Shown: positions 1 to 64,000 of the stretch, in pieces
How the letters are laid out: each line of letters starts with the position of its first letter
How positions within the stretch are numbered: the stretch's first letter is position 1
Assembly (NCBI GenBank): GCA_001839685.1
Contig: MLAK01000374.1
Span: 33,037-97,036, forward strand
Reading direction: 5' to 3'
DNA from: Tritrichomonas foetus
Taxonomy: Eukaryota > Parabasalia > Tritrichomonadida > Tritrichomonadidae
DNA length: 64,000 bases
Position numbers and translations under genes: made by a program
The notes under the pieces: model-generated
Databases searched by the model: none
Seen by the model: only the letters and a program-made list of their open reading frames with translations
What the model was told of the DNA's origin: nothing

Positions 1-255
1 ATCCTGAATCAATTTTCAAATCCAATGCAATCTTCTATGCCAGGGCAGATGTCTCTTCAAGTTTCTCCACAAATTCCAATGACTGCACCAATCCAAGGCC
101 AAATCCAAGGTCAATATCAAGGTCAAATACCACAGCATTCACATCAATATCAAACTCCACCTATTCAATATCAACAGCCGCCTTTACAACAGCATCAATT
201 GCAGCAACTTCAAACAGGGTATCCTGGCCCACAGGTATATCCACCTGGGCATTAG
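1..255 (+). CDS. Gln/Pro-rich protein, C-terminal part
   Basis: The frame is open from the first base of the window to a stop at 253-255, so this is the 3' end of a gene that begins outside. The 84 visible residues are low complexity: repeated Gln-Gly-Gln-like steps, Gln/Pro/Tyr-rich stretches and a Pro-Gly-rich end. No domain is visible in the part shown. Such tails occur in RNA-binding, transcription and coat-associated proteins, but nothing here decides between them. Confidence 0.65.
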   Translation: MLNQFSNPMQSSMPGQMSLQVSPQIPMTAPIQGQIQGQYQGQIPQHSHQYQTPPIQYQQPPLQQHQLQQLQTGYPGPQVYPPGH

Positions 256-519
256 AGATCGAATTAATATTTAGAATGAATTGTGTTTTCTATAAATTAT
301 ATATAAATTCCTCGTATCTTTCTCTTTATTCTTTACCCAAATTCCTTTATATGCATTTACATACATAATATGATGAATTCTTTCATGATTTGCTTGATTA
401 TGAATTCAATGCATATTTGTCCAATTATATTGAATTCGATAATATCCCAAAATTAATCGAAATCTACGAAAATTGGCCTCTAATTGGCCATGGTTTCCAA
501 AAGCTCCACAATTTGTAAA

Positions 520-1509
520 ATGCTTTCTCCTCTCTTTTTACTTTGTGTTATCACAAGGAAGAAGGAAAATAACTATCCGTTAACCAATTCATTCCAATGC
601 ACAGAATTGACCGGAAAAACATTCAAAGACAACGCCCAATTACATCATCCAAACAACGATTGCCTCTTCATCAAAGACTCCGTTTTTTTCCACTGTAATT
701 GCGACACTTTAACCTATGGCGGCGGCGCCATTTTCTGCCAGCAAATCGACCCAGCGCGTCTCACTTTATATCTATTCGATACCTCCTTCGTAGAGTGCCG
801 CGCGCGAGCCCAAGTCGACATGGGCGGAGTTGGAGGTGGAATATTTTTCGAAAGTAACCGCTCGTTTATCGCCCGATGTTGCGGAACAAGATGCTGCGCC
901 ACGAATGCCGGCCAATTTCTATACATTCACTGCACGCAGGGGCACCCCAGTCGCATGAACGCCACATCCTGCTTCAGGTGTCCAATCGAGGAGAAAGATG
1001 TGCAGAATGCCCCAATATTTATGGAAGACGGAAGTCAGAAAATTTCTGATGTTAACTCCTCATTTAATGAGATTGACTGTCTCGGCGATGTTTTTTACTC
1101 AGTTCAGTCCATCAAAATTCAGAGGTGCACATTCTATAAAAATATTGGCGACTGCGCCTTCAATATTGTTGGATTCAATACTCCAACCGTGACAAGCTAC
1201 TGCAACTTTATTGGAAACAGATGCGGCGACTCTGGCGTCGTTCTTTGCGAAGTTTACGCAAATGGCGTCCATGCCTTTGAAAAGTGCGTCTGGTACAGAA
1301 ATAAGGCGAATGTTGCAATTAACGAAGCGAAGGGATATGATGTTACTCTCATCGGCTGCACTTTTGATGAAGAAATGAAGACTTATGGATCGTTCAATGT
1401 CGAAGATTGCACTGTGACAAAGAAGCCTGTGTTGAATGAAATTGATCACTTCCAGACCTACTTCTGTGCACCAAATTTGGATAAGAAAAAGAAGAGATTC
1501 ATTTTCTAG
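520..1509 (+). CDS. Cys-rich, beta-helix-like secreted or surface protein
   Basis: A 329-residue frame if started at ATG 520. An ATG at 490 is also in frame, but starting at 520 puts a hydrophobic signal-like stretch (MLSPLFLLCVIT) at the N-terminus. The body carries irregular repeats of about 20-25 residues with patterns such as F-x-x-C and C-x-F-x-x-N, small residues and many Cys (for example FIARCCGTRCCATNAGQF). This is what right-handed parallel beta-helix proteins of the Pmp/pectate-lyase-like type look like. No C-terminal membrane anchor is seen; the protein ends KKKKRFIF. Its codons are visibly richer in G and C than its neighbours, with runs such as ggcggcgcc. A secreted or surface role is inferred from family resemblance. 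Confidence 0.6.
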   Translation: MLSPLFLLCVITRKKENNYPLTNSFQCTELTGKTFKDNAQLHHPNNDCLFIKDSVFFHCNCDTLTYGGGAIFCQQIDPARLTLYLFDTSFVECRARAQVDMGGVGGGIFFESNRSFIARCCGTRCCATNAGQFLYIHCTQGHPSRMNATSCFRCPIEEKDVQNAPIFMEDGSQKISDVNSSFNEIDCLGDVFYSVQSIKIQRCTFYKNIGDCAFNIVGFNTPTVTSYCNFIGNRCGDSGVVLCEVYANGVHAFEKCVWYRNKANVAINEAKGYDVTLIGCTFDEEMKTYGSFNVEDCTVTKKPVLNEIDHFQTYFCAPNLDKKKKRFIF

Positions 1510-2123
1510 AAGAAAAATGGAAAGCATGTAAATAAATAACAATAATTTTGTGATTTTCTTTCTTTCTTTTTCCATTTTAGATCAAGCCAAAATCTAAATC
1601 GAATGAATACCATAAATAACTAATGAATGTTGGCAATCCAGAATGTGGTTTTATGCGCTATTGATGGATATATTTATATATAATTTAGGATAAGGAGTAA
1701 CATCCTAATTCAATCTCTATTATTGTGGGCTTAAAACAAGAGAAAAATAGGCGTCGTCCGATTCAATATTGGTATTTGATGATAAACTAAACGAAATAGT
1801 TCGCAAATCCTTACTAAGAAGAGACAAAATCTTGTATTTTTTGTTCCTTGAATTCTCGAATGTGATAACATCTTATAATAATGAAACATCAAAATCTATG
1901 TCTTAAGAATGATGATTGGCCTAATTACTTAAAGATATCAAAATATTCAAAACTCTTTTACTCATTCTTTAGATGAAAATCGATTTGTGTCATTTATTGA
2001 ATAATGACAGAAAATTGTTTTAGAAATATTTTTTGAGATGAATGATGGAAGAAATAAAGAAAATCGAGTAATAAATTAAGAAATGAAAAATATATATATA
2101 AAATAATTCCGTAATAAAAACAT
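1510..2123. other. intergenic, no gene seen
   Basis: AT-rich spacer between two convergent genes. I see no frame with protein-like composition, no tRNA and no clear repeat. Confidence 0.5.
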
Positions 2124-5100
2124 TTATGATATATTAACTGGATATTCAACAGAATATACTTTATATTTCGAACCATTAGGCCTAGAAACATAAGAAAAGT
2201 AAGTAATATCATAGTTATCGTCAGACAAAACTTCAAACATTGTGTTCGTTACAAGAACATGATTTGGAGGGAATTTAAGCATGATTAATTCAGAAACATT
2301 CATTTGCGTTCCATACAAGTCAAACACAGGCAAAGGATCTTTTATAACATCAGCTAAATATTGCGATCCCATATGAATACAACAATATAAATCCAATACT
2401 TTATTATTCTTTTGTTGAAAAGATTTAATTTTCTTTAACAATTTCAAACTAAATTTTACGATCTTATTTGCCATTTCTGGAATTGTTATCATAGTTGAGA
2501 ATAAACCTGAAATAACCCTAAAGTGTTGGCATGATCTACCAAGGAATGTCAAATCAGAATCACTATTTAAAAGTTTCCTAATAATTGTGTGAATTTTTGA
2601 TATTTGGTCAACTTGGAGGTTATGAACTCCTGACAAATAAAATGAGCCAATGCAGCTTTTGTTTAACAAAAACATATTAAATTGGCCATCTTCCAACATT
2701 GACATTGCAACAGGTGTTGGAACAATTTGAGACATTAAAAGTCGAAGTTGATTTGCTTCTTGGTTCATCCTTCGAATCAATGTATCTCTATATGTAACAT
2801 CTTGTAAAACACATGCAAAAGAAATATCATGACCATCATAAGAAAAGTTATCCATTGGAATTAATGTACACAAAAATAAACACTTAGTTTGATCAGCTAA
2901 TGAAAATGTGATTGGCATAGTTTGATCATGGGTTGGTGGGATTTCTAATTTTATCATTTTTTTTGATAAATTTTGAAGGAATGTTGAAAATTTATCTGTG
3001 ATTCCTTCGTTTATCTCAATTTGTAATTTTGATGCGGTATTAGGTGTTGAATAAACAATTTCTTCAGAATTATTAACCAGAATTATGATATCTGATATGG
3101 ATTCGAGTGTTTTTGAACGATTTAGAATTTGATAACCTATTTCATTTTTCACTTTCTTCGGAGCCATCACTTCTAGAGCCTTTTCATTTGTATTCAGAAC
3201 ATGAAGAGGGACAGATGACAATACAGCAGTGGAAAATTGTGGTGAAAAAACTAAATAATTTATAAAAGTCTGTGAAATAATCATTAAAAGAAGAAGAATC
3301 AAAAGATTCATTATAAAAATATTAAATAGATCGATTTTCACCACATCAAAGAAAGATTCAACAGAGTCAAAGAATGGATCAATAACATTTCTTTGTGTAA
3401 AAGATAAAGTAAAGAAAATATTTCTAACAACTTCATCAATTTTCTCTCTTTCAAAGTAAGATCCATTATCAATGAATTCAACCGCAACAACATCCAAAAT
3501 GTTTGTGATGAGATACATCAAACTATTAGAAAGTGAAAAACAAAGCTTATTCATATTGTCAGGATGGCATAAAATATCATCATAATAAAGGGAGCTTTCA
3601 TAAATTGGCGGAATATTTGAAATATTTGATAGTTGATATACATAATTTAAATGAAAATAATCAGTAACTGTGAGTAAAGACTCTCTTTGTAATTCCATAT
3701 TTTTATCAATGGGGAAGAAATGTAGATTTTCATAATTCACAAAATGAGATGAATATAAATACAAAACATGTGGCATGAACATTAATGTTTTGGATTGGGC
3801 AAGACTATCAGCAGAATCTCTAATGAATATACCTTTTACATGAATCACTGAAATCATTAATAAGACATAAATTAAAAAATATATAAATATATAAATAATA
3901 TATCTGACAGTAATTCCAATTTTGGTTAAATATGAAGAAGGTGGCGATGGATAAGAAAGTTGTCGTATATAAAATCTTTGTTCTTGTTCTAATGACTCTA
4001 AAATTGAAGCAGGAAGTGCTAGTTTATCACCGACTTTTTCTAGTAATTCCGAAACAACAGTTTTTGGCAATGTTAAAAATGGTAAAAATAATTCTGATTG
4101 AATTTGATTCATTAAAATATGGCAAATGGCAAGGGAAATTAGCATAGCTACGGCCGCCACAGGAATAACGATATAAAACGATCTTTCAGTTTTTTCGAAC
4201 CGATTTATTATAATGGGTGGTTCGATTTCTAAGGTCTTATTAATTATGTTAATCAAGCAATTAGTTACAATTTTATAATTGGTTTGCAGTATATCCGTAA
4301 AATTGGATGAAAATACCTGGAAAATATTCGGATTATTGATCACCGTTTGACTACCAAATTGAATAATATATTCGCTAAGTAAAGCAAAAACCGATAATTC
4401 TTCCTCTTTTGTTTCAAATGTAGTATACAAATAAAATTTATTCTTTTGATCGAAACATTCTCTGACTTCATTAGATAATGGTAAAGTATCTAACAGATCA
4501 ATTAATTCAGCTATGTTTGAGCGTGCATCATCCAATAGATATTGGATGTCATTAATAGGATCTGTTAAATTTGACGGGAATACCCAGTTTTTCAGATTGA
4601 TGAAATCGTGTAATTTTGCAGGAGGAGGAAAATCAGAGGTATATGGTGGTAAAATCGTTAATGCAAACAAGCAAGACGAAAAATCGTAGAGAATTTGTAA
4701 TAATTTTTGATAAACCTGCCATGTTTCATTATTTTGAGTTAATGGATCAAATAATATCACTCCATAAATGATTAATAATATGGTCATGAAATAAAATGGT
4801 AAAAATGATGTAAGATGATGAAGTATTGATAATCTATTCCGTGCAATATCTTGTAGCATTGAAGCAGCTGGACTAAAAACTGTTTTCACATTATTTTCTA
4901 ATTTAACTTCTAATTTTTTTACTTGAGTGAATATTCTGTAAGAATTTTCAAATAAAATATCATTTAATGTATGCAGCTTTGTAAATGGTTCTTTCCTTAA
5001 TCGTATAGGAACAAAAGAAAGGAATCTATCAAAGCATTCAATCATTCCGGTTTCACGTCCGTATTTCGGCATTAATTGTGAAAAAGTTGAAATTGCTTGA

Positions 5101-6551
5101 TTATATTTTGAATTCGCTTCTTGTGCCAACGATGCCAGCCTTTCAGTGCGTCCAAGAAGAACCTCTGTCCAAAATAAATGGAGTGCTGATAAGAAATCAT
5201 CAACAATTGAATTGCAAATGTTAATCATTCGAATACTCTGTGAATGTGTATCATGTGTCATATCAAAGAAAGCAAGCTGGAACATAGAAACAGATGTCCA
5301 ATTAATTATAGAATTTGATGCGCGTCGTTTCATTTCGGTTAGAATAGTTTTTATCATGGATGGATTATTTGCATCAATTGCTGTGAGTTTGCCAATCACA
5401 AAAGTGATTAAGAATGAATCAGGATGTGATCGAACAGCCGCATCAAAAATAGAATAATCAGTACCAATCAAATGATAACTGATACATAAAGCTACAGAAA
5501 GTTTATAATGATTCATTTTTTCAATAGCCGAAAAATCATTTGATTCAATTGCCGAAAAAATCGTGACTAAAAGTTTATCTGTAGATGATTTGATAAATAA
5601 AAATGAAGTCACAGCAACTGGTAATGATAAAGTTAAGACTACAACAATAGTTGTATCACTGTTTTTTATAAGTAATGAAAAAAGTGTCAAGAAAGTAGTT
5701 ACAGCACCCATTGCATTAAAAAAGAAAACTAAAATTTGATAAGAAAATAAAATAAATGGTAAAATATTAGATGAAATAGCAGAACTTAATAAATATAAAA
5801 TAAGGCGAATAACTAAACATGAATGTGCAATAAAATTATTATCAATAGAATGAACAACAACTTCAGTAGCAGCAAAAGAAATAACATAATTAAGAGAAAC
5901 ATAGGTTAAAGGGACTGAAATCCAAGTTGCACCAAAGATTGGATTAAAAGATAATAATTGATTATGCACGAATCGATTAATTAAAAAGCCAGCAAAAATA
6001 AATACAAAATTTAATAAAGAAATAATTAAATAAAGTGGATAAGGTTCATCCAAAAAACAAAATATAGAGTCAAGAAATAAATTAAGTGATATTGGCATAA
6101 AAATAGTTAAATAACATAAAGAAATATTAATTAAAATGTGAGTTATTGTTGAGTAAAAAATAATATGATGTTTGACTGTAAAAAATATCGAAAAGATAAA
6201 AATTAAAGAGACAATTGTCAAGGAAAAAAGCAAAATGATGGTGCATTCTTTTGTTGCCTTTGTTGAATCAACTGGAATCAATCGAACAATACATGAACAA
6301 ATTTCCAATAAATAGTCGAAGGATGTTGGTGACTTGTCGCCAGGGTAAGCCATTATGTACAGGGAGCTAACGAAATGCTGAATTAACAAAATTGTTGTTG
6401 AAAATGAGTAAAAAAAATTATTTATTGCTCGAGATTTTTGTAAGAAAATAATGAAAGATGCAATTCTTTGAACAAGAGATGGATGTTTTTGAGGAGATAC
6501 GAGTATCCAATCCGAGTTTTGTTGGTGTTCGAGATCATCGGAGGGAATCAT
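2124..6551 (-). CDS. large polytopic membrane protein with PAS-like and degenerate adenylate/guanylate cyclase domain
   Basis: 1475 residues. The N-terminal third holds about ten hydrophobic segments. Further membrane segments follow near residues 570-600, 780-805, 870-900 and 1085-1110, separating long loops. A PAS-like stretch (SDIIILVNNSEEIVYSTPN) precedes a class III cyclase region near residues 1270-1470, recognisable from its coupling helix LLMSQIVPTPVAMSMLEDGQ and from DLYGTQMNVSELIM, which matches the D-x-W/Y-G-x-x-V-N region. The segment that normally holds the first metal-binding Asp (VLFADI-GFT) reads SFYLSGVHNL, and the catalytic Arg after the Asn is also absent, so cyclase activity is doubtful. 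Trichomonads encode large families of this architecture. A sensor or pseudo-cyclase role is inference. Confidence 0.75.
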   Translation of the reverse strand: MIPSDDLEHQQNSDWILVSPQKHPSLVQRIASFIIFLQKSRAINNFFYSFSTTILLIQHFVSSLYIMAYPGDKSPTSFDYLLEICSCIVRLIPVDSTKATKECTIILLFSLTIVSLIFIFSIFFTVKHHIIFYSTITHILINISLCYLTIFMPISLNLFLDSIFCFLDEPYPLYLIISLLNFVFIFAGFLINRFVHNQLLSFNPIFGATWISVPLTYVSLNYVISFAATEVVVHSIDNNFIAHSCLVIRLILYLLSSAISSNILPFILFSYQILVFFFNAMGAVTTFLTLFSLLIKNSDTTIVVVLTLSLPVAVTSFLFIKSSTDKLLVTIFSAIESNDFSAIEKMNHYKLSVALCISYHLIGTDYSIFDAAVRSHPDSFLITFVIGKLTAIDANNPSMIKTILTEMKRRASNSIINWTSVSMFQLAFFDMTHDTHSQSIRMINICNSIVDDFLSALHLFWTEVLLGRTERLASLAQEANSKYNQAISTFSQLMPKYGRETGMIECFDRFLSFVPIRLRKEPFTKLHTLNDILFENSYRIFTQVKKLEVKLENNVKTVFSPAASMLQDIARNRLSILHHLTSFLPFYFMTILLIIYGVILFDPLTQNNETWQVYQKLLQILYDFSSCLFALTILPPYTSDFPPPAKLHDFINLKNWVFPSNLTDPINDIQYLLDDARSNIAELIDLLDTLPLSNEVRECFDQKNKFYLYTTFETKEEELSVFALLSEYIIQFGSQTVINNPNIFQVFSSNFTDILQTNYKIVTNCLINIINKTLEIEPPIIINRFEKTERSFYIVIPVAAVAMLISLAICHILMNQIQSELFLPFLTLPKTVVSELLEKVGDKLALPASILESLEQEQRFYIRQLSYPSPPSSYLTKIGITVRYIIYIFIYFLIYVLLMISVIHVKGIFIRDSADSLAQSKTLMFMPHVLYLYSSHFVNYENLHFFPIDKNMELQRESLLTVTDYFHLNYVYQLSNISNIPPIYESSLYYDDILCHPDNMNKLCFSLSNSLMYLITNILDVVAVEFIDNGSYFEREKIDEVVRNIFFTLSFTQRNVIDPFFDSVESFFDVVKIDLFNIFIMNLLILLLLMIISQTFINYLVFSPQFSTAVLSSVPLHVLNTNEKALEVMAPKKVKNEIGYQILNRSKTLESISDIIILVNNSEEIVYSTPNTASKLQIEINEGITDKFSTFLQNLSKKMIKLEIPPTHDQTMPITFSLADQTKCLFLCTLIPMDNFSYDGHDISFACVLQDVTYRDTLIRRMNQEANQLRLLMSQIVPTPVAMSMLEDGQFNMFLLNKSCIGSFYLSGVHNLQVDQISKIHTIIRKLLNSDSDLTFLGRSCQHFRVISGLFSTMITIPEMANKIVKFSLKLLKKIKSFQQKNNKVLDLYCCIHMGSQYLADVIKDPLPVFDLYGTQMNVSELIMLKFPPNHVLVTNTMFEVLSDDNYDITYFSYVSRPNGSKYKVYSVEYPVNIS

Positions 6552-6706
6552 GAATCTTGGAACTTTTTAAACATATATTTGGCCTGAATTAATTTTTCTA
6601 TGAAATTATTCAATTTTCAAAGAAAAAGAAAATCGTTGAAATCTCCTTCTCAAAAACTCATTGTTACTAAATCTTCATTAAAATTTCGATATATACTTAG
6701 CTATCA

Positions 6707-7282
6707 ATGACTTACCAGCTCTTCAGCTTCGAAAACCAATCACCAGAAAGACAGAGAGAGATATTAGAAAAGCAAATAAAACAACAACAACAGCGCGAAA
6801 TTCTTGAACAACAAATTCAAGCTCGTAAAAGAGAAAAGGAGCTCGAAAGAGAAAAAGAAGAGCGAATACAATCAATGTATGAGCAGAGACATTCACAGCC
6901 ACAACAACAGCAACAGCAATCTCAAAAACAACAACAATATATTCCACAGCCGCATCAGCAGCAATTCCAGCAAACTCAAAACTATCCATCAATTGTTGAT
7001 TCGCCTCCTCGTCAGCAGGCAACAATAGACTTCACAAAGACAAATGGTGGAGCCAGAAATCAGCCATTGGTTTTCACTCCACAAAAATCGTTATTATCTG
7101 ATACCCGCCCTCGTGTTGTCATTCCTGAGAGACAAATTCTGTCGATGTCATTAACGCCATCAACAATACATGATGCATTTGCATCCTTGAGGCATCAAAT
7201 CATGACAACTGCTGCATCTACAGTAATTTCGGGAAGCCCTGATTGTAGAACACGAGGAAGAAAAGCACATGCAACATTTTAG
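6707..7282 (+). CDS. Gln-rich coiled-coil protein, unknown function
   Basis: 191 residues. The N-terminal half is a charged, Gln-rich helix (residues about 12-65) that should form a coiled coil, followed by poly-Gln and Gln/Pro stretches. The C-terminal half is more ordinary and contains VFTPQKSLLSDTRP and a Ser/Thr-rich segment. The gene is divergent from the cyclase-like gene across about 155 bp. I do not recognise a family. The start is the first ATG in frame, in the context ctatcaATG. Confidence 0.6.
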   Translation: MTYQLFSFENQSPERQREILEKQIKQQQQREILEQQIQARKREKELEREKEERIQSMYEQRHSQPQQQQQQSQKQQQYIPQPHQQQFQQTQNYPSIVDSPPRQQATIDFTKTNGGARNQPLVFTPQKSLLSDTRPRVVIPERQILSMSLTPSTIHDAFASLRHQIMTTAASTVISGSPDCRTRGRKAHATF

Positions 7283-8417
7283 TCATATTTACGAGTGATC
7301 TCCATTCAGCAAAATATTATATCTGATTTTTTTTTTTTTTTTTTTTTGCATTTTAGTTGTATTATGAAAGAAAAAGTTTATATCTTAGTCATCGATGAAT
7401 CATTTAATCATCTGATATATTCATCAATTACTCCGGTTCAACATGTAATAAATATTTTTCCACCTAACAACTTTATTTATTTATTTATTATTGATATTAT
7501 TATTATAGTCCTGCTGTTAATACTTTGGAAAAATCAAATTGAGAATTGTAAGATTTAAAAAAATATCAAATTGTCTGACAAATAAAATGATAAATTAACA
7601 AGAAAATCAAAATGTCAAAGAATGGAATTGTTGGATGAGATAGGAAAATCATTATATCTATTTTATGAGGGAGATTCGCAAATGCCCATTAGGGTCAACT
7701 AACTGTAAAATTTTTATTCATTAGGTGACAAAACAATAAAACAACTTTTTTATGAAATACAAACATGATATCGAAATGAAAATTTCAAGATCTAAGAAGT
7801 GATACATGACTATTTCAGACCACTAAATCGCATTATTACCTTTTGGGTATTTCTTGTAGAATTACAGCGAATTATACAAAATTCACTTGTGTTCAATTTG
7901 AAATCAATAATTTCGTCTATATTTCTGATATGATGAAATTCTATCAAGTTTCTTCATGTTTTGACAACTATTTGAAAATCACTCTTTTTAATTAATCAAT
8001 TCGATCATTTCTACTTTTACATCAACAATCATAACTTAATGGTAAAGTATGTAAGGCATAAAGATTGCTAGATATTTTTTAGAAATAATTCGTTTAGATT
8101 CATTGTTTATTAACATTAACCATATCTCCTCAAACAAAACAACAGCGGGAAAAATGCCTTATTTGAAGTATGAAAATGCATTCTTTCAGGAAATATTCAA
8201 ATTAAACCATTTAGTTTTGATTTGATACAGAAAAGATATAAAAAATTCAATTTTAATTGTCTCTTTAGAAAATAAAATTCTTAATAAAGGTGAATATGTA
8301 GTAACTCTATTTTTAATAATACTTCAAAATTATACAATTTGGCTGATTTCATCTTCAGTGAGGTACTTTTTTAATTATTGACCACAAAATGAATTTATTT
8401 ATGAAATCTAATATATA
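7283..8417. other. intergenic with poly-T tract, no gene seen
   Basis: More than 1.1 kb of AT-rich sequence. It begins with a run of 21 T at 7327-7347. An open frame across that tract is dominated by homopolymer Phe and hydrophobic residues and is not convincing. Nothing else is recognisable. Confidence 0.5.
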
Positions 8418-9425
8418 CTAGTAACGATCAAATCGATGATCATCTTCGTCATCTTCGTCTTCTTTTTCGCTTTCACTTCCTGATGATGATCCTGAACCAG
8501 ACTCTGATTCTGAATTTGAAGAGTCACTTTTAGCTGATTCGCTTTCATCTTTTTGGGTTTCTTCATATTGTGAATCTTGTACAATTTTGCGTCTTTCAAG
8601 TTCAAGTTCATATTTTTGAATAATTGCGGAAATATCAACTTCACCTTTAAAATCGTCACGAATTTGATGAATTTGGTCAACAGATAAAGAATCAATCGAC
8701 GATTGTTTTACATTATTATTCAAAAGTTGGACTATTATATCAATTGGTAAAACATCCAAATTTTCTTCAGCTTTTTGCGCTGAAACACAATTTTCAGCTG
8801 AAGCTGAAGTTTCCACAGGAACAAAAACAGGAGGTACATATGAAGGTGGTGGTGTCAATTTTGGCATAGTTTGTGTGACAATTGTTTTTGGTATATATTT
8901 GCCAAGTAATGAATCCCATTTCCAATTCGGATTATTATTTTGATTCCAAAATAAAAAATTATTGTTATTGAAAATATTGTTATTGTTGTTATTGTTATTG
9001 TTATTGCTATTTTTAGTTATATTGCGATTTGAAAAAGAACTCCATTCATCAACATCAATATCATTTTGTGATTCTAGATTCTGCGATTCTTCTTCTATTT
9101 CTTTTTCTTTCTCTTCGAGAATTTTCTCGGCTTCTTTTGTAAAAATTGGGCGAGCCTGTTTCGTCCAATATGTTGAATAGCCTAATACCTTACAGAAGAA
9201 TGACGAATTTGTTGATGCTGTTGATTCACGAAGCATTGACGACAGCTGCCATTTTGGTAAATGTTCGACAACTGTTGGTTGGAAGTTTCTGGCTATTAAT
9301 TCTTTTCGGAGGAGTTCAATCGGTAAGTTCATGAGGTCGTTAATGCCTTCTTTAATTTCGTCATCACTTGAATCAGAAAAATCAACTTTTGGTTTGTTTG
9401 CTGCCTTTCCTCCCCTTCGAGACAT
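8418..9425 (-). CDS. acidic Ser-rich protein, possibly nuclear
   Basis: 335 residues from ATG 9425 (MSRRGGKAAN). An in-frame ATG lies 24 nt upstream, but a TCACT initiator-like motif (9433-9437) sits between the two, so the downstream start is preferred. The N-terminus has an acidic Ser patch (FSDSSDDE) typical of CK2 sites. Residues about 30-65 (LPIELLRKELIARNF) weakly resemble a SAP-type helix pair. The centre has poly-Asn and Pro-rich linkers. The C-terminus is a long Ser/Glu/Asp tract. A nuclear or chromatin role is only suggested by composition, and no catalytic domain is visible. Confidence 0.6.
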   Translation of the reverse strand: MSRRGGKAANKPKVDFSDSSDDEIKEGINDLMNLPIELLRKELIARNFQPTVVEHLPKWQLSSMLRESTASTNSSFFCKVLGYSTYWTKQARPIFTKEAEKILEEKEKEIEEESQNLESQNDIDVDEWSSFSNRNITKNSNNNNNNNNNNIFNNNNFLFWNQNNNPNWKWDSLLGKYIPKTIVTQTMPKLTPPPSYVPPVFVPVETSASAENCVSAQKAEENLDVLPIDIIVQLLNNNVKQSSIDSLSVDQIHQIRDDFKGEVDISAIIQKYELELERRKIVQDSQYEETQKDESESAKSDSSNSESESGSGSSSGSESEKEDEDDEDDHRFDRY

Positions 9426-9432
9426 GATTTTA

Positions 9433-9437
9433 AGTGA
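9433..9437 (-). promoter_or_regulatory. initiator-like motif TCACT
   Basis: On the minus strand TCACT lies just upstream of the ATG at 9425, matching the trichomonad initiator pattern TCA(C/T)(A/T). It is what decides the start chosen for the acidic protein. Confidence 0.5.
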
Positions 9438-9707
9438 TGAATATGTCACTTAATAATTCAGTTCACATTTCGTGTTAGAAGGAAGATGATATTTCATTTT
9501 TAAATGACCGATTAACATCAGAAAATATTTACTTTTATAAAAATGATACAATATCCACAAAATACACCTATACAAGGTGAATAAAGTGCAAAATTCAGTA
9601 TTATTGAATGAAATACGAATGAAATATCATTAGAGATTTATTTCATATTATCAAGCTTTTTCACTCGATTTGATGAATCGATCCTATTGATCTTGATGAT
9701 ATCGGTT

Positions 9708-9712
9708 TTTCA
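9708..9712 (+). promoter_or_regulatory. initiator-like motif TCACA
   Basis: TCACA followed by AAAAAGTT lies about 19 nt upstream of ATG 9729. Both motifs recur before other genes in this window. Confidence 0.45.
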
Positions 9713-9728
9713 CAAAAAGTTATCGACA

Positions 9729-11027
9729 ATGGATATTGAAATTGGTATTTTGAAATTTTGCTCAATGATAATCTCAAGCTTGTTCTCAAGTAATCAAACA
9801 CCAACCACAGACAATCCCTTCACACCTGTGTTTGACGATCTAAGAAAAACATCACAAGCTCGATGCGCATTTTGTGATGAAATCCAAAAGAATCTACTCA
9901 TATATTCAACAAATTTTCAGACGTACGCAGAAAAACTCTTCCAAATATCGGCGGAAGCAACAGGGAATTTGAAGAAAAAAACACGGCCAGAAGAACTTGA
10001 GCAAATGACAAACTGGGTCATTTCAAATTCGTCAAATTATCAAAACGTTGACCAATTTTCCAAAATGGTGAAAATGAACATAATTGCACCACTTTATGAC
10101 CTCAGTAAAAATTACGCCAAACAAACAGAAGCTCAATTTTTGGTTTATCAGCAACTTGCCAAAAAATATGAACAGGACGAAAAACAATATCAGGATGTAT
10201 ATCAGAAATATATAAAGCACTGTCAATTAATTGAATCTACTGGCCAAAAATGTGATAAAAACCCATCCAAATATCAAGCCGAATTAAATAGCCTGCGCGA
10301 CCGCTGTATAGCATTTGAGAGAGATACAGCAGCTGCTTGCGATGCATTTGCAAAACTCAGTAGCCAATACCAAAGTGCAGTCGAGCAAATTATTCTTACA
10401 TTTGAAAGCATCGAAAGATCATTTTTCGATTCTTTTGCAGAAATAATGCGAAAGCTTGCGGGACTTATTGACCAGCTTGAGAATAGCTATGTCCAGCTTT
10501 CAGAAACCTCGAAAGCCGAATTAAACACCATCCATCAAAATAACGAGAAAACTGGTTTGCAAAATAAGATAGATGAATCATCATCAATCATTGATCAATT
10601 TTCTCATGTTGGAATTCCAAATTTCAACATTTTCGACGTATTGCCTCCTCATGTTGTCTTTCAAGCTGATCTTACAGCAAACTATTTGAATGTACAACAA
10701 AGCTACAGCGTGAAAACACTTTCATTAAACGCCGGAGATCTTGTGAAGGCAGTCTCAGAGCGACCCACAACGATTCGAGTCGAAGCACCAAATGGAATTC
10801 GTGGAAAAGTACCACGCTCTCTTCTTAAACCGAATAAAACATATAAACCAGTCATTTATCAGGTAAAAATGGCACACACATCGAACGGATCCGATTTAAA
10901 TTTGGAACCTGGCACTTTTGTGCTTGGACTCACATCAAGTGGGCAATCTGCAATGTGCAGAGACATACTTGGAAGGGTTGGACAAGTTCCACTCTCGAAA
11001 CTCCAGTTGTATGATCCTCCGAAATAA
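9729..11027 (+). CDS. F-BAR-like protein with C-terminal SH3-like domains
   Basis: 432 residues from ATG 9729; a TCACA initiator-like motif is at 9708-9712. Residues about 30-280 are helical and coiled, starting with a pattern like FCH/F-BAR proteins (VFDDLRKTSQARCAFCDEIQ followed by a KLFQIS segment) and continuing as one long charged helical region with regularly placed aromatic residues. The C-terminal 110 residues look like one or two SH3 folds: an ADLTANYL entry, LNAGDLVKAV and GKVPRSLLKP, then a second LEPGTFVLGL and GRVGQVPLSKLQL. F-BAR/SH3 proteins bend membrane and connect it to actin during endocytosis or cytokinesis. The stop codon lies in TAAAG, resembling the UAAA-type polyadenylation signal of trichomonads. 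Confidence 0.65.
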   Translation: MDIEIGILKFCSMIISSLFSSNQTPTTDNPFTPVFDDLRKTSQARCAFCDEIQKNLLIYSTNFQTYAEKLFQISAEATGNLKKKTRPEELEQMTNWVISNSSNYQNVDQFSKMVKMNIIAPLYDLSKNYAKQTEAQFLVYQQLAKKYEQDEKQYQDVYQKYIKHCQLIESTGQKCDKNPSKYQAELNSLRDRCIAFERDTAAACDAFAKLSSQYQSAVEQIILTFESIERSFFDSFAEIMRKLAGLIDQLENSYVQLSETSKAELNTIHQNNEKTGLQNKIDESSSIIDQFSHVGIPNFNIFDVLPPHVVFQADLTANYLNVQQSYSVKTLSLNAGDLVKAVSERPTTIRVEAPNGIRGKVPRSLLKPNKTYKPVIYQVKMAHTSNGSDLNLEPGTFVLGLTSSGQSAMCRDILGRVGQVPLSKLQLYDPPK

Positions 11028-11394
11028 AGAGAGAATGAATTCATGTTTAATACACAGCATTTTGGTGTGCATGTTTTATTTAAGAAGATTTCATTAAAGC
11101 CCATTGTTTTTTATTTTTTTTCCTTCCTTTTTTGTCTCACTTTAACTATTTTAATTTTCTTTAAATTTTTAGCTGTGAATGATGTTTTATGTAAATTTTT
11201 TGTTGTTAATTAGCTATCATTTTCAGTATTTTGAGTTTGAGTTTCCCAAAGTCAACTAAATTACAAAACCATTGACAATGTCGCCAATTTGGTTGAATCA
11301 TTGTTACACTTTAAAAAAGTATGATTTCTGTTTAGTAGAAGGCCTTTTCATTAAAAACTAAAATCTGAGTTTTCTTTGTTGTATAAATAATGAC

Positions 11395-11420
11395 AAAAAA
11401 AAAAAAAAAAAAAAAAAAAA
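11395..11420 (+). repeat. poly-A tract
   Basis: An uninterrupted run of about 26 A between the convergent F-BAR-like and COG6 genes. The rest of the 11028-11456 spacer has no recognisable feature. Confidence 0.9.
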
Positions 11421-11456
11421 GTATATAAATAAAGATATGATAATATAAGATAACAT

Positions 11457-13241
11457 TTACATTAACAATTCGCCAAATAATTCTGGAGTATGCTTAAACA
11501 TAGTGCCAGGCGATTCATAGCCATTATGTGGGTTCATTACAACATTGTACATCTTTTTATAGGCTGTAACGAGTTGTTCAATCACTTCTTTATGTGCTCT
11601 TTGTCTTAAATCAGGATTAGAAAGTGAATCACATCTTGGAGTGATAATTTTCTTACTTTCAAGGACAGATGATTCATATCTGTTTATTGCGTGTCTCAAA
11701 ATGTCTGGTTCCAAACCTCTTATTGTTGACATTGGTTGATCTGTCTTCATGTCACACATTGCTATAGTTTCATGAATTCTACATCTTACAAAAATCTCAT
11801 TCGAATCATCAATCACAATTCTAGCAAGTAAATTATCAACTTCTTCACCAATTGTAGTTTTTGACATGAGATTTGCATCTCTACAGACAAGAAGTAATTC
11901 ATAAAGTGCATTTGTTTGGAATGAGACAGAATCTTTACAGTCTTCAATTGCTGATTTAAGGCCGTTTGCATAACTATCGATCAGTGTACCGATATCAAAA
12001 GATGCAGACAAGGAAGATTGTTTATGCAAAGATGTAATTTCAGCAACAGCATGAATTGCCTCAGTGATTGCCCCTTGTGTTGGCTTTCCATCAGCACGAA
12101 TATCTTCAACAGACTCACTAATACTTTTCTTGAAGCCTTCAGTTGCCGATAATTTCAAAGTTTCTGTACAACGATATAAAGAACTAGTCATTCCACAAAT
12201 ATCTCCAAATGTTTGAGAGAAGAATGCACAAATATTTGCAACTTGGTAAAAATCTGCTGGTCTTGCCAAATTTTTTATTGCTTGTTGAACACGTGGTTCA
12301 AGTGGACGAATAAGTGCATCGAAAACTGTCGCTAGAGCGTTTTTAACATTTTTTGATGTTTGCTCTTCCTTTAATAAGTTCGAAAGAAAGGCAGCTTCGG
12401 TAGCAGTACATTGATGGATCCATGCAAACATATCGCCAACAAATTGGAGAGGATCAACACCAGAAGATGCTTCGATTGGTTTATTTTCCTTATCACCAGT
12501 TGTCAGTGCTCTCAGAAATGTTCGACCAACTACATCTCCTCTAACTTTTGCTATTTCATCAATCACAAAACCGTAATGAAACGGCTTCACTTTTATCGAT
12601 GCTAAACATTTTTCATAGGATGATCCAACGCATGGGTGAAGTGAATCAAAAAGATGTGAGTTCATGTGTAGCCAGTGATACATTCTTTGGTAAGCACTTT
12701 CTTTGGTTTTATTAAGTGATGCTGATACATCAAGGAGGCAAGTTGATTGATTTGTTCTCAAAGTGGCCGTTGTTCGTTCTTGAACTGTTTCCAAACGAGT
12801 GAATGCATCGAAAAAGGTATCGTTTATATCACCTGCATTTAATATCTCTAAATCTGATTTTGGTAAATAGAATTCGTCGATAAAATTATGGATTTTGTTT
12901 AATTGATGCATCTGTTTTTCTTGCTGAGTATGAAGTGAGGTTGTCATATCCAGGACTTCATCTACTCCTTTATCGCCGATCGATAATTTTTCAAGCATTG
13001 AATCGCACGATTTGTCGAGGGTGTCAATTGTTTTGAATATTGTTCCTATTGCGTTTGAAAGATTGGAAAATGATTTAATAAAATTATTCAAGGTCGCGAG
13101 TTCTTTTTCTTCGAGTGAATTTCGAACGTTTCCTGAGATATTCGCACTGTCGATTGAAGATAGAGCTTCGATTACTTCTGGCCGAGTGTCATTCGCTAAG
13201 GCCTCAATTTCAACAAGTCTTCTTTGAATGTTTGTTTGCAT
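11457..13241 (-). CDS. COG6: conserved oligomeric Golgi complex subunit 6
   Basis: 594 residues, somewhat shorter than animal and fungal COG6. The N-terminal 150 residues are coiled coil, including the characteristic LDKSCDSMLEKL segment. The central signature is well preserved: AYQRMYHWL, then KPFHYGFVIDEIAKVRGDVV, a LTTGD loop, and DPLQFVGDMFAWIHQCTATE, which match the COG6 blocks around Y-x-R-L-x-x-W, the D-E-F-x-x-x-R block and the D-P-L-R-Y-V-G-D-M block. COG6 is a lobe B subunit of the COG tether, which captures retrograde vesicles at Golgi cisternae. The gene shares a 73-bp divergent promoter with the candidate CENP-C gene, and a TCACT initiator-like motif lies at 13246-13250. Confidence 0.88.
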   Translation of the reverse strand: MQTNIQRRLVEIEALANDTRPEVIEALSSIDSANISGNVRNSLEEKELATLNNFIKSFSNLSNAIGTIFKTIDTLDKSCDSMLEKLSIGDKGVDEVLDMTTSLHTQQEKQMHQLNKIHNFIDEFYLPKSDLEILNAGDINDTFFDAFTRLETVQERTTATLRTNQSTCLLDVSASLNKTKESAYQRMYHWLHMNSHLFDSLHPCVGSSYEKCLASIKVKPFHYGFVIDEIAKVRGDVVGRTFLRALTTGDKENKPIEASSGVDPLQFVGDMFAWIHQCTATEAAFLSNLLKEEQTSKNVKNALATVFDALIRPLEPRVQQAIKNLARPADFYQVANICAFFSQTFGDICGMTSSLYRCTETLKLSATEGFKKSISESVEDIRADGKPTQGAITEAIHAVAEITSLHKQSSLSASFDIGTLIDSYANGLKSAIEDCKDSVSFQTNALYELLLVCRDANLMSKTTIGEEVDNLLARIVIDDSNEIFVRCRIHETIAMCDMKTDQPMSTIRGLEPDILRHAINRYESSVLESKKIITPRCDSLSNPDLRQRAHKEVIEQLVTAYKKMYNVVMNPHNGYESPGTMFKHTPELFGELLM

Positions 13242-13245
13242 CTTG

Positions 13246-13250
13246 AGTGA
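13246..13250 (-). promoter_or_regulatory. initiator-like motif TCACT for COG6
   Basis: TCACT on the minus strand lies a few bases upstream of the COG6 ATG (13241). Together with the motif at 13308-13312 it makes the 73-bp spacer a compact bidirectional promoter. Confidence 0.55.
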
Positions 13251-13307
13251 TTTTATTTAACATGTCACTATCTCAATTTGATAAATTCAATTGAATTTTT
13301 AAAAGTG

Positions 13308-13312
13308 TCACA
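13308..13312 (+). promoter_or_regulatory. initiator-like motif TCACA
   Basis: TCACA, preceded directly by AAAAGTG, lies immediately before ATG 13315. Confidence 0.55.
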
Positions 13313-13314
13313 GA

Positions 13315-15822
13315 ATGTCAACAACAACTTCTGATACCGATACAGATTCACATTCCGATCAGCTGAGCGATTTCGATGACCCAGGTCCGCCTTTTTTTTC
13401 GCCGCTTCGAAAACCCCAATTTGAGGATGTTGATGAATTTTGGAGAAACACTCCTTCAAGACGCTCTTCTTTATCGCCAAATTCGAGAAATTTACACGAT
13501 ACTAAAAAATTAGCCCAATTTTCGCCTGCTCAATCATCGCCATATAAAAATTCAGATACTTCACCAAATTTGCCAGTCAACAGATTTTCACCTATATATG
13601 TTGATTCATCATCCCAAAATACTCCATTTAAACCAGAGCCAAAAAAATCAAATTTCAAAACTATTTCTTTTTCGTCATCATTTTCTTCATCTTCATCTTT
13701 TTTATCTGATTCGTCAGATTATTCTGGAAAAGAAAACAAAGGAAAAATCTCCAAAGTTTCTAAAAATGAAGAAAAGAGGCAACCTTCTCAGTCTTCTTCC
13801 TCTGACGATATTACAGTTGTTTATACGCCAATTGATAAATACAAGTCAAATAAGAAAAAAGAAATTAAGGACTCATCAAAAAATTCAAGTAAAATCGGAA
13901 AAATTGTCTGGAATCGTTCACCCGAAAATTCAATCAAATCTGAAAAGGAAAATATCAATGAAAAGGAAATGAAAGCTGAAAAAGAAAATATCAATGAAAA
14001 GGAAATTATAAATGAAAAGGAAATTATAAAAGAAAAGGAAAACATAAAAGAAAAGGAAAACATAAAAGAAAAGGAAATGACAAATAAAAAGGGAATGAAA
14101 ACTGTATCACTTTTAAGTTCAGATGATGAAGATTTCTTCAGAAAGAAACCACAAAATAAAACTCAAAACGAGAAGAAAATTTCAAAACCTGCTTTTGAGT
14201 CTCCGAAAAGGCAAGCAAGCTGGATTGTAGAAGAAGTGAAAATTACTGAACTATCACCAACCTCTTCATCAAGAAGGAATACAACTAAAAAGTCAATGAA
14301 AACTGACTTTCAACTTGAAATAGAAAACAAAAATGAAAAAGAAAACATTTACATGAACAATGTAGAAAATGATGAAACGATACAAAGGAATTTAGCCATG
14401 AAACAAAATCAAAAATCATCTCTGGCCAAAATGGCCTATGCCGAATTAAATGACAACAAAGAAAAATTACCAAAAAATGAATCACGTATAAAAGAGATTA
14501 TGTCTTGTAAAAATTTTGATTTAAAAATTAAACCTGTCAGTACGAAATCCAAAACAGAAAAGACAAGCACAAATTCAAACTCATTGAAAAATGTTTCAAA
14601 TGACTCTGATGTTAATTCTGATGTCAATGTGATGAATAATTCTCAAAATAACTCGAAACAGAAATCTAGTGTTGATGCAACTGAAAATGAAATTATACAA
14701 AAAACTGAAGTTGTTCAACTTGAGGAAATTCCCCTTCCTGATTTATCCGATTTATCTGATTCATCGTCTCCCAGACGAACCAAAAATCATTTAAGTATTA
14801 ATTATTTAAATAATGTGAACTACAGTCATTCAATTTTAAGTGAACCTGTTCCTTTTTTTGTGACAGACAATGAAACAAAGTATAATTTAAACGAAGAGAT
14901 CGAAAAACTAAAAACAGAAAAAGAAATTCACAAGAAAAATAAGATGAAGATAAATGAAGAACAGAAAAAGAAAAATGAAATTAAGCCAAAAGAAGAAGCA
15001 AAAACTGAAATTGAAAACAATGAAAAAGAATATAAAACTAGGCAGAAAGCTGATGATCAGAAACCAAAAGATAATAAAATCATCAGTAAACACAAAAAAA
15101 GGAAAACCGATGAATCTACACCAACGACTGAAATAAAACCAAAAAAGGAAGAAAAAAAGAAAGAGGTCATTAAAAGAAAAAACACTGAAATCAAGAAAAA
15201 TGCTGAAATCAAGAAAAATTCTGAAACCAAGAAAAATACTGAAACCAAGAAAAATGATGAAACCAAGAAAAAAAAGTCGCCTGTTGCAAAGTCTATTACA
15301 AAAACTTCAAAAAAACCTGCAACTAAAGGTGCAAAAACGGACGAAAAACCAAAATCCAGAAAATATAATTTTTCAATCGATAGTGATGATGAAGATCGAA
15401 CTGTTCGTTCAATTTTCACTTTTCCTGAAGAAAGTCCCAATGAAGTCAATGATGACAACCTTCCAATTGCACTAAGACGCTCAAAAAGACCAAAAATTAA
15501 GGTACTCAAGCATTGGAAGCATGAAAAAATTATGTATCAGCCTGAAGAAGATGGTACTTTCACAATTGTAGGTATCAATACTGAATTTCATCGAAAACTT
15601 GAAAAAGGTGAAATAATGATTAAACCAGATCATATGAAAAAGTTTAATTGTAGCAAAAGTGACCGAAAGATTACTCGAATTGAAGGTGATGGAATGATTG
15701 TATTACAAAAAGATACTATTCAATTCAAAAATAAAAATGAGCATATTCTTAAAAAAGGTGAAAAATGCAATGTTCACTGTGTAGGTGATGAGCCACTTGT
15801 TATAAAAGTTGAGACAATCTAA
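13315..15822 (+). CDS. candidate CENP-C/Mif2 kinetochore protein
   Basis: 835 residues. Most of the chain is disordered: Ser/Asp-rich at the start, then Lys/Glu/Asn repeats (for example KEKENIKEKE near residues 215-260, and five copies of a KKN unit near 620-650). The C-terminus is different. From residue 721 (nucleotide 15475) it reads RRSKRPKIKVLKHWKHEKI, which aligns without gaps to the CENP-C motif (R-R-S-x-R-x-x-x-x-P-x-x-Y/W-W), with Val in place of Pro. It is followed by about 95 residues of beta-rich sequence (RIEGDGMIVLQKDTIQF, HILKKGEKCNVHCV) that fit the cupin dimerisation domain expected next. CENP-C binds CENP-A nucleosomes through this motif and recruits the outer kinetochore. 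The N-terminus (SPLRKPQFEDVDEFW) could hold a Mis12-binding segment. The main alternative is a chance match in a basic region, but the order motif then cupin at the extreme C-terminus argues against that. Confidence 0.7.
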   Translation: MSTTTSDTDTDSHSDQLSDFDDPGPPFFSPLRKPQFEDVDEFWRNTPSRRSSLSPNSRNLHDTKKLAQFSPAQSSPYKNSDTSPNLPVNRFSPIYVDSSSQNTPFKPEPKKSNFKTISFSSSFSSSSSFLSDSSDYSGKENKGKISKVSKNEEKRQPSQSSSSDDITVVYTPIDKYKSNKKKEIKDSSKNSSKIGKIVWNRSPENSIKSEKENINEKEMKAEKENINEKEIINEKEIIKEKENIKEKENIKEKEMTNKKGMKTVSLLSSDDEDFFRKKPQNKTQNEKKISKPAFESPKRQASWIVEEVKITELSPTSSSRRNTTKKSMKTDFQLEIENKNEKENIYMNNVENDETIQRNLAMKQNQKSSLAKMAYAELNDNKEKLPKNESRIKEIMSCKNFDLKIKPVSTKSKTEKTSTNSNSLKNVSNDSDVNSDVNVMNNSQNNSKQKSSVDATENEIIQKTEVVQLEEIPLPDLSDLSDSSSPRRTKNHLSINYLNNVNYSHSILSEPVPFFVTDNETKYNLNEEIEKLKTEKEIHKKNKMKINEEQKKKNEIKPKEEAKTEIENNEKEYKTRQKADDQKPKDNKIISKHKKRKTDESTPTTEIKPKKEEKKKEVIKRKNTEIKKNAEIKKNSETKKNTETKKNDETKKKKSPVAKSITKTSKKPATKGAKTDEKPKSRKYNFSIDSDDEDRTVRSIFTFPEESPNEVNDDNLPIALRRSKRPKIKVLKHWKHEKIMYQPEEDGTFTIVGINTEFHRKLEKGEIMIKPDHMKKFNCSKSDRKITRIEGDGMIVLQKDTIQFKNKNEHILKKGEKCNVHCVGDEPLVIKVETI

Positions 15823-15925
15823 TATTTTTGTAATTAAACAAAATTGTGTTTGTATGAATATTCACTTATCTTTTTTTTTCCCCGAAACCATTTCGATAAT
15901 TTGCCAAATTTTTATTTTTCAGTTT

Positions 15926-15961
15926 GTATATGGTCATGAATTCTGTATAGCGACCGTATAA
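15926..15961. promoter_or_regulatory. GGTC-N16-GACC dyad, copy 1
   Basis: GTATATGGTC and GACCGTATAA form an imperfect inverted pair separated by 16 nt. The same arrangement is found near 26.8, 50.7 and 63.5 kb. This copy lies between the candidate CENP-C gene and the BTB/discoidin gene, about 320 nt before the latter. Confidence 0.5.
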
Positions 15962-16152
15962 GTAATGAAAATGATCTTCATATGGATAGAGTAATAACTT
16001 GACCATCTTTATTTTTTTAAAAATAACCAATCAAAACAGGTTATTTATTTAGATTTATTGTTTCGAAGGAGCTCTTCTTTTTGTAGAAATATCTGTTTAG
16101 ATACATCTTTTCATTGTAGAAATCCCTTCTTAGTTTGCCAAGCATTTTCGAA

Positions 16153-16177
16153 ATCAAAATTTCACATAACATGTCTT
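16153..16177 (+). repeat. direct copy of the palindrome arm
   Basis: About 25 nt identical to the right arm of the palindrome at 16205-16270. It includes TTTCACATAACATG, which looks like an initiator plus start codon. The ATG at 16171 opens a frame of only 18 codons. Confidence 0.85.
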
Positions 16178-16204
16178 CTCGCATATTTAATGAAGGAACC
16201 AAGC

Positions 16205-16270
16205 AGACATGTTATGTGAAATTTTGATAGAATTAATATTAATTCTATCAAAATTTCACATAACATGTCT
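16205..16270. repeat. perfect 66-bp palindrome
   Basis: Two 32-nt arms around a central TA are exact reverse complements. The left arm begins AGACATGTTATGTG and the right arm ends CACATAACATGTCT. It ends 7 nt before the ATG of the next gene. The right arm carries a TTTCACATAACATG block (initiator-like plus ATG at 16265) that opens a 6-codon upstream frame overlapping the main start. Confidence 0.95.
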
Positions 16271-16277
16271 TATTTAA

Positions 16278-17585
16278 ATGAATGAATATGAATCCATATT
16301 TTTATGTCATGCCAACCAAAATCAATTAGAAAAGCCAACTCTTGTCTCTTCCGATATCAGTGACGAAATTTTCTTGGAAACCGTTGCCAAAAATGAAAAA
16401 ACATTTACTTTCTATCATAATAAAAAATCTTACCATGTAAGCAAAACGATTGCATGCTTATATTCACAAACAATTTTTAATTTGTCCTTAAGTGATCCAT
16501 TCGTCGATTCATATACAGTTGACCCTTTCGATGGTGATTTTAATATCGTCGAAAAATATTTTTTAACAAAAGACGTGCATATTAATAAAACTAACGCATT
16601 ATTTTTATTTAATGTAGGATTACAACTCAAAATCGATTATTTCATCAACCACTGCTCTTTTAATCTTCCTGAATCATCATTCCTTAATAATGAAGACAAT
16701 ATTACTGTTAAACTTTTTGAAACTGGATCTGATATGAAAAATGTTATTTCACTTTTAGCCAGAAATTTCAGCTCACTTATTTCATCCAATGTTTTGAAAA
16801 GCTATCCAATTTCTTTAATTGACTTAATTCTAAAATCTCCATTCTTGAATATTGAACCAAGTCTTCTTAATTCTTACCTCTTCACTATTTTCTCCTATAA
16901 AAATGAACCTAATCATCGATTAGCAAAATACATTTCATTTGGTGAAATGTCGAAAGATGATGTTAAAGCATATTTAAATAATACACGTTTAAATATGAAT
17001 CGATTGAGAGTAAAACTACTTGGTTCTTTACCATTTTTACAAGAAAAACGAGAAAGAATAAATCTGATTCATACAGAAATTGACCTTCCAACTAACATTT
17101 TCGATGACTTATCTGGTCTCATTCGAGCAACTGAAAATCCTGAAACAATAGCTTCTTCAATAGCTTATCCAACAAACATGCAGCATAGCTATGGTCCAGA
17201 AATGCTTTTCCAGAAAAATATGAAATCAAAAATGTATTTCTGTACTTTATCTGAAGAGAATCCATGGTTTCAAATGGAATTTACAAACATATCTATAAAA
17301 TTAAGTGGTTATATGCTCAAATCTTGGTATAATGCACAAAATGGAGTGTGCCCAACTTCTTGGACGTTAGAAGCCTCAGAGGATGGTATTGATTGGGTGA
17401 AAATTGACAGTGTTTTACAATCAAAGGAACTAATGAATAATGGCGCTGTTGTCATTCGAAATACATCAATAGAAGAATACTTTACGTTCTTTAGGTTTAC
17501 CCAGCTATCAAATGTAAATCCAGGAAATAAGGCACTTGCATTGAATTTGTTTGAATTGTATGGAACTGCACAGGAAATGCAGTGA
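16278..17585 (+). CDS. BTB/BACK-like protein with discoidin (F5/8 type C) domain
   Basis: 435 residues. Residues about 30-125 resemble a BTB/POZ fold (FTFYHNKKSYHVSKTIACLYS, then FNIVEKYFLTKDVHINKTNA), followed by a helical BACK-like stretch to about 270. Residues about 290-430 look like an F5/8 type C or galactose-binding beta-sandwich (NPWFQMEFTNISIKLSGYML, CPTSWTLEASEDGIDWVKID, YFTFFRFTQLSNV). This combination is a recurrent trichomonad protein family. BTB usually mediates dimerisation or Cullin-3 adaptor roles, and the discoidin fold binds ligands; the actual role is unknown. The start is the first ATG that keeps the frame. An upstream ATG inside the palindrome is out of frame. Confidence 0.72.
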   Translation: MNEYESIFLCHANQNQLEKPTLVSSDISDEIFLETVAKNEKTFTFYHNKKSYHVSKTIACLYSQTIFNLSLSDPFVDSYTVDPFDGDFNIVEKYFLTKDVHINKTNALFLFNVGLQLKIDYFINHCSFNLPESSFLNNEDNITVKLFETGSDMKNVISLLARNFSSLISSNVLKSYPISLIDLILKSPFLNIEPSLLNSYLFTIFSYKNEPNHRLAKYISFGEMSKDDVKAYLNNTRLNMNRLRVKLLGSLPFLQEKRERINLIHTEIDLPTNIFDDLSGLIRATENPETIASSIAYPTNMQHSYGPEMLFQKNMKSKMYFCTLSEENPWFQMEFTNISIKLSGYMLKSWYNAQNGVCPTSWTLEASEDGIDWVKIDSVLQSKELMNNGAVVIRNTSIEEYFTFFRFTQLSNVNPGNKALALNLFELYGTAQEMQ

Positions 17586-18183
17586 CATTTATATTTATTT
17601 TTTATTTATATCCATAAACTTTATTTGAACTGGAATATCTTCTTTGATTTTCTTTAATTCGAATTTCATAATTTATTTATAAAAAAAAAAAAAAGGATGT
17701 GGAAAAACATAATTCGAAACATGTAGTCATATATTTCATTGAAAGGTCTCTTTGATTTCATATTAATATTTTTTACGCAATAACAGAGCATAATTTGTTT
17801 GTTGAAACACAAAAACAATCTATTTTGTTGAGAAAATGCTTCACCTTCAGACACATTTCATTTTTTTTGTTTAATGTTTCTTCAAAATCACTATATAGTT
17901 GACAATAAATCACTTAATATGCAATTATTTGTAGAAAAAATGTCAATCCAGTTATGTACAAGATTTGTTCATTAATGTCACATCATGAGATTAACATTTC
18001 GAATATATTGTAAATATCAGGAAAAAAGAAACTGGAAAATATTTCCAAATTCTGCTTCTAGTTTGAAATTCACTCAATTGTAATCAAATCACACATATAT
18101 TTTAACAAGTTCTTTAAAGAAATCAAAACCAAAAAAAGTAAAAAAGAAATATATCAATGCATTATTTTATTAAATTAAATTTA
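17586..18183. other. intergenic with short poly-A, no gene seen
   Basis: AT-rich spacer between convergent genes, with an A run near 17680-17694. No protein-like frame and no RNA gene recognised. Confidence 0.5.
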
Positions 18184-18894
18184 TCAAATGATTAACGCTA
18201 TGTCAGTTTGGTACTCCTGTGGTGTTGAGCTACAGAAAACCCTCTGACCAAATTCGAGAATTTCTTTCTCAATATTAGCTCTCAATGTTTCGCCAGTGAT
18301 AGTTGGCTTGGACTTTATGTTTGTATACAATTCCTGAATGAAAAGGCATTCATTCTTTAGATCATTTTGTTGAAGATGGGCCTGTTTTGGATCTGGATAT
18401 GGTGCGATGAACAAAACGCCCGGCTCGTCCAAATCCTGGTCGGCAGGGTCCCAGGGAGTTGGGTTGTTTACTCCGTCGAAGCAAATGACGATTCTGAGAT
18501 CTGTTGGCTTTTCGTTAATCACTGAATAAAACAAATCTGGACCAACTGTTCCTTCGCTGACCTTCAGGATTGGCGGATCGTCCATCGTGTCTTGAGAAAT
18601 TGGGTTTCCTGCGTAATAAATATACAGGAAATTCAATGTCTGTGTTGCAAAGTGGCGTAAAGCGTCGACAAATTCTGGCACTGATGGATCTGTGATGAAA
18701 TAAACCTCACAGTTTGCCCACTTCATAAGCTTTGCGATTCGGATTGCTGAATTATATGATGCGTTTGTGTGATAAGCGTTTTTATTGATGATAATTAAGC
18801 ATGCGCGTTCAATATTAATTGGAATGCGGCTCCAACCAATGAGACGAACATCACGTGCAAGTGCTTGGAGTTCTCTGTGTGGATTAAAAGACAT
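18184..18894 (-). CDS. metacaspase-like (clan CD, C14) protein with altered catalytic site
   Basis: 236 residues. The layout follows the caspase fold: strand ERACLIIINKNAY (residues 29-41), a helix with SYNSAIRIAKLMKWA, strand CEVYFITD, then LNFLYIYYAGNP (88-98) and LRIVICFDGVNN (133-144). In metacaspases the fourth element is YAGHG, which carries the catalytic His, and the fifth is D-x-C-H-S-G, which carries the Cys. Here the His position is Asn97 and the Cys segment is ICFDG, which keeps a Cys (138) but loses the following His-Ser. Peptidase activity is therefore unlikely unless another residue substitutes. Trichomonads have several metacaspase-like genes. A TCACA initiator-like motif is at 18895-18899. 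Confidence 0.6.
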   Translation of the reverse strand: MSFNPHRELQALARDVRLIGWSRIPINIERACLIIINKNAYHTNASYNSAIRIAKLMKWANCEVYFITDPSVPEFVDALRHFATQTLNFLYIYYAGNPISQDTMDDPPILKVSEGTVGPDLFYSVINEKPTDLRIVICFDGVNNPTPWDPADQDLDEPGVLFIAPYPDPKQAHLQQNDLKNECLFIQELYTNIKSKPTITGETLRANIEKEILEFGQRVFCSSTPQEYQTDIALII

Positions 18895-18899
18895 TGTGA
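18895..18899 (-). promoter_or_regulatory. initiator-like motif TCACA
   Basis: TCACA directly abuts the ATG of the metacaspase-like gene on the minus strand. Confidence 0.45.
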
Positions 18900-18998
18900 A
18901 GAGCTTTCACTATTTTATATAACGTATATAAATTGACAAACTATGTTTGACTATTTAATATCAGAATAAGCTATTCAAATTTGAATGCAAATTTTAGA

Positions 18999-20390
18999 AT
19001 GCTTTTTTCGCATCTCAAAAATGATGTGGTTGATGATTCGCCAGGCTATAATCACTTGAAAAATGATTTGATAAATCATATTAATAAAAGTGAGAAAGTT
19101 TCTCCTTTTGAATTATACAAAAATGAAGTAGATCACTACATGGAATTGATTATGATGTCTGATAATCTTGATGATCTCCAAGAATCATTTTCATTCTTTA
19201 ATTTCTTTTTAGTTGAAAATGATTTAATATTTCCTCCTCTTATTCTCAATAAATTATTATTTTTGATTTCCAATCATCAAAATCAAAATATAGGAAAATT
19301 ATTAAAATTAATCAGATTAACAACATCATTTGATTCACCAATGCAAGATTTTTATGTTGAAAATCAAATATTTAATCTTTTACATCCTTATTTTCCACAC
19401 GAAGAAGTGATTAATACCTATGCTAACTTATCACTCAAAAGCCCAATGTTTCGAGAATTCCTTTTAAATTCCAATATTTTGACATTCATTCTCCAAAACA
19501 TCAACAATGAACAATATTTTGAATGTTTGATTAATCTCACAAAAGCACTTTTGTATAAAATTGATGATTTTTCATATGAAAACTTTAATAGGAATAATGG
19601 CAATGATTTTGTTATTCGATTGTTTATAGAACTATTTAATTTTCTTATTTTTAGAGTTGGTTCTGATGAAAAAACAATTCTAATAGTTGGCGCTTTTCGA
19701 GACTTCATTGAAGCTGATATTCGATTTCTAGACTATTTCATTTCACAAAACTTTCTTCGAATTTTCTTGAAGTATAAAACAAATGATTTATTATATATAC
19801 GAACTGTTTTACGTATTTGTGATATTATGTTTTGTAAAAATGGAGAAGTTGTACATTATTTATTATCATTGAATATTTTGGATTGGATTCATTCAATTAT
19901 TTTTGTAGATAATCAAGAAATTAGATCACTATCTTTTCAACTACTATATGATCTTGTTGATTATCATCCTTCAATAACTGATGATTTGATTAGGAATGAC
20001 ATGCATGTATTTATACTTCCTGAATTTTCAGGAAAAGCTTCAATTCGTTATAAAAGAGCACTTTATAAATTTAGCTGCATTTTGTTACAAAATATAACAA
20101 CCGAATTTCTTGATGAATTAATTTCCAATAAAATTATTGATATAATTATTCATGAAATTTCTCTTATCGACGCTGATGATGATGATTCTGTGCTTGTTTT
20201 AGATGCAATTTTAAAGCTTCAACAATTTCTCGAACATGATGCTGTTCATGACATTATTTATCGAATCAAACATGAAGAAGAATTTACTAATTGGATTCTC
20301 GATGCTGCTGAAAGTGAAAATGAAACTGTCGCAGATACTGCTTATATTGTTAAATCATTTTTGGAGGGAATAGAAGAGGAAGAAACCTAA
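18999..20390 (+). CDS. armadillo/HEAT-like helical repeat protein
   Basis: 463 residues from ATG 18999 (MLFSHLKND), the first ATG in this frame. The chain is almost wholly alpha-helical, with repeated leucine-rich helix pairs of about 40 residues (for example ILTFILQNINNEQYFECLINLTKAL and ILDWIHSIIFVDNQEIRSLSFQLLYDL) and an acidic end (EGIEEEET). This is ARM-repeat-like, as in importin-alpha, SIL1/Fes1 or PP4R3-type scaffolds, but I cannot assign it to one. The gene is divergent from the metacaspase-like gene across about 100 bp. Confidence 0.6.
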   Translation: MLFSHLKNDVVDDSPGYNHLKNDLINHINKSEKVSPFELYKNEVDHYMELIMMSDNLDDLQESFSFFNFFLVENDLIFPPLILNKLLFLISNHQNQNIGKLLKLIRLTTSFDSPMQDFYVENQIFNLLHPYFPHEEVINTYANLSLKSPMFREFLLNSNILTFILQNINNEQYFECLINLTKALLYKIDDFSYENFNRNNGNDFVIRLFIELFNFLIFRVGSDEKTILIVGAFRDFIEADIRFLDYFISQNFLRIFLKYKTNDLLYIRTVLRICDIMFCKNGEVVHYLLSLNILDWIHSIIFVDNQEIRSLSFQLLYDLVDYHPSITDDLIRNDMHVFILPEFSGKASIRYKRALYKFSCILLQNITTEFLDELISNKIIDIIIHEISLIDADDDDSVLVLDAILKLQQFLEHDAVHDIIYRIKHEEEFTNWILDAAESENETVADTAYIVKSFLEGIEEEET

Positions 20391-20793
20391 CTCAAACAAA
20401 GATCATTTTTACATGGACTGAGTTCATAGCAAAGCCGGTATATGTATTCTCTTTTTTGTGTCAGTCAATAAAACAGGTTAAATTCATGAAACAAATTTTG
20501 TTATTCTGAATAATGATTAATATTAATTATGTTTTTGTCAATTCTCTATCCATAAACTTTTATATAATTCACAGTAGATGAAGTCAAGAAAACTGAATGA
20601 TGAAAGTTATAGCAACAAAATTCCACAAAATGCAAACTAAAGACTCACACAGTTTGGAAGGATGGAATCCTTAACAATACTCAGTTTATTATAAATGAAT
20701 CCATGAAAAAAAATAAAAAATAAGAAAAGTTAAAAAATGCGGATTTATAAACAATTTATTATATTAATATAAAAAATAATTGAAGACAATCAC
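20391..20793. other. intergenic, no gene seen
   Basis: AT-rich spacer between convergent genes. No recognisable element. Confidence 0.5.
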
Positions 20794-21459
20794 TTAGGTT
20801 TGTCTTACTTTCATTTTACGGATTTCTACAAATGATCTAAGTCTGTCAACAGTCAATTCGCACGATTCTATTGAAGCAAAAGGCCTGAAAATCTGTTTTA
20901 CCATTTTTTCCGGCTTGGCCTTTTGCGTGAGTTGGCCGATTCTGATTTTTTCTGGCGCTTTAACATTCTGTTTGTTTAAGCAAGGCATGCTCATTGTGCT
21001 GGTCATCATGTTGATGCTATTTAAACAATTATTCAAAGGTATTATGTTAACTCGACTATTTATATCATGAATGTTATTCATGTTAATGGTTCGATTAATG
21101 TTAATTTTCGATGTAGATTTGGGTAAAATAGGTTCTGGAATTTGAGAATTCGTATGAACAGAATCGAATCGAATTTTGGTCATCCCATATTGAGCTAAAA
21201 AGGGATCATTTTGATTAGAGAAATCTGCGTTTCTTAAGTTTCTATTGTCAGTGTAAGGTTTAGGACAACCAGAGCTAATAGAGCACTCGGAGTCATTCAT
21301 GCCGGACGAATATTCGAGATTGGAATTGTTGATTGTGGGCATTGAAAAAGGTGATTGGAGACTCATCGTATCATTGAAGGGTAAATCACAGCATCCTTGG
21401 CCAGGAGGATGGTTAGGAGACTGAGAATTCGCAAAAAGGTCTTCGAAGTCGGAAAACAT
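20794..21459 (-). CDS. unknown protein, disordered with conserved-looking basic C-terminus
   Basis: 221 residues. The N-terminus is acidic and hydrophobic (MFSDFEDLFANSQSP). The middle is rich in Asn, Ser, Met and Pro and probably disordered. The last 50 residues are basic and helical (IRIGQLTQKAKPEKMVKQIF, then LRSFVEIRKMKV). I recognise no family. GC-rich blocks, unusual in this DNA, lie 80-160 nt upstream (21541-21620). Confidence 0.5.
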   Translation of the reverse strand: MFSDFEDLFANSQSPNHPPGQGCCDLPFNDTMSLQSPFSMPTINNSNLEYSSGMNDSECSISSGCPKPYTDNRNLRNADFSNQNDPFLAQYGMTKIRFDSVHTNSQIPEPILPKSTSKININRTINMNNIHDINSRVNIIPLNNCLNSINMMTSTMSMPCLNKQNVKAPEKIRIGQLTQKAKPEKMVKQIFRPFASIESCELTVDRLRSFVEIRKMKVRQT

Positions 21460-21540
21460 GAAAAAGATAGAAAAGATTTTGCTTTCAATATTTCAGTAGT
21501 AAACGGGCAAATTGAATATCCTAATTCAAATACTGGATTA

Positions 21541-21620
21541 TTGGCGCGTGATTTTATATTTCACCATTTATATTGACCTTATATTTACATCAAAAATGAT
21601 TCGGCGCGCCTTTCGGATTT
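21541..21620. promoter_or_regulatory. GC-rich motifs upstream of the unknown gene
   Basis: ttggcgcgtg (21541) and ttcggcgcgcctttcgg (21600-21616) stand out in an AT-rich spacer. They resemble E2F-type TTTGGCGC sites. A role as promoter elements of the minus-strand gene at 21459 is inferred from position only. The rest of 21621-21891 shows nothing clear. Confidence 0.3.
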
Positions 21621-21891
21621 CACTTCACCAACTAACTTAGCTTTATTCCAACCCTGGATTTATCTGAAAACATATCTTTGGATTTTATAGTTTCTATGAA
21701 ATATATATTAGTATAAAATTTTCAAATTATGAAGCCGAAGAGCAGGATAAGCTGATCATTATTTGGTGTAACGAAAAAAATTGAATAGAAATAGGTCAAA
21801 ATAAAAAGGTCAATTAAAATTTTGGACAGAAATGTTTATGATAAACAAACAAAAAATAAATAAATAACAAAAAAGGAATTCATAAACAAGA

Positions 21892-23607
21892 TCAAGAATC
21901 CGATGAGCTATCATCGCTTGTATTGCTACTTTCAGACGAATCGCTAGAACTTGAACTCGAGGTTATTTGTGACTTTTGCTGATTTGACGACAATTTATTC
22001 ATAATCGAATGACTGTATTTCGCATTTTCTTGAACCGACGCGATTTTATCTTTTTCAATAAGGTTTAGCCATGCTTCCAAGCTCGTTTTTATGTCATTTG
22101 GAGGATCGTTGTATATTAGTTCAACGATTGTCCTCGATAAACTCTGTTTCACTAAAGCATTTCCTTCTTTTACACCTTTTTCAATACGTTTTATTGCATT
22201 TTCTTTCAGCCAATTCCATGAATAAACCTTTGAAAAGTCTACAAGCATTTCACCTACAATACACCTTACCATTAATGATGGGGCCTCAAGTAACGGAAAT
22301 GCAAGTGATGACATTTCAAGTGCAAGATCTTTTAAATTCGACATTTGACTATATAATCTTAAAACCGCCACACCCGCAGCTTTCCAAGTTGGCGTGACTG
22401 ATTCCAAAAGTGTGTGAAAACCTTTTCTGAGTGTTTTTATATTAATTTGTTCTTCAGGAACAAGTGGAATAATTCTGTACATCATTTGATAAGTTATTGC
22501 TTCGATTGGAAGCACTGCTATCAAATTTAATGTTCCAAAAAGTGACGCATGAAATTTAGCACTAGGATGATGTTTCAAAAGTGATGCCCATAAATCAATT
22601 GTAGCAGTTCTTATATCCTCTTGTGGTGATTTCATCCCTTGTTCAATAATTTTCGGAATTATGTCCAAACTGCTAGTTGGGAAAAAATGAACTGTTTCGG
22701 TCAAAACTTTCAGAGCTAGGGAATGAATCTGATTCACACTATCTTGTGTTAATTTGAGAAGTGGTGCTGCAAAAACAACACGGTCTGGTGCTGATTCTAT
22801 TGCTTCTTTCAAGTGATGTGTAACTGCAAATCTGACATACCAGGATTCATCGTCTGAATTTTTTAAAAATTTAGTGATGAATTCGTGATCTGAAAAAAAG
22901 AGATTCCCTAATGAACATGCCGTTGATATAGCAGCTGTTCGAACTTTAAAATCAGAGTCGTGAAACTTTGGTATGATCAATTCACGGATTAACTCGTTAG
23001 GTTGATCAGAAACCGTTATAATTTCTGATAATGATTTCAATACACAAACCCTAATATATGATGACTCATTATCTGATAATTTCCGAATTCGTGATGTGAT
23101 TTTATCATGCCAGTTTTTGTTGGCAAGGGGAATGAAATAAGACTGTACACGAATTGCAAGGCCTTGCGAATCTGTATTTGAAGGAATAAATAGCTGATCC
23201 AAAGACGGCAAGATGAAAGTTTGTATGGATTCGATATCGAAAACATCTGCGATCGTTTTACAGACTTCCATCATTTGCTTTTCTATAAACATGGCGCTCT
23301 GTCGAATTATATCGTTCATCGGGAAAAGTAAATCGAAAAAAATGAATGCTGGTAAATGAGGCGGCATAAAAAGTGGAAGCATTGAAGTGAAAAGTGTAGC
23401 ATTGGTTCGATCTCCGAAGTTGATCCAGTTTTTTATAAAAGGAATCAGCTCAGTTCGAACCGTTTCGGCTTCCATCGATTGTAGAAATAAGGGAATCGCT
23501 TCGATAAAATTTGTTTGGGCTGAATCTTTTTGCTTTATCACATTCATGATAAGCTGGGGCATGTCCTCCTTCTTGAAAAACATCGCGGAACTTAGATGGG
23601 AGGACAT
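21892..23607 (-). CDS. HEAT-repeat protein related to PP2A scaffold (A/PR65) or PP4R1
   Basis: 571 residues from ATG 23607 (MSSHLSSAMF), chosen because TCATT (23612-23616) sits just before it; an ATG 30 nt upstream is in frame. About 12-13 HEAT repeats run from residue 20 to 520, with the usual Asp and Val-Arg pairs in the turns (SDFKVRTAAISTACSLGNL, DESWYVRFAVTHHLKEAI, EDIRTATIDLWASLL). The N-terminal RTELIPFIKNW and the DESWYVRF repeat are close to PR65. The tail is a Ser/Asp-rich tract absent from canonical PR65. PR65 scaffolds the PP2A catalytic and B subunits; the divergent repeats leave PP4R1-like proteins as an alternative. Confidence 0.68.
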   Translation of the reverse strand: MSSHLSSAMFFKKEDMPQLIMNVIKQKDSAQTNFIEAIPLFLQSMEAETVRTELIPFIKNWINFGDRTNATLFTSMLPLFMPPHLPAFIFFDLLFPMNDIIRQSAMFIEKQMMEVCKTIADVFDIESIQTFILPSLDQLFIPSNTDSQGLAIRVQSYFIPLANKNWHDKITSRIRKLSDNESSYIRVCVLKSLSEIITVSDQPNELIRELIIPKFHDSDFKVRTAAISTACSLGNLFFSDHEFITKFLKNSDDESWYVRFAVTHHLKEAIESAPDRVVFAAPLLKLTQDSVNQIHSLALKVLTETVHFFPTSSLDIIPKIIEQGMKSPQEDIRTATIDLWASLLKHHPSAKFHASLFGTLNLIAVLPIEAITYQMMYRIIPLVPEEQINIKTLRKGFHTLLESVTPTWKAAGVAVLRLYSQMSNLKDLALEMSSLAFPLLEAPSLMVRCIVGEMLVDFSKVYSWNWLKENAIKRIEKGVKEGNALVKQSLSRTIVELIYNDPPNDIKTSLEAWLNLIEKDKIASVQENAKYSHSIMNKLSSNQQKSQITSSSSSSDSSESSNTSDDSSSDS

Positions 23608-23743
23608 TTGAAATGATTTTAATACCTTTTTATTCAATAATTAATGAAAAGAATTTTATTAGATTCAAAAAGTTAAAGCAGAAGGTTTTTGAAATATCTC
23701 AAATTACTCTATCGGTAAGTTCTTTGAATTCATTTCAATTAAT

Positions 23744-23763
23744 TTCACCCGAATTCGGGTGAA
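23744..23763. repeat. 20-bp perfect palindrome
   Basis: TTCACCCGAATTCGGGTGAA is its own reverse complement. It lies about 140 bp upstream of the HEAT-repeat gene in the 23608-24036 spacer, which is otherwise AT-rich and featureless. It could be a dimeric protein-binding site. Confidence 0.85.
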
Positions 23764-24036
23764 TCTGCAAATTTTCCATCAAGAATAATAGCTATGAAAA
23801 AGTTGAAACAAAAAAAGTTATTCAAAATTTGAAAAAATCAAATTTTCACAGAAGTATTTACTATTATAACAATATCGATAATACACGTCGATAGAAGAAG
23901 TAACTTTCTTACTTATATTAATATGAAAATAAATAAATTATCGACATAAATGAATTATATTATTTCATAAACCATTTTGAATGGCTTATCTTGATATGAA
24001 TCATTGTAATCTAATTGTTTCATTAAATTACATATA

Positions 24037-26766
24037 TTATTTCTCTAATTCTATTTTTTCGAAATTATAAAAAAGGGAAAGAGTTGTAAGTGCCATTTGT
24101 TTGATACATCCCCAATACACAGCACTTTTCTCATCACCATGAACAGCAATATCGTAATTAAAAATGGAAAAGTTCTTATCAATCTTCATTGCAAAAAGTC
24201 GACCATTTTTCATTGTTATTTGTTTTGCAAGAAGTCGATGATTTTGGCAACAAATTGAATGATAATATATATCAGCTATTTGATTGAGAGGAAGAATTGG
24301 CAAGTTTTCTATACTTGGTAGAAATCCAGGCGATGGTTCATTCCATTCAATTTTGGTCAAATTATCATGATCAAATGTTAATAAATTAGGCATGAATTGA
24401 GGATTTTCATGAATTGCAGCTTTAAAAGCATTTGCATTCATTGCAAATGGTTGTTTCCGTGACATAAAATAAGCTATCATTGATTTAAGTGGGAAATCAA
24501 TTCCATGTAATAATGGTTTTATTAACAATATTGGACAATCATCAGGTACTGTCATTTTATCTTGATCAGGAAAAATAACACGAATATTTCGAATTCCAAC
24601 AAAATCAAACGATCTTTTAAGTAAATTCACAAAGTTTTGATTTGTATCAGACATTACAAAAACAGCAACAGTTGTAATGGAATGATACACAAATCTGGGT
24701 ATGCTGATAGTTAACCATTTATTAAAATCGAAAGTAACTTTATTTTTACTGATCAATTTCGAAAATGAATCAACTTTTGGATCAAATTGAAATTGAACTG
24801 GTTCAAAAAATGAAGAAACTGTTCGAAATGACAACTGTGGAACATTAATTAGCAATGGTTCATAATTTTGTGATAATGTTGCATAAAACAGAACTTTATC
24901 TTCATTCATAGAATTGACTGGTGCACCTTGACTAAAGAAAGAATTAAATGGAATCAATTTACTTAATGAAATAATGTCTGAGATTGGTAAACTGCCGAAA
25001 ATGCTCCTTCCAACATTCAAAATTTCATTTATGATACTATCACTAAGAGAATTTGCATTTTCACGATTTTCACTTTGAATAGCATCATTTTCACTCTGAA
25101 TGGATTTGCTGTGTGATTCGATTTGATTAATTAAGTTGAGTGTGGTTGAAAATGTTTCTTTATAGATTGGGAGTAAAATTGAGTGATTGAAATTCTCAAT
25201 TTGGAAATTCTTTATGATTGAAATGAATAAAATTTGTTCGTTTTTGAACATTTTTGTTCTTTCATGTAAAGAATCTAGTGTTTTTTTATGAATAGATAAA
25301 ATTTTATTTTTTTCGAGTAAAAATTGAAATAATTCTTCAAAATTGCTTGTAAAAAGTTTCTCTCGAATAATTAAAGTTAATTCTTTTTGATTTTTTTTAA
25401 ACAATAAATCAAAAATGCGAAAAATCATGTAAGGATAACGAATGGTCCATTCGTTCACATTTTCTAATAAAGAATTAAATTGTGTTAAATTCTCATGGTC
25501 AAAATCCTGGTATTTTTTTAACCATTTATAACAAATTTCTATAAAAACAGCATCATCAATGTGAAAAGTATTAAAAAGTTGGTTCCAATTTAATGTTAAA
25601 ATCAATTTTTGATTATTTTTGATTAAAAATGAAGAAATTCCTCGTTCTTTTAATTCATTTGAGAGTTGATTAAAAATGTTGTCATAAATTTCTTCATCAT
25701 CTTTAGTGAGTGGATGAGCAGAAAGAGGAAGTAAATCAATAATTTGTTCAGTTTGTAAGTTTTTTGGATCAAAAGAATTCAGTGAAATTACAGAATGGAA
25801 TAATTTTGAACAAATTTGAGGATTTGTTTTCGATAGTGATCGAACATAAGGAACAACAAGTGAAATAATCTTTGGACTTATTATTTTATTAGTACGATTT
25901 TCAAAAACCCATAAAATTTGATCTTCAGAAAGCGGCAAAGATGAATCAAAATCAAATTCATTAATTACTGGTAAAAATACTTTTTTTCCATTCACTGAAG
26001 GGAAAAACTGAGAAAATATCCATATTGTATAGGCAAAATTCGAATTTAAAACTGGTAAATTTTGAATAAGTTGTTGAACCTCAGAAAAATGGTCTCTAGA
26101 TTTCGAAAATTCTTCAAAGACTGAAAGAAGCCAATTGCAAACAAATTTATGATGTTTTTTCTTTTGAAGAGTGATAATTACTTCTGCAAAGTGAAGTGAT
26201 TTTAAATAAAAATCAATTGGAGGTTCAGCTTCTAAAATTAGTGAAAGCTGGCAATTCATTTCTGAAAAAGAAATTAATTTATATTCATAAGATTGTAAAA
26301 ATATTTGTGCAATATTTTGTTGATTCATTGAATAAAGTGAAATTTCAAGATATTTTGATAAATTTGAAAAATTCAACTTTCGTGATAAATAATATAAAGG
26401 AACAAAAATTTCTATTGAAATTTTATATGTCAAAGTTGGAGAATTAATTTTTTTGATATCTCCAATTCGATATGGCACTAAATAGTTTTCAAGTGCAAGA
26501 ATAGCATCTCTCCATCTGTAATCACCTTTTAATAAATCGAATTTGATATTTAAGTCGGGATTTTTAATCTTCGTTTCGGATATGTATTTAAGCGTCGGAA
26601 CATGAATAACGGAAATGCAAGATCCTTGGTAATAAAATAATATGCTGACTGGCTCTGAGTATTTTTCGAGTGGTGGATTAGATTTATTAAAAATAACTAC
26701 ATCATTCATAAAAGACGATAAGTTTTTACATTTTGAGTGATTCCAATTATACTCTGAATTTACCAT
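24037..26766 (-). CDS. large unknown protein
   Basis: 909 residues with no domain that I recognise. The first 120 residues have mixed strand and helix character (VSILFYYQGSCISVIHVPTL) and could be a BTB-like or other small fold. The middle 500 residues are helical and rich in Ile, Leu, Phe and Asn. The last 250 residues again look globular (FVYHSITTVAVFVMSDTNQ, then NIRVIFPDQDKM and ILLIKPLLHGIDFP). No membrane segments or signal peptide. The gene is divergent from the glucokinase-like gene, with a GGTC/GACC dyad between them. Confidence 0.55.
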   Translation of the reverse strand: MVNSEYNWNHSKCKNLSSFMNDVVIFNKSNPPLEKYSEPVSILFYYQGSCISVIHVPTLKYISETKIKNPDLNIKFDLLKGDYRWRDAILALENYLVPYRIGDIKKINSPTLTYKISIEIFVPLYYLSRKLNFSNLSKYLEISLYSMNQQNIAQIFLQSYEYKLISFSEMNCQLSLILEAEPPIDFYLKSLHFAEVIITLQKKKHHKFVCNWLLSVFEEFSKSRDHFSEVQQLIQNLPVLNSNFAYTIWIFSQFFPSVNGKKVFLPVINEFDFDSSLPLSEDQILWVFENRTNKIISPKIISLVVPYVRSLSKTNPQICSKLFHSVISLNSFDPKNLQTEQIIDLLPLSAHPLTKDDEEIYDNIFNQLSNELKERGISSFLIKNNQKLILTLNWNQLFNTFHIDDAVFIEICYKWLKKYQDFDHENLTQFNSLLENVNEWTIRYPYMIFRIFDLLFKKNQKELTLIIREKLFTSNFEELFQFLLEKNKILSIHKKTLDSLHERTKMFKNEQILFISIIKNFQIENFNHSILLPIYKETFSTTLNLINQIESHSKSIQSENDAIQSENRENANSLSDSIINEILNVGRSIFGSLPISDIISLSKLIPFNSFFSQGAPVNSMNEDKVLFYATLSQNYEPLLINVPQLSFRTVSSFFEPVQFQFDPKVDSFSKLISKNKVTFDFNKWLTISIPRFVYHSITTVAVFVMSDTNQNFVNLLKRSFDFVGIRNIRVIFPDQDKMTVPDDCPILLIKPLLHGIDFPLKSMIAYFMSRKQPFAMNANAFKAAIHENPQFMPNLLTFDHDNLTKIEWNEPSPGFLPSIENLPILPLNQIADIYYHSICCQNHRLLAKQITMKNGRLFAMKIDKNFSIFNYDIAVHGDEKSAVYWGCIKQMALTTLSLFYNFEKIELEK

Positions 26767-26783
26767 TTCTACTTTTTCTGTAG

Positions 26784-26844
26784 TTATTTGGTCTAGTTGA
26801 TGATATAAAGACCATATAAATACATAAAAAGTTGATAAAGAAAA
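26784..26844. promoter_or_regulatory. GGTC-N16-GACC dyad, copy 2, with extended block
   Basis: TTATTTGGTC (26784-26793), a 16-nt spacer, then GACCATATAA. From 26810 the next 35 nt match the block at 50753-50787 at 32 of 35 positions. The dyad lies in the 243-bp divergent promoter between the large unknown gene and the glucokinase-like gene. Confidence 0.6.
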
Positions 26845-27009
26845 TTAGCCTAAATTTAACCTTAATAATTCCATCAAAAATATAGGTAAATAATTTAAAA
26901 ACAAAAAGTTATAACTTTTTCTGAAAAAGTTATTCATGAATTTTTTCATTCAAATATTTGAAAATTTTCTACAAGTGAGTGATTAAAAGTCGCATCCACT
27001 AATTTCCAA

Positions 27010-28188
27010 ATGACGGCTTACTCCTATATTCCCCTAATTACCACGCGATCATCATCATTCAGCGATACAGATCTCCAAGCGTTAGAAGATTGGAGCGAAG
27101 AAGAAAGAAAAAATGTTTGTTTAACAATTTGGGTTGATTCGATGATTTTAAGAATCGCCATTTGTCCAGCGAAAAACGCAAAGAAAGCAATTTATTTACC
27201 GGAAACGACAGTAAACAAAGTTCAAGATGTTCACGAAAGCTACGAAGGCTTACATAATGCATTTGCCCGATATCATTGTCAAGTTGTATTTTCGACTATG
27301 AGCTTTGCCGGACCAGTTTCTCAGGACCATGTCGTCATTACCAACTGGTCGTGTGAGGCCAGCGATCGCGTTATTCATTTCGCATCCTTACCTTTCGATC
27401 TCTTCCCGCTCGACCGAAGAATGTTCATGAATGACCTCGAGGCAGCTTCCTACGGACTTTTGGCGAAATATCTGAACAATACAATATCGGAGATATTTGT
27501 ACCACTCTGGAATTGCGACGCTGTTGGAAAACCTATTGTCCTTGATGGAAGCTCGGCAGTTGTATGGATCGGAGACGGCTTTGGCGTATCCTACATCTGC
27601 AGAAATGAATCATCAGAGCACAATTGTGTTGTTTCTTCTGAAAGTGGCCATGGGCAATGTTTTATATGTGCACCAACTGATCCTTTATATGAACTGGAGT
27701 ATAGCCTCATTAAATTTGTGTCGCATAAGATTTATGCAGGCTCACACCAACCAGAATGGGAAGATTTGAATTCTCTTCGTGGATGCGAAATTATTTACCG
27801 CTTTTTGAAGCAGAAACAAGGCATAAAATTACCTGAATGGCCAAAATATGACAGAATTCGATCTTTAGCAATCAATAATGAAGATCCTGATGCTGAACTC
27901 GCATTTAGAATTCATTATCGCTTCATTTTGCGCTCTGTTCAATCATGCGCTCTTGGAATCCAATGTCAGCGAATGTTTATTATTTCTGAATATCATGTCA
28001 AAAATATGGAACTCATTTACCGCTTTGCAGATGATATGAAAGACACTTTTGAAGACCATCCACGCGCAGACTGGTTCAGGAAGATAACTGTGTATTCACA
28101 GTGTAAGTCTTCGCAGTTTGCATTGTCTGGAGGACTCTTCTTGTCGCGTATTTATGCTGTTGCTCACCAAAACGAAATATCTTTTTAA
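27010..28188 (+). CDS. bacterial-type glucokinase family protein with degenerate phosphate-binding loop
   Basis: 392 residues that follow the Glk (PF02685-type) order: an AGPV block (100-103), ITNWSCEASD (110-119) for the L-T-N-H-x-W segment, MNDLEAASYG (140-149) with the catalytic Asp142, WIGDGFGVSYI for G-x-G-T-G-L-G-V, and SSESGHGQCF (209-218) for the E-G-G-H sugar-binding segment. Against that, the N-terminal D-x-G-G-T-N-x-R phosphate loop reads WVDSMILRIAI (41-51), and the C-terminal G-G-I adenosine loop reads ISEYHVKNM. Trichomonads use bacterial-type glucokinases, so this copy is either an extreme paralogue, a sugar-binding pseudo-kinase, or an enzyme with altered nucleotide binding. 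No initiator-like TCAYW is evident; the context is tccactaatttccaaATG. Confidence 0.72.
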   Translation: MTAYSYIPLITTRSSSFSDTDLQALEDWSEEERKNVCLTIWVDSMILRIAICPAKNAKKAIYLPETTVNKVQDVHESYEGLHNAFARYHCQVVFSTMSFAGPVSQDHVVITNWSCEASDRVIHFASLPFDLFPLDRRMFMNDLEAASYGLLAKYLNNTISEIFVPLWNCDAVGKPIVLDGSSAVVWIGDGFGVSYICRNESSEHNCVVSSESGHGQCFICAPTDPLYELEYSLIKFVSHKIYAGSHQPEWEDLNSLRGCEIIYRFLKQKQGIKLPEWPKYDRIRSLAINNEDPDAELAFRIHYRFILRSVQSCALGIQCQRMFIISEYHVKNMELIYRFADDMKDTFEDHPRADWFRKITVYSQCKSSQFALSGGLFLSRIYAVAHQNEISF

Positions 28189-28232
28189 ACATCGTACGAT
28201 TTCATCTAACTGTTTAATTCATTCTTTATTTA

Positions 28233-28457
28233 TTTTTATATATCTTTGTTGTATATATATCTTTGTTGTATATATATCTTTGTTGTATATATATCTTTGT
28301 TGTATATATCTTTGTTTTATATATCTTTGTTTTATATATCTTTGTTTTATATATCTTTGTTGTATATATCTTTGTTTTATATATATCTTTGTTTTATATA
28401 TCTTTGTTTTATATATATCTTTGTTTTAGATATCTTTGTTTTAGATATCTTTGTTTT
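28233..28457 (+). repeat. AT-rich minisatellite, about 14 copies
   Basis: Tandem copies of a 15-17-nt unit based on TATATATCTTTGTT, followed by G or TT. The variants are grouped: early copies end in GTTG, middle ones in GTTTT, and the last two begin AGATATC. It fills the spacer after the glucokinase-like gene. Frames through it that spell repeated Tyr-Leu-Cys or Phe-Val-Leu are by-products of the repeat. Confidence 0.95.
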
Positions 28458-28778
28458 GCGATGAAGATAGAAGAATCCAACCAGGAATTAATGAAATTCT
28501 CTGCATCATATAAAAGTAAAGAAAGATTCCTGATTAAGCTATATATGTGATAAATCAATTCACATAACTCATCTTATGTTGATGAATCTTCTATCTATTT
28601 GACTATTTATACATGATTTTCTCTTTTTATGAGAGGGAAATTAACAGATATTCCAAACTACAATCTAGAGAAGGAGAATTATTCACAATGAAGCAATATT
28701 CAATCGTTTAAAATCTCAAATGTTAATTGTTCAGAAAGATGATGCAATAATATTTCATATAACATTTCAGGAACAAAT

Positions 28779-28783
28779 TCACT
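28779..28783 (+). promoter_or_regulatory. initiator-like motif TCACT
   Basis: TCACT lies 6-10 nt before ATG 28789. It selects the start that places a signal peptide at the N-terminus of the glucosidase II beta protein. Confidence 0.55.
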
Positions 28784-28788
28784 CCAAA

Positions 28789-29913
28789 ATGATCGTTCTC
28801 TTTATTCTATCTATTATCACAGATCCCCCAGTTGGAGCCCATCCAAGTACCTGGGAGAAATACAAAGCCAACATCGATGTTGACCATCAAACTTTTCGCT
28901 GTTTTGATGGAAGCAAAATAATTCCATTAAATCACCTCAATAACGATTATGTCGACTGCCCAGATGGATCTGACGAACCAGGCACATCTGCTTATCCTAA
29001 CGGTACGTTTTATTGTCACAACGATGGAGTCGATCCAATGGAAATTCCTAAATGGAGCGTTGGTGATGGAATTTGCGATTGCTGCGATGGCTCAGACGAA
29101 TTCTCTCGATTATCACATTCAAAATGTTCAAACACTTGCCACGTTTTCATCAAAGAAAAGGAATCTCTCAAAAAGTTGATCAAATCCAAATATCTTGAAG
29201 GCGCAAAAAATAAAAATCAAATGCAAGAAAAAGGAATCTCCCTTTTAAAGAAAATCGATGAAACAACCAAATTTTACAAAAGGCCCATCAACTTTCTCAA
29301 TAAAATGGTCAATTTCTTCTCAAATTTCACCAAAACTCAAACAAAAGTGTCAAGCAGTACAGAAAATCCAACGGTTTGGAAAGAAAAAATCACAAAAATT
29401 TGGAAATTCACTTTTCATCCAAAAACTGATGGTGAGGAGTTCATTTCAACTTTTTCTAATTCTTTCGTTATTGATTTAAATTCACTTATTCGAAAACTAA
29501 ATAAAAAAGTTGGAAAAACTGCTAAAATGGTAAATGTGACAGATTTGGTTCCTCCTGAGCTTCTATCATTATATGGTCAAAAATTCGAAAATGGGGAATA
29601 CACTCTCAAATTTTTAAAAAAGGTTAAACAACCGCATAATATTGTAGGATTCTTTAAAAACATGTCTGGATCAACACTCTACTTCGATGGAGGTGATCAC
29701 TGCTGGAAAACTGAGGCGCCCCGAAATTTTGAGCTGAGTTTGGTATGCGGTTCAGAAAATCGCCTTGTTTCGGCTGAAGAACCTTCTGTATGTGTGTATA
29801 AAGGGATTTTTGAGACGCCTTTCGCTTGTTCAACTGACGATGTCGAAAATGTTGAAAAGATGAATTTGAATGAACTTAGATTGACTGCGAAAATGTTGAA
29901 AATTGAATATTAA
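28789..29913 (+). CDS. glucosidase II beta subunit (PRKCSH-like)
   Basis: 374 residues from ATG 28789, giving a signal peptide (MIVLFILSIITDPPVGAHP). Residues about 30-125 are the GII-beta N-terminal region with paired LDL-receptor-A-like repeats (CFDGSKIIPL, DYVDCPDGSDEPG, DGICDCCDGSDEF). A Lys/Glu-rich helical linker follows. Residues about 300-355 form an MRH domain (GGDHCWKTEAPRNFELSLVCG, then EEPSVCVYKGIFETPFAC). The beta subunit tethers glucosidase II in the ER and its MRH domain binds mannose on N-glycans. The C-terminus ends MLKIEY with no KDEL-like retention signal, so retention may depend on the alpha subunit. The protein is shorter than the animal one (about 530), mostly in the linker. 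Confidence 0.88.
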   Translation: MIVLFILSIITDPPVGAHPSTWEKYKANIDVDHQTFRCFDGSKIIPLNHLNNDYVDCPDGSDEPGTSAYPNGTFYCHNDGVDPMEIPKWSVGDGICDCCDGSDEFSRLSHSKCSNTCHVFIKEKESLKKLIKSKYLEGAKNKNQMQEKGISLLKKIDETTKFYKRPINFLNKMVNFFSNFTKTQTKVSSSTENPTVWKEKITKIWKFTFHPKTDGEEFISTFSNSFVIDLNSLIRKLNKKVGKTAKMVNVTDLVPPELLSLYGQKFENGEYTLKFLKKVKQPHNIVGFFKNMSGSTLYFDGGDHCWKTEAPRNFELSLVCGSENRLVSAEEPSVCVYKGIFETPFACSTDDVENVEKMNLNELRLTAKMLKIEY

Positions 29914-32151
29914 ATTGTTGTTTTAAAGAAAGTTTTCTTATTTATTAAACATATATTAAACTCATATTTTTTTGAAGGCTAGTTATTATTTCTCAATCGT
30001 GAAATGCAGATGCTTATATTTCTTTAATCATGAGTTTCATATTTTGCTCAACAACCCTGAGTGAACTTTTCTCAAATACAAATATTTATCTTGCAATTTT
30101 CCAAGAAACACAGTGAAAATTTCCCAATGGAAGTAAAATTATTAAATGTGAATTGATAAAGTGATGAATCTCATGATCATCATTATTATTGTTATCGAAA
30201 TTGTCCAAAATGAATATTTTCTGTGGAATTCTCTTTTATCAACAATTTTGGGAATGTTTATTGATATCCAAGCCTCAGTTTCAATATTAATTGAACTAAA
30301 TCACATAGATGATTGTAGAAAAAAAGATAGTTTCTATTATTTGAGTGAAAATATTCATTTTCTACATTTTAAATAACTGTGTTTCCAACAGAAGCTATTT
30401 TGGAACTTGTACAAGAAGTTCGTAACCATAAATATTTGAATATGAATTGGTAGTTCCCTCACAATGATAAATTCCATAATTACTGTTTATCAGAGAAGCC
30501 TATTCACTGATATTGTGCAATATTTTTTTTTATTTTATAATCTGTCGACAACTAGCCTTAATCAAAAATATGTTTCATCATCTTATACCTTTACATGAAA
30601 AGGAAATTTATGTTCATTATCGTTTGTCTGCTGTTCATAATCAATGATTAAGGCTCCTTGTTTAGATTTTTCAATCAATCATAAGTCAAAATTTGTCACT
30701 AGTATATCGGCCCTCCTATTGAGATAAGTTAAACCTCCTTTTTGTGATCCATTCATTCATTAATCGATCATCAAAATGACACTTTCTTGTGAAAAACACT
30801 ATTTCTCAAAAAAATGAATTTTCGACACGATTTATTCAACAGCTTTTTGGAAATGACACGATTTACCTCGAGTCTCATTATTTTGAAAAGCCTTTTACTT
30901 AATTCCAAATTGTATCAAAAGCTTAATTCTTTCATTTTACCTGAAAGCGATGATTGGTATGCTCTTCTCAAGTGATACAATGATCAATTGTTCTTAATTT
31001 CTTTATCACTAGACAATAATGTTAGGGGACACAATTAAAATATTTTCAGTTTTCCATTTGTTGGCCAACGAATAATAATATTTGGATTGATCTGGTCATC
31101 ATTGACATTTATGAGTTTTCAAATCACAATCATTGTGATTTGTCTGTTTTTCATTGATAAAGTAACATTCTTTCGTTTCATTGCTTCAATCTCCATAAAG
31201 AATATATACTCACATAAGTCTTTGGAAGCTGTTTAGCGAATAGAAAATAGATTCATGGTTTTCAAAGATTTTATTCAAACATATGTGAATATGGTACTTT
31301 GATTTCTTTCATTCTGCAAGAGTTATCTATATTACAGAAACAAAAGATGTACTCATATGCCAATCATGATCAATTGGATTGCCCTTAATAATATTTATTT
31401 CAAATGATGTTGGATCCACGAATTTTCTTTGTGATTCACAAGAGAATAATGTCGAATAAATTTTCGGGATGGAGCATTATCTAAAATATATTCAATTTAT
31501 GTTTCATCTGATTCAATCAATTGAGATTTTGAGTTCATACCAAATTATATTTCCACAATTTTGGAAACAACATCAACATTGAGAAATAAGAATTCTGACA
31601 TACTTGTTAAGACCTACCCAATTAGAGCTATAACAAAACGAACAATCAAAATAATTGAATCTATATTGTATTTTCTAGATCAAAGAGCAGAGGTGTTTTA
31701 TATTGTGTGATTTGTGTCGCACAAACAAAAACTCACTGTCAAACTCTCTTCATTAAAAATGTTTTTTATTTTTCCCCTAATATTCATATTGTTTTATAAA
31801 CCTAGACGAAATATATGAATAAAATCATAACATAGACACATCAAGTAAGATGAATAATAATCAACTAATATATATAAATTTAAAACGAATAAATTCTACA
31901 TAAATCATATTACATATCGAACATCTAATAGGATATTTCTCAGCATGCTCGAAGTCTGTTTCAATAAATAATCAAATATTCTTACAAAGTGTTGAAAACA
32001 ATATTGGGAAAATCTTTTTTATGAGCAAGTGATAGGAGTGAATACCTAATTCCTATTCTTATTTTCTCAGGCTATTGTCTCAATATTTTTTAACTCGAAA
32101 AAGAAAAGATAAATAAACAAAATCAATCCTTTTTAAAAAATAAAAGAAAAA
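29914..32151. other. 2.2-kb intergenic region, no gene recognised
   Basis: The longest gene-free stretch in the window. Short frames near 30161-30376 are Ile-rich and not convincing. One clear structure is a hairpin at 31120-31142 with a 10-bp stem and 3-nt loop (CAAATCACAA paired with TTGTGATTTG). I see no tRNA, no transposon ends and no decayed gene that I could name. Confidence 0.45.
31120..31142. repeat. 10-bp stem hairpin
   Basis: CAAATCACAA, loop TCA, TTGTGATTTG. The stem is perfect and not followed by a T run. Confidence 0.7.
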
Positions 32152-33400
32152 TCATGTTGTTGGTACTCGTGCAAAAGAAAATCTATGTCTTGATGAATTC
32201 TTCGGGACCAAAATATTCACTTTCTCTGCAATCTGTTTTGCAAAATGTTCCAATTCCGCTAATTTATTTTTTATTGCCTGCTGCTGCTGTCTTGTTGAAT
32301 TCAAGTTGTTTGCCTGCACGCCAATTTTCTGTTTAAGTTGCTTTATATAGTCTGAATGTTTTTCTTGTCCATTCAGAAGATCTTCTAAAGTTTTATTTAA
32401 CATTCTTTGTTCATGGACAATGTTTTTATCTAATTCGGTTAATCCAACTTTTGCTTTTTTCACATCTTCGCCTTCTTTTTTCTGTAAAAGTTCAACAATT
32501 TCACCATGATCACCTGCTTCTGCAACTTCTTCTGGTGTTTTTCCTAATTGGTTCTTCAATTTTGGATCAGCACCAGCACGAAGTAAATCAGAAACAATTT
32601 CAACATAATTATGTTGACATGCAAAGTGAAGTGGAGTATCTTCGCTTTTATCTTGGATGTTAACAGATGCCTTTTTGGCAATCAGTGCGATTTCACTTTG
32701 GCGATTTCCAAACCAGCAGCAGCAGTGAAGTGGCGTCTTACCTGATGCATCAGCTTGATCAACATTTGCATTATATTGCAAAAGAATTTGAACAATATCA
32801 GTGTGGCCAAACCAGCAAGCAAGGTGAAGTGGTGATCGATTAGAAATAGAAAAAAAAATTCCATCAATTCGAAAAAAAACTGCGTTAAAATAAAAAAATT
32901 AACTGAATCTGTATGTGATAAATCAGCACCTGCTTTAAGAAGTAAGTTAACACATTCTGTTCGACCGTAGCGAGTTGCTAATAAAAGAGGATTGTGATCG
33001 CGTGATACAATTTGTTTCCCTCCGTTGTCTAAAAGAAAGGCGAGAACTTGGTGGTGACCAGCGATTGAAGCCCAATGAATTGCCGTAAAAGGTTAACAAA
33101 TAAAAAAAACTCCATCGTAAATAAATAATATAAATTCCTTCGGACGAATCGATTTTAGCACCGGACTTAAAAAGAAATTTGACAGCTTCGAGTGATCCAT
33201 ACGCAGATGCAATACAGATCAAAGGAACGTTCCTGCGTGTGAGCGAGTTGAGTTTAATTCGGTAAAAAATTGAAAAACGTTGGCACGTAAATAATAAAAA
33301 AAACTTTTTCGTTCGGACTTACTTTGCTTGGAATTAATGATTGTAGAACAGTATCACTATTTCGTTGGATATTTCGAACAACTTGGACTAAAGGATCCAT
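32152..33400 (-). CDS. ankyrin-repeat protein interrupted by three T-rich insertions
   Basis: Read from ATG 33400 downwards, four blocks carry one continuous ankyrin protein in matching frames if three segments are removed: 33304-33400 (SLIPSKVSPNEK), 33136-33233 (NVPLICIASAYGSLEAVKFL and on), 32904-33089 (FTAIHWASIAGHHQVLAFLL and on), and 32152-32844 (SNRSPLHLACWFGH and on). The blocks give about six ankyrin repeats, then a coiled-coil C-terminus (ELDKNIVHEQRMLNKTL onward). The removed pieces are about 70, 46 and 59 nt, each shifts the frame, and none has tidy GT-AG ends. All three fall in the hairpin loop between repeats. Unspliced, the longest frame is only the last block. It is either a spliced gene with unusual introns or a decaying gene; the intact blocks favour the former. 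Confidence 0.6.
32845..32903 (-). other. T-rich insertion 3 in ankyrin gene
   Basis: About 59 nt between HTDS and SNRSPLH. The sense strand starts gttaattttttt and holds TTTTAACGCAG plus GATGGAATTTTTTTTT, both resembling parts of insertion 2. Confidence 0.55.
33090..33135 (-). other. T-rich insertion 2 in ankyrin gene
   Basis: About 46 nt between SSEG and FTAIHW. The sense strand contains TTATTTACGATGGAG followed by eight T and gttaacc. Removing it restores the canonical loop G-F-T-A-I-H. Confidence 0.55.
33234..33303 (-). other. T-rich insertion 1 in ankyrin gene
   Basis: About 70 nt between NEK and NVPLI. On the sense strand it starts with a T run then TTATTTACG and ends ctcacacgca before GG. 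Exact edges are uncertain by a few bases. Confidence 0.5.
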
Positions 33401-33903
33401 TTCTAATAAGGAAAATTTTGCTTAAAAGTGCCAGCTATTAAGGCGAATTTATTTTACCTTATTGCAAAAATCTGGTAAATTTTATTGACAAACTAGGTGA
33501 AATTTTGAATAACATCAAAAAACGATAAATATCTACATTAGAAAAGAAATGGTTATCAAAAAAATCTTTAACCAAATATTTCCAAAGAAATAGATATCAT
33601 TTCTAGAGCTTGAAGAGCATTAATTTCCATAATATCATACTGAGACATAGATTGACATGACTGAGTTCTTAGATCAAGTGAAATTGAAATTAATTAAAAT
33701 ATTTATATCACTCCCATAAAATAATGTAGCAAATATGAGATTCAAATCTGAAATTTTGATTTAGAAAGACGTGAAAAAAGTATTAATTGATCTAAAATAG
33801 AAAAAAATGCATATATGATTTTTTTTTTTTTCAATGATGCTTTCGGAAGAAATAAAAAATAACAAGTACGACGAAATGTGAGTATTTATACCAAAAAAAA
33901 TAT
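33401..33903. other. intergenic, no gene seen
   Basis: AT-rich spacer upstream of the ankyrin gene. A T run lies near 33821-33830. No protein-like frame. Confidence 0.5.
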
Positions 33904-34314
33904 TTATTTCTTGTAAAACTCCGTTTCAATCTTAATATCAGCGCTCCTTGGATTGAGTAGTTGTCTAATTTTGTGGGTCTTCAATAATTCACGTAGTGGA
34001 TCATTCGTGTTTTTAAGCTCGAGGGTATCGACGAGGTCCTCTGCTGGACGTGGGATGAAATCTTTCTGATTTGATTTCAGATTTTCTGCTGTCATGTCCA
34101 TTTGTTTGGCCTCAAGGAAGGCGCAAACAAGGCCGTACGCGTTGGCCCATTCTTCTGTATCCGCTTTGTGTACTTCTGGAAATGTTTTTCTTAATGCGCG
34201 AGGACGTTCATCGTGCACTTCTTGACCGAGTTTCTTGAAAAAGCTGGCTTGGAGATGGTTTGTATATCCTTTCGAGTCGAACAGTTCTTCGATGACCTGC
34301 TCTTGAGATTTCAT
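33904..34314 (-). CDS. small LisH-like protein
   Basis: 136 residues. After a charged helical start, residues about 54-80 (ANAYGLVCAFLEAKQMDMTAENLKSN) fit the LisH pattern of a hydrophobic helix, then Leu-x-x-x-x, then T-x-x-x-L. LisH motifs dimerise and are common in centrosomal and microtubule-associated proteins such as FOP/FOR20 and LIS1. The C-terminal part (TNDPLRELLKTHKIRQLLNP) is helical. Naming a specific orthologue is not justified. The stop is followed directly by an A-rich stretch. Confidence 0.55.
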   Translation of the reverse strand: MKSQEQVIEELFDSKGYTNHLQASFFKKLGQEVHDERPRALRKTFPEVHKADTEEWANAYGLVCAFLEAKQMDMTAENLKSNQKDFIPRPAEDLVDTLELKNTNDPLRELLKTHKIRQLLNPRSADIKIETEFYKK

Positions 34315-34712
34315 TTGTTTTTGGATAAAAAATATTATTTTTATTCTTCTGAAAAAGTTGATATTTCCTGTCCGTTAAGTCTCTTCCTTTTTCATAATTT
34401 TTACATCATTTCCTCAAAATTCATTTGATTTTATTCAATTTTCTGAAAAAGTGTGAATGCCAAAATCCTGATTTTTCTCACACAATCATGATTAATATAA
34501 CTGAGTAGCAAAGAGAAATAAAGTGTTTTATAACCCAATCCGTCATCTCCTTCATCTATTATTTAATTTTGAGTGAGCAGAAACTTCAAAAACGTGAATA
34601 GAAATATACCAATATGCATTAATTTACAAATTGTTAAATAACAAAATAATGATAAGATTTATACTTTATAGTGAATTTTTATTCAGATATTTAAACATAA
34701 TCGTCGTCAAAA
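34315..34712. other. intergenic, no gene seen
   Basis: AT-rich spacer. It includes the recurring AACTTTTTCAG / CTGAAAAAGT word near 34350 and 34442. No gene. Confidence 0.45.
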
Positions 34713-35819
34713 TTAAATGAATGGATCATCTTTCACTAGCGTCATGCCCGCCGTGTGTCCCCAATCAAACAAACATGCATTTATACCTAGTCTTTCAATT
34801 GCAGATGGTCTGTTTGCAACTTTCGAATCAACATTTGCAAGTGGCGTCACCCTTTGGTGAAGTGAAAATAGTTCCATTGTATTTATGACATTTGCTACAC
34901 CAGCATCATCGAAAAATTGAGCTTGGAGCTTCCTGCTGATTTTTGGTGGTTTTATGACAGGAACCGCAAATGTTTTAATAATTGGTGCAGGTGCGCTCTC
35001 GTCGACCCATCGGCCAAATGATATTTCTGCTTTTGTGGTTCCACCAAAACGAGATCCCTGAAGTGCTGCTTTAGCTGCTTCAGCCTCGACGTGATTATCC
35101 AATTCAACGTTGGCCCAATCTGCGTGTCCAGGAATGATTTTGACACGTTTGACCATCCCGTACTGGGAAAAGTGCTGCACTAAAGTTTCTTCTGTAACGA
35201 TTTCGGCGTCGAGGTTTCTAAGGAAGAGGATTGAGCTTTCATTGTCAATAATTGATTCTGGGCCGGCTTTCCTATTTGCTGCTGCTTCACTACAGCGAAG
35301 TGGTCGGCCAAACTCAGAAAAATTATTGAACTGATTAATAAAATCTGTCATTTCTTGGTAAGTATTGAATCTGATGAATCCGAAGCCTTTTGAAATTCCG
35401 TCAGCGCCATGAATGAGTCGAACTGATAACAAATTCGGAAAAAATTGAGTGAAGAATGATCTGATTTGTTCATCGTCCATTGAAATCGGCAAGTTTCCGA
35501 CGTACGCAGAGAATCCTGCCGATTGCTGCATGGATTCTATGCCCGCTCCGGGTCTGCGAATATTACCCCAATTTAATTTGAATCTGAGATGTGGAGCTGT
35601 CGGAATGGGAGTGTCGCGAAGTTGTCTTAAAACATCAACTGCTTCTTGTACGTTATTGAAATCGATGAAGCCGTAGCCTTCTACCTGACCGGTGGATCTA
35701 TTGCGTGAAAACCACACAGCCATTGGAGTGATGCCTGTTTTTGTTCGAACTATGTTTAGTAGTTGTTCTTCGTTTTCAAAACAATCTGTATTTCCAACCC
35801 AAAGTTGTTGCGTTGTCAT
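34713..35819 (-). CDS. three-RRM RNA-binding protein (TIA-1/Nam8/RBP47-like)
   Basis: 368 residues from ATG 35819 (MTTQQLWVGN); an ATG 18 nt upstream is in frame. RRM1 spans about residues 5-85 (RNP2 LWVGNT, RNP1-like VEGYGFIDF). RRM2 spans about 103-185 (RNP2 AYVGNL, RNP1 SKGFGFIRF). RRM3 spans about 198-268 (RNP2 LFLRNL, RNP1-like HADWANVEL). The three spaced RRMs and the start L-W-V-G-N match Nam8, RBP45/47 and TRNAU1AP-type proteins, which act in U1 snRNP splicing, mRNA stability or selenocysteine tRNA binding. Trichomonads have few introns, so a Nam8-like splicing role is possible but unproven. The C-terminus after residue 290 has no recognised domain. Confidence 0.8.
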   Translation of the reverse strand: MTTQQLWVGNTDCFENEEQLLNIVRTKTGITPMAVWFSRNRSTGQVEGYGFIDFNNVQEAVDVLRQLRDTPIPTAPHLRFKLNWGNIRRPGAGIESMQQSAGFSAYVGNLPISMDDEQIRSFFTQFFPNLLSVRLIHGADGISKGFGFIRFNTYQEMTDFINQFNNFSEFGRPLRCSEAAANRKAGPESIIDNESSILFLRNLDAEIVTEETLVQHFSQYGMVKRVKIIPGHADWANVELDNHVEAEAAKAALQGSRFGGTTKAEISFGRWVDESAPAPIIKTFAVPVIKPPKISRKLQAQFFDDAGVANVINTMELFSLHQRVTPLANVDSKVANRPSAIERLGINACLFDWGHTAGMTLVKDDPFI

Positions 35820-37228
35820 TTTTTTTTCGATGTTCACTTTTTCATAATTTGGAAATTTGGAAAGTCGTTGACCGTTTATTATATGATGTAATTTTTCATC
35901 ATGATCAACAGAACTCTGACTGGTAAATATCGTAGTTCATAATATGATCATCATATAAACCATGGATTTTTCAAACATCATGTTGCCCAATGGATGAAAC
36001 ACAACATAATTGAAAAAACGGGGTTTCATCAGATGTATACAAACCAAATAGTCTTAACGTACGAAATCACTAAAATGATCCTTATCATCAGTATTACTTA
36101 ATACCATCAGTCAAAAATCAAAACCCAAATAGCTAAAAGAATGACGAAAATTTCCCTTATCGCAAACTTCGCAAATGGTCGAATTCACAAATATTTCGAA
36201 AATGATTCTGAAGAAGCTATTGTTTCAGTTTTCGGGTGAACAGCTTTCAGTCAATTGTTAAATCTATTTTTTATAGTTATGAGCCATATTTATTCATAGT
36301 TTTGAAATTTTGCAACAATTAAACCGAAAAAAGAGCGATTTTGGAGAAAGCATAAAAAAAAATTGTGAGAAGCTTTTTTTCCAAGAATCATAAAGATTAT
36401 AACACTGCTTCCCATAATTCTATTTACACTTCTTCTATCGATTTTTAATTAAAAATCGCGAAAATTTTGATAGTTTTAACTCAGTGATGTTGAATTAATT
36501 CAATTTCCATTTGACAAATATGAATGTATTGAAATCTTTTCTGTCATAAAATTTTAGTATATGAAGAAAATAGACTGGCAGTCCTCAACAGCACATTCTC
36601 AAGCAGGGATACAGATACAACGATTGAAAGACCAAATCAAGAAAAATGGAATCCAATATGTTTTTTTCCAGACTCGATGCCAAGTGACTTTTCTGATGAC
36701 TCGCCATTTAGATGGCAAAACATTCGTAATCTTCTCATTGATGCCTAAATTTTTTTTATTTATATCAAAATTATTAATATTTTTTTTATACTTCATTTTT
36801 GTATTTTGGAAAACATTATAATTTTCGATGGAGGGTCATATGATAATAAAAAGCACGATTTATGATAAGAAATAATCAAGATATTAATGCTATAAAATCA
36901 CTTTTTATCTCAATAATTCTCAGAAATTTCTGTGGGGTTTATTTTTTTCTCACAATTTTTTTTTGGATTTGGTTTTCTCTGTATCTTGATTTTTAAATTA
37001 TAATATTTATATATTATTAATAGGATTACAATTAAATATTTTTTAGATGACAATAATATCAACAATTATTCATTTAGATCTCTCAATAGTCTTCTACATC
37101 TAGAGCTAGTTAGTTTGTATACATCTGTTTCATCTTTTTTTGGATTGTTGGAATTCAATAAGTAATCCTGACTCATTCAGAAAATTCAAAGAAATTATTG
37201 AGATATTTGTTCAAGCCTTCTTCATTTC
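35820..37228. other. 1.4-kb intergenic region, at most a short ORF
   Basis: A 32-codon frame at 36141-36239 (MTKISLIANFANGRIHKYF and on) has protein-like composition but no support beyond that, and may be a remnant. A frame at 36561-36821 ends in a run of Phe/Leu and is not convincing. No RNA gene seen. Confidence 0.4.
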
Positions 37229-39712
37229 ATGCAAGATGTCGAAGAGCAATTCATAGACGACAACAACGAAGAACGGCAATCGAGAAGCTTTATCATTAAA
37301 ACTTACAGCGAATCATCATCTTTCCAAAATATCTGCGAATTGACATATCAGAAGATTATTCATATCCGTGGGGTCAAATACACACTCATTATATTTCAGA
37401 ATCCTGTTTGGAGAAGCGAGCTGTCGAAAAAAACTGGAATTCCTACCAGCCATATTAAAATAGTCGACAAAAATGCGACAGATCCACTTCCAAAATTGAC
37501 AGAAACTTTTTATATTTGCGGATTTTACGAAACAGGTTTAACACTTGACGAATGCGATAATATTTTACACCAATTTTCGACAAAAATTTCGATAACCTTC
37601 AATGTAAGTGTAATAAACGTTTCATCATCAAATTGCGAAGAATCTGACCGAACCGCAATCAAATTATTTTTACCGAAATTATATCCATGTTTAGATATAT
37701 CTACATCTATCAACGTTCCTTGCGTCAGATTGTATGTTGATTATTTTCCAGCTTATCAAAACCAGGTAATCACCGAAGACGAAATACACACCATATTTTC
37801 GCAAAATATCAGAAATATAGTCATCAGTGAAGACAATACGATAGTCGATTTAATGCTATACAAAAAAGAGGACATGACGGCTTTAATTGACAGAAGATTC
37901 GTTCGAACAGAAAAATGCGATATTAGTATAACGTCAATATTAACGCTAACCACTTTACAGCGTGTTTCCCGAAATGAGCTAAAAATTGAAAGGCTTCCAT
38001 CAGATTTCGATCTTGAAAAAGCTTATGAGCTTGTCAAAGGCTGTAGCAATATTTATCGAGTAAAGATAGTAAATTTGAACGCAACAATGAAAACAGCCAT
38101 CATTCAATTTACTTCTAATAAAGATGCAGGTAACTTTTTGAATCGACCAAGAAAATATAACAACCAATCATTAAAAGTGTCACGAAATGATACTCGAAAC
38201 CAATTTCCAAATATTTCAACTCCAGCCCGACCGCTCGCTGATAAGCCGTTTGTTCAAAAACCAAATCAAACAGCCCCATTTTCTACTATTGTTTCAAATC
38301 CAGTTCCAAGACCACCATTTATTACCTCACAAAGTGCAGACGAAAATATAAAACCAAGAGCTACTGATGAATCTGGTGACGAACCAGTTAAAATACCAAA
38401 GAATTCATTAATAGTTTCAATTACTACAGAAAAAACGTCGAAAATTGACTATACTCCTCCTCCTATCTTTTTTGCTTTATCCGACAATAAAAATGAAGCA
38501 CAACAACAAAATAGTCAACAACAAACATCTCAACCAAAACAACAAAAAACAGTTTTTGATTTCCAATCACCACTTGGGTTCACCCCACCAAAAACATTAA
38601 ACATCAGCAAAGACAAAAATAATTCACCAGAATATGGAAATGCAAAATACGAAGGTATAATGAAATGCACCACTGAAACAAAAACTGAAAATAAGACAGA
38701 GATAAAAATTGAAAACAAGACAGAAACCACACTCAAAACTCACAATGAAGGTGTTACAAATGAAGAGGGACAAAATGAAAGCGAAAATTTTTTTAAAAAA
38801 GAGCCAATCGAAGTTAAAGTAATGAATAAAGAGGAAAATATCAATAGTGATAAAATGAATAATGAAGAAGACCAGGAATCAAATAAAGGAATTCCTGATA
38901 AAAGCATGGAAAAAGAAGATGAAGAGAGATTTTTTTTGAATGAAAAGCCTGTAGAGCACAATGTTGATGATGGCAAAAAACCAAAAAAAGAATCAAATGA
39001 AGTGCAGCCACCAAAAACACAAAAAGTAGAAATTTCAAGCGATAATTTAAAAATACAAGCCAATTTTATAAATAAAGAGATTGAAAATGATAAAAAAGTA
39101 AAGAGATTAGAAAATATAATTCCAGAAATAGTTTTTACTGAAAAAGTGAAAAAGAATAACATTCTCAAAAATGATTTGGAGAATAAAGGAAGGATAGAAA
39201 ATGAAGAAAAAAATGATATATATCAAATCGAAGATCATGAATCTGTTGGAGAAAGAAGGAATAATGTTAACAATACAGATATAATTTATATCAATCCGCC
39301 TAATCATACCAATACTCCAAAAGCAGAGAGAATATCGCAGATACATAAAAAAGTAGACAAGAAAAAAGATAAAACAGAGAAAAAACTATTAGAGGAGAGA
39401 GAGATAATAGTAAAGAAAGATCTAACAGAAAAGAAAGATCCAATAATAAAGAAAGATCCAATCGAAAATAAAGATCCAATATTAAAGAAAGATTCAATCG
39501 AAAATAAAGATCCAACAGAAAAGAGAGAGAAAGAAGTTCCTAAAAAAGACAAAGTTAAAGAGAATCAATATCCTAAACGAATGACGCCAGTAAAAACTAG
39601 TGTTATTGTTAACACTGTAATATATAGTAATGATCTTTTAGAGAAAAGGAACCGTCAGAAAAAACCTGTATTTATTACTGTTTTTGATAATCCCATATAT
39701 AAATTTGATTAA
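37229..39712 (+). CDS. RRM-like protein with long Lys/Glu/Asn low-complexity tail
   Basis: 827 residues. A TCATT initiator-like motif is at 37222-37226. The first 320 residues have alternating strands and helices in three or four units resembling degenerate RRMs; the best is residues about 250-320 (LKIERLPSDFDLEKAYELVK, then VKIVNLNATMKTAIIQFTSN). After residue 330 the chain is disordered: Pro/Gln stretches, then Lys/Glu/Asn repeats, including six or seven copies of a K-D-P/S-I-x-x-K unit near residues 730-770. An RNA-related role is plausible but not certain. Confidence 0.55.
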   Translation: MQDVEEQFIDDNNEERQSRSFIIKTYSESSSFQNICELTYQKIIHIRGVKYTLIIFQNPVWRSELSKKTGIPTSHIKIVDKNATDPLPKLTETFYICGFYETGLTLDECDNILHQFSTKISITFNVSVINVSSSNCEESDRTAIKLFLPKLYPCLDISTSINVPCVRLYVDYFPAYQNQVITEDEIHTIFSQNIRNIVISEDNTIVDLMLYKKEDMTALIDRRFVRTEKCDISITSILTLTTLQRVSRNELKIERLPSDFDLEKAYELVKGCSNIYRVKIVNLNATMKTAIIQFTSNKDAGNFLNRPRKYNNQSLKVSRNDTRNQFPNISTPARPLADKPFVQKPNQTAPFSTIVSNPVPRPPFITSQSADENIKPRATDESGDEPVKIPKNSLIVSITTEKTSKIDYTPPPIFFALSDNKNEAQQQNSQQQTSQPKQQKTVFDFQSPLGFTPPKTLNISKDKNNSPEYGNAKYEGIMKCTTETKTENKTEIKIENKTETTLKTHNEGVTNEEGQNESENFFKKEPIEVKVMNKEENINSDKMNNEEDQESNKGIPDKSMEKEDEERFFLNEKPVEHNVDDGKKPKKESNEVQPPKTQKVEISSDNLKIQANFINKEIENDKKVKRLENIIPEIVFTEKVKKNNILKNDLENKGRIENEEKNDIYQIEDHESVGERRNNVNNTDIIYINPPNHTNTPKAERISQIHKKVDKKKDKTEKKLLEEREIIVKKDLTEKKDPIIKKDPIENKDPILKKDSIENKDPTEKREKEVPKKDKVKENQYPKRMTPVKTSVIVNTVIYSNDLLEKRNRQKKPVFITVFDNPIYKFD

Positions 39713-39857
39713 ATGTATTGTTTTTGAACCTATCAGCAATCTTTTTTACCATTATTTATTTAAATTTAAATTTTGAAAATCTAATATAAAAGATAGAGTC
39801 AAAGAGATAGAATGGAACATCGTGTTTATAGATTAAATAAAAAGAAAAAGAATGCGC

Positions 39858-40496
39858 TTATTGTGAGTATTTGCAATGGAGTGCCAGATTAACAAGTGCT
39901 GTCAATTTTTGGACATTTTCACAATGTGTCTGATACGAACATTGTTTATTGTCAAAGTACTGGAAGCTAACCCATTTTTGGTCCTTGGTCGGATCATTTA
40001 ATGGATAGCAATCGAATTTATCATTCAATAGCATAACTTTGTCCGCAGTATCCTTACTCTTTATTGTGAGCTTATCAGAATCAATGGTCAATTCGCATCG
40101 GTCAGCTGGCTTATATACGAACTTGCCAATTGTATCCGTGACAAAGTTTTGTGGCACTGTTGGCTTGCTTTGCGTAATGCTGGTTTTCCACTGAGCTTGT
40201 GTGTCGAGAATTCCTTTCTTAATTGAAACGATATCGAATTGATTGGGAGTGTAAACAAAGAACTGTGGTATGGCGCAAACGTGATTGATTTTGACCTTGA
40301 GTGAATGTAATTGGTCAATTTCTCCGAAAGCTTCTGAAACTTCGAGTCCATCTACATGGAAAATATTTACGGGGACTTTGTCTGCAGTATTTGTGTAAAA
40401 TAGCAACATATTATTTTCGATAATTGCCCATCGAGTTTTGGCTTCGCTTTCACTATTTAATAGTACTTTACAATACCATCCATTCGTTGCTGTCAT
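39858..40496 (-). CDS. small protein with tandem PH-like folds
   Basis: 212 residues. Residues about 5-105 open with GWYCKVLLNSESEAKTRWAI and continue IENNMLLFYTNTADKVPVNI, the strand-turn-strand pattern of PH domains. Residues about 125-205 repeat a similar layout (GKFVYKPADRCELTIDSDKL, then KWVSFQYFDN) and end in an amphipathic helix (ENVQKLTALVNLALHC). No lipid-binding basic motif is obvious. Annotation as PH-like is moderate; function unknown. Confidence 0.5.
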   Translation of the reverse strand: MTATNGWYCKVLLNSESEAKTRWAIIENNMLLFYTNTADKVPVNIFHVDGLEVSEAFGEIDQLHSLKVKINHVCAIPQFFVYTPNQFDIVSIKKGILDTQAQWKTSITQSKPTVPQNFVTDTIGKFVYKPADRCELTIDSDKLTIKSKDTADKVMLLNDKFDCYPLNDPTKDQKWVSFQYFDNKQCSYQTHCENVQKLTALVNLALHCKYSQ

Positions 40497-41023
40497 TTTA
40501 TAGTAAATAAAATTGACCTTAAAACAGCTGGAGTTTCAGAATATACGTGAAATTATTGACCATTAAAAATATATATTTTCTAAATCCATCTACTTTTATA
40601 CTACAACGGGCAAATAATATATCGTCATCTTCACATTAATTTAAAAGCACAATAGATTTAGAAAACCCTTGCTTCAACGATTTTATAACAATTTTCAGTG
40701 AAATGATGATAATCATTTCCCTTCAAATTGTGATTTTTCTTGCTTATTTTGGTTAATTCATCTTTTTGAATTATTTACCTGTCTTATCAATGCCATAAAT
40801 TATGTCTAACAGTGAATTCAGCTATGGCATTTTCCAACATGTCAACTTTTTGATTGAATATTTGAACATATTTTTGAATTACTGTAATTATTTTCAATAG
40901 ATAACGATCGATATTAATAACAATTCACCAAAAGAAAAAAATCTCAAAATTTGTGACAAATGGTCAATTATTGTATTAAATTCACCTAACCTTTGGCATT
41001 TTCCTCGAATTTACATACTTTCC
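40497..41023. other. divergent promoter region, no gene seen
   Basis: About 530 bp between the PH-like gene (minus) and the Rab gene (plus). AT-rich, with no element I can name. Confidence 0.5.
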
Positions 41024-41626
41024 ATGTCGACGAAGAAACTCGATGTTAAAACAATTTTACTTGGTGATTCTGCTGTTGGCAAGACATCACTTTTAACACG
41101 TATTGTACGCGACACTTTTGACGAAGACGTGACTTCAACGATCGGCGCAACTTACAGTTTCAAATCTGTCCAATATCAAAACTACGAAGTCCAACTGCAA
41201 ATTTGGGATACAGCTGGACAGGAACGATACAGATGCCTTGCTCCAATCTATTATCACGATACGCAAATTGTTTTTTTAGTTTATTCGGTAAATGATCGAA
41301 ACAGTTTCAATATCATCGATTTTTGGGTGAAGAACTTAAGCGAAAACAATGCAACTCCATCCCTCTTCGTTTTAATAGCCAACAAAAGCGATCTTGATCG
41401 AGGCGACGATGGAGTCACAATGGAAGAAGGAATGAAGAAAGCCGAAGATATAAATGCACGCTTTTCAGAGGTTAGTGCAAAAACCGGAAGTGGTGTCGTT
41501 GAGCTCCTCGATGCAATCGCGAAAGATTACGTCGAAACACTGAATCAAGATAAATCGTCTAAAAATGATGAGAAAATGCCTGCTTTAGCAGAAGACAAAC
41601 AAAAGGAAAAGAAATGTTGCGCATGA
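41024..41626 (+). CDS. Rab-family small GTPase
   Basis: 200 residues with every GTPase motif: P-loop GDSAVGKT (residues 14-21), switch I ending TSTIGATYS, WDTAGQERYR in switch II, ANKSD for guanine specificity, and SAK near residue 150. RabF-like features (IGATYSFKSV, RYRCLAPIYYHDT) place it with the Rab branch, close to the Rab5/21/22 group by motif style, though I cannot assign a subfamily. The C-terminus is hypervariable, Lys-rich and ends KKCCA, so the two cysteines for geranylgeranylation are followed by one residue. It regulates vesicle identity and docking. Confidence 0.88.
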   Translation: MSTKKLDVKTILLGDSAVGKTSLLTRIVRDTFDEDVTSTIGATYSFKSVQYQNYEVQLQIWDTAGQERYRCLAPIYYHDTQIVFLVYSVNDRNSFNIIDFWVKNLSENNATPSLFVLIANKSDLDRGDDGVTMEEGMKKAEDINARFSEVSAKTGSGVVELLDAIAKDYVETLNQDKSSKNDEKMPALAEDKQKEKKCCA

Positions 41627-42325
41627 TCTTCTTTTTTCCTAAAATGTTCTTAGACTTTATTTTTATCTACTTTTATTTGATTCTATTTAATAATTTCCAA
41701 TTTTGTATTATTTCGCGATAGTTTCTATCTGTTACGACAAAGTAGCGATAACATAAAGGGTACATTTTCATAAACATCAAATTGAGGAAAATTCTGAAAA
41801 CTCATAGAAAAAATGTTTGAGAGACCTCCACATTCAATCTATTGGCCTTAATAAAGAAAAAAAATGACCTAAAGATTTGATGATCCTATCAATATCTATA
41901 AACTTTTTGTAATAAGTTGTAAAAAGCATTGAAATATTATCTCAATTTGGATGTGTGCCATTTAAATTTTAACCATTAGAAAAACTAGATAGGGCAACTT
42001 TTTCTCCCAATTCATGCTATAATAGAGGTGGTTAATCTTTTAATAATTAATCATCGTTGATATTCATTCATGGAAAATTATTCATATTGACTATTTATCG
42101 AAAATACGTCTTATTTGTAATAATAAATGTTGGCTTCTCAGAAGGGAAAAAACAAACATCAGTGTTTTGAAAAAAGAATAAAGTCATATTTATTTTTTAG
42201 TTTGGTAATTATAACATACAATATGGGAATTCGAATTCAACTTTTTCAGTACTTATCTAGTTCTGTCATTGAAAAATCGGCTAATTATATAATGAAAAAG
42301 TCGATTTGCTTATTCCCCGCTTTGT
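41627..42325. other. intergenic, no gene seen
   Basis: AT-rich spacer after the Rab gene. A frame at 42127-42360 overlaps the next gene and is not protein-like. Confidence 0.5.
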
Positions 42326-43048
42326 TCAATCAACTCCTTCTTCTTCTTCATCACTTCTAATTGAATCTTTGAACTTAACCAATATTTCATACATTCTATC
42401 AAGACTGTTTGCTCCTGTTTCAAGCCTCTGTCTTCTTTCCATCAATTCCTGCATTTCTGCTCTTAATTGGTTGATTTTTGCACCTCTTTCAGCGACATTT
42501 GTCATTTGCCTGACAAAAAATGCCTCTCTTGTTTCAATTATGGGCTTAATCTTGGAGGAGAAGCAGAGGTGAAGTGGTCCAAGTGTGGAAGAAAAAGCGG
42601 AACTCATTTCTTCGAAATTTGATTTGAATTTCAAAAGATGCGAAAATTGGACTTTGGAGGAAGCATTCAATTTTAGAGCAACGTGCGATGAATAATGGCT
42701 TGACATTCCGTTTAATCTGTTTTTGAATACGTTTAAATTGGTATTAAATAATTCACGGATGCTTCTGGATGCATCTGGCAATAGAATTTCTGAGAGATGA
42801 GCTAACATCGGTATTGATTCGTTGAAAAAATTGAATGCAGTTTGGCAGCGTGAGGAAAAATTGGATATTTTATTCTGAGATAGGTTTCTCGTCAGTCTCA
42901 TTCGATCGATTCCACTACAGACGACTGTGAAAAAGTGGAGGGCTGAGTTGTCTAGAAACTGAAGAATTTTTTCGACATGGTAAAGATCGGGATATTGCGC
43001 TTTTTCTTTGATGGTCAATTTCGACTCTGTAAAAGAAAAGCCTTTCAT
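42326..43048 (-). CDS. helical protein of unknown function, BAR-like composition
   Basis: 240 residues from ATG 43048. TCATT at 43056-43060 is a good initiator-like motif. The chain is alpha-helical throughout, with long charged helices (residues about 95-225) and an acidic end (SIRSDEEEEGVD). Such chains occur in BAR-like and sorting nexin C-terminal regions, but no signature is decisive. Upstream of the ATG the same frame stays open to about 43189 with coding-like sequence (IQEISNNEGEENSSSS and on) but no Met, so the true N-terminus may be longer or spliced. Confidence 0.5.
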   Translation of the reverse strand: MKGFSFTESKLTIKEKAQYPDLYHVEKILQFLDNSALHFFTVVCSGIDRMRLTRNLSQNKISNFSSRCQTAFNFFNESIPMLAHLSEILLPDASRSIRELFNTNLNVFKNRLNGMSSHYSSHVALKLNASSKVQFSHLLKFKSNFEEMSSAFSSTLGPLHLCFSSKIKPIIETREAFFVRQMTNVAERGAKINQLRAEMQELMERRQRLETGANSLDRMYEILVKFKDSIRSDEEEEGVD

Positions 43049-43267
43049 GATTGGAAATGATGGCCATATCTGTCCCTCATCTTCATTACATTGGCTTGTT
43101 GATGAAGATGAGTTTTCTTCTCCTTCGTTATTTGAAATTTCCTGAATGGTAAAAAATGATGAGTTTTTAAATCACATGTCGTTATTTTCAAAATGATAAA
43201 TTTATCAAAATCTAAAGTATTCAATTAAAATCTTGATATTTTTTATCGTACTGTACGTTAAGTCATA

Positions 43268-45304
43268 ATGAGTTTATTCGAGAAATCTACAAGAGGCACT
43301 TCCACGAAACAAATGAGTGCATCAAATACTTCAAACTTTCAAATACTATCGAATATGAGCAGCTCAACTGACAAGGACACTTTAATAGATGAGATGCAAC
43401 AAAAAATTGGTGATCTGTTAAAATGTAATCAAGAGTTATGTGTTTTACGGAAAGAAAATGAATCACTCAAACAGCAAATTTCAAATCTTCATATTCAATC
43501 AATTTCAACCAAAGAAGAATATGATCGAGAAATCGAACAATTGAAAAAAGTGATTTCACAGCATATTGAAACAGAAAAACAACTCAATGAGAAACTGGAA
43601 CAGCTCAGTGACTCCAATTCTAAATATAAAAGTCAAATAACCCAATTTCAATATCAAATGAGCAAAATGCAAGAAAATACAGAACAACTAAGTGAAAAGT
43701 ATATGAAGCAAATATCTCAAAATAAAAGCACAATTGAAGACAAAGATAAAAGGATTTCAGAACTAAAAGGACAAATCAAAGAACTTAAAACTCAAAGTTC
43801 TATCGATTCCAATGCTTTTCTCCAACAAAAGGCAGAATTTGAAAAGTTAGGTGAAGAATCAATTGAATATCAAAATCAGATAGATCAATTCCAAAAAAAG
43901 TTTAAACTTCAAAATCGTGCTTTAAAGCAACTTAACAGTCAAGTAAAACAAAAAGATTTATCTATCAATGAACTACAAAGTCAAATTGATGCCTATACTG
44001 AACATGAGTCTAAATTATCTACTGAAATAACTACTTTGAATGATTCTGTAAATGGAAAGGATCATAGAATTCAGGAATTAGAGGAAATGTGTGCACAAAT
44101 AATTAAGTTTTGTAAAGTGGAAAATTATGAATCTGTATTTGATTACATTAAAAAGAAAAGACACGAAAATAAAATGCTCAAAAGAGCCATTAAATCTTCT
44201 CAAAAAGTCATGAAAGAATCACAAGTAACATATCAAAATAATCATAATGCATTTGAAGAAAAGTTGATTGAAGTTTCAGACCAAAGAGATGAAGCCAGAA
44301 AAGAAATAATCAATCTTCGAGAAATAATAAAAGGAAAAGAAATGGAAAATGAAAATCTCATCATTCGTTTAGCTAGATTTGAAAAAAGAGATTTAATTAG
44401 AGGAACAGTTTCCAACTGCAACAAACTGCTGGTGGATAGAATTTACCGTATATATAGTTTGGTTGATCCAGATAAAGAGCTTCCAACATTAAAATCTATT
44501 ATTCATGCTTCATTAATGCTGAGAAGATGGATTAAACTTCAAGGAACTAAAAAGAAATATGAAAAAGATGGAAGAAATTGGTGGTGGCTTGTTCCTAATG
44601 ATGGAGATCATTCAGACAAATTCTATTTTGCAGTTCAAGATAAACTTGTTCAATTAAGTGATGAACAAAAGAAAAACGAAAAACTTACACTCGAAAATTC
44701 AGAAATGTCAGATAGAATTCAAACTCTAGAAAAAGAAATCGCTCAAAAGAATGAATTGCTAAGTGAGAACCAAAGTAGAATAGAAAACATGGAAAATTCA
44801 ATTAAAGAAAAAACGAAAATTTTGGAAAGTAAGGTTAGCAAGGAAGATATGGATATTGTGTGTGATAAATACTCTCAACTAAAGAAGTACTTAAAATCAA
44901 CATTAGCAAGTGTTCAACAAAAAGACGAACAAATTAATGAATTGTCAACATCACTCGCAAATATTCAACAAGATCATGAATGTAGTATACGAGAATCAGA
45001 AAGCATCAATGCTGAACTTGAAGAAGCTCAAAAATCTAATGAAAAATTGCAAGATGAATTAGAATTAGTATATCATGCTTTAAATGAGAAAAATAGAGAA
45101 ATGTTGCTTTTAGAAAGAAAAATTGCTTTAGGTGAATCAGAAAAATCTGTCATGCATTCACATATTTCTTCGGTCGTTGCGGATAATCAAAGACTAAACA
45201 AAGCAGATTATTCGAGCATAAATATAAGAAATTGCGAGGATTCAGATATTTCCCACCGCCTGCGAATTATGGCCAATAACCTTTCTGGTACTTTATGTGA
45301 TTAA
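43268..45304 (+). CDS. long coiled-coil protein
   Basis: 678 residues. Residues about 35-280 and 455-640 are near-continuous heptad coiled coil. Between them a globular-looking insert (about residues 380-445) reads LVDRIYRIYSLVDPDKELPT and contains GRNWWWLVPNDGD. A TCATA motif at 43263-43267 abuts the ATG. Proteins of this build are usually cytoskeletal, centrosomal or Golgi-associated. I do not recognise the family. It is divergent from the helical gene across about 220 bp. Confidence 0.55.
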   Translation: MSLFEKSTRGTSTKQMSASNTSNFQILSNMSSSTDKDTLIDEMQQKIGDLLKCNQELCVLRKENESLKQQISNLHIQSISTKEEYDREIEQLKKVISQHIETEKQLNEKLEQLSDSNSKYKSQITQFQYQMSKMQENTEQLSEKYMKQISQNKSTIEDKDKRISELKGQIKELKTQSSIDSNAFLQQKAEFEKLGEESIEYQNQIDQFQKKFKLQNRALKQLNSQVKQKDLSINELQSQIDAYTEHESKLSTEITTLNDSVNGKDHRIQELEEMCAQIIKFCKVENYESVFDYIKKKRHENKMLKRAIKSSQKVMKESQVTYQNNHNAFEEKLIEVSDQRDEARKEIINLREIIKGKEMENENLIIRLARFEKRDLIRGTVSNCNKLLVDRIYRIYSLVDPDKELPTLKSIIHASLMLRRWIKLQGTKKKYEKDGRNWWWLVPNDGDHSDKFYFAVQDKLVQLSDEQKKNEKLTLENSEMSDRIQTLEKEIAQKNELLSENQSRIENMENSIKEKTKILESKVSKEDMDIVCDKYSQLKKYLKSTLASVQQKDEQINELSTSLANIQQDHECSIRESESINAELEEAQKSNEKLQDELELVYHALNEKNREMLLLERKIALGESEKSVMHSHISSVVADNQRLNKADYSSINIRNCEDSDISHRLRIMANNLSGTLCD

Positions 45305-46256
45305 TAAATATTTGTTAAAGAATATATATATTTCGAACATATCTATTTTTAAGAAATATTTTTATAATTAATTATATAATATGTAGCAACGAAAAAACTT
45401 AAGAGAGTAGCACTATATTGTAGGATTTTCACCTAAAATTTTAACTTTGGAATTATTGAGCAACTTATTAAAACATGCTAATTCTTTGCAGGTTTGACTC
45501 TACTGTTGTTGATTTGAGAAGTTTTACAGACTTAAAACTTTAATAATATTTGTTTTAAGGTTTTTCATTTGGTTTTTGACTCTTTGAAGATTAGTTATTA
45601 TTTCTTCAGATAATTATCTGAATCCTTCACGTTGGGGAATTATATCTCCAATAATCATAATAGATAATCCGGCTTCATTTGTTAGTTTGATGATTGGAAT
45701 CGTTTGATTTCAGAAAAATAGAAATGTTTGAACATTGACAATCACCGTGGGCAACAGAAATCATGGATGTTGAAATCCGTAAGAGGATTTGAAACTTCTT
45801 TTCATATTAGCAGAATTTTCCCAATCATCATCAAAGCCTTTGAATTAAATAATAAGTATTTCAGATTCATAATAAAATATCCTTTTAATATCTTTTATAA
45901 AAGGGACTGATAATGTGTTCATATTAAAGAACCCTTTTGTTGATATAATATATTGTGTAATTAATATATTGAGTGTGTTAACTTTCCGTTTGTTGTTTTC
46001 TTAAATGATGTGAAATTCCAAATATTTAAAAAAATATTAATTGAATATCAAATGGCATTTTAATAATGCATTAATTCATGATATTAAATTGATGAACCCA
46101 AATTGGATTATGTGAACAAAAAAATTGAAATATTTGAGCAGAATGAGTTTTAAAAAGTAAATTCTTGAAGATTGGAAAAAAAACTTGATAACAAAAATTT
46201 CAATGAAAATATCATCATTATTTTTAAATATAGGTAATGAACGAATCTTTCAGCTT
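45305..46256. other. intergenic, no gene seen
   Basis: About 950 bp of AT-rich sequence upstream of the tRNA gene. Short frames such as 45728-45910 have no support. Confidence 0.5.
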
Positions 46257-46328
46257 GGGTGGTTAGCTCAGTGGTAGAGCGCTACATTTGCATTGTAGAG
46301 GCCAGGGGTCCGACTCCCCTACTATCCA
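46257..46328 (+). tRNA. tRNA-Ala (anticodon UGC)
   Basis: A 72-nt cloverleaf without the encoded CCA. The acceptor arm GGGTGGT pairs with ACTATCC, including the G3:U70 wobble pair that identifies alanine tRNAs. The D arm holds the A box (TTAGCTCAGTGGTAGAGC). The anticodon stem CTACA/TGTAG encloses the loop TTTGCAT with anticodon TGC. The T arm holds the B box (GGGGTCCGACTCCCC). A run of T follows 3 nt after the discriminator A (46330 onward), suitable as an RNA polymerase III terminator. No intron. Confidence 0.97.
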
Positions 46329-46329
46329 T

Positions 46330-46347
46330 CTTTTTTTTCTTTTTTAC
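46330..46347 (+). terminator. RNA polymerase III terminator of tRNA-Ala
   Basis: Two T runs (eight T, then six T after a C) start directly after the tRNA 3' end. Confidence 0.8.
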
Positions 46348-46388
46348 AAGGGGATGTTATAGAGAACGTTTATATTTCGATTTTCACC

Positions 46389-47261
46389 ATGAGTGATTCA
46401 GATGAAGAGTTCACTCAAGAAACTCAAACAACAAACAACGAATTAGAAGACGGTCGTGTTGCTCGTCTTTTTCTTTACAAAAGTCGAGAACGTCAATCAG
46501 TTCGAAGGCAACAATTGAAACCAGTTTTGGACGAATACCGCGAAAAGTCACGTGCAAAAAGAAGAGATCCTATCAAATCCGCCAGCAAATTATTAACCGA
46601 GTCGATTGGCCTTCAAATCGTTGATGGCCTTGCACCAGGCGAAAAACCTTCTCAAAGCGGCAAAAACTTTCTTGTCAGAACTCACAAATATCCAAAAGAT
46701 GTACCTTTGCCTTTTACGGTCCAACAGAAGCAAGAATTTGGATTATTAACCTTATGTTTTTTCATTGTTTATTTCAAAGGAGATTTGGTCGATATGGACC
46801 AATTATGGCAAATTCTCGAAAACAGCGGCGTTCCAGCAGAATCAGATACTTTCGGGAAATTAACAGATTTATTAAATAAATGGATATCACAAGATTACTT
46901 CAAATCGAAAAAGAAAGAAAATGATACATCCGCTGGTCCTAAAAAGGTGATTTCATTGGGTCCGAGGTTCTATGCTGAGTTTGGAAATGATGTATTGATG
47001 GCAATGGCCAAAGAACTGGTTTGTGATGTGACTCCACCAGAAGAAGATGAAAATAATGACGGAAATAACATAGAAGTTGAAAATGACACAAATGACGAAC
47101 ACGATCGGGGAGAATACCAAGAAAGAACCCAGCTGTCTGACAGCGAAGACTCAATTGAAGAAGTTCCACAGAAAAAGGGAAGAAATGTCCGAGAACAGCA
47201 AAAGCAGAAACAGAAACAAAAGCAGAAAAAGAAAGGAAGAAGGGAAGTCGAATCAGACTGA
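46389..47261 (+). CDS. MAGE-domain protein, likely Nse3 of the SMC5/6 complex
   Basis: 290 residues. Residues about 60-215 match the MAGE homology domain: KLLTESIGLQIVDG early on, then GLLTLCFFIVYFKGDLVDMD with QLWQILENSGV (helix-turn region), FGKLTDLLNKWISQDYF (second winged helix), and LGPRFYAEFGNDVLMAMAKE, corresponding to the W-G-P-R-A-Y-A-E-T block of MAGE proteins. The acidic N-terminus and the Lys/Gln-rich C-terminus are disordered. In organisms with a single MAGE protein this is Nse3, which binds Nse1 (RING) and Nse4 and helps load SMC5/6 on DNA for repair. TCACC directly precedes the ATG. The gene starts 61 nt after the tRNA. Confidence 0.82.
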   Translation: MSDSDEEFTQETQTTNNELEDGRVARLFLYKSRERQSVRRQQLKPVLDEYREKSRAKRRDPIKSASKLLTESIGLQIVDGLAPGEKPSQSGKNFLVRTHKYPKDVPLPFTVQQKQEFGLLTLCFFIVYFKGDLVDMDQLWQILENSGVPAESDTFGKLTDLLNKWISQDYFKSKKKENDTSAGPKKVISLGPRFYAEFGNDVLMAMAKELVCDVTPPEEDENNDGNNIEVENDTNDEHDRGEYQERTQLSDSEDSIEEVPQKKGRNVREQQKQKQKQKQKKKGRREVESD

Positions 47262-47287
47262 TTTTCATTCTTTTCTGACTCCCAACT

Positions 47288-47293
47288 TTATGA
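47288..47293 (+). repeat. target-site duplication TTATGA, left
   Basis: Matches 48246-48251, flanking the element 47294-48245. Confidence 0.65.
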
Positions 47294-47582
47294 AAGAAGT
47301 GTGCAACCAAACTTTCACCGACAGATCGTTCCCAAATTTTGACAGCTTCTTATATAGCAGTAGTATAATAAAATAAACCATACTTCGGGAAAATCTGTCT
47401 AGGAATTATCGAGAAACGAAATTTCATTCAAATGCATAAATTTTTGTGAAGAAATTAGGTCAAATAATTTTACCATGCACATTTTTAAAAAATGTGTCAG
47501 TTTGAAAGAATTCCATACGTTTATTCTTACAAAAACTGGTAATTTATTCAATCATTAAAACTTTTTATTAAATGATATTTCT

Positions 47583-48013
47583 TTATTCCGAAGGTATTGA
47601 TTCTATATAACTATCTAAATATGCTTTTNNNNNNNNNNNNNNNNNNNNNNNNNNNNNNNNNNNNNNNNNNNNNNNNNNNNNNNNNNNNNNNNNNNNNNNN
47701 NNNNNNNNNNNNNNNNNNNNNNNNNNNNNNNNNNNTGATAAAAGTTTCATATTTCGGCCTCTCTTCAATAAGCGGCATACTTGCATCATCACTACTCACA
47801 TCTGCACGCAAATAAATCTTCTATTAGTGGTTTTGACCTTTGTCGAATCACCCATTTCTCGCGATGAATCATATCTCGAAAACGCCTAGAAATGTTTGGT
47901 GTTTTTATTCCATCATCATAAAGAGCAAACAGAATTATTCTAGTACCAAAAATAACAAAAAAAGTTGTCGGTGAAATTTCGAGATTCAGATTTTTGTGAC
48001 CAAATTTCCTCAA
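47583..48013 (-). pseudogene. broken frame inside the candidate transposon
   Basis: On the minus strand a stretch of about 70 residues (LEISPTTFFVIFGTRIILFA and RDMIHREKWVIRQRSKPLIEDLF) stops at 47792. A second frame overlaps it by a +1/-1 shift (DVSSDDASMPLIEERPKYET) and runs into the assembly gap. After the gap KAYLDSYIESIPSE reaches a stop at 47583. There is no ATG at the upstream end. It looks like one protein with a frameshift and missing middle, or a fragment. I recognise no transposase motif. Confidence 0.4.
47628..47735. other. assembly gap (108 N)
   Basis: Unknown bases inside the candidate transposon. A repetitive element is a common reason for such a gap. Confidence 1.
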
Positions 48014-48245
48014 TAAAATAAAATTATAAAGTATATTTAATAAGCTCTCTTAATCAATAATTTATTCATTTTTGATTAATAATTCTCATCACCGAAAATT
48101 TTAGACAAGCTACTTTTCAAGGATAATAGTATTCTAAATGCTCTTCTTAATTTATGAGTCTTATAAGATAATCTTGAATATTCATGAAAATATAACAGTC
48201 AGAAATTTCACTTTTTTTTAGTAAACGGTTGGTTGCACACTTCTT

Positions 48246-48251
48246 TTATGA
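48246..48251 (+). repeat. target-site duplication TTATGA, right
   Basis: Second copy of the 6-bp duplication flanking the candidate transposon. The rest of 48252-48639 is low-complexity T-rich sequence (TTTTA repeats and T runs near 48361-48420) with no gene. Confidence 0.65.
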
Positions 48252-48639
48252 ACGGAACAGAAATGATATTATATAGATTATTCTTTATTTAAAAAAAAAT
48301 TATAAACTTCATATCTTTTAATAACACAATTTAACTTTTTTATGTTTCAATTTTTCTCTTTTATTTTATTTTATTTTATTTTTTTTTTTTTTTTTTCTCT
48401 TTTATTTTTTTTTTTTTTATAGTTCGGAGTTAATCCATTCTTAATCCATTGGTGATTGGACAATGGAATCAATCAAATTAACTAATGATCACAAAGGACT
48501 CATTCACTATATCACATTTTATTAGGCTAGTCAATCAATTCAATAAAACAAGAAGAGAAATCCATATTCCAGTTGTTAGACATATTGTTTATCTAAAAAG
48601 AAGAAGATAAGAAGTTAGATAGTGTTTGTTTATTATAAC

Positions 48640-50667
48640 TTACAGCTTTTCAGTGATTGATTGTATTTCATTCACGAGGATTCCTACAGTCGGTAAACTT
48701 GATATCCATTGTGAAGATTTTCCATTTTTCGGAACAATTGTACATAATTGGTAAAACTTTGCCCAATAAATCACCAATCTTTTAACAATTTGTTTCATTA
48801 TTTCTTTTCCATTCAAAAAGTCACCAAATTTTGATAAATGTGTGTCAATCATCGATTTAATTCTTTCGGTATGCCTAGCTTTAAAATCTACAGCGATTTC
48901 TTCAAGCTCTGAAAGGTTGTAGTTTGTTTTTCTTGGTTGATCATTATCAACTTTTTCAAATGCATCAATAACAAGAGAAAATAGAGACTCAAAATGATTC
49001 TTCAGCAACAATTCTATAAATTTCATGTTCGTAACATTCAAATATTGATCAAAAATTGGAAGCACGACTGATTCTTCAACATCACGAAGTGTATTGACTA
49101 TATGGAAGTAATTATTTATTAAGAAAATTAATTCCATTTCTTCAGAAGAAAACGATTTACTAATTGTTTCTAACAATTGATTCATGGATTGACTGAGAGA
49201 CTGAGTTTCTTGGATAGTGAATTCATCAGTATCTTTATTATTAACCAGAGAAATAGACAAAGCGAATTCAGCAAATCTTTTTGTCAGAGAATTTGCTAAA
49301 TGGGCTGTTGCTTTATTTTCCGTGAAAATTGTAAGATTTGAAGGGTTTTCTGAATTTTGAGTAAAAGCAGCTCGATTAGCAGTCAAAATTGTTTTTAGTT
49401 TAGATGCAATCTTCTGTTGTATGCATTTGAAGTGTGCATCAAGTAATGATATTTTTCGTCTGACCATCTCTTTTTGATGAACGATGGCAAACCTCATGAA
49501 TATAATTAATGCAATTGGATCGGTGATTTTGTCAATAAGCTCAGTCATGAAGGTTTCCATATATCTGGAAGTTGATGAGAAAATCGGCATGCCGATATTT
49601 GGATCATCGAAGAAATCAGAAGCAAAAACTGTTTCCGCGGTTATTGTATCAATCAAAGTTTGATATAAAGATCTCATAAACGCTTCAACAGGATATTGAT
49701 CATCACCAAATGGCTGTGGTGGAGAAAGGATCTCGTGAAGGATTCGATGTCGCTCCCTAATTTCGAAAAATGCGGTGGATTCAGAAATTGTTCGCTTCGA
49801 TGAAAAGAATCCTTTTTGAACAACAGGAAAAATCATTTCTTGTGAAATTGAAATAGGATTCATTTTTCTGAACACTCTCTTTGCCAACATTTTGAAATTT
49901 TCGAGGTAAATTCGAGACATAATTGCGACGTAATATTCGCGAATTGTCTGTTCAACATCTGGCGAATTATTTTTGAGGAATTTGAATAAATATTTGGATT
50001 TAAGAAGCTCTGTTTGAACGGCAACTTGGTCAGTGCCATAATGATCGCGTAAATGATCGATTCTCGAAAGAAGCCATTTTCTAACGTTATCTGATGCTTT
50101 TAATCGTAGTCTGTCGAGTGGAATTCTTGTTTCTTTTGCAGCCGCTGAAGATTTGAATGCATCTTGTTTGATAATCTCGAGTTTGTGATTTAATTGATTG
50201 AGCCACTTCACATAGCGAGGCCCAACAACACCGTTTACAATTTGGTTGATGAATTCTCTCGAAAGGGATATGTCGCGAGCGTATTGGCCGAGTAGAGTTT
50301 CGAGATTTTTTCGGTTATTTAATTTTATCGTAATGGCCTGAGAGCGAGTTTGAAGCGTGCAAATGTCGGACGATAGCTGAGAAAGGGAACCTTTGAATTG
50401 GGAGAGCGATTTTTCGATTTCGGCGAGGGCATTATCGCATTGCATTATTTCGGTGTTGAGTTGGTTTGCTGTTGGAACTTGTCGTAAATAGTCTTCGATT
50501 GATTCACCTTCGACGATTTTGAGTTGTTTTGCAATTTCTGATCCATAATTTTGAAGATCGACGCCGACCGCAAGAACTTCGCGAACAGATGGATCTTGAG
50601 CGAAATTTTCAATATCTTGTTCCATTTCATCGAATAAATACAGCGATTCTTGATCTATATCATTCAT
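48640..50667 (-). CDS. VPS52: VPS52, GARP/EARP tethering complex subunit
   Basis: 675 residues, the usual length for the family. The N-terminal signature is clear: FAQDPSVREVLAVGVDLQNY, then the VEGESIEDYLRQ segment, IMQCDNALAEIEKSLSQFKG and IKLNNRKNLETLLGQYARD, matching the conserved Vps52/Sac2 coiled-coil region. The middle block RLRLKASDNVRKWLLSRI also fits. The C-terminal half is the CATCHR helical rod. VPS52 works with VPS51, 53 and 54 to tether endosome-derived vesicles at the trans-Golgi network. The gene is divergent from the PMT gene and shares with it a promoter containing a GGTC/GACC dyad. Confidence 0.87.
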   Translation of the reverse strand: MNDIDQESLYLFDEMEQDIENFAQDPSVREVLAVGVDLQNYGSEIAKQLKIVEGESIEDYLRQVPTANQLNTEIMQCDNALAEIEKSLSQFKGSLSQLSSDICTLQTRSQAITIKLNNRKNLETLLGQYARDISLSREFINQIVNGVVGPRYVKWLNQLNHKLEIIKQDAFKSSAAAKETRIPLDRLRLKASDNVRKWLLSRIDHLRDHYGTDQVAVQTELLKSKYLFKFLKNNSPDVEQTIREYYVAIMSRIYLENFKMLAKRVFRKMNPISISQEMIFPVVQKGFFSSKRTISESTAFFEIRERHRILHEILSPPQPFGDDQYPVEAFMRSLYQTLIDTITAETVFASDFFDDPNIGMPIFSSTSRYMETFMTELIDKITDPIALIIFMRFAIVHQKEMVRRKISLLDAHFKCIQQKIASKLKTILTANRAAFTQNSENPSNLTIFTENKATAHLANSLTKRFAEFALSISLVNNKDTDEFTIQETQSLSQSMNQLLETISKSFSSEEMELIFLINNYFHIVNTLRDVEESVVLPIFDQYLNVTNMKFIELLLKNHFESLFSLVIDAFEKVDNDQPRKTNYNLSELEEIAVDFKARHTERIKSMIDTHLSKFGDFLNGKEIMKQIVKRLVIYWAKFYQLCTIVPKNGKSSQWISSLPTVGILVNEIQSITEKL

Positions 50668-50724
50668 GGAAATTGGAGACCGTTAACAATGTCTTCTTTA
50701 TTTTCACCACTCCTATTTTCCGCG

Positions 50725-50787
50725 TTTATATGGTCTATAATTCTGATGAAATGACCATATAAATACGTAAAAAGCTGATATAGAAAA
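50725..50787. promoter_or_regulatory. GGTC-N17-GACC dyad, copy 3, with extended block
   Basis: TTTATATGGTC (50725-50735) and GACCATATAAA (50753-50763) are perfect 11-nt inverted repeats separated by 17 nt. The block from GACC onward matches the one at 26810-26844 at 32 of 35 positions. It lies in the 161-bp divergent promoter of VPS52 and PMT. Confidence 0.65.
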
Positions 50788-50828
50788 AGAATTGTGAATA
50801 TAAATGTTTATGAATTGTTATATGAAAA

Positions 50829-52172
50829 GTGGATGTTTCTCAATTCATGGAAAAATCAACAAAGAAATATTTAGGATTCTTTCCTCTTCAATGGGCAGCC
50901 ATAATATTTGTTGCAATTGTGTCATTTGCTATTCATCTTCCCCGACTTGATCATCCATGCGTTGTTGTATTTGATGAAACCCACTTTGGTGGATTCATTT
51001 CCGATTATCTCAGAGGGATTTGCTTTTTCGATATTCACCCTCCTCTTGCAAAACTAATGCTTGCAGGACAGGCATATGTTACAGGATATCATGGCGATTT
51101 CAACTTCTCAAAAATGGATTCCAAATATTCGAGCGATTTTTACATACCAATTCGATTTCTTCCCGCTTTTCTTTGTTCACTCGCATCACCATTAATGACT
51201 GCCACCTTACTACTTCAGCATGTTTCAATTTCAATGTCAGTTTTATGCGGATTATTATTTTCTTTTGAATTCAATCAAATCACACAAAGTCGTTTAATTT
51301 TAACAGATGGAATCCTCTACTTCTTCGTTGCACTCTCCGTATTCACTACAGCGATCGAAGAAACATATGAAAGCGGATATTTCCTAATATTTATTCAAAC
51401 CCTTGCTGCATCATCAGCCTTCTGTACCAAATTTACAGCTGCTGGAGTCTTCATCCTAATTGCTGTATCACATTTCAAACTTGTTCTGAGACGTCCTCAT
51501 TGGTTTTTGACATTAGTCATTCGTGGCCTGTTTGTTTCGATTGTCTTTTTCATCTTTTTGTATTCAGTGATGGTCATTCACATAAAAGCAATGCCTATCA
51601 AAGGATATGGTGATCTTTACCTCGAATCGAATTACCGAACCTATCCAATGCCAAAACGAGTTTGGAAACTCCTTCTTGCAATGTACAGATACAATTCGCA
51701 ATTAGGATTCACCCATCCATTTCAAACGTATTGGTACCAATGGCCATTTGTAACCTACACACCATTATTTTTATATCACTCATCCAATTCATTTTTATTC
51801 TTATTTAGTAATCCTGTTGTTTCTGCATTGAGTTTTATTGGCTTCTTTGTTGGAATTTTTGCAAAAGAATTTGATTATTCAATTTGTTATTTAATATCTT
51901 ATCTTCCTTTCATTTTAGTCTCTAGATGTACATTTAACTACCATTATGAAATTCCCCTGATGTTTGGTATTCTATCCTTCTGTCGAGGTTTATCGACTTT
52001 AATAAAGTCTAGAAAGATACACCTGATTATAGCAATTTTTTTAATGATTCTTGTAGTTGCTTGCTTTATCTTTTGGTTCCCTTGGATTTACGCAACAAAT
52101 GTTACACGAGCACAAATGAAAAGAATGATCATTTGGCCACAAATGAAGAAATCGTGGGGCTATTACACTTAA
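50829..52172 (+). CDS. protein O-mannosyltransferase family (GT39) without MIR domains
   Basis: 447 residues, or 441 from the in-frame ATG at 50847. The PMT signature VVFDETHFGGFISDYLRG (residues 46-63) contains the catalytic Asp49-Glu50 pair and is followed by FFDIHPPLAKLMLAG. About ten membrane segments follow. THPFQTYWYQWPFV, SNPVVSALSFIGF and YLPFILVSRCTFNYHY match the conserved C-terminal PMT blocks. Eukaryotic PMTs are usually 700 or more residues with lumenal MIR repeats; here the loop is missing, an arrangement otherwise typical of prokaryotic PMTs. The reaction would be transfer of mannose from dolichyl-phosphate mannose to Ser/Thr in the ER. Divergent from VPS52. Confidence 0.82.
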   Translation: MDVSQFMEKSTKKYLGFFPLQWAAIIFVAIVSFAIHLPRLDHPCVVVFDETHFGGFISDYLRGICFFDIHPPLAKLMLAGQAYVTGYHGDFNFSKMDSKYSSDFYIPIRFLPAFLCSLASPLMTATLLLQHVSISMSVLCGLLFSFEFNQITQSRLILTDGILYFFVALSVFTTAIEETYESGYFLIFIQTLAASSAFCTKFTAAGVFILIAVSHFKLVLRRPHWFLTLVIRGLFVSIVFFIFLYSVMVIHIKAMPIKGYGDLYLESNYRTYPMPKRVWKLLLAMYRYNSQLGFTHPFQTYWYQWPFVTYTPLFLYHSSNSFLFLFSNPVVSALSFIGFFVGIFAKEFDYSICYLISYLPFILVSRCTFNYHYEIPLMFGILSFCRGLSTLIKSRKIHLIIAIFLMILVVACFIFWFPWIYATNVTRAQMKRMIIWPQMKKSWGYYT

Positions 52173-52872
52173 TAAGTAATCACTAACTCGTTTATAAACT
52201 TTACTTTTAGTGTTTGTTTTACTCCTAAACATTACGTAAAAAAAGTATTTTATTGCTAATTTTTCTATGTCAAAAAAACAGTCATAATTTATGACTCATA
52301 AATTATATTTTGAAGTTTCCAATGAGAGTTCTCCAAATAACTAAGGCAATGATTGTTATTGAGTATTTGATAATAGGTTAAGTATTGGTGCGTAATTTAA
52401 CATTGCTGAAGTGTTATGAATTTTTAAGATGTGTAACTATGGTTGATAATTCAGAATGTTTCATTCGAATTCTTCATCTTTGTAGTACAATTTTTGAAAG
52501 ATGGGTTAAACAAACATTGGATATTAGTTTGAGATATCGGGTTTTAGTATTTGAGCGTATCAAGTCGATACTAGACTTAGCCTTTCATTTCATTTTTGGA
52601 TTATACCAAAAAATGTCTTTTCTTTTGAAAAATAACTGGTTTATTAGTTTTTACATTTAGTGAAAATTTCAGAAAACCACGATTAACCACTGTAGAAAAT
52701 ATCTAGTAGACATGTCATATGAACGTTTATAGAGCAAATTCACTCACTAAGACATATCATGTAAAAATCGATAGATCACTTTATATTTGGTCTATTCTAT
52801 CGATTAATGCCTAACATAGAAAAAGTCAGAAATGTCATTTTTATGAGCAATATCTCTATCAAGTGATCTAAA
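52173..52872. other. intergenic, no gene seen
   Basis: About 700 bp. A 91-codon frame at 52385-52660 has an ordinary chance-like composition and no start context, so it is not called. Confidence 0.45.
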
Positions 52873-53757
52873 ATGCTTTTTTCATTATTGATGATTCACA
52901 CTAAATCTATCCAAACCATTTATGAAGTTACAGACAAGCTCTCATTTTATCCAACACTTGAAGAATTGAAAGATTTTTCAGAAAATGGTTCTCTTTTTTT
53001 GGATATTACATTCCAAAGTAATCGGCCAAATTCATTATACATTTTAAAATGCAATGTGAAAATGACAAGATTAAATAGAAAACCATGCAAATGTCATAAT
53101 TCAAAATTCGAAACTGTTTATAAAAATAAATCAATGGAAATTCTGTATACAACACACAAAAAATCGTATTCACGAGTCACAGAATATTTATACAGCTCAA
53201 GAAACAGCATTGATGTATGGACAATAGCATTCCCTGATGATATGTGTCGTGATGGAATAATCTATTACAATGGATATCCACTAATTTTTGAACATTTTCA
53301 AAGAAATGATAAAAAATGTATGTTTATTCAAAATTATGATAAAGAACATCGAGAATTTAAAAATTTTGCAAAAAATGACAACATTACAATATATGAAGTC
53401 GAAACTTCGTCAATTAATAGTGCAGTTATAACATTTTCCATTAGTAATTCATTTTTACTATTCCCTCGAATACTATTAAGATTCAACTTTTCATGGTCCA
53501 TAAACGAAATTAAGACATTGGTATTCATATGCACAGTGATCAGTATTATTATACTAATTGTTATTCTAAATAGGGATCATAACAGGCCGAATAACTATAG
53601 GCATTCAGATCCTATAATTTTTTCTACGTACAATGCCCATATATTCCACAGAAATCGGTATTTTTTATCATCTTCAGATGAAGACTTTGATGGTTCATTT
53701 GATAATGCATTTCAAGATTCATTTAGCGATTCTTTTGGTGATTCATTCAGTGATTAA
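52873..53757 (+). CDS. type I membrane protein with acidic Ser/Asp/Phe tail
   Basis: 294 residues. A short hydrophobic N-terminus (MLFSLLMIHTKSIQTIY) can serve as a signal peptide. Residues about 20-210 are extracellular or lumenal with a few Cys (CNVKMTRLNRKPCKCH and others). One membrane segment lies at about 214-234 (TLVFICTVISIIILIVIL). The cytoplasmic tail of about 60 residues ends with four repeats of D-S/A-F-x-D (DGSFDNAFQDSFSDSFGDSF), which could act as an endocytic or adaptor-binding signal. Single-pass proteins of this kind are common on trichomonad surfaces. No family assigned. Confidence 0.55.
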   Translation: MLFSLLMIHTKSIQTIYEVTDKLSFYPTLEELKDFSENGSLFLDITFQSNRPNSLYILKCNVKMTRLNRKPCKCHNSKFETVYKNKSMEILYTTHKKSYSRVTEYLYSSRNSIDVWTIAFPDDMCRDGIIYYNGYPLIFEHFQRNDKKCMFIQNYDKEHREFKNFAKNDNITIYEVETSSINSAVITFSISNSFLLFPRILLRFNFSWSINEIKTLVFICTVISIIILIVILNRDHNRPNNYRHSDPIIFSTYNAHIFHRNRYFLSSSDEDFDGSFDNAFQDSFSDSFGDSFSD

Positions 53758-54712
53758 CATCAATATATTTGTTAAATACTTTCCCCGTACATATTGTATT
53801 ACATTACAATTTTTAAATTAATCATATTCATAAATAAATCACAGCTTTGTCTCAAGAGATTTATTCAATGAAAATTGTAAGCATTTGATTTGAGTAAAAA
53901 AATTAAACCAATACAAAATTTTCATCTAGGTATAAGCACAAATTAACAACAATAACATTTCGATTCCAAAAATCATTTAGTTAAACTTCAATATTTTGCA
54001 AAATATAAATATAAATTGGTTACTGATCGATCCTTCTAATGAAATTTATCATATTTATTCTTAATACGATCTCTTAAAATATAGTTCGCACTATTAGGAT
54101 TTGGTGTGTGTAATTGTGATAAGATAATTTCAAAATGATCCCAATTTTTTTCTAAAAGGATAAAATCCAAATGACTTCATTTGATTGTTGATTAATTTTT
54201 CATGGCATTGCATTCATTCAATAAGAATGGTTTGTACATCTGACATTTATAATATCTTCCGAACTTGCTAACTTTTAAAAGCAGTTTGAATTGTAAGCAT
54301 GCAAAAATGATAATCTTATAATGTAAAAATCTCATTTCATAAAAAAACCAAGTTGACCATTATTTTTCTTCATATGTTTTGATTTGGGAACATGTTCAAT
54401 AGGTAATACACATTATTGAATAAATATCAAGTGTTTTTGAACCTGATTCGAAATATGAGTATATATGAAATCAACACTACATTTATATTTCGATTTTCAG
54501 GAGGAAAACCAAATTCCATTTTACTCTCAAAAACTACATTCCATATAAAACATTATTTTTTCTTATGACTTTTTGGTTTAGATTTATTCATTCGCTCCTG
54601 GGATTTCAATACTTTTTTGAGGATATTATCGAACTTTTTAAATAAAATTAAATAACGATTTTCCCAATTTTCTGTAGGATTCACTTTTTCCTTCCTCAAA
54701 AAAGTCGAGAAC
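53758..54712. other. intergenic, no gene seen
   Basis: About 950 bp. Contains TTTATATTTCGATTTTCA at 54483-54500, identical to the word just before the Nse3/MAGE gene. No gene recognised. Confidence 0.45.
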
Positions 54713-57274
54713 ATGCACAACACCAAGAAACAGAGTTCTAACTCCCATGACCCGGTGCAGAAACACAAAACTGAAATGAAAAAGATTTTAGGTGTCGCCA
54801 ACAAAGCTATTGTTTCAACATCGCTCAAAGAAAAAAATGATTTATTATTAGATCTTCAAGAGCTCTTCACGCCTTTCATAGAAAACTTCGACAAGCATCA
54901 AACAATCCTCCGAATCAAGAACGACGAATTAAACGGCCTCAAAAAAAAATTAAACGAAGCGACAAATTTGAAAGATACTCTTCAAAGAAATACAGCTTTT
55001 TATTTAAACGCCAATCAAGCACGAATTCGACCGACCGAAGACAAATTAATCGAATCTATTCAAAATCTCGAAGATGAAATTTCGTCTCACCACCCGCTCG
55101 ATTTTCCAGAACGACTTGAGAAAGCTCTCAAATTGCCGGAGAAAAGCTATCAAAAGCTATTTTCAATAATCGATATAAATCTCAGGCGAATTGAGGAGCT
55201 CGCATATGCTTATAAAAAGAGACTGATCGTCGTTGAAGAGTCGCAGGAATCAACAGAAGTAGTAGCTCGTGATTATGGCAGCATCAATAATTTAATTGAA
55301 AAAGTGAATTCCTTAGAAAAAGAGAATGAAAAATTGAAAGCCGATGAAAAAGTTTTCATTCATGATGCGATTACTCGTAGAAGAAAATTCGCACAAATGA
55401 CCCCTGGAAGTGCGAGATGTTTTATTAAAACTTTTAAAGATATGATTCAAGCAGATAATTTTATAATCAAATCTTTTCGAGAAGAAGGTTTCGAAGCTGA
55501 TTTTGAAAACGCTGATCTTGATTTTGATGCAGTTTCTCCTGACACTGGATTTAAAACTGAACCAACTCATTTTGATGCGTCTGACTTCGGGAATACAACA
55601 GAACCTGATATAATCGCACCGATTCTAGGAAATAAATCACTGGAGGAAATGGTGTCGGCGTTTCAAAAAGTCAATCACAACATTGAAGCTACTAATTCAA
55701 AATTACTTGGTGAAATTACTGCAATACCTTTCAGGTACTACAAGCAAAAAGAATCTATTCTTTCCAGAATTGACAAAATAGGAGAAGCAAACGAGAGACT
55801 GTTAATGAAAGTTCATTCATTGAATCACGACTTAGATTTCAAAAATCAGGAAGTTTTGAATATGGCAAATATGCTACAACGAACAAACAAAGAAAAATTG
55901 AACTACAACGCTTTTTACGTTTACAGCCTAGGAAAAATTAAAAGATTGACAGAGTCTCATGTGAAATTAATTCATAGACAGACTACAAACAAAAGAATAT
56001 TACAACTATTGTATCAAACTGTATCTTCATGGGGACTTTCAATGTTTTATTCAAACCAACCAAAGCCAACGCTTCAAAACAATACAAAAAATAGTTCTAA
56101 CGACATCAACAAGCCAGCACCAAAACCCAAACCAAAATCAAGAGCAGCTTCAGCAACAGTATCTAGAGTCAAATTTATCCTACCCAATGATCCTCCAATT
56201 CAGAATTCTCAAAATGATAAAAACAAAAGAAATAATTATGAACACGAAGAGTCAGAAAATGATTACAATGATACAGAAAACGATGATGATATAAATAATG
56301 AAAATGAAAACGAAGGTCTTCTTGAAGAGATTGCTGAAGCAGGAAATGAAGCTGAAAATGTTGAAAGTGAAAAAAGTTTCAATGATGAAAATTATAACCA
56401 TAATATTTCTAATTCTAACACTAATTTCAACATTAATAGTGATCATGATAAAAGTGATAAAAATAGTGAATCTATTAGTGAAAGTATTGTTGAATTTGTG
56501 AGTGAAGAAGATGGAGAACAAGGTTGTGCTACTTTGTGTCAGTTTGAGAATCTTTATCTGAAGAAAATGGCTGAAGAAATGATTCAACAAATAAAAGCTG
56601 AAAATGATGCAAGACTAGATCGAAGTCCAAGAAAATCCAATGATGAAGATGGATCGCATCCTTCGAAAGATCCACAACATGAGCCAGTCACGGCTGCTGC
56701 CTTTCATGAAAGATTGATGGCCTTGAAAAAAACTAAGAAACCTCGACATGGATCTTCAGATTCTAATAATTTGAATGCACATAATAGTGTTCTTTCCAAT
56801 ATACCAAGTAGTAACAATAATAATTTGGTTTCAAGTAACAGTGAAACAAGTACCAATGACTTGAATGTCTCTAAAAATTCTTCTCAATGTCAATCAACAA
56901 ATCATCTTCCAAGTAGATCTTCAACAACCATTTTCTTTCATAATCGGCCGAGATATGAAATTATTCATGGCCTTTCAGTTGCATCTGAATTTGCTGGATT
57001 TGCTTTTGGTGTCGATAAAAAATTCCGTGCGGCAATTTCCAATTCTGTGAAAGAATCACTCTTACAAATCAAGAAAGAGATCCAGCAACAATTGAATGGA
57101 TTTGGAATTCCGTTTTCTGAACATATTTCAGAAATTAACATGTGCTCAAATCGAATCCTAGTGAAACACAAACAAGCAATTTCGATACAAACAGATGTAC
57201 AACCACGATTCGACGAAGAAACGCAAACATCGCAGACAGGCATGGTTAAACCAGCTCAAAAAAAACATAAGTAA
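54713..57274 (+). CDS. coiled-coil protein with acidic disordered centre
   Basis: 853 residues. Residues about 40-230 and 310-430 are coiled coil (LRIKNDELNGLKKKLNEATN; NERLLMKVHSLNHDLDFKNQ). Residues about 480-620 are acidic and Asn/Glu-rich. The region 700-760 is Ser/Asn-rich. The last 60 residues are helical and basic. AAAAAAGT lies about 10 nt before the ATG. Probably a cytoskeletal or scaffold protein; no family recognised. Confidence 0.55.
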   Translation: MHNTKKQSSNSHDPVQKHKTEMKKILGVANKAIVSTSLKEKNDLLLDLQELFTPFIENFDKHQTILRIKNDELNGLKKKLNEATNLKDTLQRNTAFYLNANQARIRPTEDKLIESIQNLEDEISSHHPLDFPERLEKALKLPEKSYQKLFSIIDINLRRIEELAYAYKKRLIVVEESQESTEVVARDYGSINNLIEKVNSLEKENEKLKADEKVFIHDAITRRRKFAQMTPGSARCFIKTFKDMIQADNFIIKSFREEGFEADFENADLDFDAVSPDTGFKTEPTHFDASDFGNTTEPDIIAPILGNKSLEEMVSAFQKVNHNIEATNSKLLGEITAIPFRYYKQKESILSRIDKIGEANERLLMKVHSLNHDLDFKNQEVLNMANMLQRTNKEKLNYNAFYVYSLGKIKRLTESHVKLIHRQTTNKRILQLLYQTVSSWGLSMFYSNQPKPTLQNNTKNSSNDINKPAPKPKPKSRAASATVSRVKFILPNDPPIQNSQNDKNKRNNYEHEESENDYNDTENDDDINNENENEGLLEEIAEAGNEAENVESEKSFNDENYNHNISNSNTNFNINSDHDKSDKNSESISESIVEFVSEEDGEQGCATLCQFENLYLKKMAEEMIQQIKAENDARLDRSPRKSNDEDGSHPSKDPQHEPVTAAAFHERLMALKKTKKPRHGSSDSNNLNAHNSVLSNIPSSNNNNLVSSNSETSTNDLNVSKNSSQCQSTNHLPSRSSTTIFFHNRPRYEIIHGLSVASEFAGFAFGVDKKFRAAISNSVKESLLQIKKEIQQQLNGFGIPFSEHISEINMCSNRILVKHKQAISIQTDVQPRFDEETQTSQTGMVKPAQKKHK

Positions 57275-57620
57275 GAATTTTTGAAGCAAGAATTTTCTGT
57301 TTTTTTAGAAATGTAATTTTATTTAGATTTTTTTTATTTGTAAACTATTTTATTTCTCGATTGAATTTTCCTTTTTTCCTGTGATTTTATCTTTTAACCA
57401 ATTACATTTTTCATTTGAGAAAAATAAAAGTCATGGAATAAAATATATTGTCATCAAAAAGATGCCAGTTTCATTTAACAAAATAAGAATGTTCAACAAG
57501 TATATACTATAAAAATCTTATTTTTGTGTCATGATACCATAAAACCATGGTGTAGTGTATATATATAAATTCGAGAGAAAAGAAATAGAAATGTAAAAAT
57601 TAACTGAAATTAAAAACATT
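57275..57620. other. intergenic between convergent genes
   Basis: T-rich after the plus-strand gene and A-rich before the minus-strand gene. Nothing else seen. Confidence 0.5.
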
Positions 57621-60600
57621 TTAATGTCTTTTTGGGTTTTGTTCCGCTTTTGGCTTTAACTTTGGCGGTGGCCTTCTTACCACTTTGCTTGCTTTCTTAG
57701 AAATTGCTGCTTTATCCGGCTTATATGAAATGTCAACAAGTTTATCAACTTCATCTTCAGCGCGTTTGTTTACGAGATTTGTTTCATTATCATCATCTTC
57801 GCTGTTTTTATTTTTATGAAGTTTATTTTTCTGTCTTTTGTTATACACTCCATCACTGTCACTTTCATCACTTGAATGTTTTCGAGCCTTTCCTTTCGTT
57901 TCATTTTCATCTTCATCATCTGAAGAAAAAGTGAAATGAACATCATCATTTTTAGGTAAACTTATTTTCTTCAGAATTTGCTGTTTCCCACCTTTCTTGA
58001 ATGGTTCAGAAACTGAAGAAGCAGTAGAAAGAGGAAGTACCGGAGGTTCAGATTGTTTACCTTTATTATTTTTATTTAACTTCATGCCTCGTTTATAAAT
58101 GTCCTCTTCATTTTCACTTTCAGAAGAAGAAGAAGATTTAATTCTTAAACTTAAGCTTTTCCTTTGTGACTTGGCTTCATCAGGTGGCGGAGTTCTTCGA
58201 ATTGGTCTTTCATCACTGCTGCTTGAGCTGCTGCTTTCATCTTTTTTCTGTGAATTTCTATTTCCTTTTGGAATATCATTTTTGTCGGAATCATCACTTG
58301 AACTAAACAAACTTATGCGTTTTCTATTTGTTTGTTTTTGTTCTTGTTTGTTTTTCTTTCGATTAAAGAAATCAGCCGAGTCAGAATTCGAATCAGAATT
58401 AGAATCAAGTTTGTTTGATTTCTTTTTATTTTTAATGTTTATGTTTATGTCTAATGATTTTCGTGCTGATCGTCTTTTTACAGTTGCTTTTTCTTCACCA
58501 TCACTTCCGGTATTGCTGTCATCATTTTGTAGGTTTGTGCGCTTGTTTCTATAAGAAGCATTTTTCTTTTTAGATTTTCTTGGATTAGCGAATTCATTAC
58601 TTGATGAAGAATCGTCATCGAATTTTTTCAAAATTTTCTTTGAATTTGTCTTCTTGTTCTTCCTGTTTTCTTCTTCTTCGTCTGAACTTTTGAGTAATTT
58701 GTTGTTTGATGACTTTCGATTCAATTTCTTCAATTTCCCGAATTCTTCATCACTATCAATGTTCAATTTCTGTTTTTTACTTCGTTTCTTTTCATTTTCA
58801 CTGTCTTCACTTGAATCAAATGTCTTCACACTTCTTTTCTCGAGTGACTTTCTATTTGATTTTCTATTTTTGGTACTGCTAGTGCTTAAATCAGAGTTGT
58901 CTATTTTTTCAAGTGAATATTTCTTCGATTGGATTTTTGATTTCGATTTTGAAGATCTGTTCTTTTCATTCAAACCATCACTGCTTTCATCATCATTGTC
59001 ATTATATCTTTTCTTCTTTGATGACTTCTTTCTTTGGTTCTCTTGGTCATCATCGACATTTTTCTTTGATTTCAGTTTTAATTGGAAAATTTCTTCTTCA
59101 CTTGAACCAATTAACTGCCTTTTTGATTTCTGGAACTTCTTTCGAACATTTTCATCATCGCTTGAAGATGAATTATCCAACGGCTTGATTCTCTTTGACT
59201 TCTTTTTCTGATTTTCATTATCAGAATCATCACTTGAACGATTTAAAGATTTTCGTTTACTTCGATTTGATTTCTTTCGAAGGTTTTCATCATCGCTTGA
59301 AGTTGAGCTGTCTATTGGTTTGATTCTTTTGGACCTTTTCTTTGGATTTTCACTGTCAGAATCATCACTTGAACGATTCAATGATTTCCTTTTGCTCCGA
59401 TGTGATTTCTTCTTTGGAGTTCCATCTTCACTTGAATTAGATTGTACTTTAGATTTACGTGATCTTTTCTTGTTTGTTTCAGAATCATCATCATCGCTTG
59501 ACTTAGTTCGATTTATCTTATTTGATTTCTTCTTTGGATTTTCATCACCACTTGATTCACTACCTGATTGTCTTTTTGTCTTCTTTGATTTCTTCTTTCC
59601 ATTTTCAGTAGCTTCACTAGTTTCATCTCCATTTTTAGTATTTGTAGTTGTGCTTAGAGAAGTGTTGTTTGTCGTTGTAGCTTTTGGCGTTGGATTTTCA
59701 TCTTCACACGAGCTTGATTCTTGTTCAAGTTCGGAAGAAGAAGAAGTGTTTGGTAATTTCACTTTTTCAGGATCAGGAATGAGGAGATGTGATGGATCTT
59801 CTTCAACAACACGACCAAGCCTGCTCGAAAGATAACATTTATACCTTTTATTTATTTGATTAACAATTCCAAGCTTTCCACCATCGATTGCAAGGTCACC
59901 ACGATCCTGGAAAGGAAGAGGAAGTCCAAATTCTTCACAAAGCAATGAATGAAGAAGTGGTTTTTCATTTGCAACAAATTGCAAACGCATTTCTTCAGTC
60001 ATTTCAAATACCAATTTTCTTATTTCATGCGTAGTTTCAAATGGAAGATCGGCAAGTAAGTACTGTTTAGCTCTGTTTTTGTTTACAGCATCAAGAATAG
60101 AAAGTTGGATTGAAGAAACTCGGGAAATGGCATTTTTCAATTCACTATCTTGGAATTTCTTTAAAATATACGAAGAGTCATTCAATGGGAAGTCGAATGA
60201 AATTATCGAAGTATTTGGAATCTCTTTTGCCAGTTCAGAAAAATAATCAATTGAAGTTGGTTTATTTCCATCAATTTTAAGGGTTTGAATAGAATTTTCT
60301 GCTCGTAAAAAGTGAATAATTGAAGAATAAAAATCATCACCACCTTCATTATCACTAAAATCAATAGTAGTAATGTTTTTATGAGTTCGGATTGCTTTCA
60401 AAAGTGGAATTATTTTACCTTTAAGTCTATTTTCTTTACTTCCTGTTACACTTAAATGCTGAAGATTTGGAATATTTGCAAGTTCAACTAAATAAGTGTC
60501 GATATTTTTCATGTCACTGTTAAAGTTATCATTCAATGATAAGTATCGGAGCTTCTTCATCATTTTAAGAAGGGGTGTAATGTTGTGAAGATCATCTTCA

Positions 60601-62207
60601 GTCATATGATTTGAATTTAACGATAATGAATTCCACCTGTAAAGATTTCCATCTAAAAAGACACGGAAAATAGGAAGTAAGTTTCCTGTTTTCAAATCCA
60701 GCGAGTTTATGGCGAGCCTAAAATGATGCAATTTATTATTTTTACTGATTGATGAAATAACATCAGCAACACTCTCAGCATTGATTTTTGTGCCACTTAA
60801 ATCTAATTCTCGAAGTGTTTTTGATTTAGAAATGAATATTTTTAATTCATTTGCAGCATCTTGATCGATTTCTAAATCTGCAATTTTTAAGGAAATAATT
60901 GGAATATTATTATGACTATTTAATACTCTTAAGAAGCCACCAACATTGACAGTTTTACTCAAATCTAAAGCATGCAAATTAATTTCAGGATTTGAAGATA
61001 TTGAAGTTAAATATTCATCAAAAGCAATAAACAATTCACTACTAGTTTCAACACCAGCCAAATAGAGTTGTTGTAAAGTTGGATATTTTTTCAGGACATT
61101 AAATAAATCGATTGCAGTTTCAGATTTCATTCCAGTTTCTGATAAATCTAAAAACAGTAGGGGTGCTTGGGTATTTTGAATAATATCGACAATAGATTCA
61201 ATATCAGAAAATTGATTTCCTCTTAAATTCCAATACCTCACATTCAATCCAGATTTTTTACTCATGGAACTTGCAAACTTTTTTAGGCCAGAATTAATTC
61301 CACAATTGACGAGATGTAACATCTTTATTTTAGATGTAGAATTTAATAAAAATCCAATACTTTCCATTAAATCGGGCTGGTTTGTATTTGAGCAACAAAT
61401 TCCACAAACAAAATTCATCATTGACAATGCCTGGAAAATTGGCCGTAAATCGTAACCTTTTTCATATTGGCCAAATAAATCAAAAGGCAATTTTGAAATA
61501 TCAATAATTGAAATACCTGCTAAAACCAAAGAATGAACAAACCTAACAACTTCTTGATAATAAATAGCTTTGTATTCAACACAAAGTGCATAATACAAAA
61601 ATTGGAACCTCTGCGAAGGTGACATGTAAAATTCAAGATCAGGGAATAAACTCATATCAACCGACCTCAACTCAACAAATTCAACACCTTTATAAGCTGC
61701 AAAATTGATTGAATAATTTCGATATACAAGTTGAGCAAATTTAACATTAATTCCATTGTTTTCATTCAAATATCGAACATTATCTGTGCTTGTTTTAAGA
61801 AGGACTTCTTGGTCTTTAGAATAGGCAATAAATTCCAAATCTTTCAATATAAATTGTGTCATTTGAACAATTTGGTCGGACTCAGGGATTGCATTTAGTG
61901 GATAAACTGTGCTCTTTTTGTCTTCTTCGCTAATTTTGATTTTCTCGTATTTAAATATCGTTACCATATTTCCAGTCAAAATGCTCAAACATTTGGGCGT
62001 AACGCGTTTGTTGTACCGAATGTCGGACCAAAAAGCGTAATGGATAAGACATTGAGAGAATGGAAGGCTTTCGGCGATCGTCGTTAATTGGGAAGGTTTC
62101 AAATGGAGTAAACCATTATCGGGCTGTATGTGAACAAAGTTAATGTCTGCACTTGTCATTTTTTTCGTAATCAAAGGTTTCTCGGGAGAGGGGGTAATTT
62201 CCGCCAT
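57621..62207 (-). CDS. CARMIL-like leucine-rich-repeat protein with Ser/Asp/Lys repeat tail
   Basis: 1528 residues. Residues about 30-150 resemble the N-terminal PH-like domain of CARMIL (VTPKCLSILTGNMVTIFKYE). Residues about 280-700 carry around 15 LRRs of the ribonuclease-inhibitor type (LLFLDLSETGMKSETAIDLF, LRELDLSGTKINAESVADVI, TTIDFSDNEGGDDFYSSIIH). A helical cap follows (SFDFPLNDSSYILKKF). From residue about 820 the chain is a 700-residue Ser/Asp/Glu/Lys tail with dozens of S-S-D-D/E casein kinase 2 sites, including a clear tandem duplication of about 44 residues (two copies of KRKSLNRSSDD in context; DNA 59150-59420). CARMILs regulate actin capping protein and Arp2/3; no capping-protein-interaction motif is evident here. 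Confidence 0.7.
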   Translation of the reverse strand: MAEITPSPEKPLITKKMTSADINFVHIQPDNGLLHLKPSQLTTIAESLPFSQCLIHYAFWSDIRYNKRVTPKCLSILTGNMVTIFKYEKIKISEEDKKSTVYPLNAIPESDQIVQMTQFILKDLEFIAYSKDQEVLLKTSTDNVRYLNENNGINVKFAQLVYRNYSINFAAYKGVEFVELRSVDMSLFPDLEFYMSPSQRFQFLYYALCVEYKAIYYQEVVRFVHSLVLAGISIIDISKLPFDLFGQYEKGYDLRPIFQALSMMNFVCGICCSNTNQPDLMESIGFLLNSTSKIKMLHLVNCGINSGLKKFASSMSKKSGLNVRYWNLRGNQFSDIESIVDIIQNTQAPLLFLDLSETGMKSETAIDLFNVLKKYPTLQQLYLAGVETSSELFIAFDEYLTSISSNPEINLHALDLSKTVNVGGFLRVLNSHNNIPIISLKIADLEIDQDAANELKIFISKSKTLRELDLSGTKINAESVADVISSISKNNKLHHFRLAINSLDLKTGNLLPIFRVFLDGNLYRWNSLSLNSNHMTEDDLHNITPLLKMMKKLRYLSLNDNFNSDMKNIDTYLVELANIPNLQHLSVTGSKENRLKGKIIPLLKAIRTHKNITTIDFSDNEGGDDFYSSIIHFLRAENSIQTLKIDGNKPTSIDYFSELAKEIPNTSIISFDFPLNDSSYILKKFQDSELKNAISRVSSIQLSILDAVNKNRAKQYLLADLPFETTHEIRKLVFEMTEEMRLQFVANEKPLLHSLLCEEFGLPLPFQDRGDLAIDGGKLGIVNQINKRYKCYLSSRLGRVVEEDPSHLLIPDPEKVKLPNTSSSSELEQESSSCEDENPTPKATTTNNTSLSTTTNTKNGDETSEATENGKKKSKKTKRQSGSESSGDENPKKKSNKINRTKSSDDDDSETNKKRSRKSKVQSNSSEDGTPKKKSHRSKRKSLNRSSDDSDSENPKKRSKRIKPIDSSTSSDDENLRKKSNRSKRKSLNRSSDDSDNENQKKKSKRIKPLDNSSSSDDENVRKKFQKSKRQLIGSSEEEIFQLKLKSKKNVDDDQENQRKKSSKKKRYNDNDDESSDGLNEKNRSSKSKSKIQSKKYSLEKIDNSDLSTSSTKNRKSNRKSLEKRSVKTFDSSEDSENEKKRSKKQKLNIDSDEEFGKLKKLNRKSSNNKLLKSSDEEEENRKNKKTNSKKILKKFDDDSSSSNEFANPRKSKKKNASYRNKRTNLQNDDSNTGSDGEEKATVKRRSARKSLDININIKNKKKSNKLDSNSDSNSDSADFFNRKKNKQEQKQTNRKRISLFSSSDDSDKNDIPKGNRNSQKKDESSSSSSSDERPIRRTPPPDEAKSQRKSLSLRIKSSSSSESENEEDIYKRGMKLNKNNKGKQSEPPVLPLSTASSVSEPFKKGGKQQILKKISLPKNDDVHFTFSSDDEDENETKGKARKHSSDESDSDGVYNKRQKNKLHKNKNSEDDDNETNLVNKRAEDEVDKLVDISYKPDKAAISKKASKVVRRPPPKLKPKAEQNPKRH
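59150..59420 (-). repeat. in-frame tandem duplication in the LRR protein tail
   Basis: Two copies of about 132 nt encode nearly the same 44 residues (SKRKSLNRSSDDSD onward to SSDDEN), showing recent growth of the tail by duplication. Confidence 0.7.
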
Positions 62208-62220
62208 GAAAAACGAGAAA

Positions 62221-62299
62221 AACTAAATTCAATAGTTTATACTTTGAATTTTTTAGAGAAGTGATTTTATTCAAACTAAATTCAATAGTTTATATTTTG
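62221..62299. repeat. 26-nt direct repeat upstream of the LRR gene
   Basis: AACTAAATTCAATAGTTTAT plus six more bases occurs at 62221-62246 and again at 62274-62299 with one mismatch, 53 nt apart, just upstream of the start at 62207. The rest of 62300-62684 shows no gene. Confidence 0.8.
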
Positions 62300-62684
62300 G
62301 CCAAAATAAAATATTCAATTATCGATGACAAATATCTCGAATATATTGATACCATTAAAGTTTTGAAGCAAATAAATCTTATTAAAAGAATTATATTTAT
62401 CTACTAAAATTAGTATATAAATATAGAAATATATCTTTAGAATCCAAGATTCCATTTGAATAGAATCGATGAAGTGTAATAGAAGAAATTGTATAAACAT
62501 CTTATTAAATCGAAAACCACTTCAACTAAAAAATTTATCAGATTATTTTTGATAGAAAATCAAATAAACAACTTCTGCTATGAAAGTAAACAAATTACTG
62601 CTCAACGAGTAGTACACATGTAAAAGAAACAAGTCAAAACCATGATATAGTTAAAATTATTTCTTTTATTAATTATTTAATTAT

Positions 62685-63173
62685 TTATTCAACTGGTGGT
62701 GGTGCTCCGGCATCTTCTGCTGGTTCTGGAGAAACATCCTCCATTCCATCATCATCGCTATCATCGTCATCATCCATTGGGCCACCGAAATCTCCCATCT
62801 CGCTTGGATCCCAGTTGAATGCTGGCTTGTCTTCTTCGTCTGATGAGGAGTCAACCCATTTATTCCAGTCAACTGAAACATAGTGAAGTTTGACTGTTGT
62901 TTTAGCGAGTCTTGGCCACCAAACTGTATCGTCTTTCTTCTTGAGGACGATCTCTGTTCCACGTGGACGGTTAACGTATTTGGTTTGTGTTTCATCGATT
63001 TCACCGAAAAGTTCTAATCTTTGATTGTAGGAAACGTCGCCATTGGCACTCTTTCCTGTGTATGTGAATGATGTAGAATCGCTAGTAACTGCTGCTCCGA
63101 CAGCATCGAAAACACGGACTGTGACAAGAACAATATCTTTCCTTTGTGCCCAAACAATTGGTGCTGCTTGCAT
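62685..63173 (-). CDS. p23/Sba1-like HSP90 co-chaperone (CS domain)
   Basis: 162 residues from ATG 63173 (MQAAPIVWAQRKDIVLVTVR). The CS domain fills residues about 1-110 and shows the p23 hallmarks: P-x-V-x-W-A-Q-R at the start, RLELFGEID in the middle, and VWWPRLAKTTVKLHYVSVDW with NKWVDSSSDEED, matching W-P-R-L-x-x-x-x-x-K-x-x-W-L-x-x-D-F and K-W-x-D-x-D. The C-terminus is an acidic tail with FNWDPSEMGDFGGP and many Asp, as in Sba1. p23 stabilises the closed ATP state of HSP90. The start is open to question: a better promoter-start context lies at ATG 63196, see findings. Confidence 0.88.
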   Translation of the reverse strand: MQAAPIVWAQRKDIVLVTVRVFDAVGAAVTSDSTSFTYTGKSANGDVSYNQRLELFGEIDETQTKYVNRPRGTEIVLKKKDDTVWWPRLAKTTVKLHYVSVDWNKWVDSSSDEEDKPAFNWDPSEMGDFGGPMDDDDDSDDDGMEDVSPEPAEDAGAPPPVE

Positions 63174-63216
63174 TAAAATATTAATTGGCCGGACATTTTG
63201 GTGATAACTTTTGTGA
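63174..63216 (-). promoter_or_regulatory. p23 promoter/leader with alternative start
   Basis: On the minus strand TCACA (63212-63216), AAAAGTT and TCACC (63200-63204) precede ATG 63196. That ATG opens MSGQLIF and stops at TAA overlapping the p23 ATG (TAATG). Removing 17 nt would fuse MSGQ to AAPIVWAQR in frame. Confidence 0.5.
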
Positions 63217-63461
63217 GAAAACAATGTTAAATTGCGTATGACATATTTTTCATTGATAAATAGCCTGCCATTTATCATTTCATTGAAAAAGATTAATCTG
63301 CCGTCTTTTAGAGTTCACCGCTAAATAGAAATTCATCCAAATAGATGAAAATTCTTAAATAGTCGATCACATATTTGTCCAAACGTTTTTATGAGTAAAT
63401 ACTTCTTGAAAAACAAGAGGAAATTCAGATTTTCTAAATGGTAAATAATGGGCAATCATAA

Positions 63462-63617
63462 TTGACACGGATTGTTATTGACACGGGAGGTTTAGGTCAA
63501 TTAACCGTCTAATTGACCATCGATGTAAAAAATGGAAAATCTGACACTTTCAGCATGCATGGGTAGTGACCCATGCTTTTTTTCATTTTTTCCAAAAAAT
63601 CAAAATTCCGTGTCAAA
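63462..63617. other. cluster of nested hairpins, possible structured RNA or small inverted-repeat element
   Basis: TTGACACGG occurs twice in direct order (63462 and 63478) and once inverted at 63606-63616, bracketing two hairpins. The first pairs GGTCAATTA with TAATTGACC around a 6-nt loop (63494-63517) and also reads as a GGTC-N16-GACC dyad. The second pairs GCATGGGT with ACCCATGC around AGTG (63558-63577) and is followed by seven T, like a polymerase III or intrinsic terminator. I do not recognise the RNA. The flanking 63617-64000 is AT-rich with no gene seen. Confidence 0.45.
63494..63517. promoter_or_regulatory. GGTC-N16-GACC dyad, copy 4
   Basis: GGTC and GACC separated by 16 nt, with longer complementarity (9 bp each side). 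It lies about 300 bp upstream of the p23 gene. Confidence 0.4.
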
Positions 63618-64000
63618 AAAAATAGTCTTATTTTTCGCTCCTTCCTCAATAAATCATTTTAATATTAATCACTAAATATGTTTCAATGCAAATTTCGAAA
63701 AGTTGAAGAAAAAAATCATTTTTTGCTTCCTATTTGCGGAAGAATAACTTTTTGAATAATTATTCAAAACAGATTGAATGAAAAAATGAAAAAATGTTTT
63801 CTTTTTCATATATAAAACAAATTTCAAAACGTCAAAGTAATATATAATTATAGAAAAAACTTTTCTGATTATGCCTCTATGATTTATTTTTTATTTGAAA
63901 AAATATCAATAATGGAAAAATTATTATTTTGCATTACATATATATAAATGGTTGAACCAATAAATATGCAAAGTATTTATAAATACTATATGGTTTAAAT

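Follow-up and report, generated by a model that had tools for sequence, protein, structure and literature searches.

A probably working ankyrin-repeat gene of Tritrichomonas foetus has its loops interrupted by ultra-short, U-rich, intron-like segments that are most likely cut from the transcript. Judged from the sequence, these segments are best read as falling outside both trichomonad intron types, A and B.

Three T-rich breaks in an ankyrin-repeat gene

T. foetus is a parasite of cattle. The sequence examined, referred to here as the window, is the 64-kb stretch at positions 33037-97036 of one contig in the 63.7 Mb assembly. Three-frame translation revealed an ankyrin frame on the minus strand, running from an ATG at 33400 to a stop at 32152 and interrupted thrice by T-rich DNA, with straight read-through from the ATG ending after 48 codons. 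Pfam Ank matches were found in the C-terminal piece of the gene. Break 1 lies ahead of the first full ankyrin repeat, while breaks 2 and 3 lie between repeats; the placement of all insertions in turns between repeats, as proposed in the initial annotation, is thus correct for the latter two but not for break 1. The blocks said there to be shared by the insertions are indeed present in the minus-strand sequence of the breaks, namely TTATTTACG, TTATTTACG and TTATTTTAACG, each followed by a T run, as well as GATGGAG plus 8 T or GATGGAA plus 9 T in two of the three breaks.

Although the existence of three T-rich frame breaks splitting the gene was confirmed, each is best read, on present sequence evidence, not as a simple insertion but as a group of two or three elements, 18-21 nt in length, arranged around micro-exons, giving seven probable elements in all. 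Under this tandem-element reading, the shared "TTATTTACG..GTTTTT" block corresponds to the tail of one element and the head of the next. The seven elements measure 18, 19, 19, 21, 20, 18 and 21 nt and, with the exception of 1b, are codon-aligned. While the earlier description of GT-AG ends as absent holds in that none of the seven ends in AG, five of them do start with GT. Because the 3' ends read, in order, AC, ACCG, AC, ACCT, AC, AT and AT, the 3' rule is a loose one. The parts of the gene are listed below, together with the evidence for each, P0010 being an unbroken homolog of 368 aa; the summed coding length of the window gene is some 370 codons, as compared to those 368 residues.

32152..33400, minus strand: whole ankyrin-repeat gene, ATG at 33400, TGA ending at 32152 (frame reading, Pfam Ank)
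33305..33400, minus strand: exon piece 1, 32 codons (16/29 identical to P0010, ungapped)
33287..33304, minus strand: element 1a, 18 nt, GT...AC (T-rich; removal together with 1b, with the micro-exon kept, gives the homolog length)
33279..33286, minus strand: probable micro-exon, 8 nt, V-P-T with the first base after 1b (homolog residues)
33260..33278, minus strand: element 1b, 19 nt, GT...ACCG (not codon-aligned; ends uncertain)
33136..33259, minus strand: exon piece 2 (22/40 identical to P0010, ungapped)
33117..33135, minus strand: probable element 2a, 19 nt, AT...AC (piece alignment)
33111..33116, minus strand: probable micro-exon GATGGA, Asp-Gly (Gly in P0010 and P0223, absent in P0014)
33090..33110, minus strand: probable element 2b, 21 nt, GT...ACCT (boundary common to the last elements of L002 and L003, by eye, and to the deduced P0006 insert)
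32904..33089, minus strand: exon piece 3, 62 codons (35/62 identical to P0010, ungapped)
32884..32903, minus strand: probable element 3a, 20 nt, GT...AC (sole parse under the relaxed rule)
32881..32883, minus strand: probable one-codon micro-exon GCA, Ala (Ala in 8/10 homologs)
32863..32880, minus strand: probable element 3b, 18 nt, GT...AT (relaxed-rule parse)
32860..32862, minus strand: probable one-codon micro-exon GGA, Gly (Gly in 9/10 homologs)
32839..32859, minus strand: probable element 3c, 21 nt, AT...AT (relaxed-rule parse)
32152..32838, minus strand: exon piece 4 (first 121 residues: 76/121 identical to P0010, ungapped)

Elsewhere in the window, long open frames of 827-853 aa with no Pfam match at E 0.001 were seen at 13315-15822, 37229-39712 and 54713-57274, the first two lying in stretches of strong A-over-T skew. 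The only tRNA found in the window was tRNA-Ala (TGC) at 46256-46330 on the plus strand.

Comparison with homologs

Homologs P0010 and P0014 were obtained by protein search, and P0223 was added by a search with P0010. No longer T. foetus product of the window gene appeared among the matches listed in the protein searches (in one, the best 120 of 1203). The four translated pieces were aligned singly, with piece ends being set by the analyst from the reading frames and the alignments extended to these ends. Pieces 1-4 aligned with P0010 without gaps at 55%, 55%, 56% and 63% identity, respectively; P0223 required one gap in piece 1 and P0014 one each in pieces 3 and 4. With the piece ends so chosen, P0010, P0223 and P0014 hold three, two and two extra residues at breaks 1, 2 and 3, and P0006 likewise holds two at break 3, its out-of-frame N-terminal part having been left out of the count. 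As the homologs hold three, two and two more residues, 37, 40 and 59 nt would be removed. Of the sizes of about 70, 46 and 59 nt proposed earlier, only the third therefore agrees with homolog lengths; the first had included exon sequence, since KLNSLTRRNVPL matches RLRSLTRRNVPL of P0223.

Putative micro-exons of 8, 6, 3 and 3 nt within the T-rich stretches would supply exactly the number of residues missing. At break 1, GTGCCAAC together with the next A encodes V-P-T, found as M-P-T in P0223, I-P-F in P0014 and V-T-S in P0010. At break 2, GATGGA encodes D-G, the corresponding residues being C-G in P0010, S-G in P0223 and M-T in P0014. At break 3, GCA and GGA encode A-G, the pair present in seven of the ten homologs read at this position (P0006, P0008, P0010, P0011, P0013, P0223 and P0232), with A-M appearing in P0009, S-G in P0014 and T-G in P0018. 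When break 3 was cut into three elements and two codons with no rule imposed on the ends, A-G was obtained in 2 of 216 parses.

The same lengths could be explained were each break a single, longer non-canonical insertion of 37-59 nt containing no micro-exons, with the missing residues coming from the insert edges. Such an arrangement, considered unlikely, is compatible with both frame and length, and at break 1 the codons just ahead of piece 2 encode F-Y-R, resembling P0014, L002 and L003, such that a single 37-nt insert is possible there. Break 1 is accordingly ambiguous, being either one 37-nt insert or two elements around a micro-exon. At breaks 2 and 3, however, the edge codons supply neither the Gly nor the Ala-Gly, respectively, while the interior codons supply both.

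Recurrence across ankyrin loci

The two nearest paralogs, L002 and L003, share 37% and 33% identity with the window gene and carry T-rich inserts ahead of the same xIHWA repeat, that is, in the loop holding break 2; as the pattern also recurs in other ankyrin loci, it reflects more than chance. When examined by eye, the last element of L002, that of L003 and element 2b were all seen to end two codons before P/A-I-H. At this boundary, the position tested among them, P0010, P0223 and P0014 are unbroken. P0006, from a Logan contig of what is apparently another species, has an apparent 19-nt insert at the 2b boundary, deduced by hand from the protein frame rather than from DNA. Conservation of intron position and phase among homologs was thus found at the one position tested, the end of 2b (L002 and L003, with P0006 being deduced).

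These comparisons bear on the possibility, raised in the initial annotation, that the gene has decayed, namely that pseudogenes have gathered T-rich DNA in their loops. Ankyrin genes are numerous in T. foetus, with at least 155 matches to one query, and such abundance, the simple composition of the inserts and the early end of read-through would all suit decay. Loss of constraint on the pieces, the mark of a pseudogene, was nonetheless not found. Indeed, the pieces bounded by breaks, and hence both sides of each break, are conserved in homologs at levels (55-56% identity to P0010) near that of the uninterrupted C-terminal part (63%). The breaks, moreover, fall in loops and are regular in size, phase and ends, and paralogs at only 33-37% identity use the same boundary. 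Decay is, as such, unlikely. Among the origins considered in the initial annotation, a non-canonical short intron class is best supported, given the conserved flanks, the boundary common to two paralogs and the presence of the same elements elsewhere.

An ankyrin-core profile was built from the collected loci and run on all six frames, with a core score of at least 6 being required; nine overlapping loci were left out of the junction survey and identical gap sequences were counted once. The 51 ankyrin-matching loci yielded 173 contiguous repeat junctions versus 55 interrupted ones, the interrupted share being biased upward because 12 further regions had been picked for their short open frames. 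Noise probably accounts for a few of these 55, the 22- and 39-nt gaps for instance, and a weak repeat may lie within some of the longest. Of the contiguous junctions, 143 measured 24-36 nt and 30 were longer. Mean T content was 0.27 in contiguous and 0.45 in interrupted junctions, and interrupted T-rich loops were found in 23 of the 51 loci. Across 46 interrupted loops (44-135 nt, T at least 0.35), gap length showed a period of about 19-20 nt (R 0.58), with none of 1000 random sets being as strong. Such steps of some 19-20 nt, together with the many loops carrying just one element of about this size, argue against single long insertions.

Searches with simple patterns were also performed. GAYGGNGTTTTTTT gave 10 matches genome-wide versus 10 in the control, and TTNATGGNGTTTTTT gave 27 versus 25. 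As neither was enriched, simple patterns cannot serve to count the class. Four of the 10 GAYGGNGTTTTTTT matches fall in interrupted ankyrin loops (those of the window gene, L003, L050 and L053). When the window and loci were scanned by reading frame for GT...XX elements, ankyrin loops made up 13 of the 17 rows printed, and none came from the window, the scan having missed the window gene's own elements; TT ends were commoner here than AT ends. Because the scanned loci had mostly been fetched for their ankyrin matches, the scan says little on other gene families. A search for close paralogs of L063 and L073, two loci with repeatedly interrupted loops, returned, besides the loci themselves, only short matches of up to about 115 nt at 70-82% identity. 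In L016 and L063, 51-nt loops hold what appear to be mini-elements, 18 and 21 nt long, that contain no stop and preserve the frame. An open frame would thus conceal them, and annotation could take them for protein.

Least likely of the explanations considered is that the segments are eliminated at the DNA level or stem from faulty assembly. A single assembly was examined, which leaves room for either event, but size, phase and ends are common to many separate loci, a homolog protein taken from a different data source breaks frame at the corresponding position, and inserts of 20 nt are not produced by simple read errors.

Ends of the elements

The ends of the elements were addressed in loops with a gap of 44-60 nt, which were taken to hold a single insert. 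In 16 of 18 such loops, a codon-aligned, frame-restoring GT...AT segment of 19-22 nt was found (two of the 16 also permit a segment of 22 or 23 nt), and an AT start makes the remaining two readable as well. Over 2000 rounds of shuffling, 2.6 loops qualified on average and never more than 8, although shuffling, here and below, does not keep T-run structure. When 50% T was required, GT...AT was the commonest pair of ends (14/18), with the next pair being found in 10. T content by itself is not enough to place the ends, as the best windows by this measure mostly begin one base further on.

Longer loops were more resistant. Under a strict GT...AT rule, 5 of 35 were fully parsed (shuffle mean 0.27, maximum 2 of 300), rising to 14 of 35 under a relaxed rule that also accepted AT as a start and AC as an end (3.1 on average in 300 shuffles, 8 at most). 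GT...TT parsed 5 of the 35, the same number as GT...AT, in a count made without shuffle control, while GT...AG parsed none of the 35. Neither the strict nor the relaxed rule fits 21 of the 35 longer loops, including window break 2 (break 1 lies outside this set), and such resistance to tandem parsing favors single long insertions.

In total, 54 elements of 18-23 nt were parsed from 31 of the 53 loops with a gap of at least 44 nt. Parsing considered the first two and last two bases, a T content of at least 40% and a length of 17-23 nt, with the most T-rich parse being taken when there were several. Of the starts, for which GT or AT was a criterion, 42 were GT and 12 AT. All 54 elements present T at position -4, a position not considered in parsing, and 48 of the 54 end in YTNAY. 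YTNAY is the usual branch-site consensus. Given the T at -4 in every element, the ends are branch-site-like, albeit without AG.

These same ends speak against translational bypassing, in which the segments would be kept in the mRNA and skipped by the ribosome. The mostly codon-aligned boundaries would suit a codon-based process. In known bypassing, however, take-off and landing codons match, which is not so here, element 3c being preceded by GGA and ending in AAT, for example; segment sequences moreover vary, up to four occur in a row, and the GT start and T at -4 resemble splice signals. Bypassing is thus deemed very unlikely.

A proposed route to an uninterrupted protein

Removal from the transcript as intron-like segments, the preferred explanation, would proceed as follows. 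Segments of 18-23 nt are predicted to lie in the loops joining repeats, mostly between codons, with a typical segment starting with GU (sometimes AU) and finishing in a branch-site-like YUNAY end without the usual AG. A loop would contain one to four such segments, with micro-exons of as little as one codon between them. The transcript would then lose the segments, probably one by one and via the spliceosome of the parasite, to yield an ordinary ankyrin protein. Since each removal brings the next GT to the joined exon, sequential splicing could work. As for the machinery, Prp8 is present in the genome, a U6-like match fell just below the cut-off and canonical-looking introns are present. The layout of the breaks, its recurrence, the conservation of the pieces and the agreement of residues with homologs are shown by the sequence; we infer that the gene is expressed, that removal occurs at the RNA level and that the spliceosome is responsible. 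Still, it would be unusual for a spliceosome to place the 3' end a single base beyond the branch A, and other machinery may be involved.

A more specific proposal can be put forward tentatively, although it is possible rather than probable, namely that the segments are introns of some 20 nt that lack AG and whose 3' end is the branch-site motif itself. They would lie mostly in phase 0 within exposed ankyrin loops, with as many as four following one another and a single codon sufficing as an exon between them, and splicing could there vary loop residues of a binding surface. Since the majority of micro-exons consist of whole codons, the frame would survive the skipping of any one of these, and it is in this manner that splicing could vary the residues of a loop.

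If the segments are spliced, annotation would have missed or shortened a good share of T. foetus ankyrin genes, the minimum sizes of introns and exons in this lineage would shift and splicing without a 3' AG would need explaining. According to the respective reports, gene prediction in T. foetus KV-1 gave at most two exons per gene (PMC11415386), T. foetus has been called intron-poor (PMC12428144), T. musculus holds 2,500 intron-bearing genes (PMC11978803) and no Histomonas gene has more than one intron (PMC8529796). PMC6679479 mentions neither foetus nor Tritrichomonas. The listed titles and opening lines of abstracts, in a literature from which most subscription papers and all preprints fell outside the scope, describe no such elements. 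Going by their sequence, the elements seem to be very small introns of a kind not described before.

Relation to known introns

In PMC12316389 and PMC6260720, type A trichomonad introns are given as 56-196 nt long with GYAYGT and ACTAACACACAG, and type B introns as 23-28 nt long with TCTAAC and an AACAG end. Type A introns also exist in T. foetus. Indeed, exact ACTAACACACAG was found 17 times genome-wide versus 11 in the control, with 10 of the 17 showing a GYAYGY start 95-188 nt upstream. They are not, however, what breaks the window gene, the elements of which contain neither GYAYGT nor ACTAACACACAG; a pattern scan of the window and loci for the two motifs at more than 50 nt returned no type A row in the window, bearing out the earlier remark that the long 3' trichomonad consensus is absent. 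By eye, an ankyrin loop of L014 contains a GTATGT...CTAACATGCAG intron, GAT and then a 19-nt element ending in CTAAT; omitting both segments leaves a ten-residue loop. Separately, the type A introns of L032, L033, L039, L043, L046 and L047 appear by eye to contain a C/D-box-like core (TGATGA ... CTGA); such a core in at least six of ten type A introns suggests the presence of snoRNAs inside T. foetus introns.

Type B introns, described in Trichomonas, offer a closer likeness, in that they too are very short and T-rich and start with GT, and many elements here also fit GTWYWD, a loose consensus for the 5' end. A GT start was seen in five of the seven window elements and in 42 of the 54 parsed elements, and T content over the 54 was 66%, above the preset 40%. 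By contrast, window elements, at 18-21 nt, are shorter than type B introns (only 3 of the 54 parsed elements reach 23 nt), and they show no CTAAC branch with AACAG, none of them ending in AG. Rather than TCTAAC/AACAG, as reported for type B, the elements, 18-23 nt in length, present an AG-less YTNAY end and follow one another with micro-exons in between. Being shorter and without the 3' motif, the window elements were not assigned to type B. The short-intron pattern GT...CTAAC...AG gave 65 matches versus 527 in the control, such that most are due to chance; of four inspected, those of L080 and L085 look like true type B introns. The 25-nt candidates concerned are GTTTGT-T9-CTAACATCAG in a Rab-like GTPase gene (L085) and GTATGT-T9-CTAACAACAG in a PH-like gene (L080), both genes being named by eye.

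Beyond trichomonads, the nonconventional introns of euglenids, as described in PMC4770533, are similar in having variable borders and an unknown mode of removal. Those introns need RNA structure that joins their ends, which the present elements, being short and U-rich, are unlikely to form. The tiny introns of Stentor and Bigelowiella are GT-AG introns. At 15 nt in Stentor and 18 nt in Bigelowiella (lengths as given in PMC12316389), they are in a similar size range to the elements described here, which differ in having no AG and in clustering in ankyrin loops.
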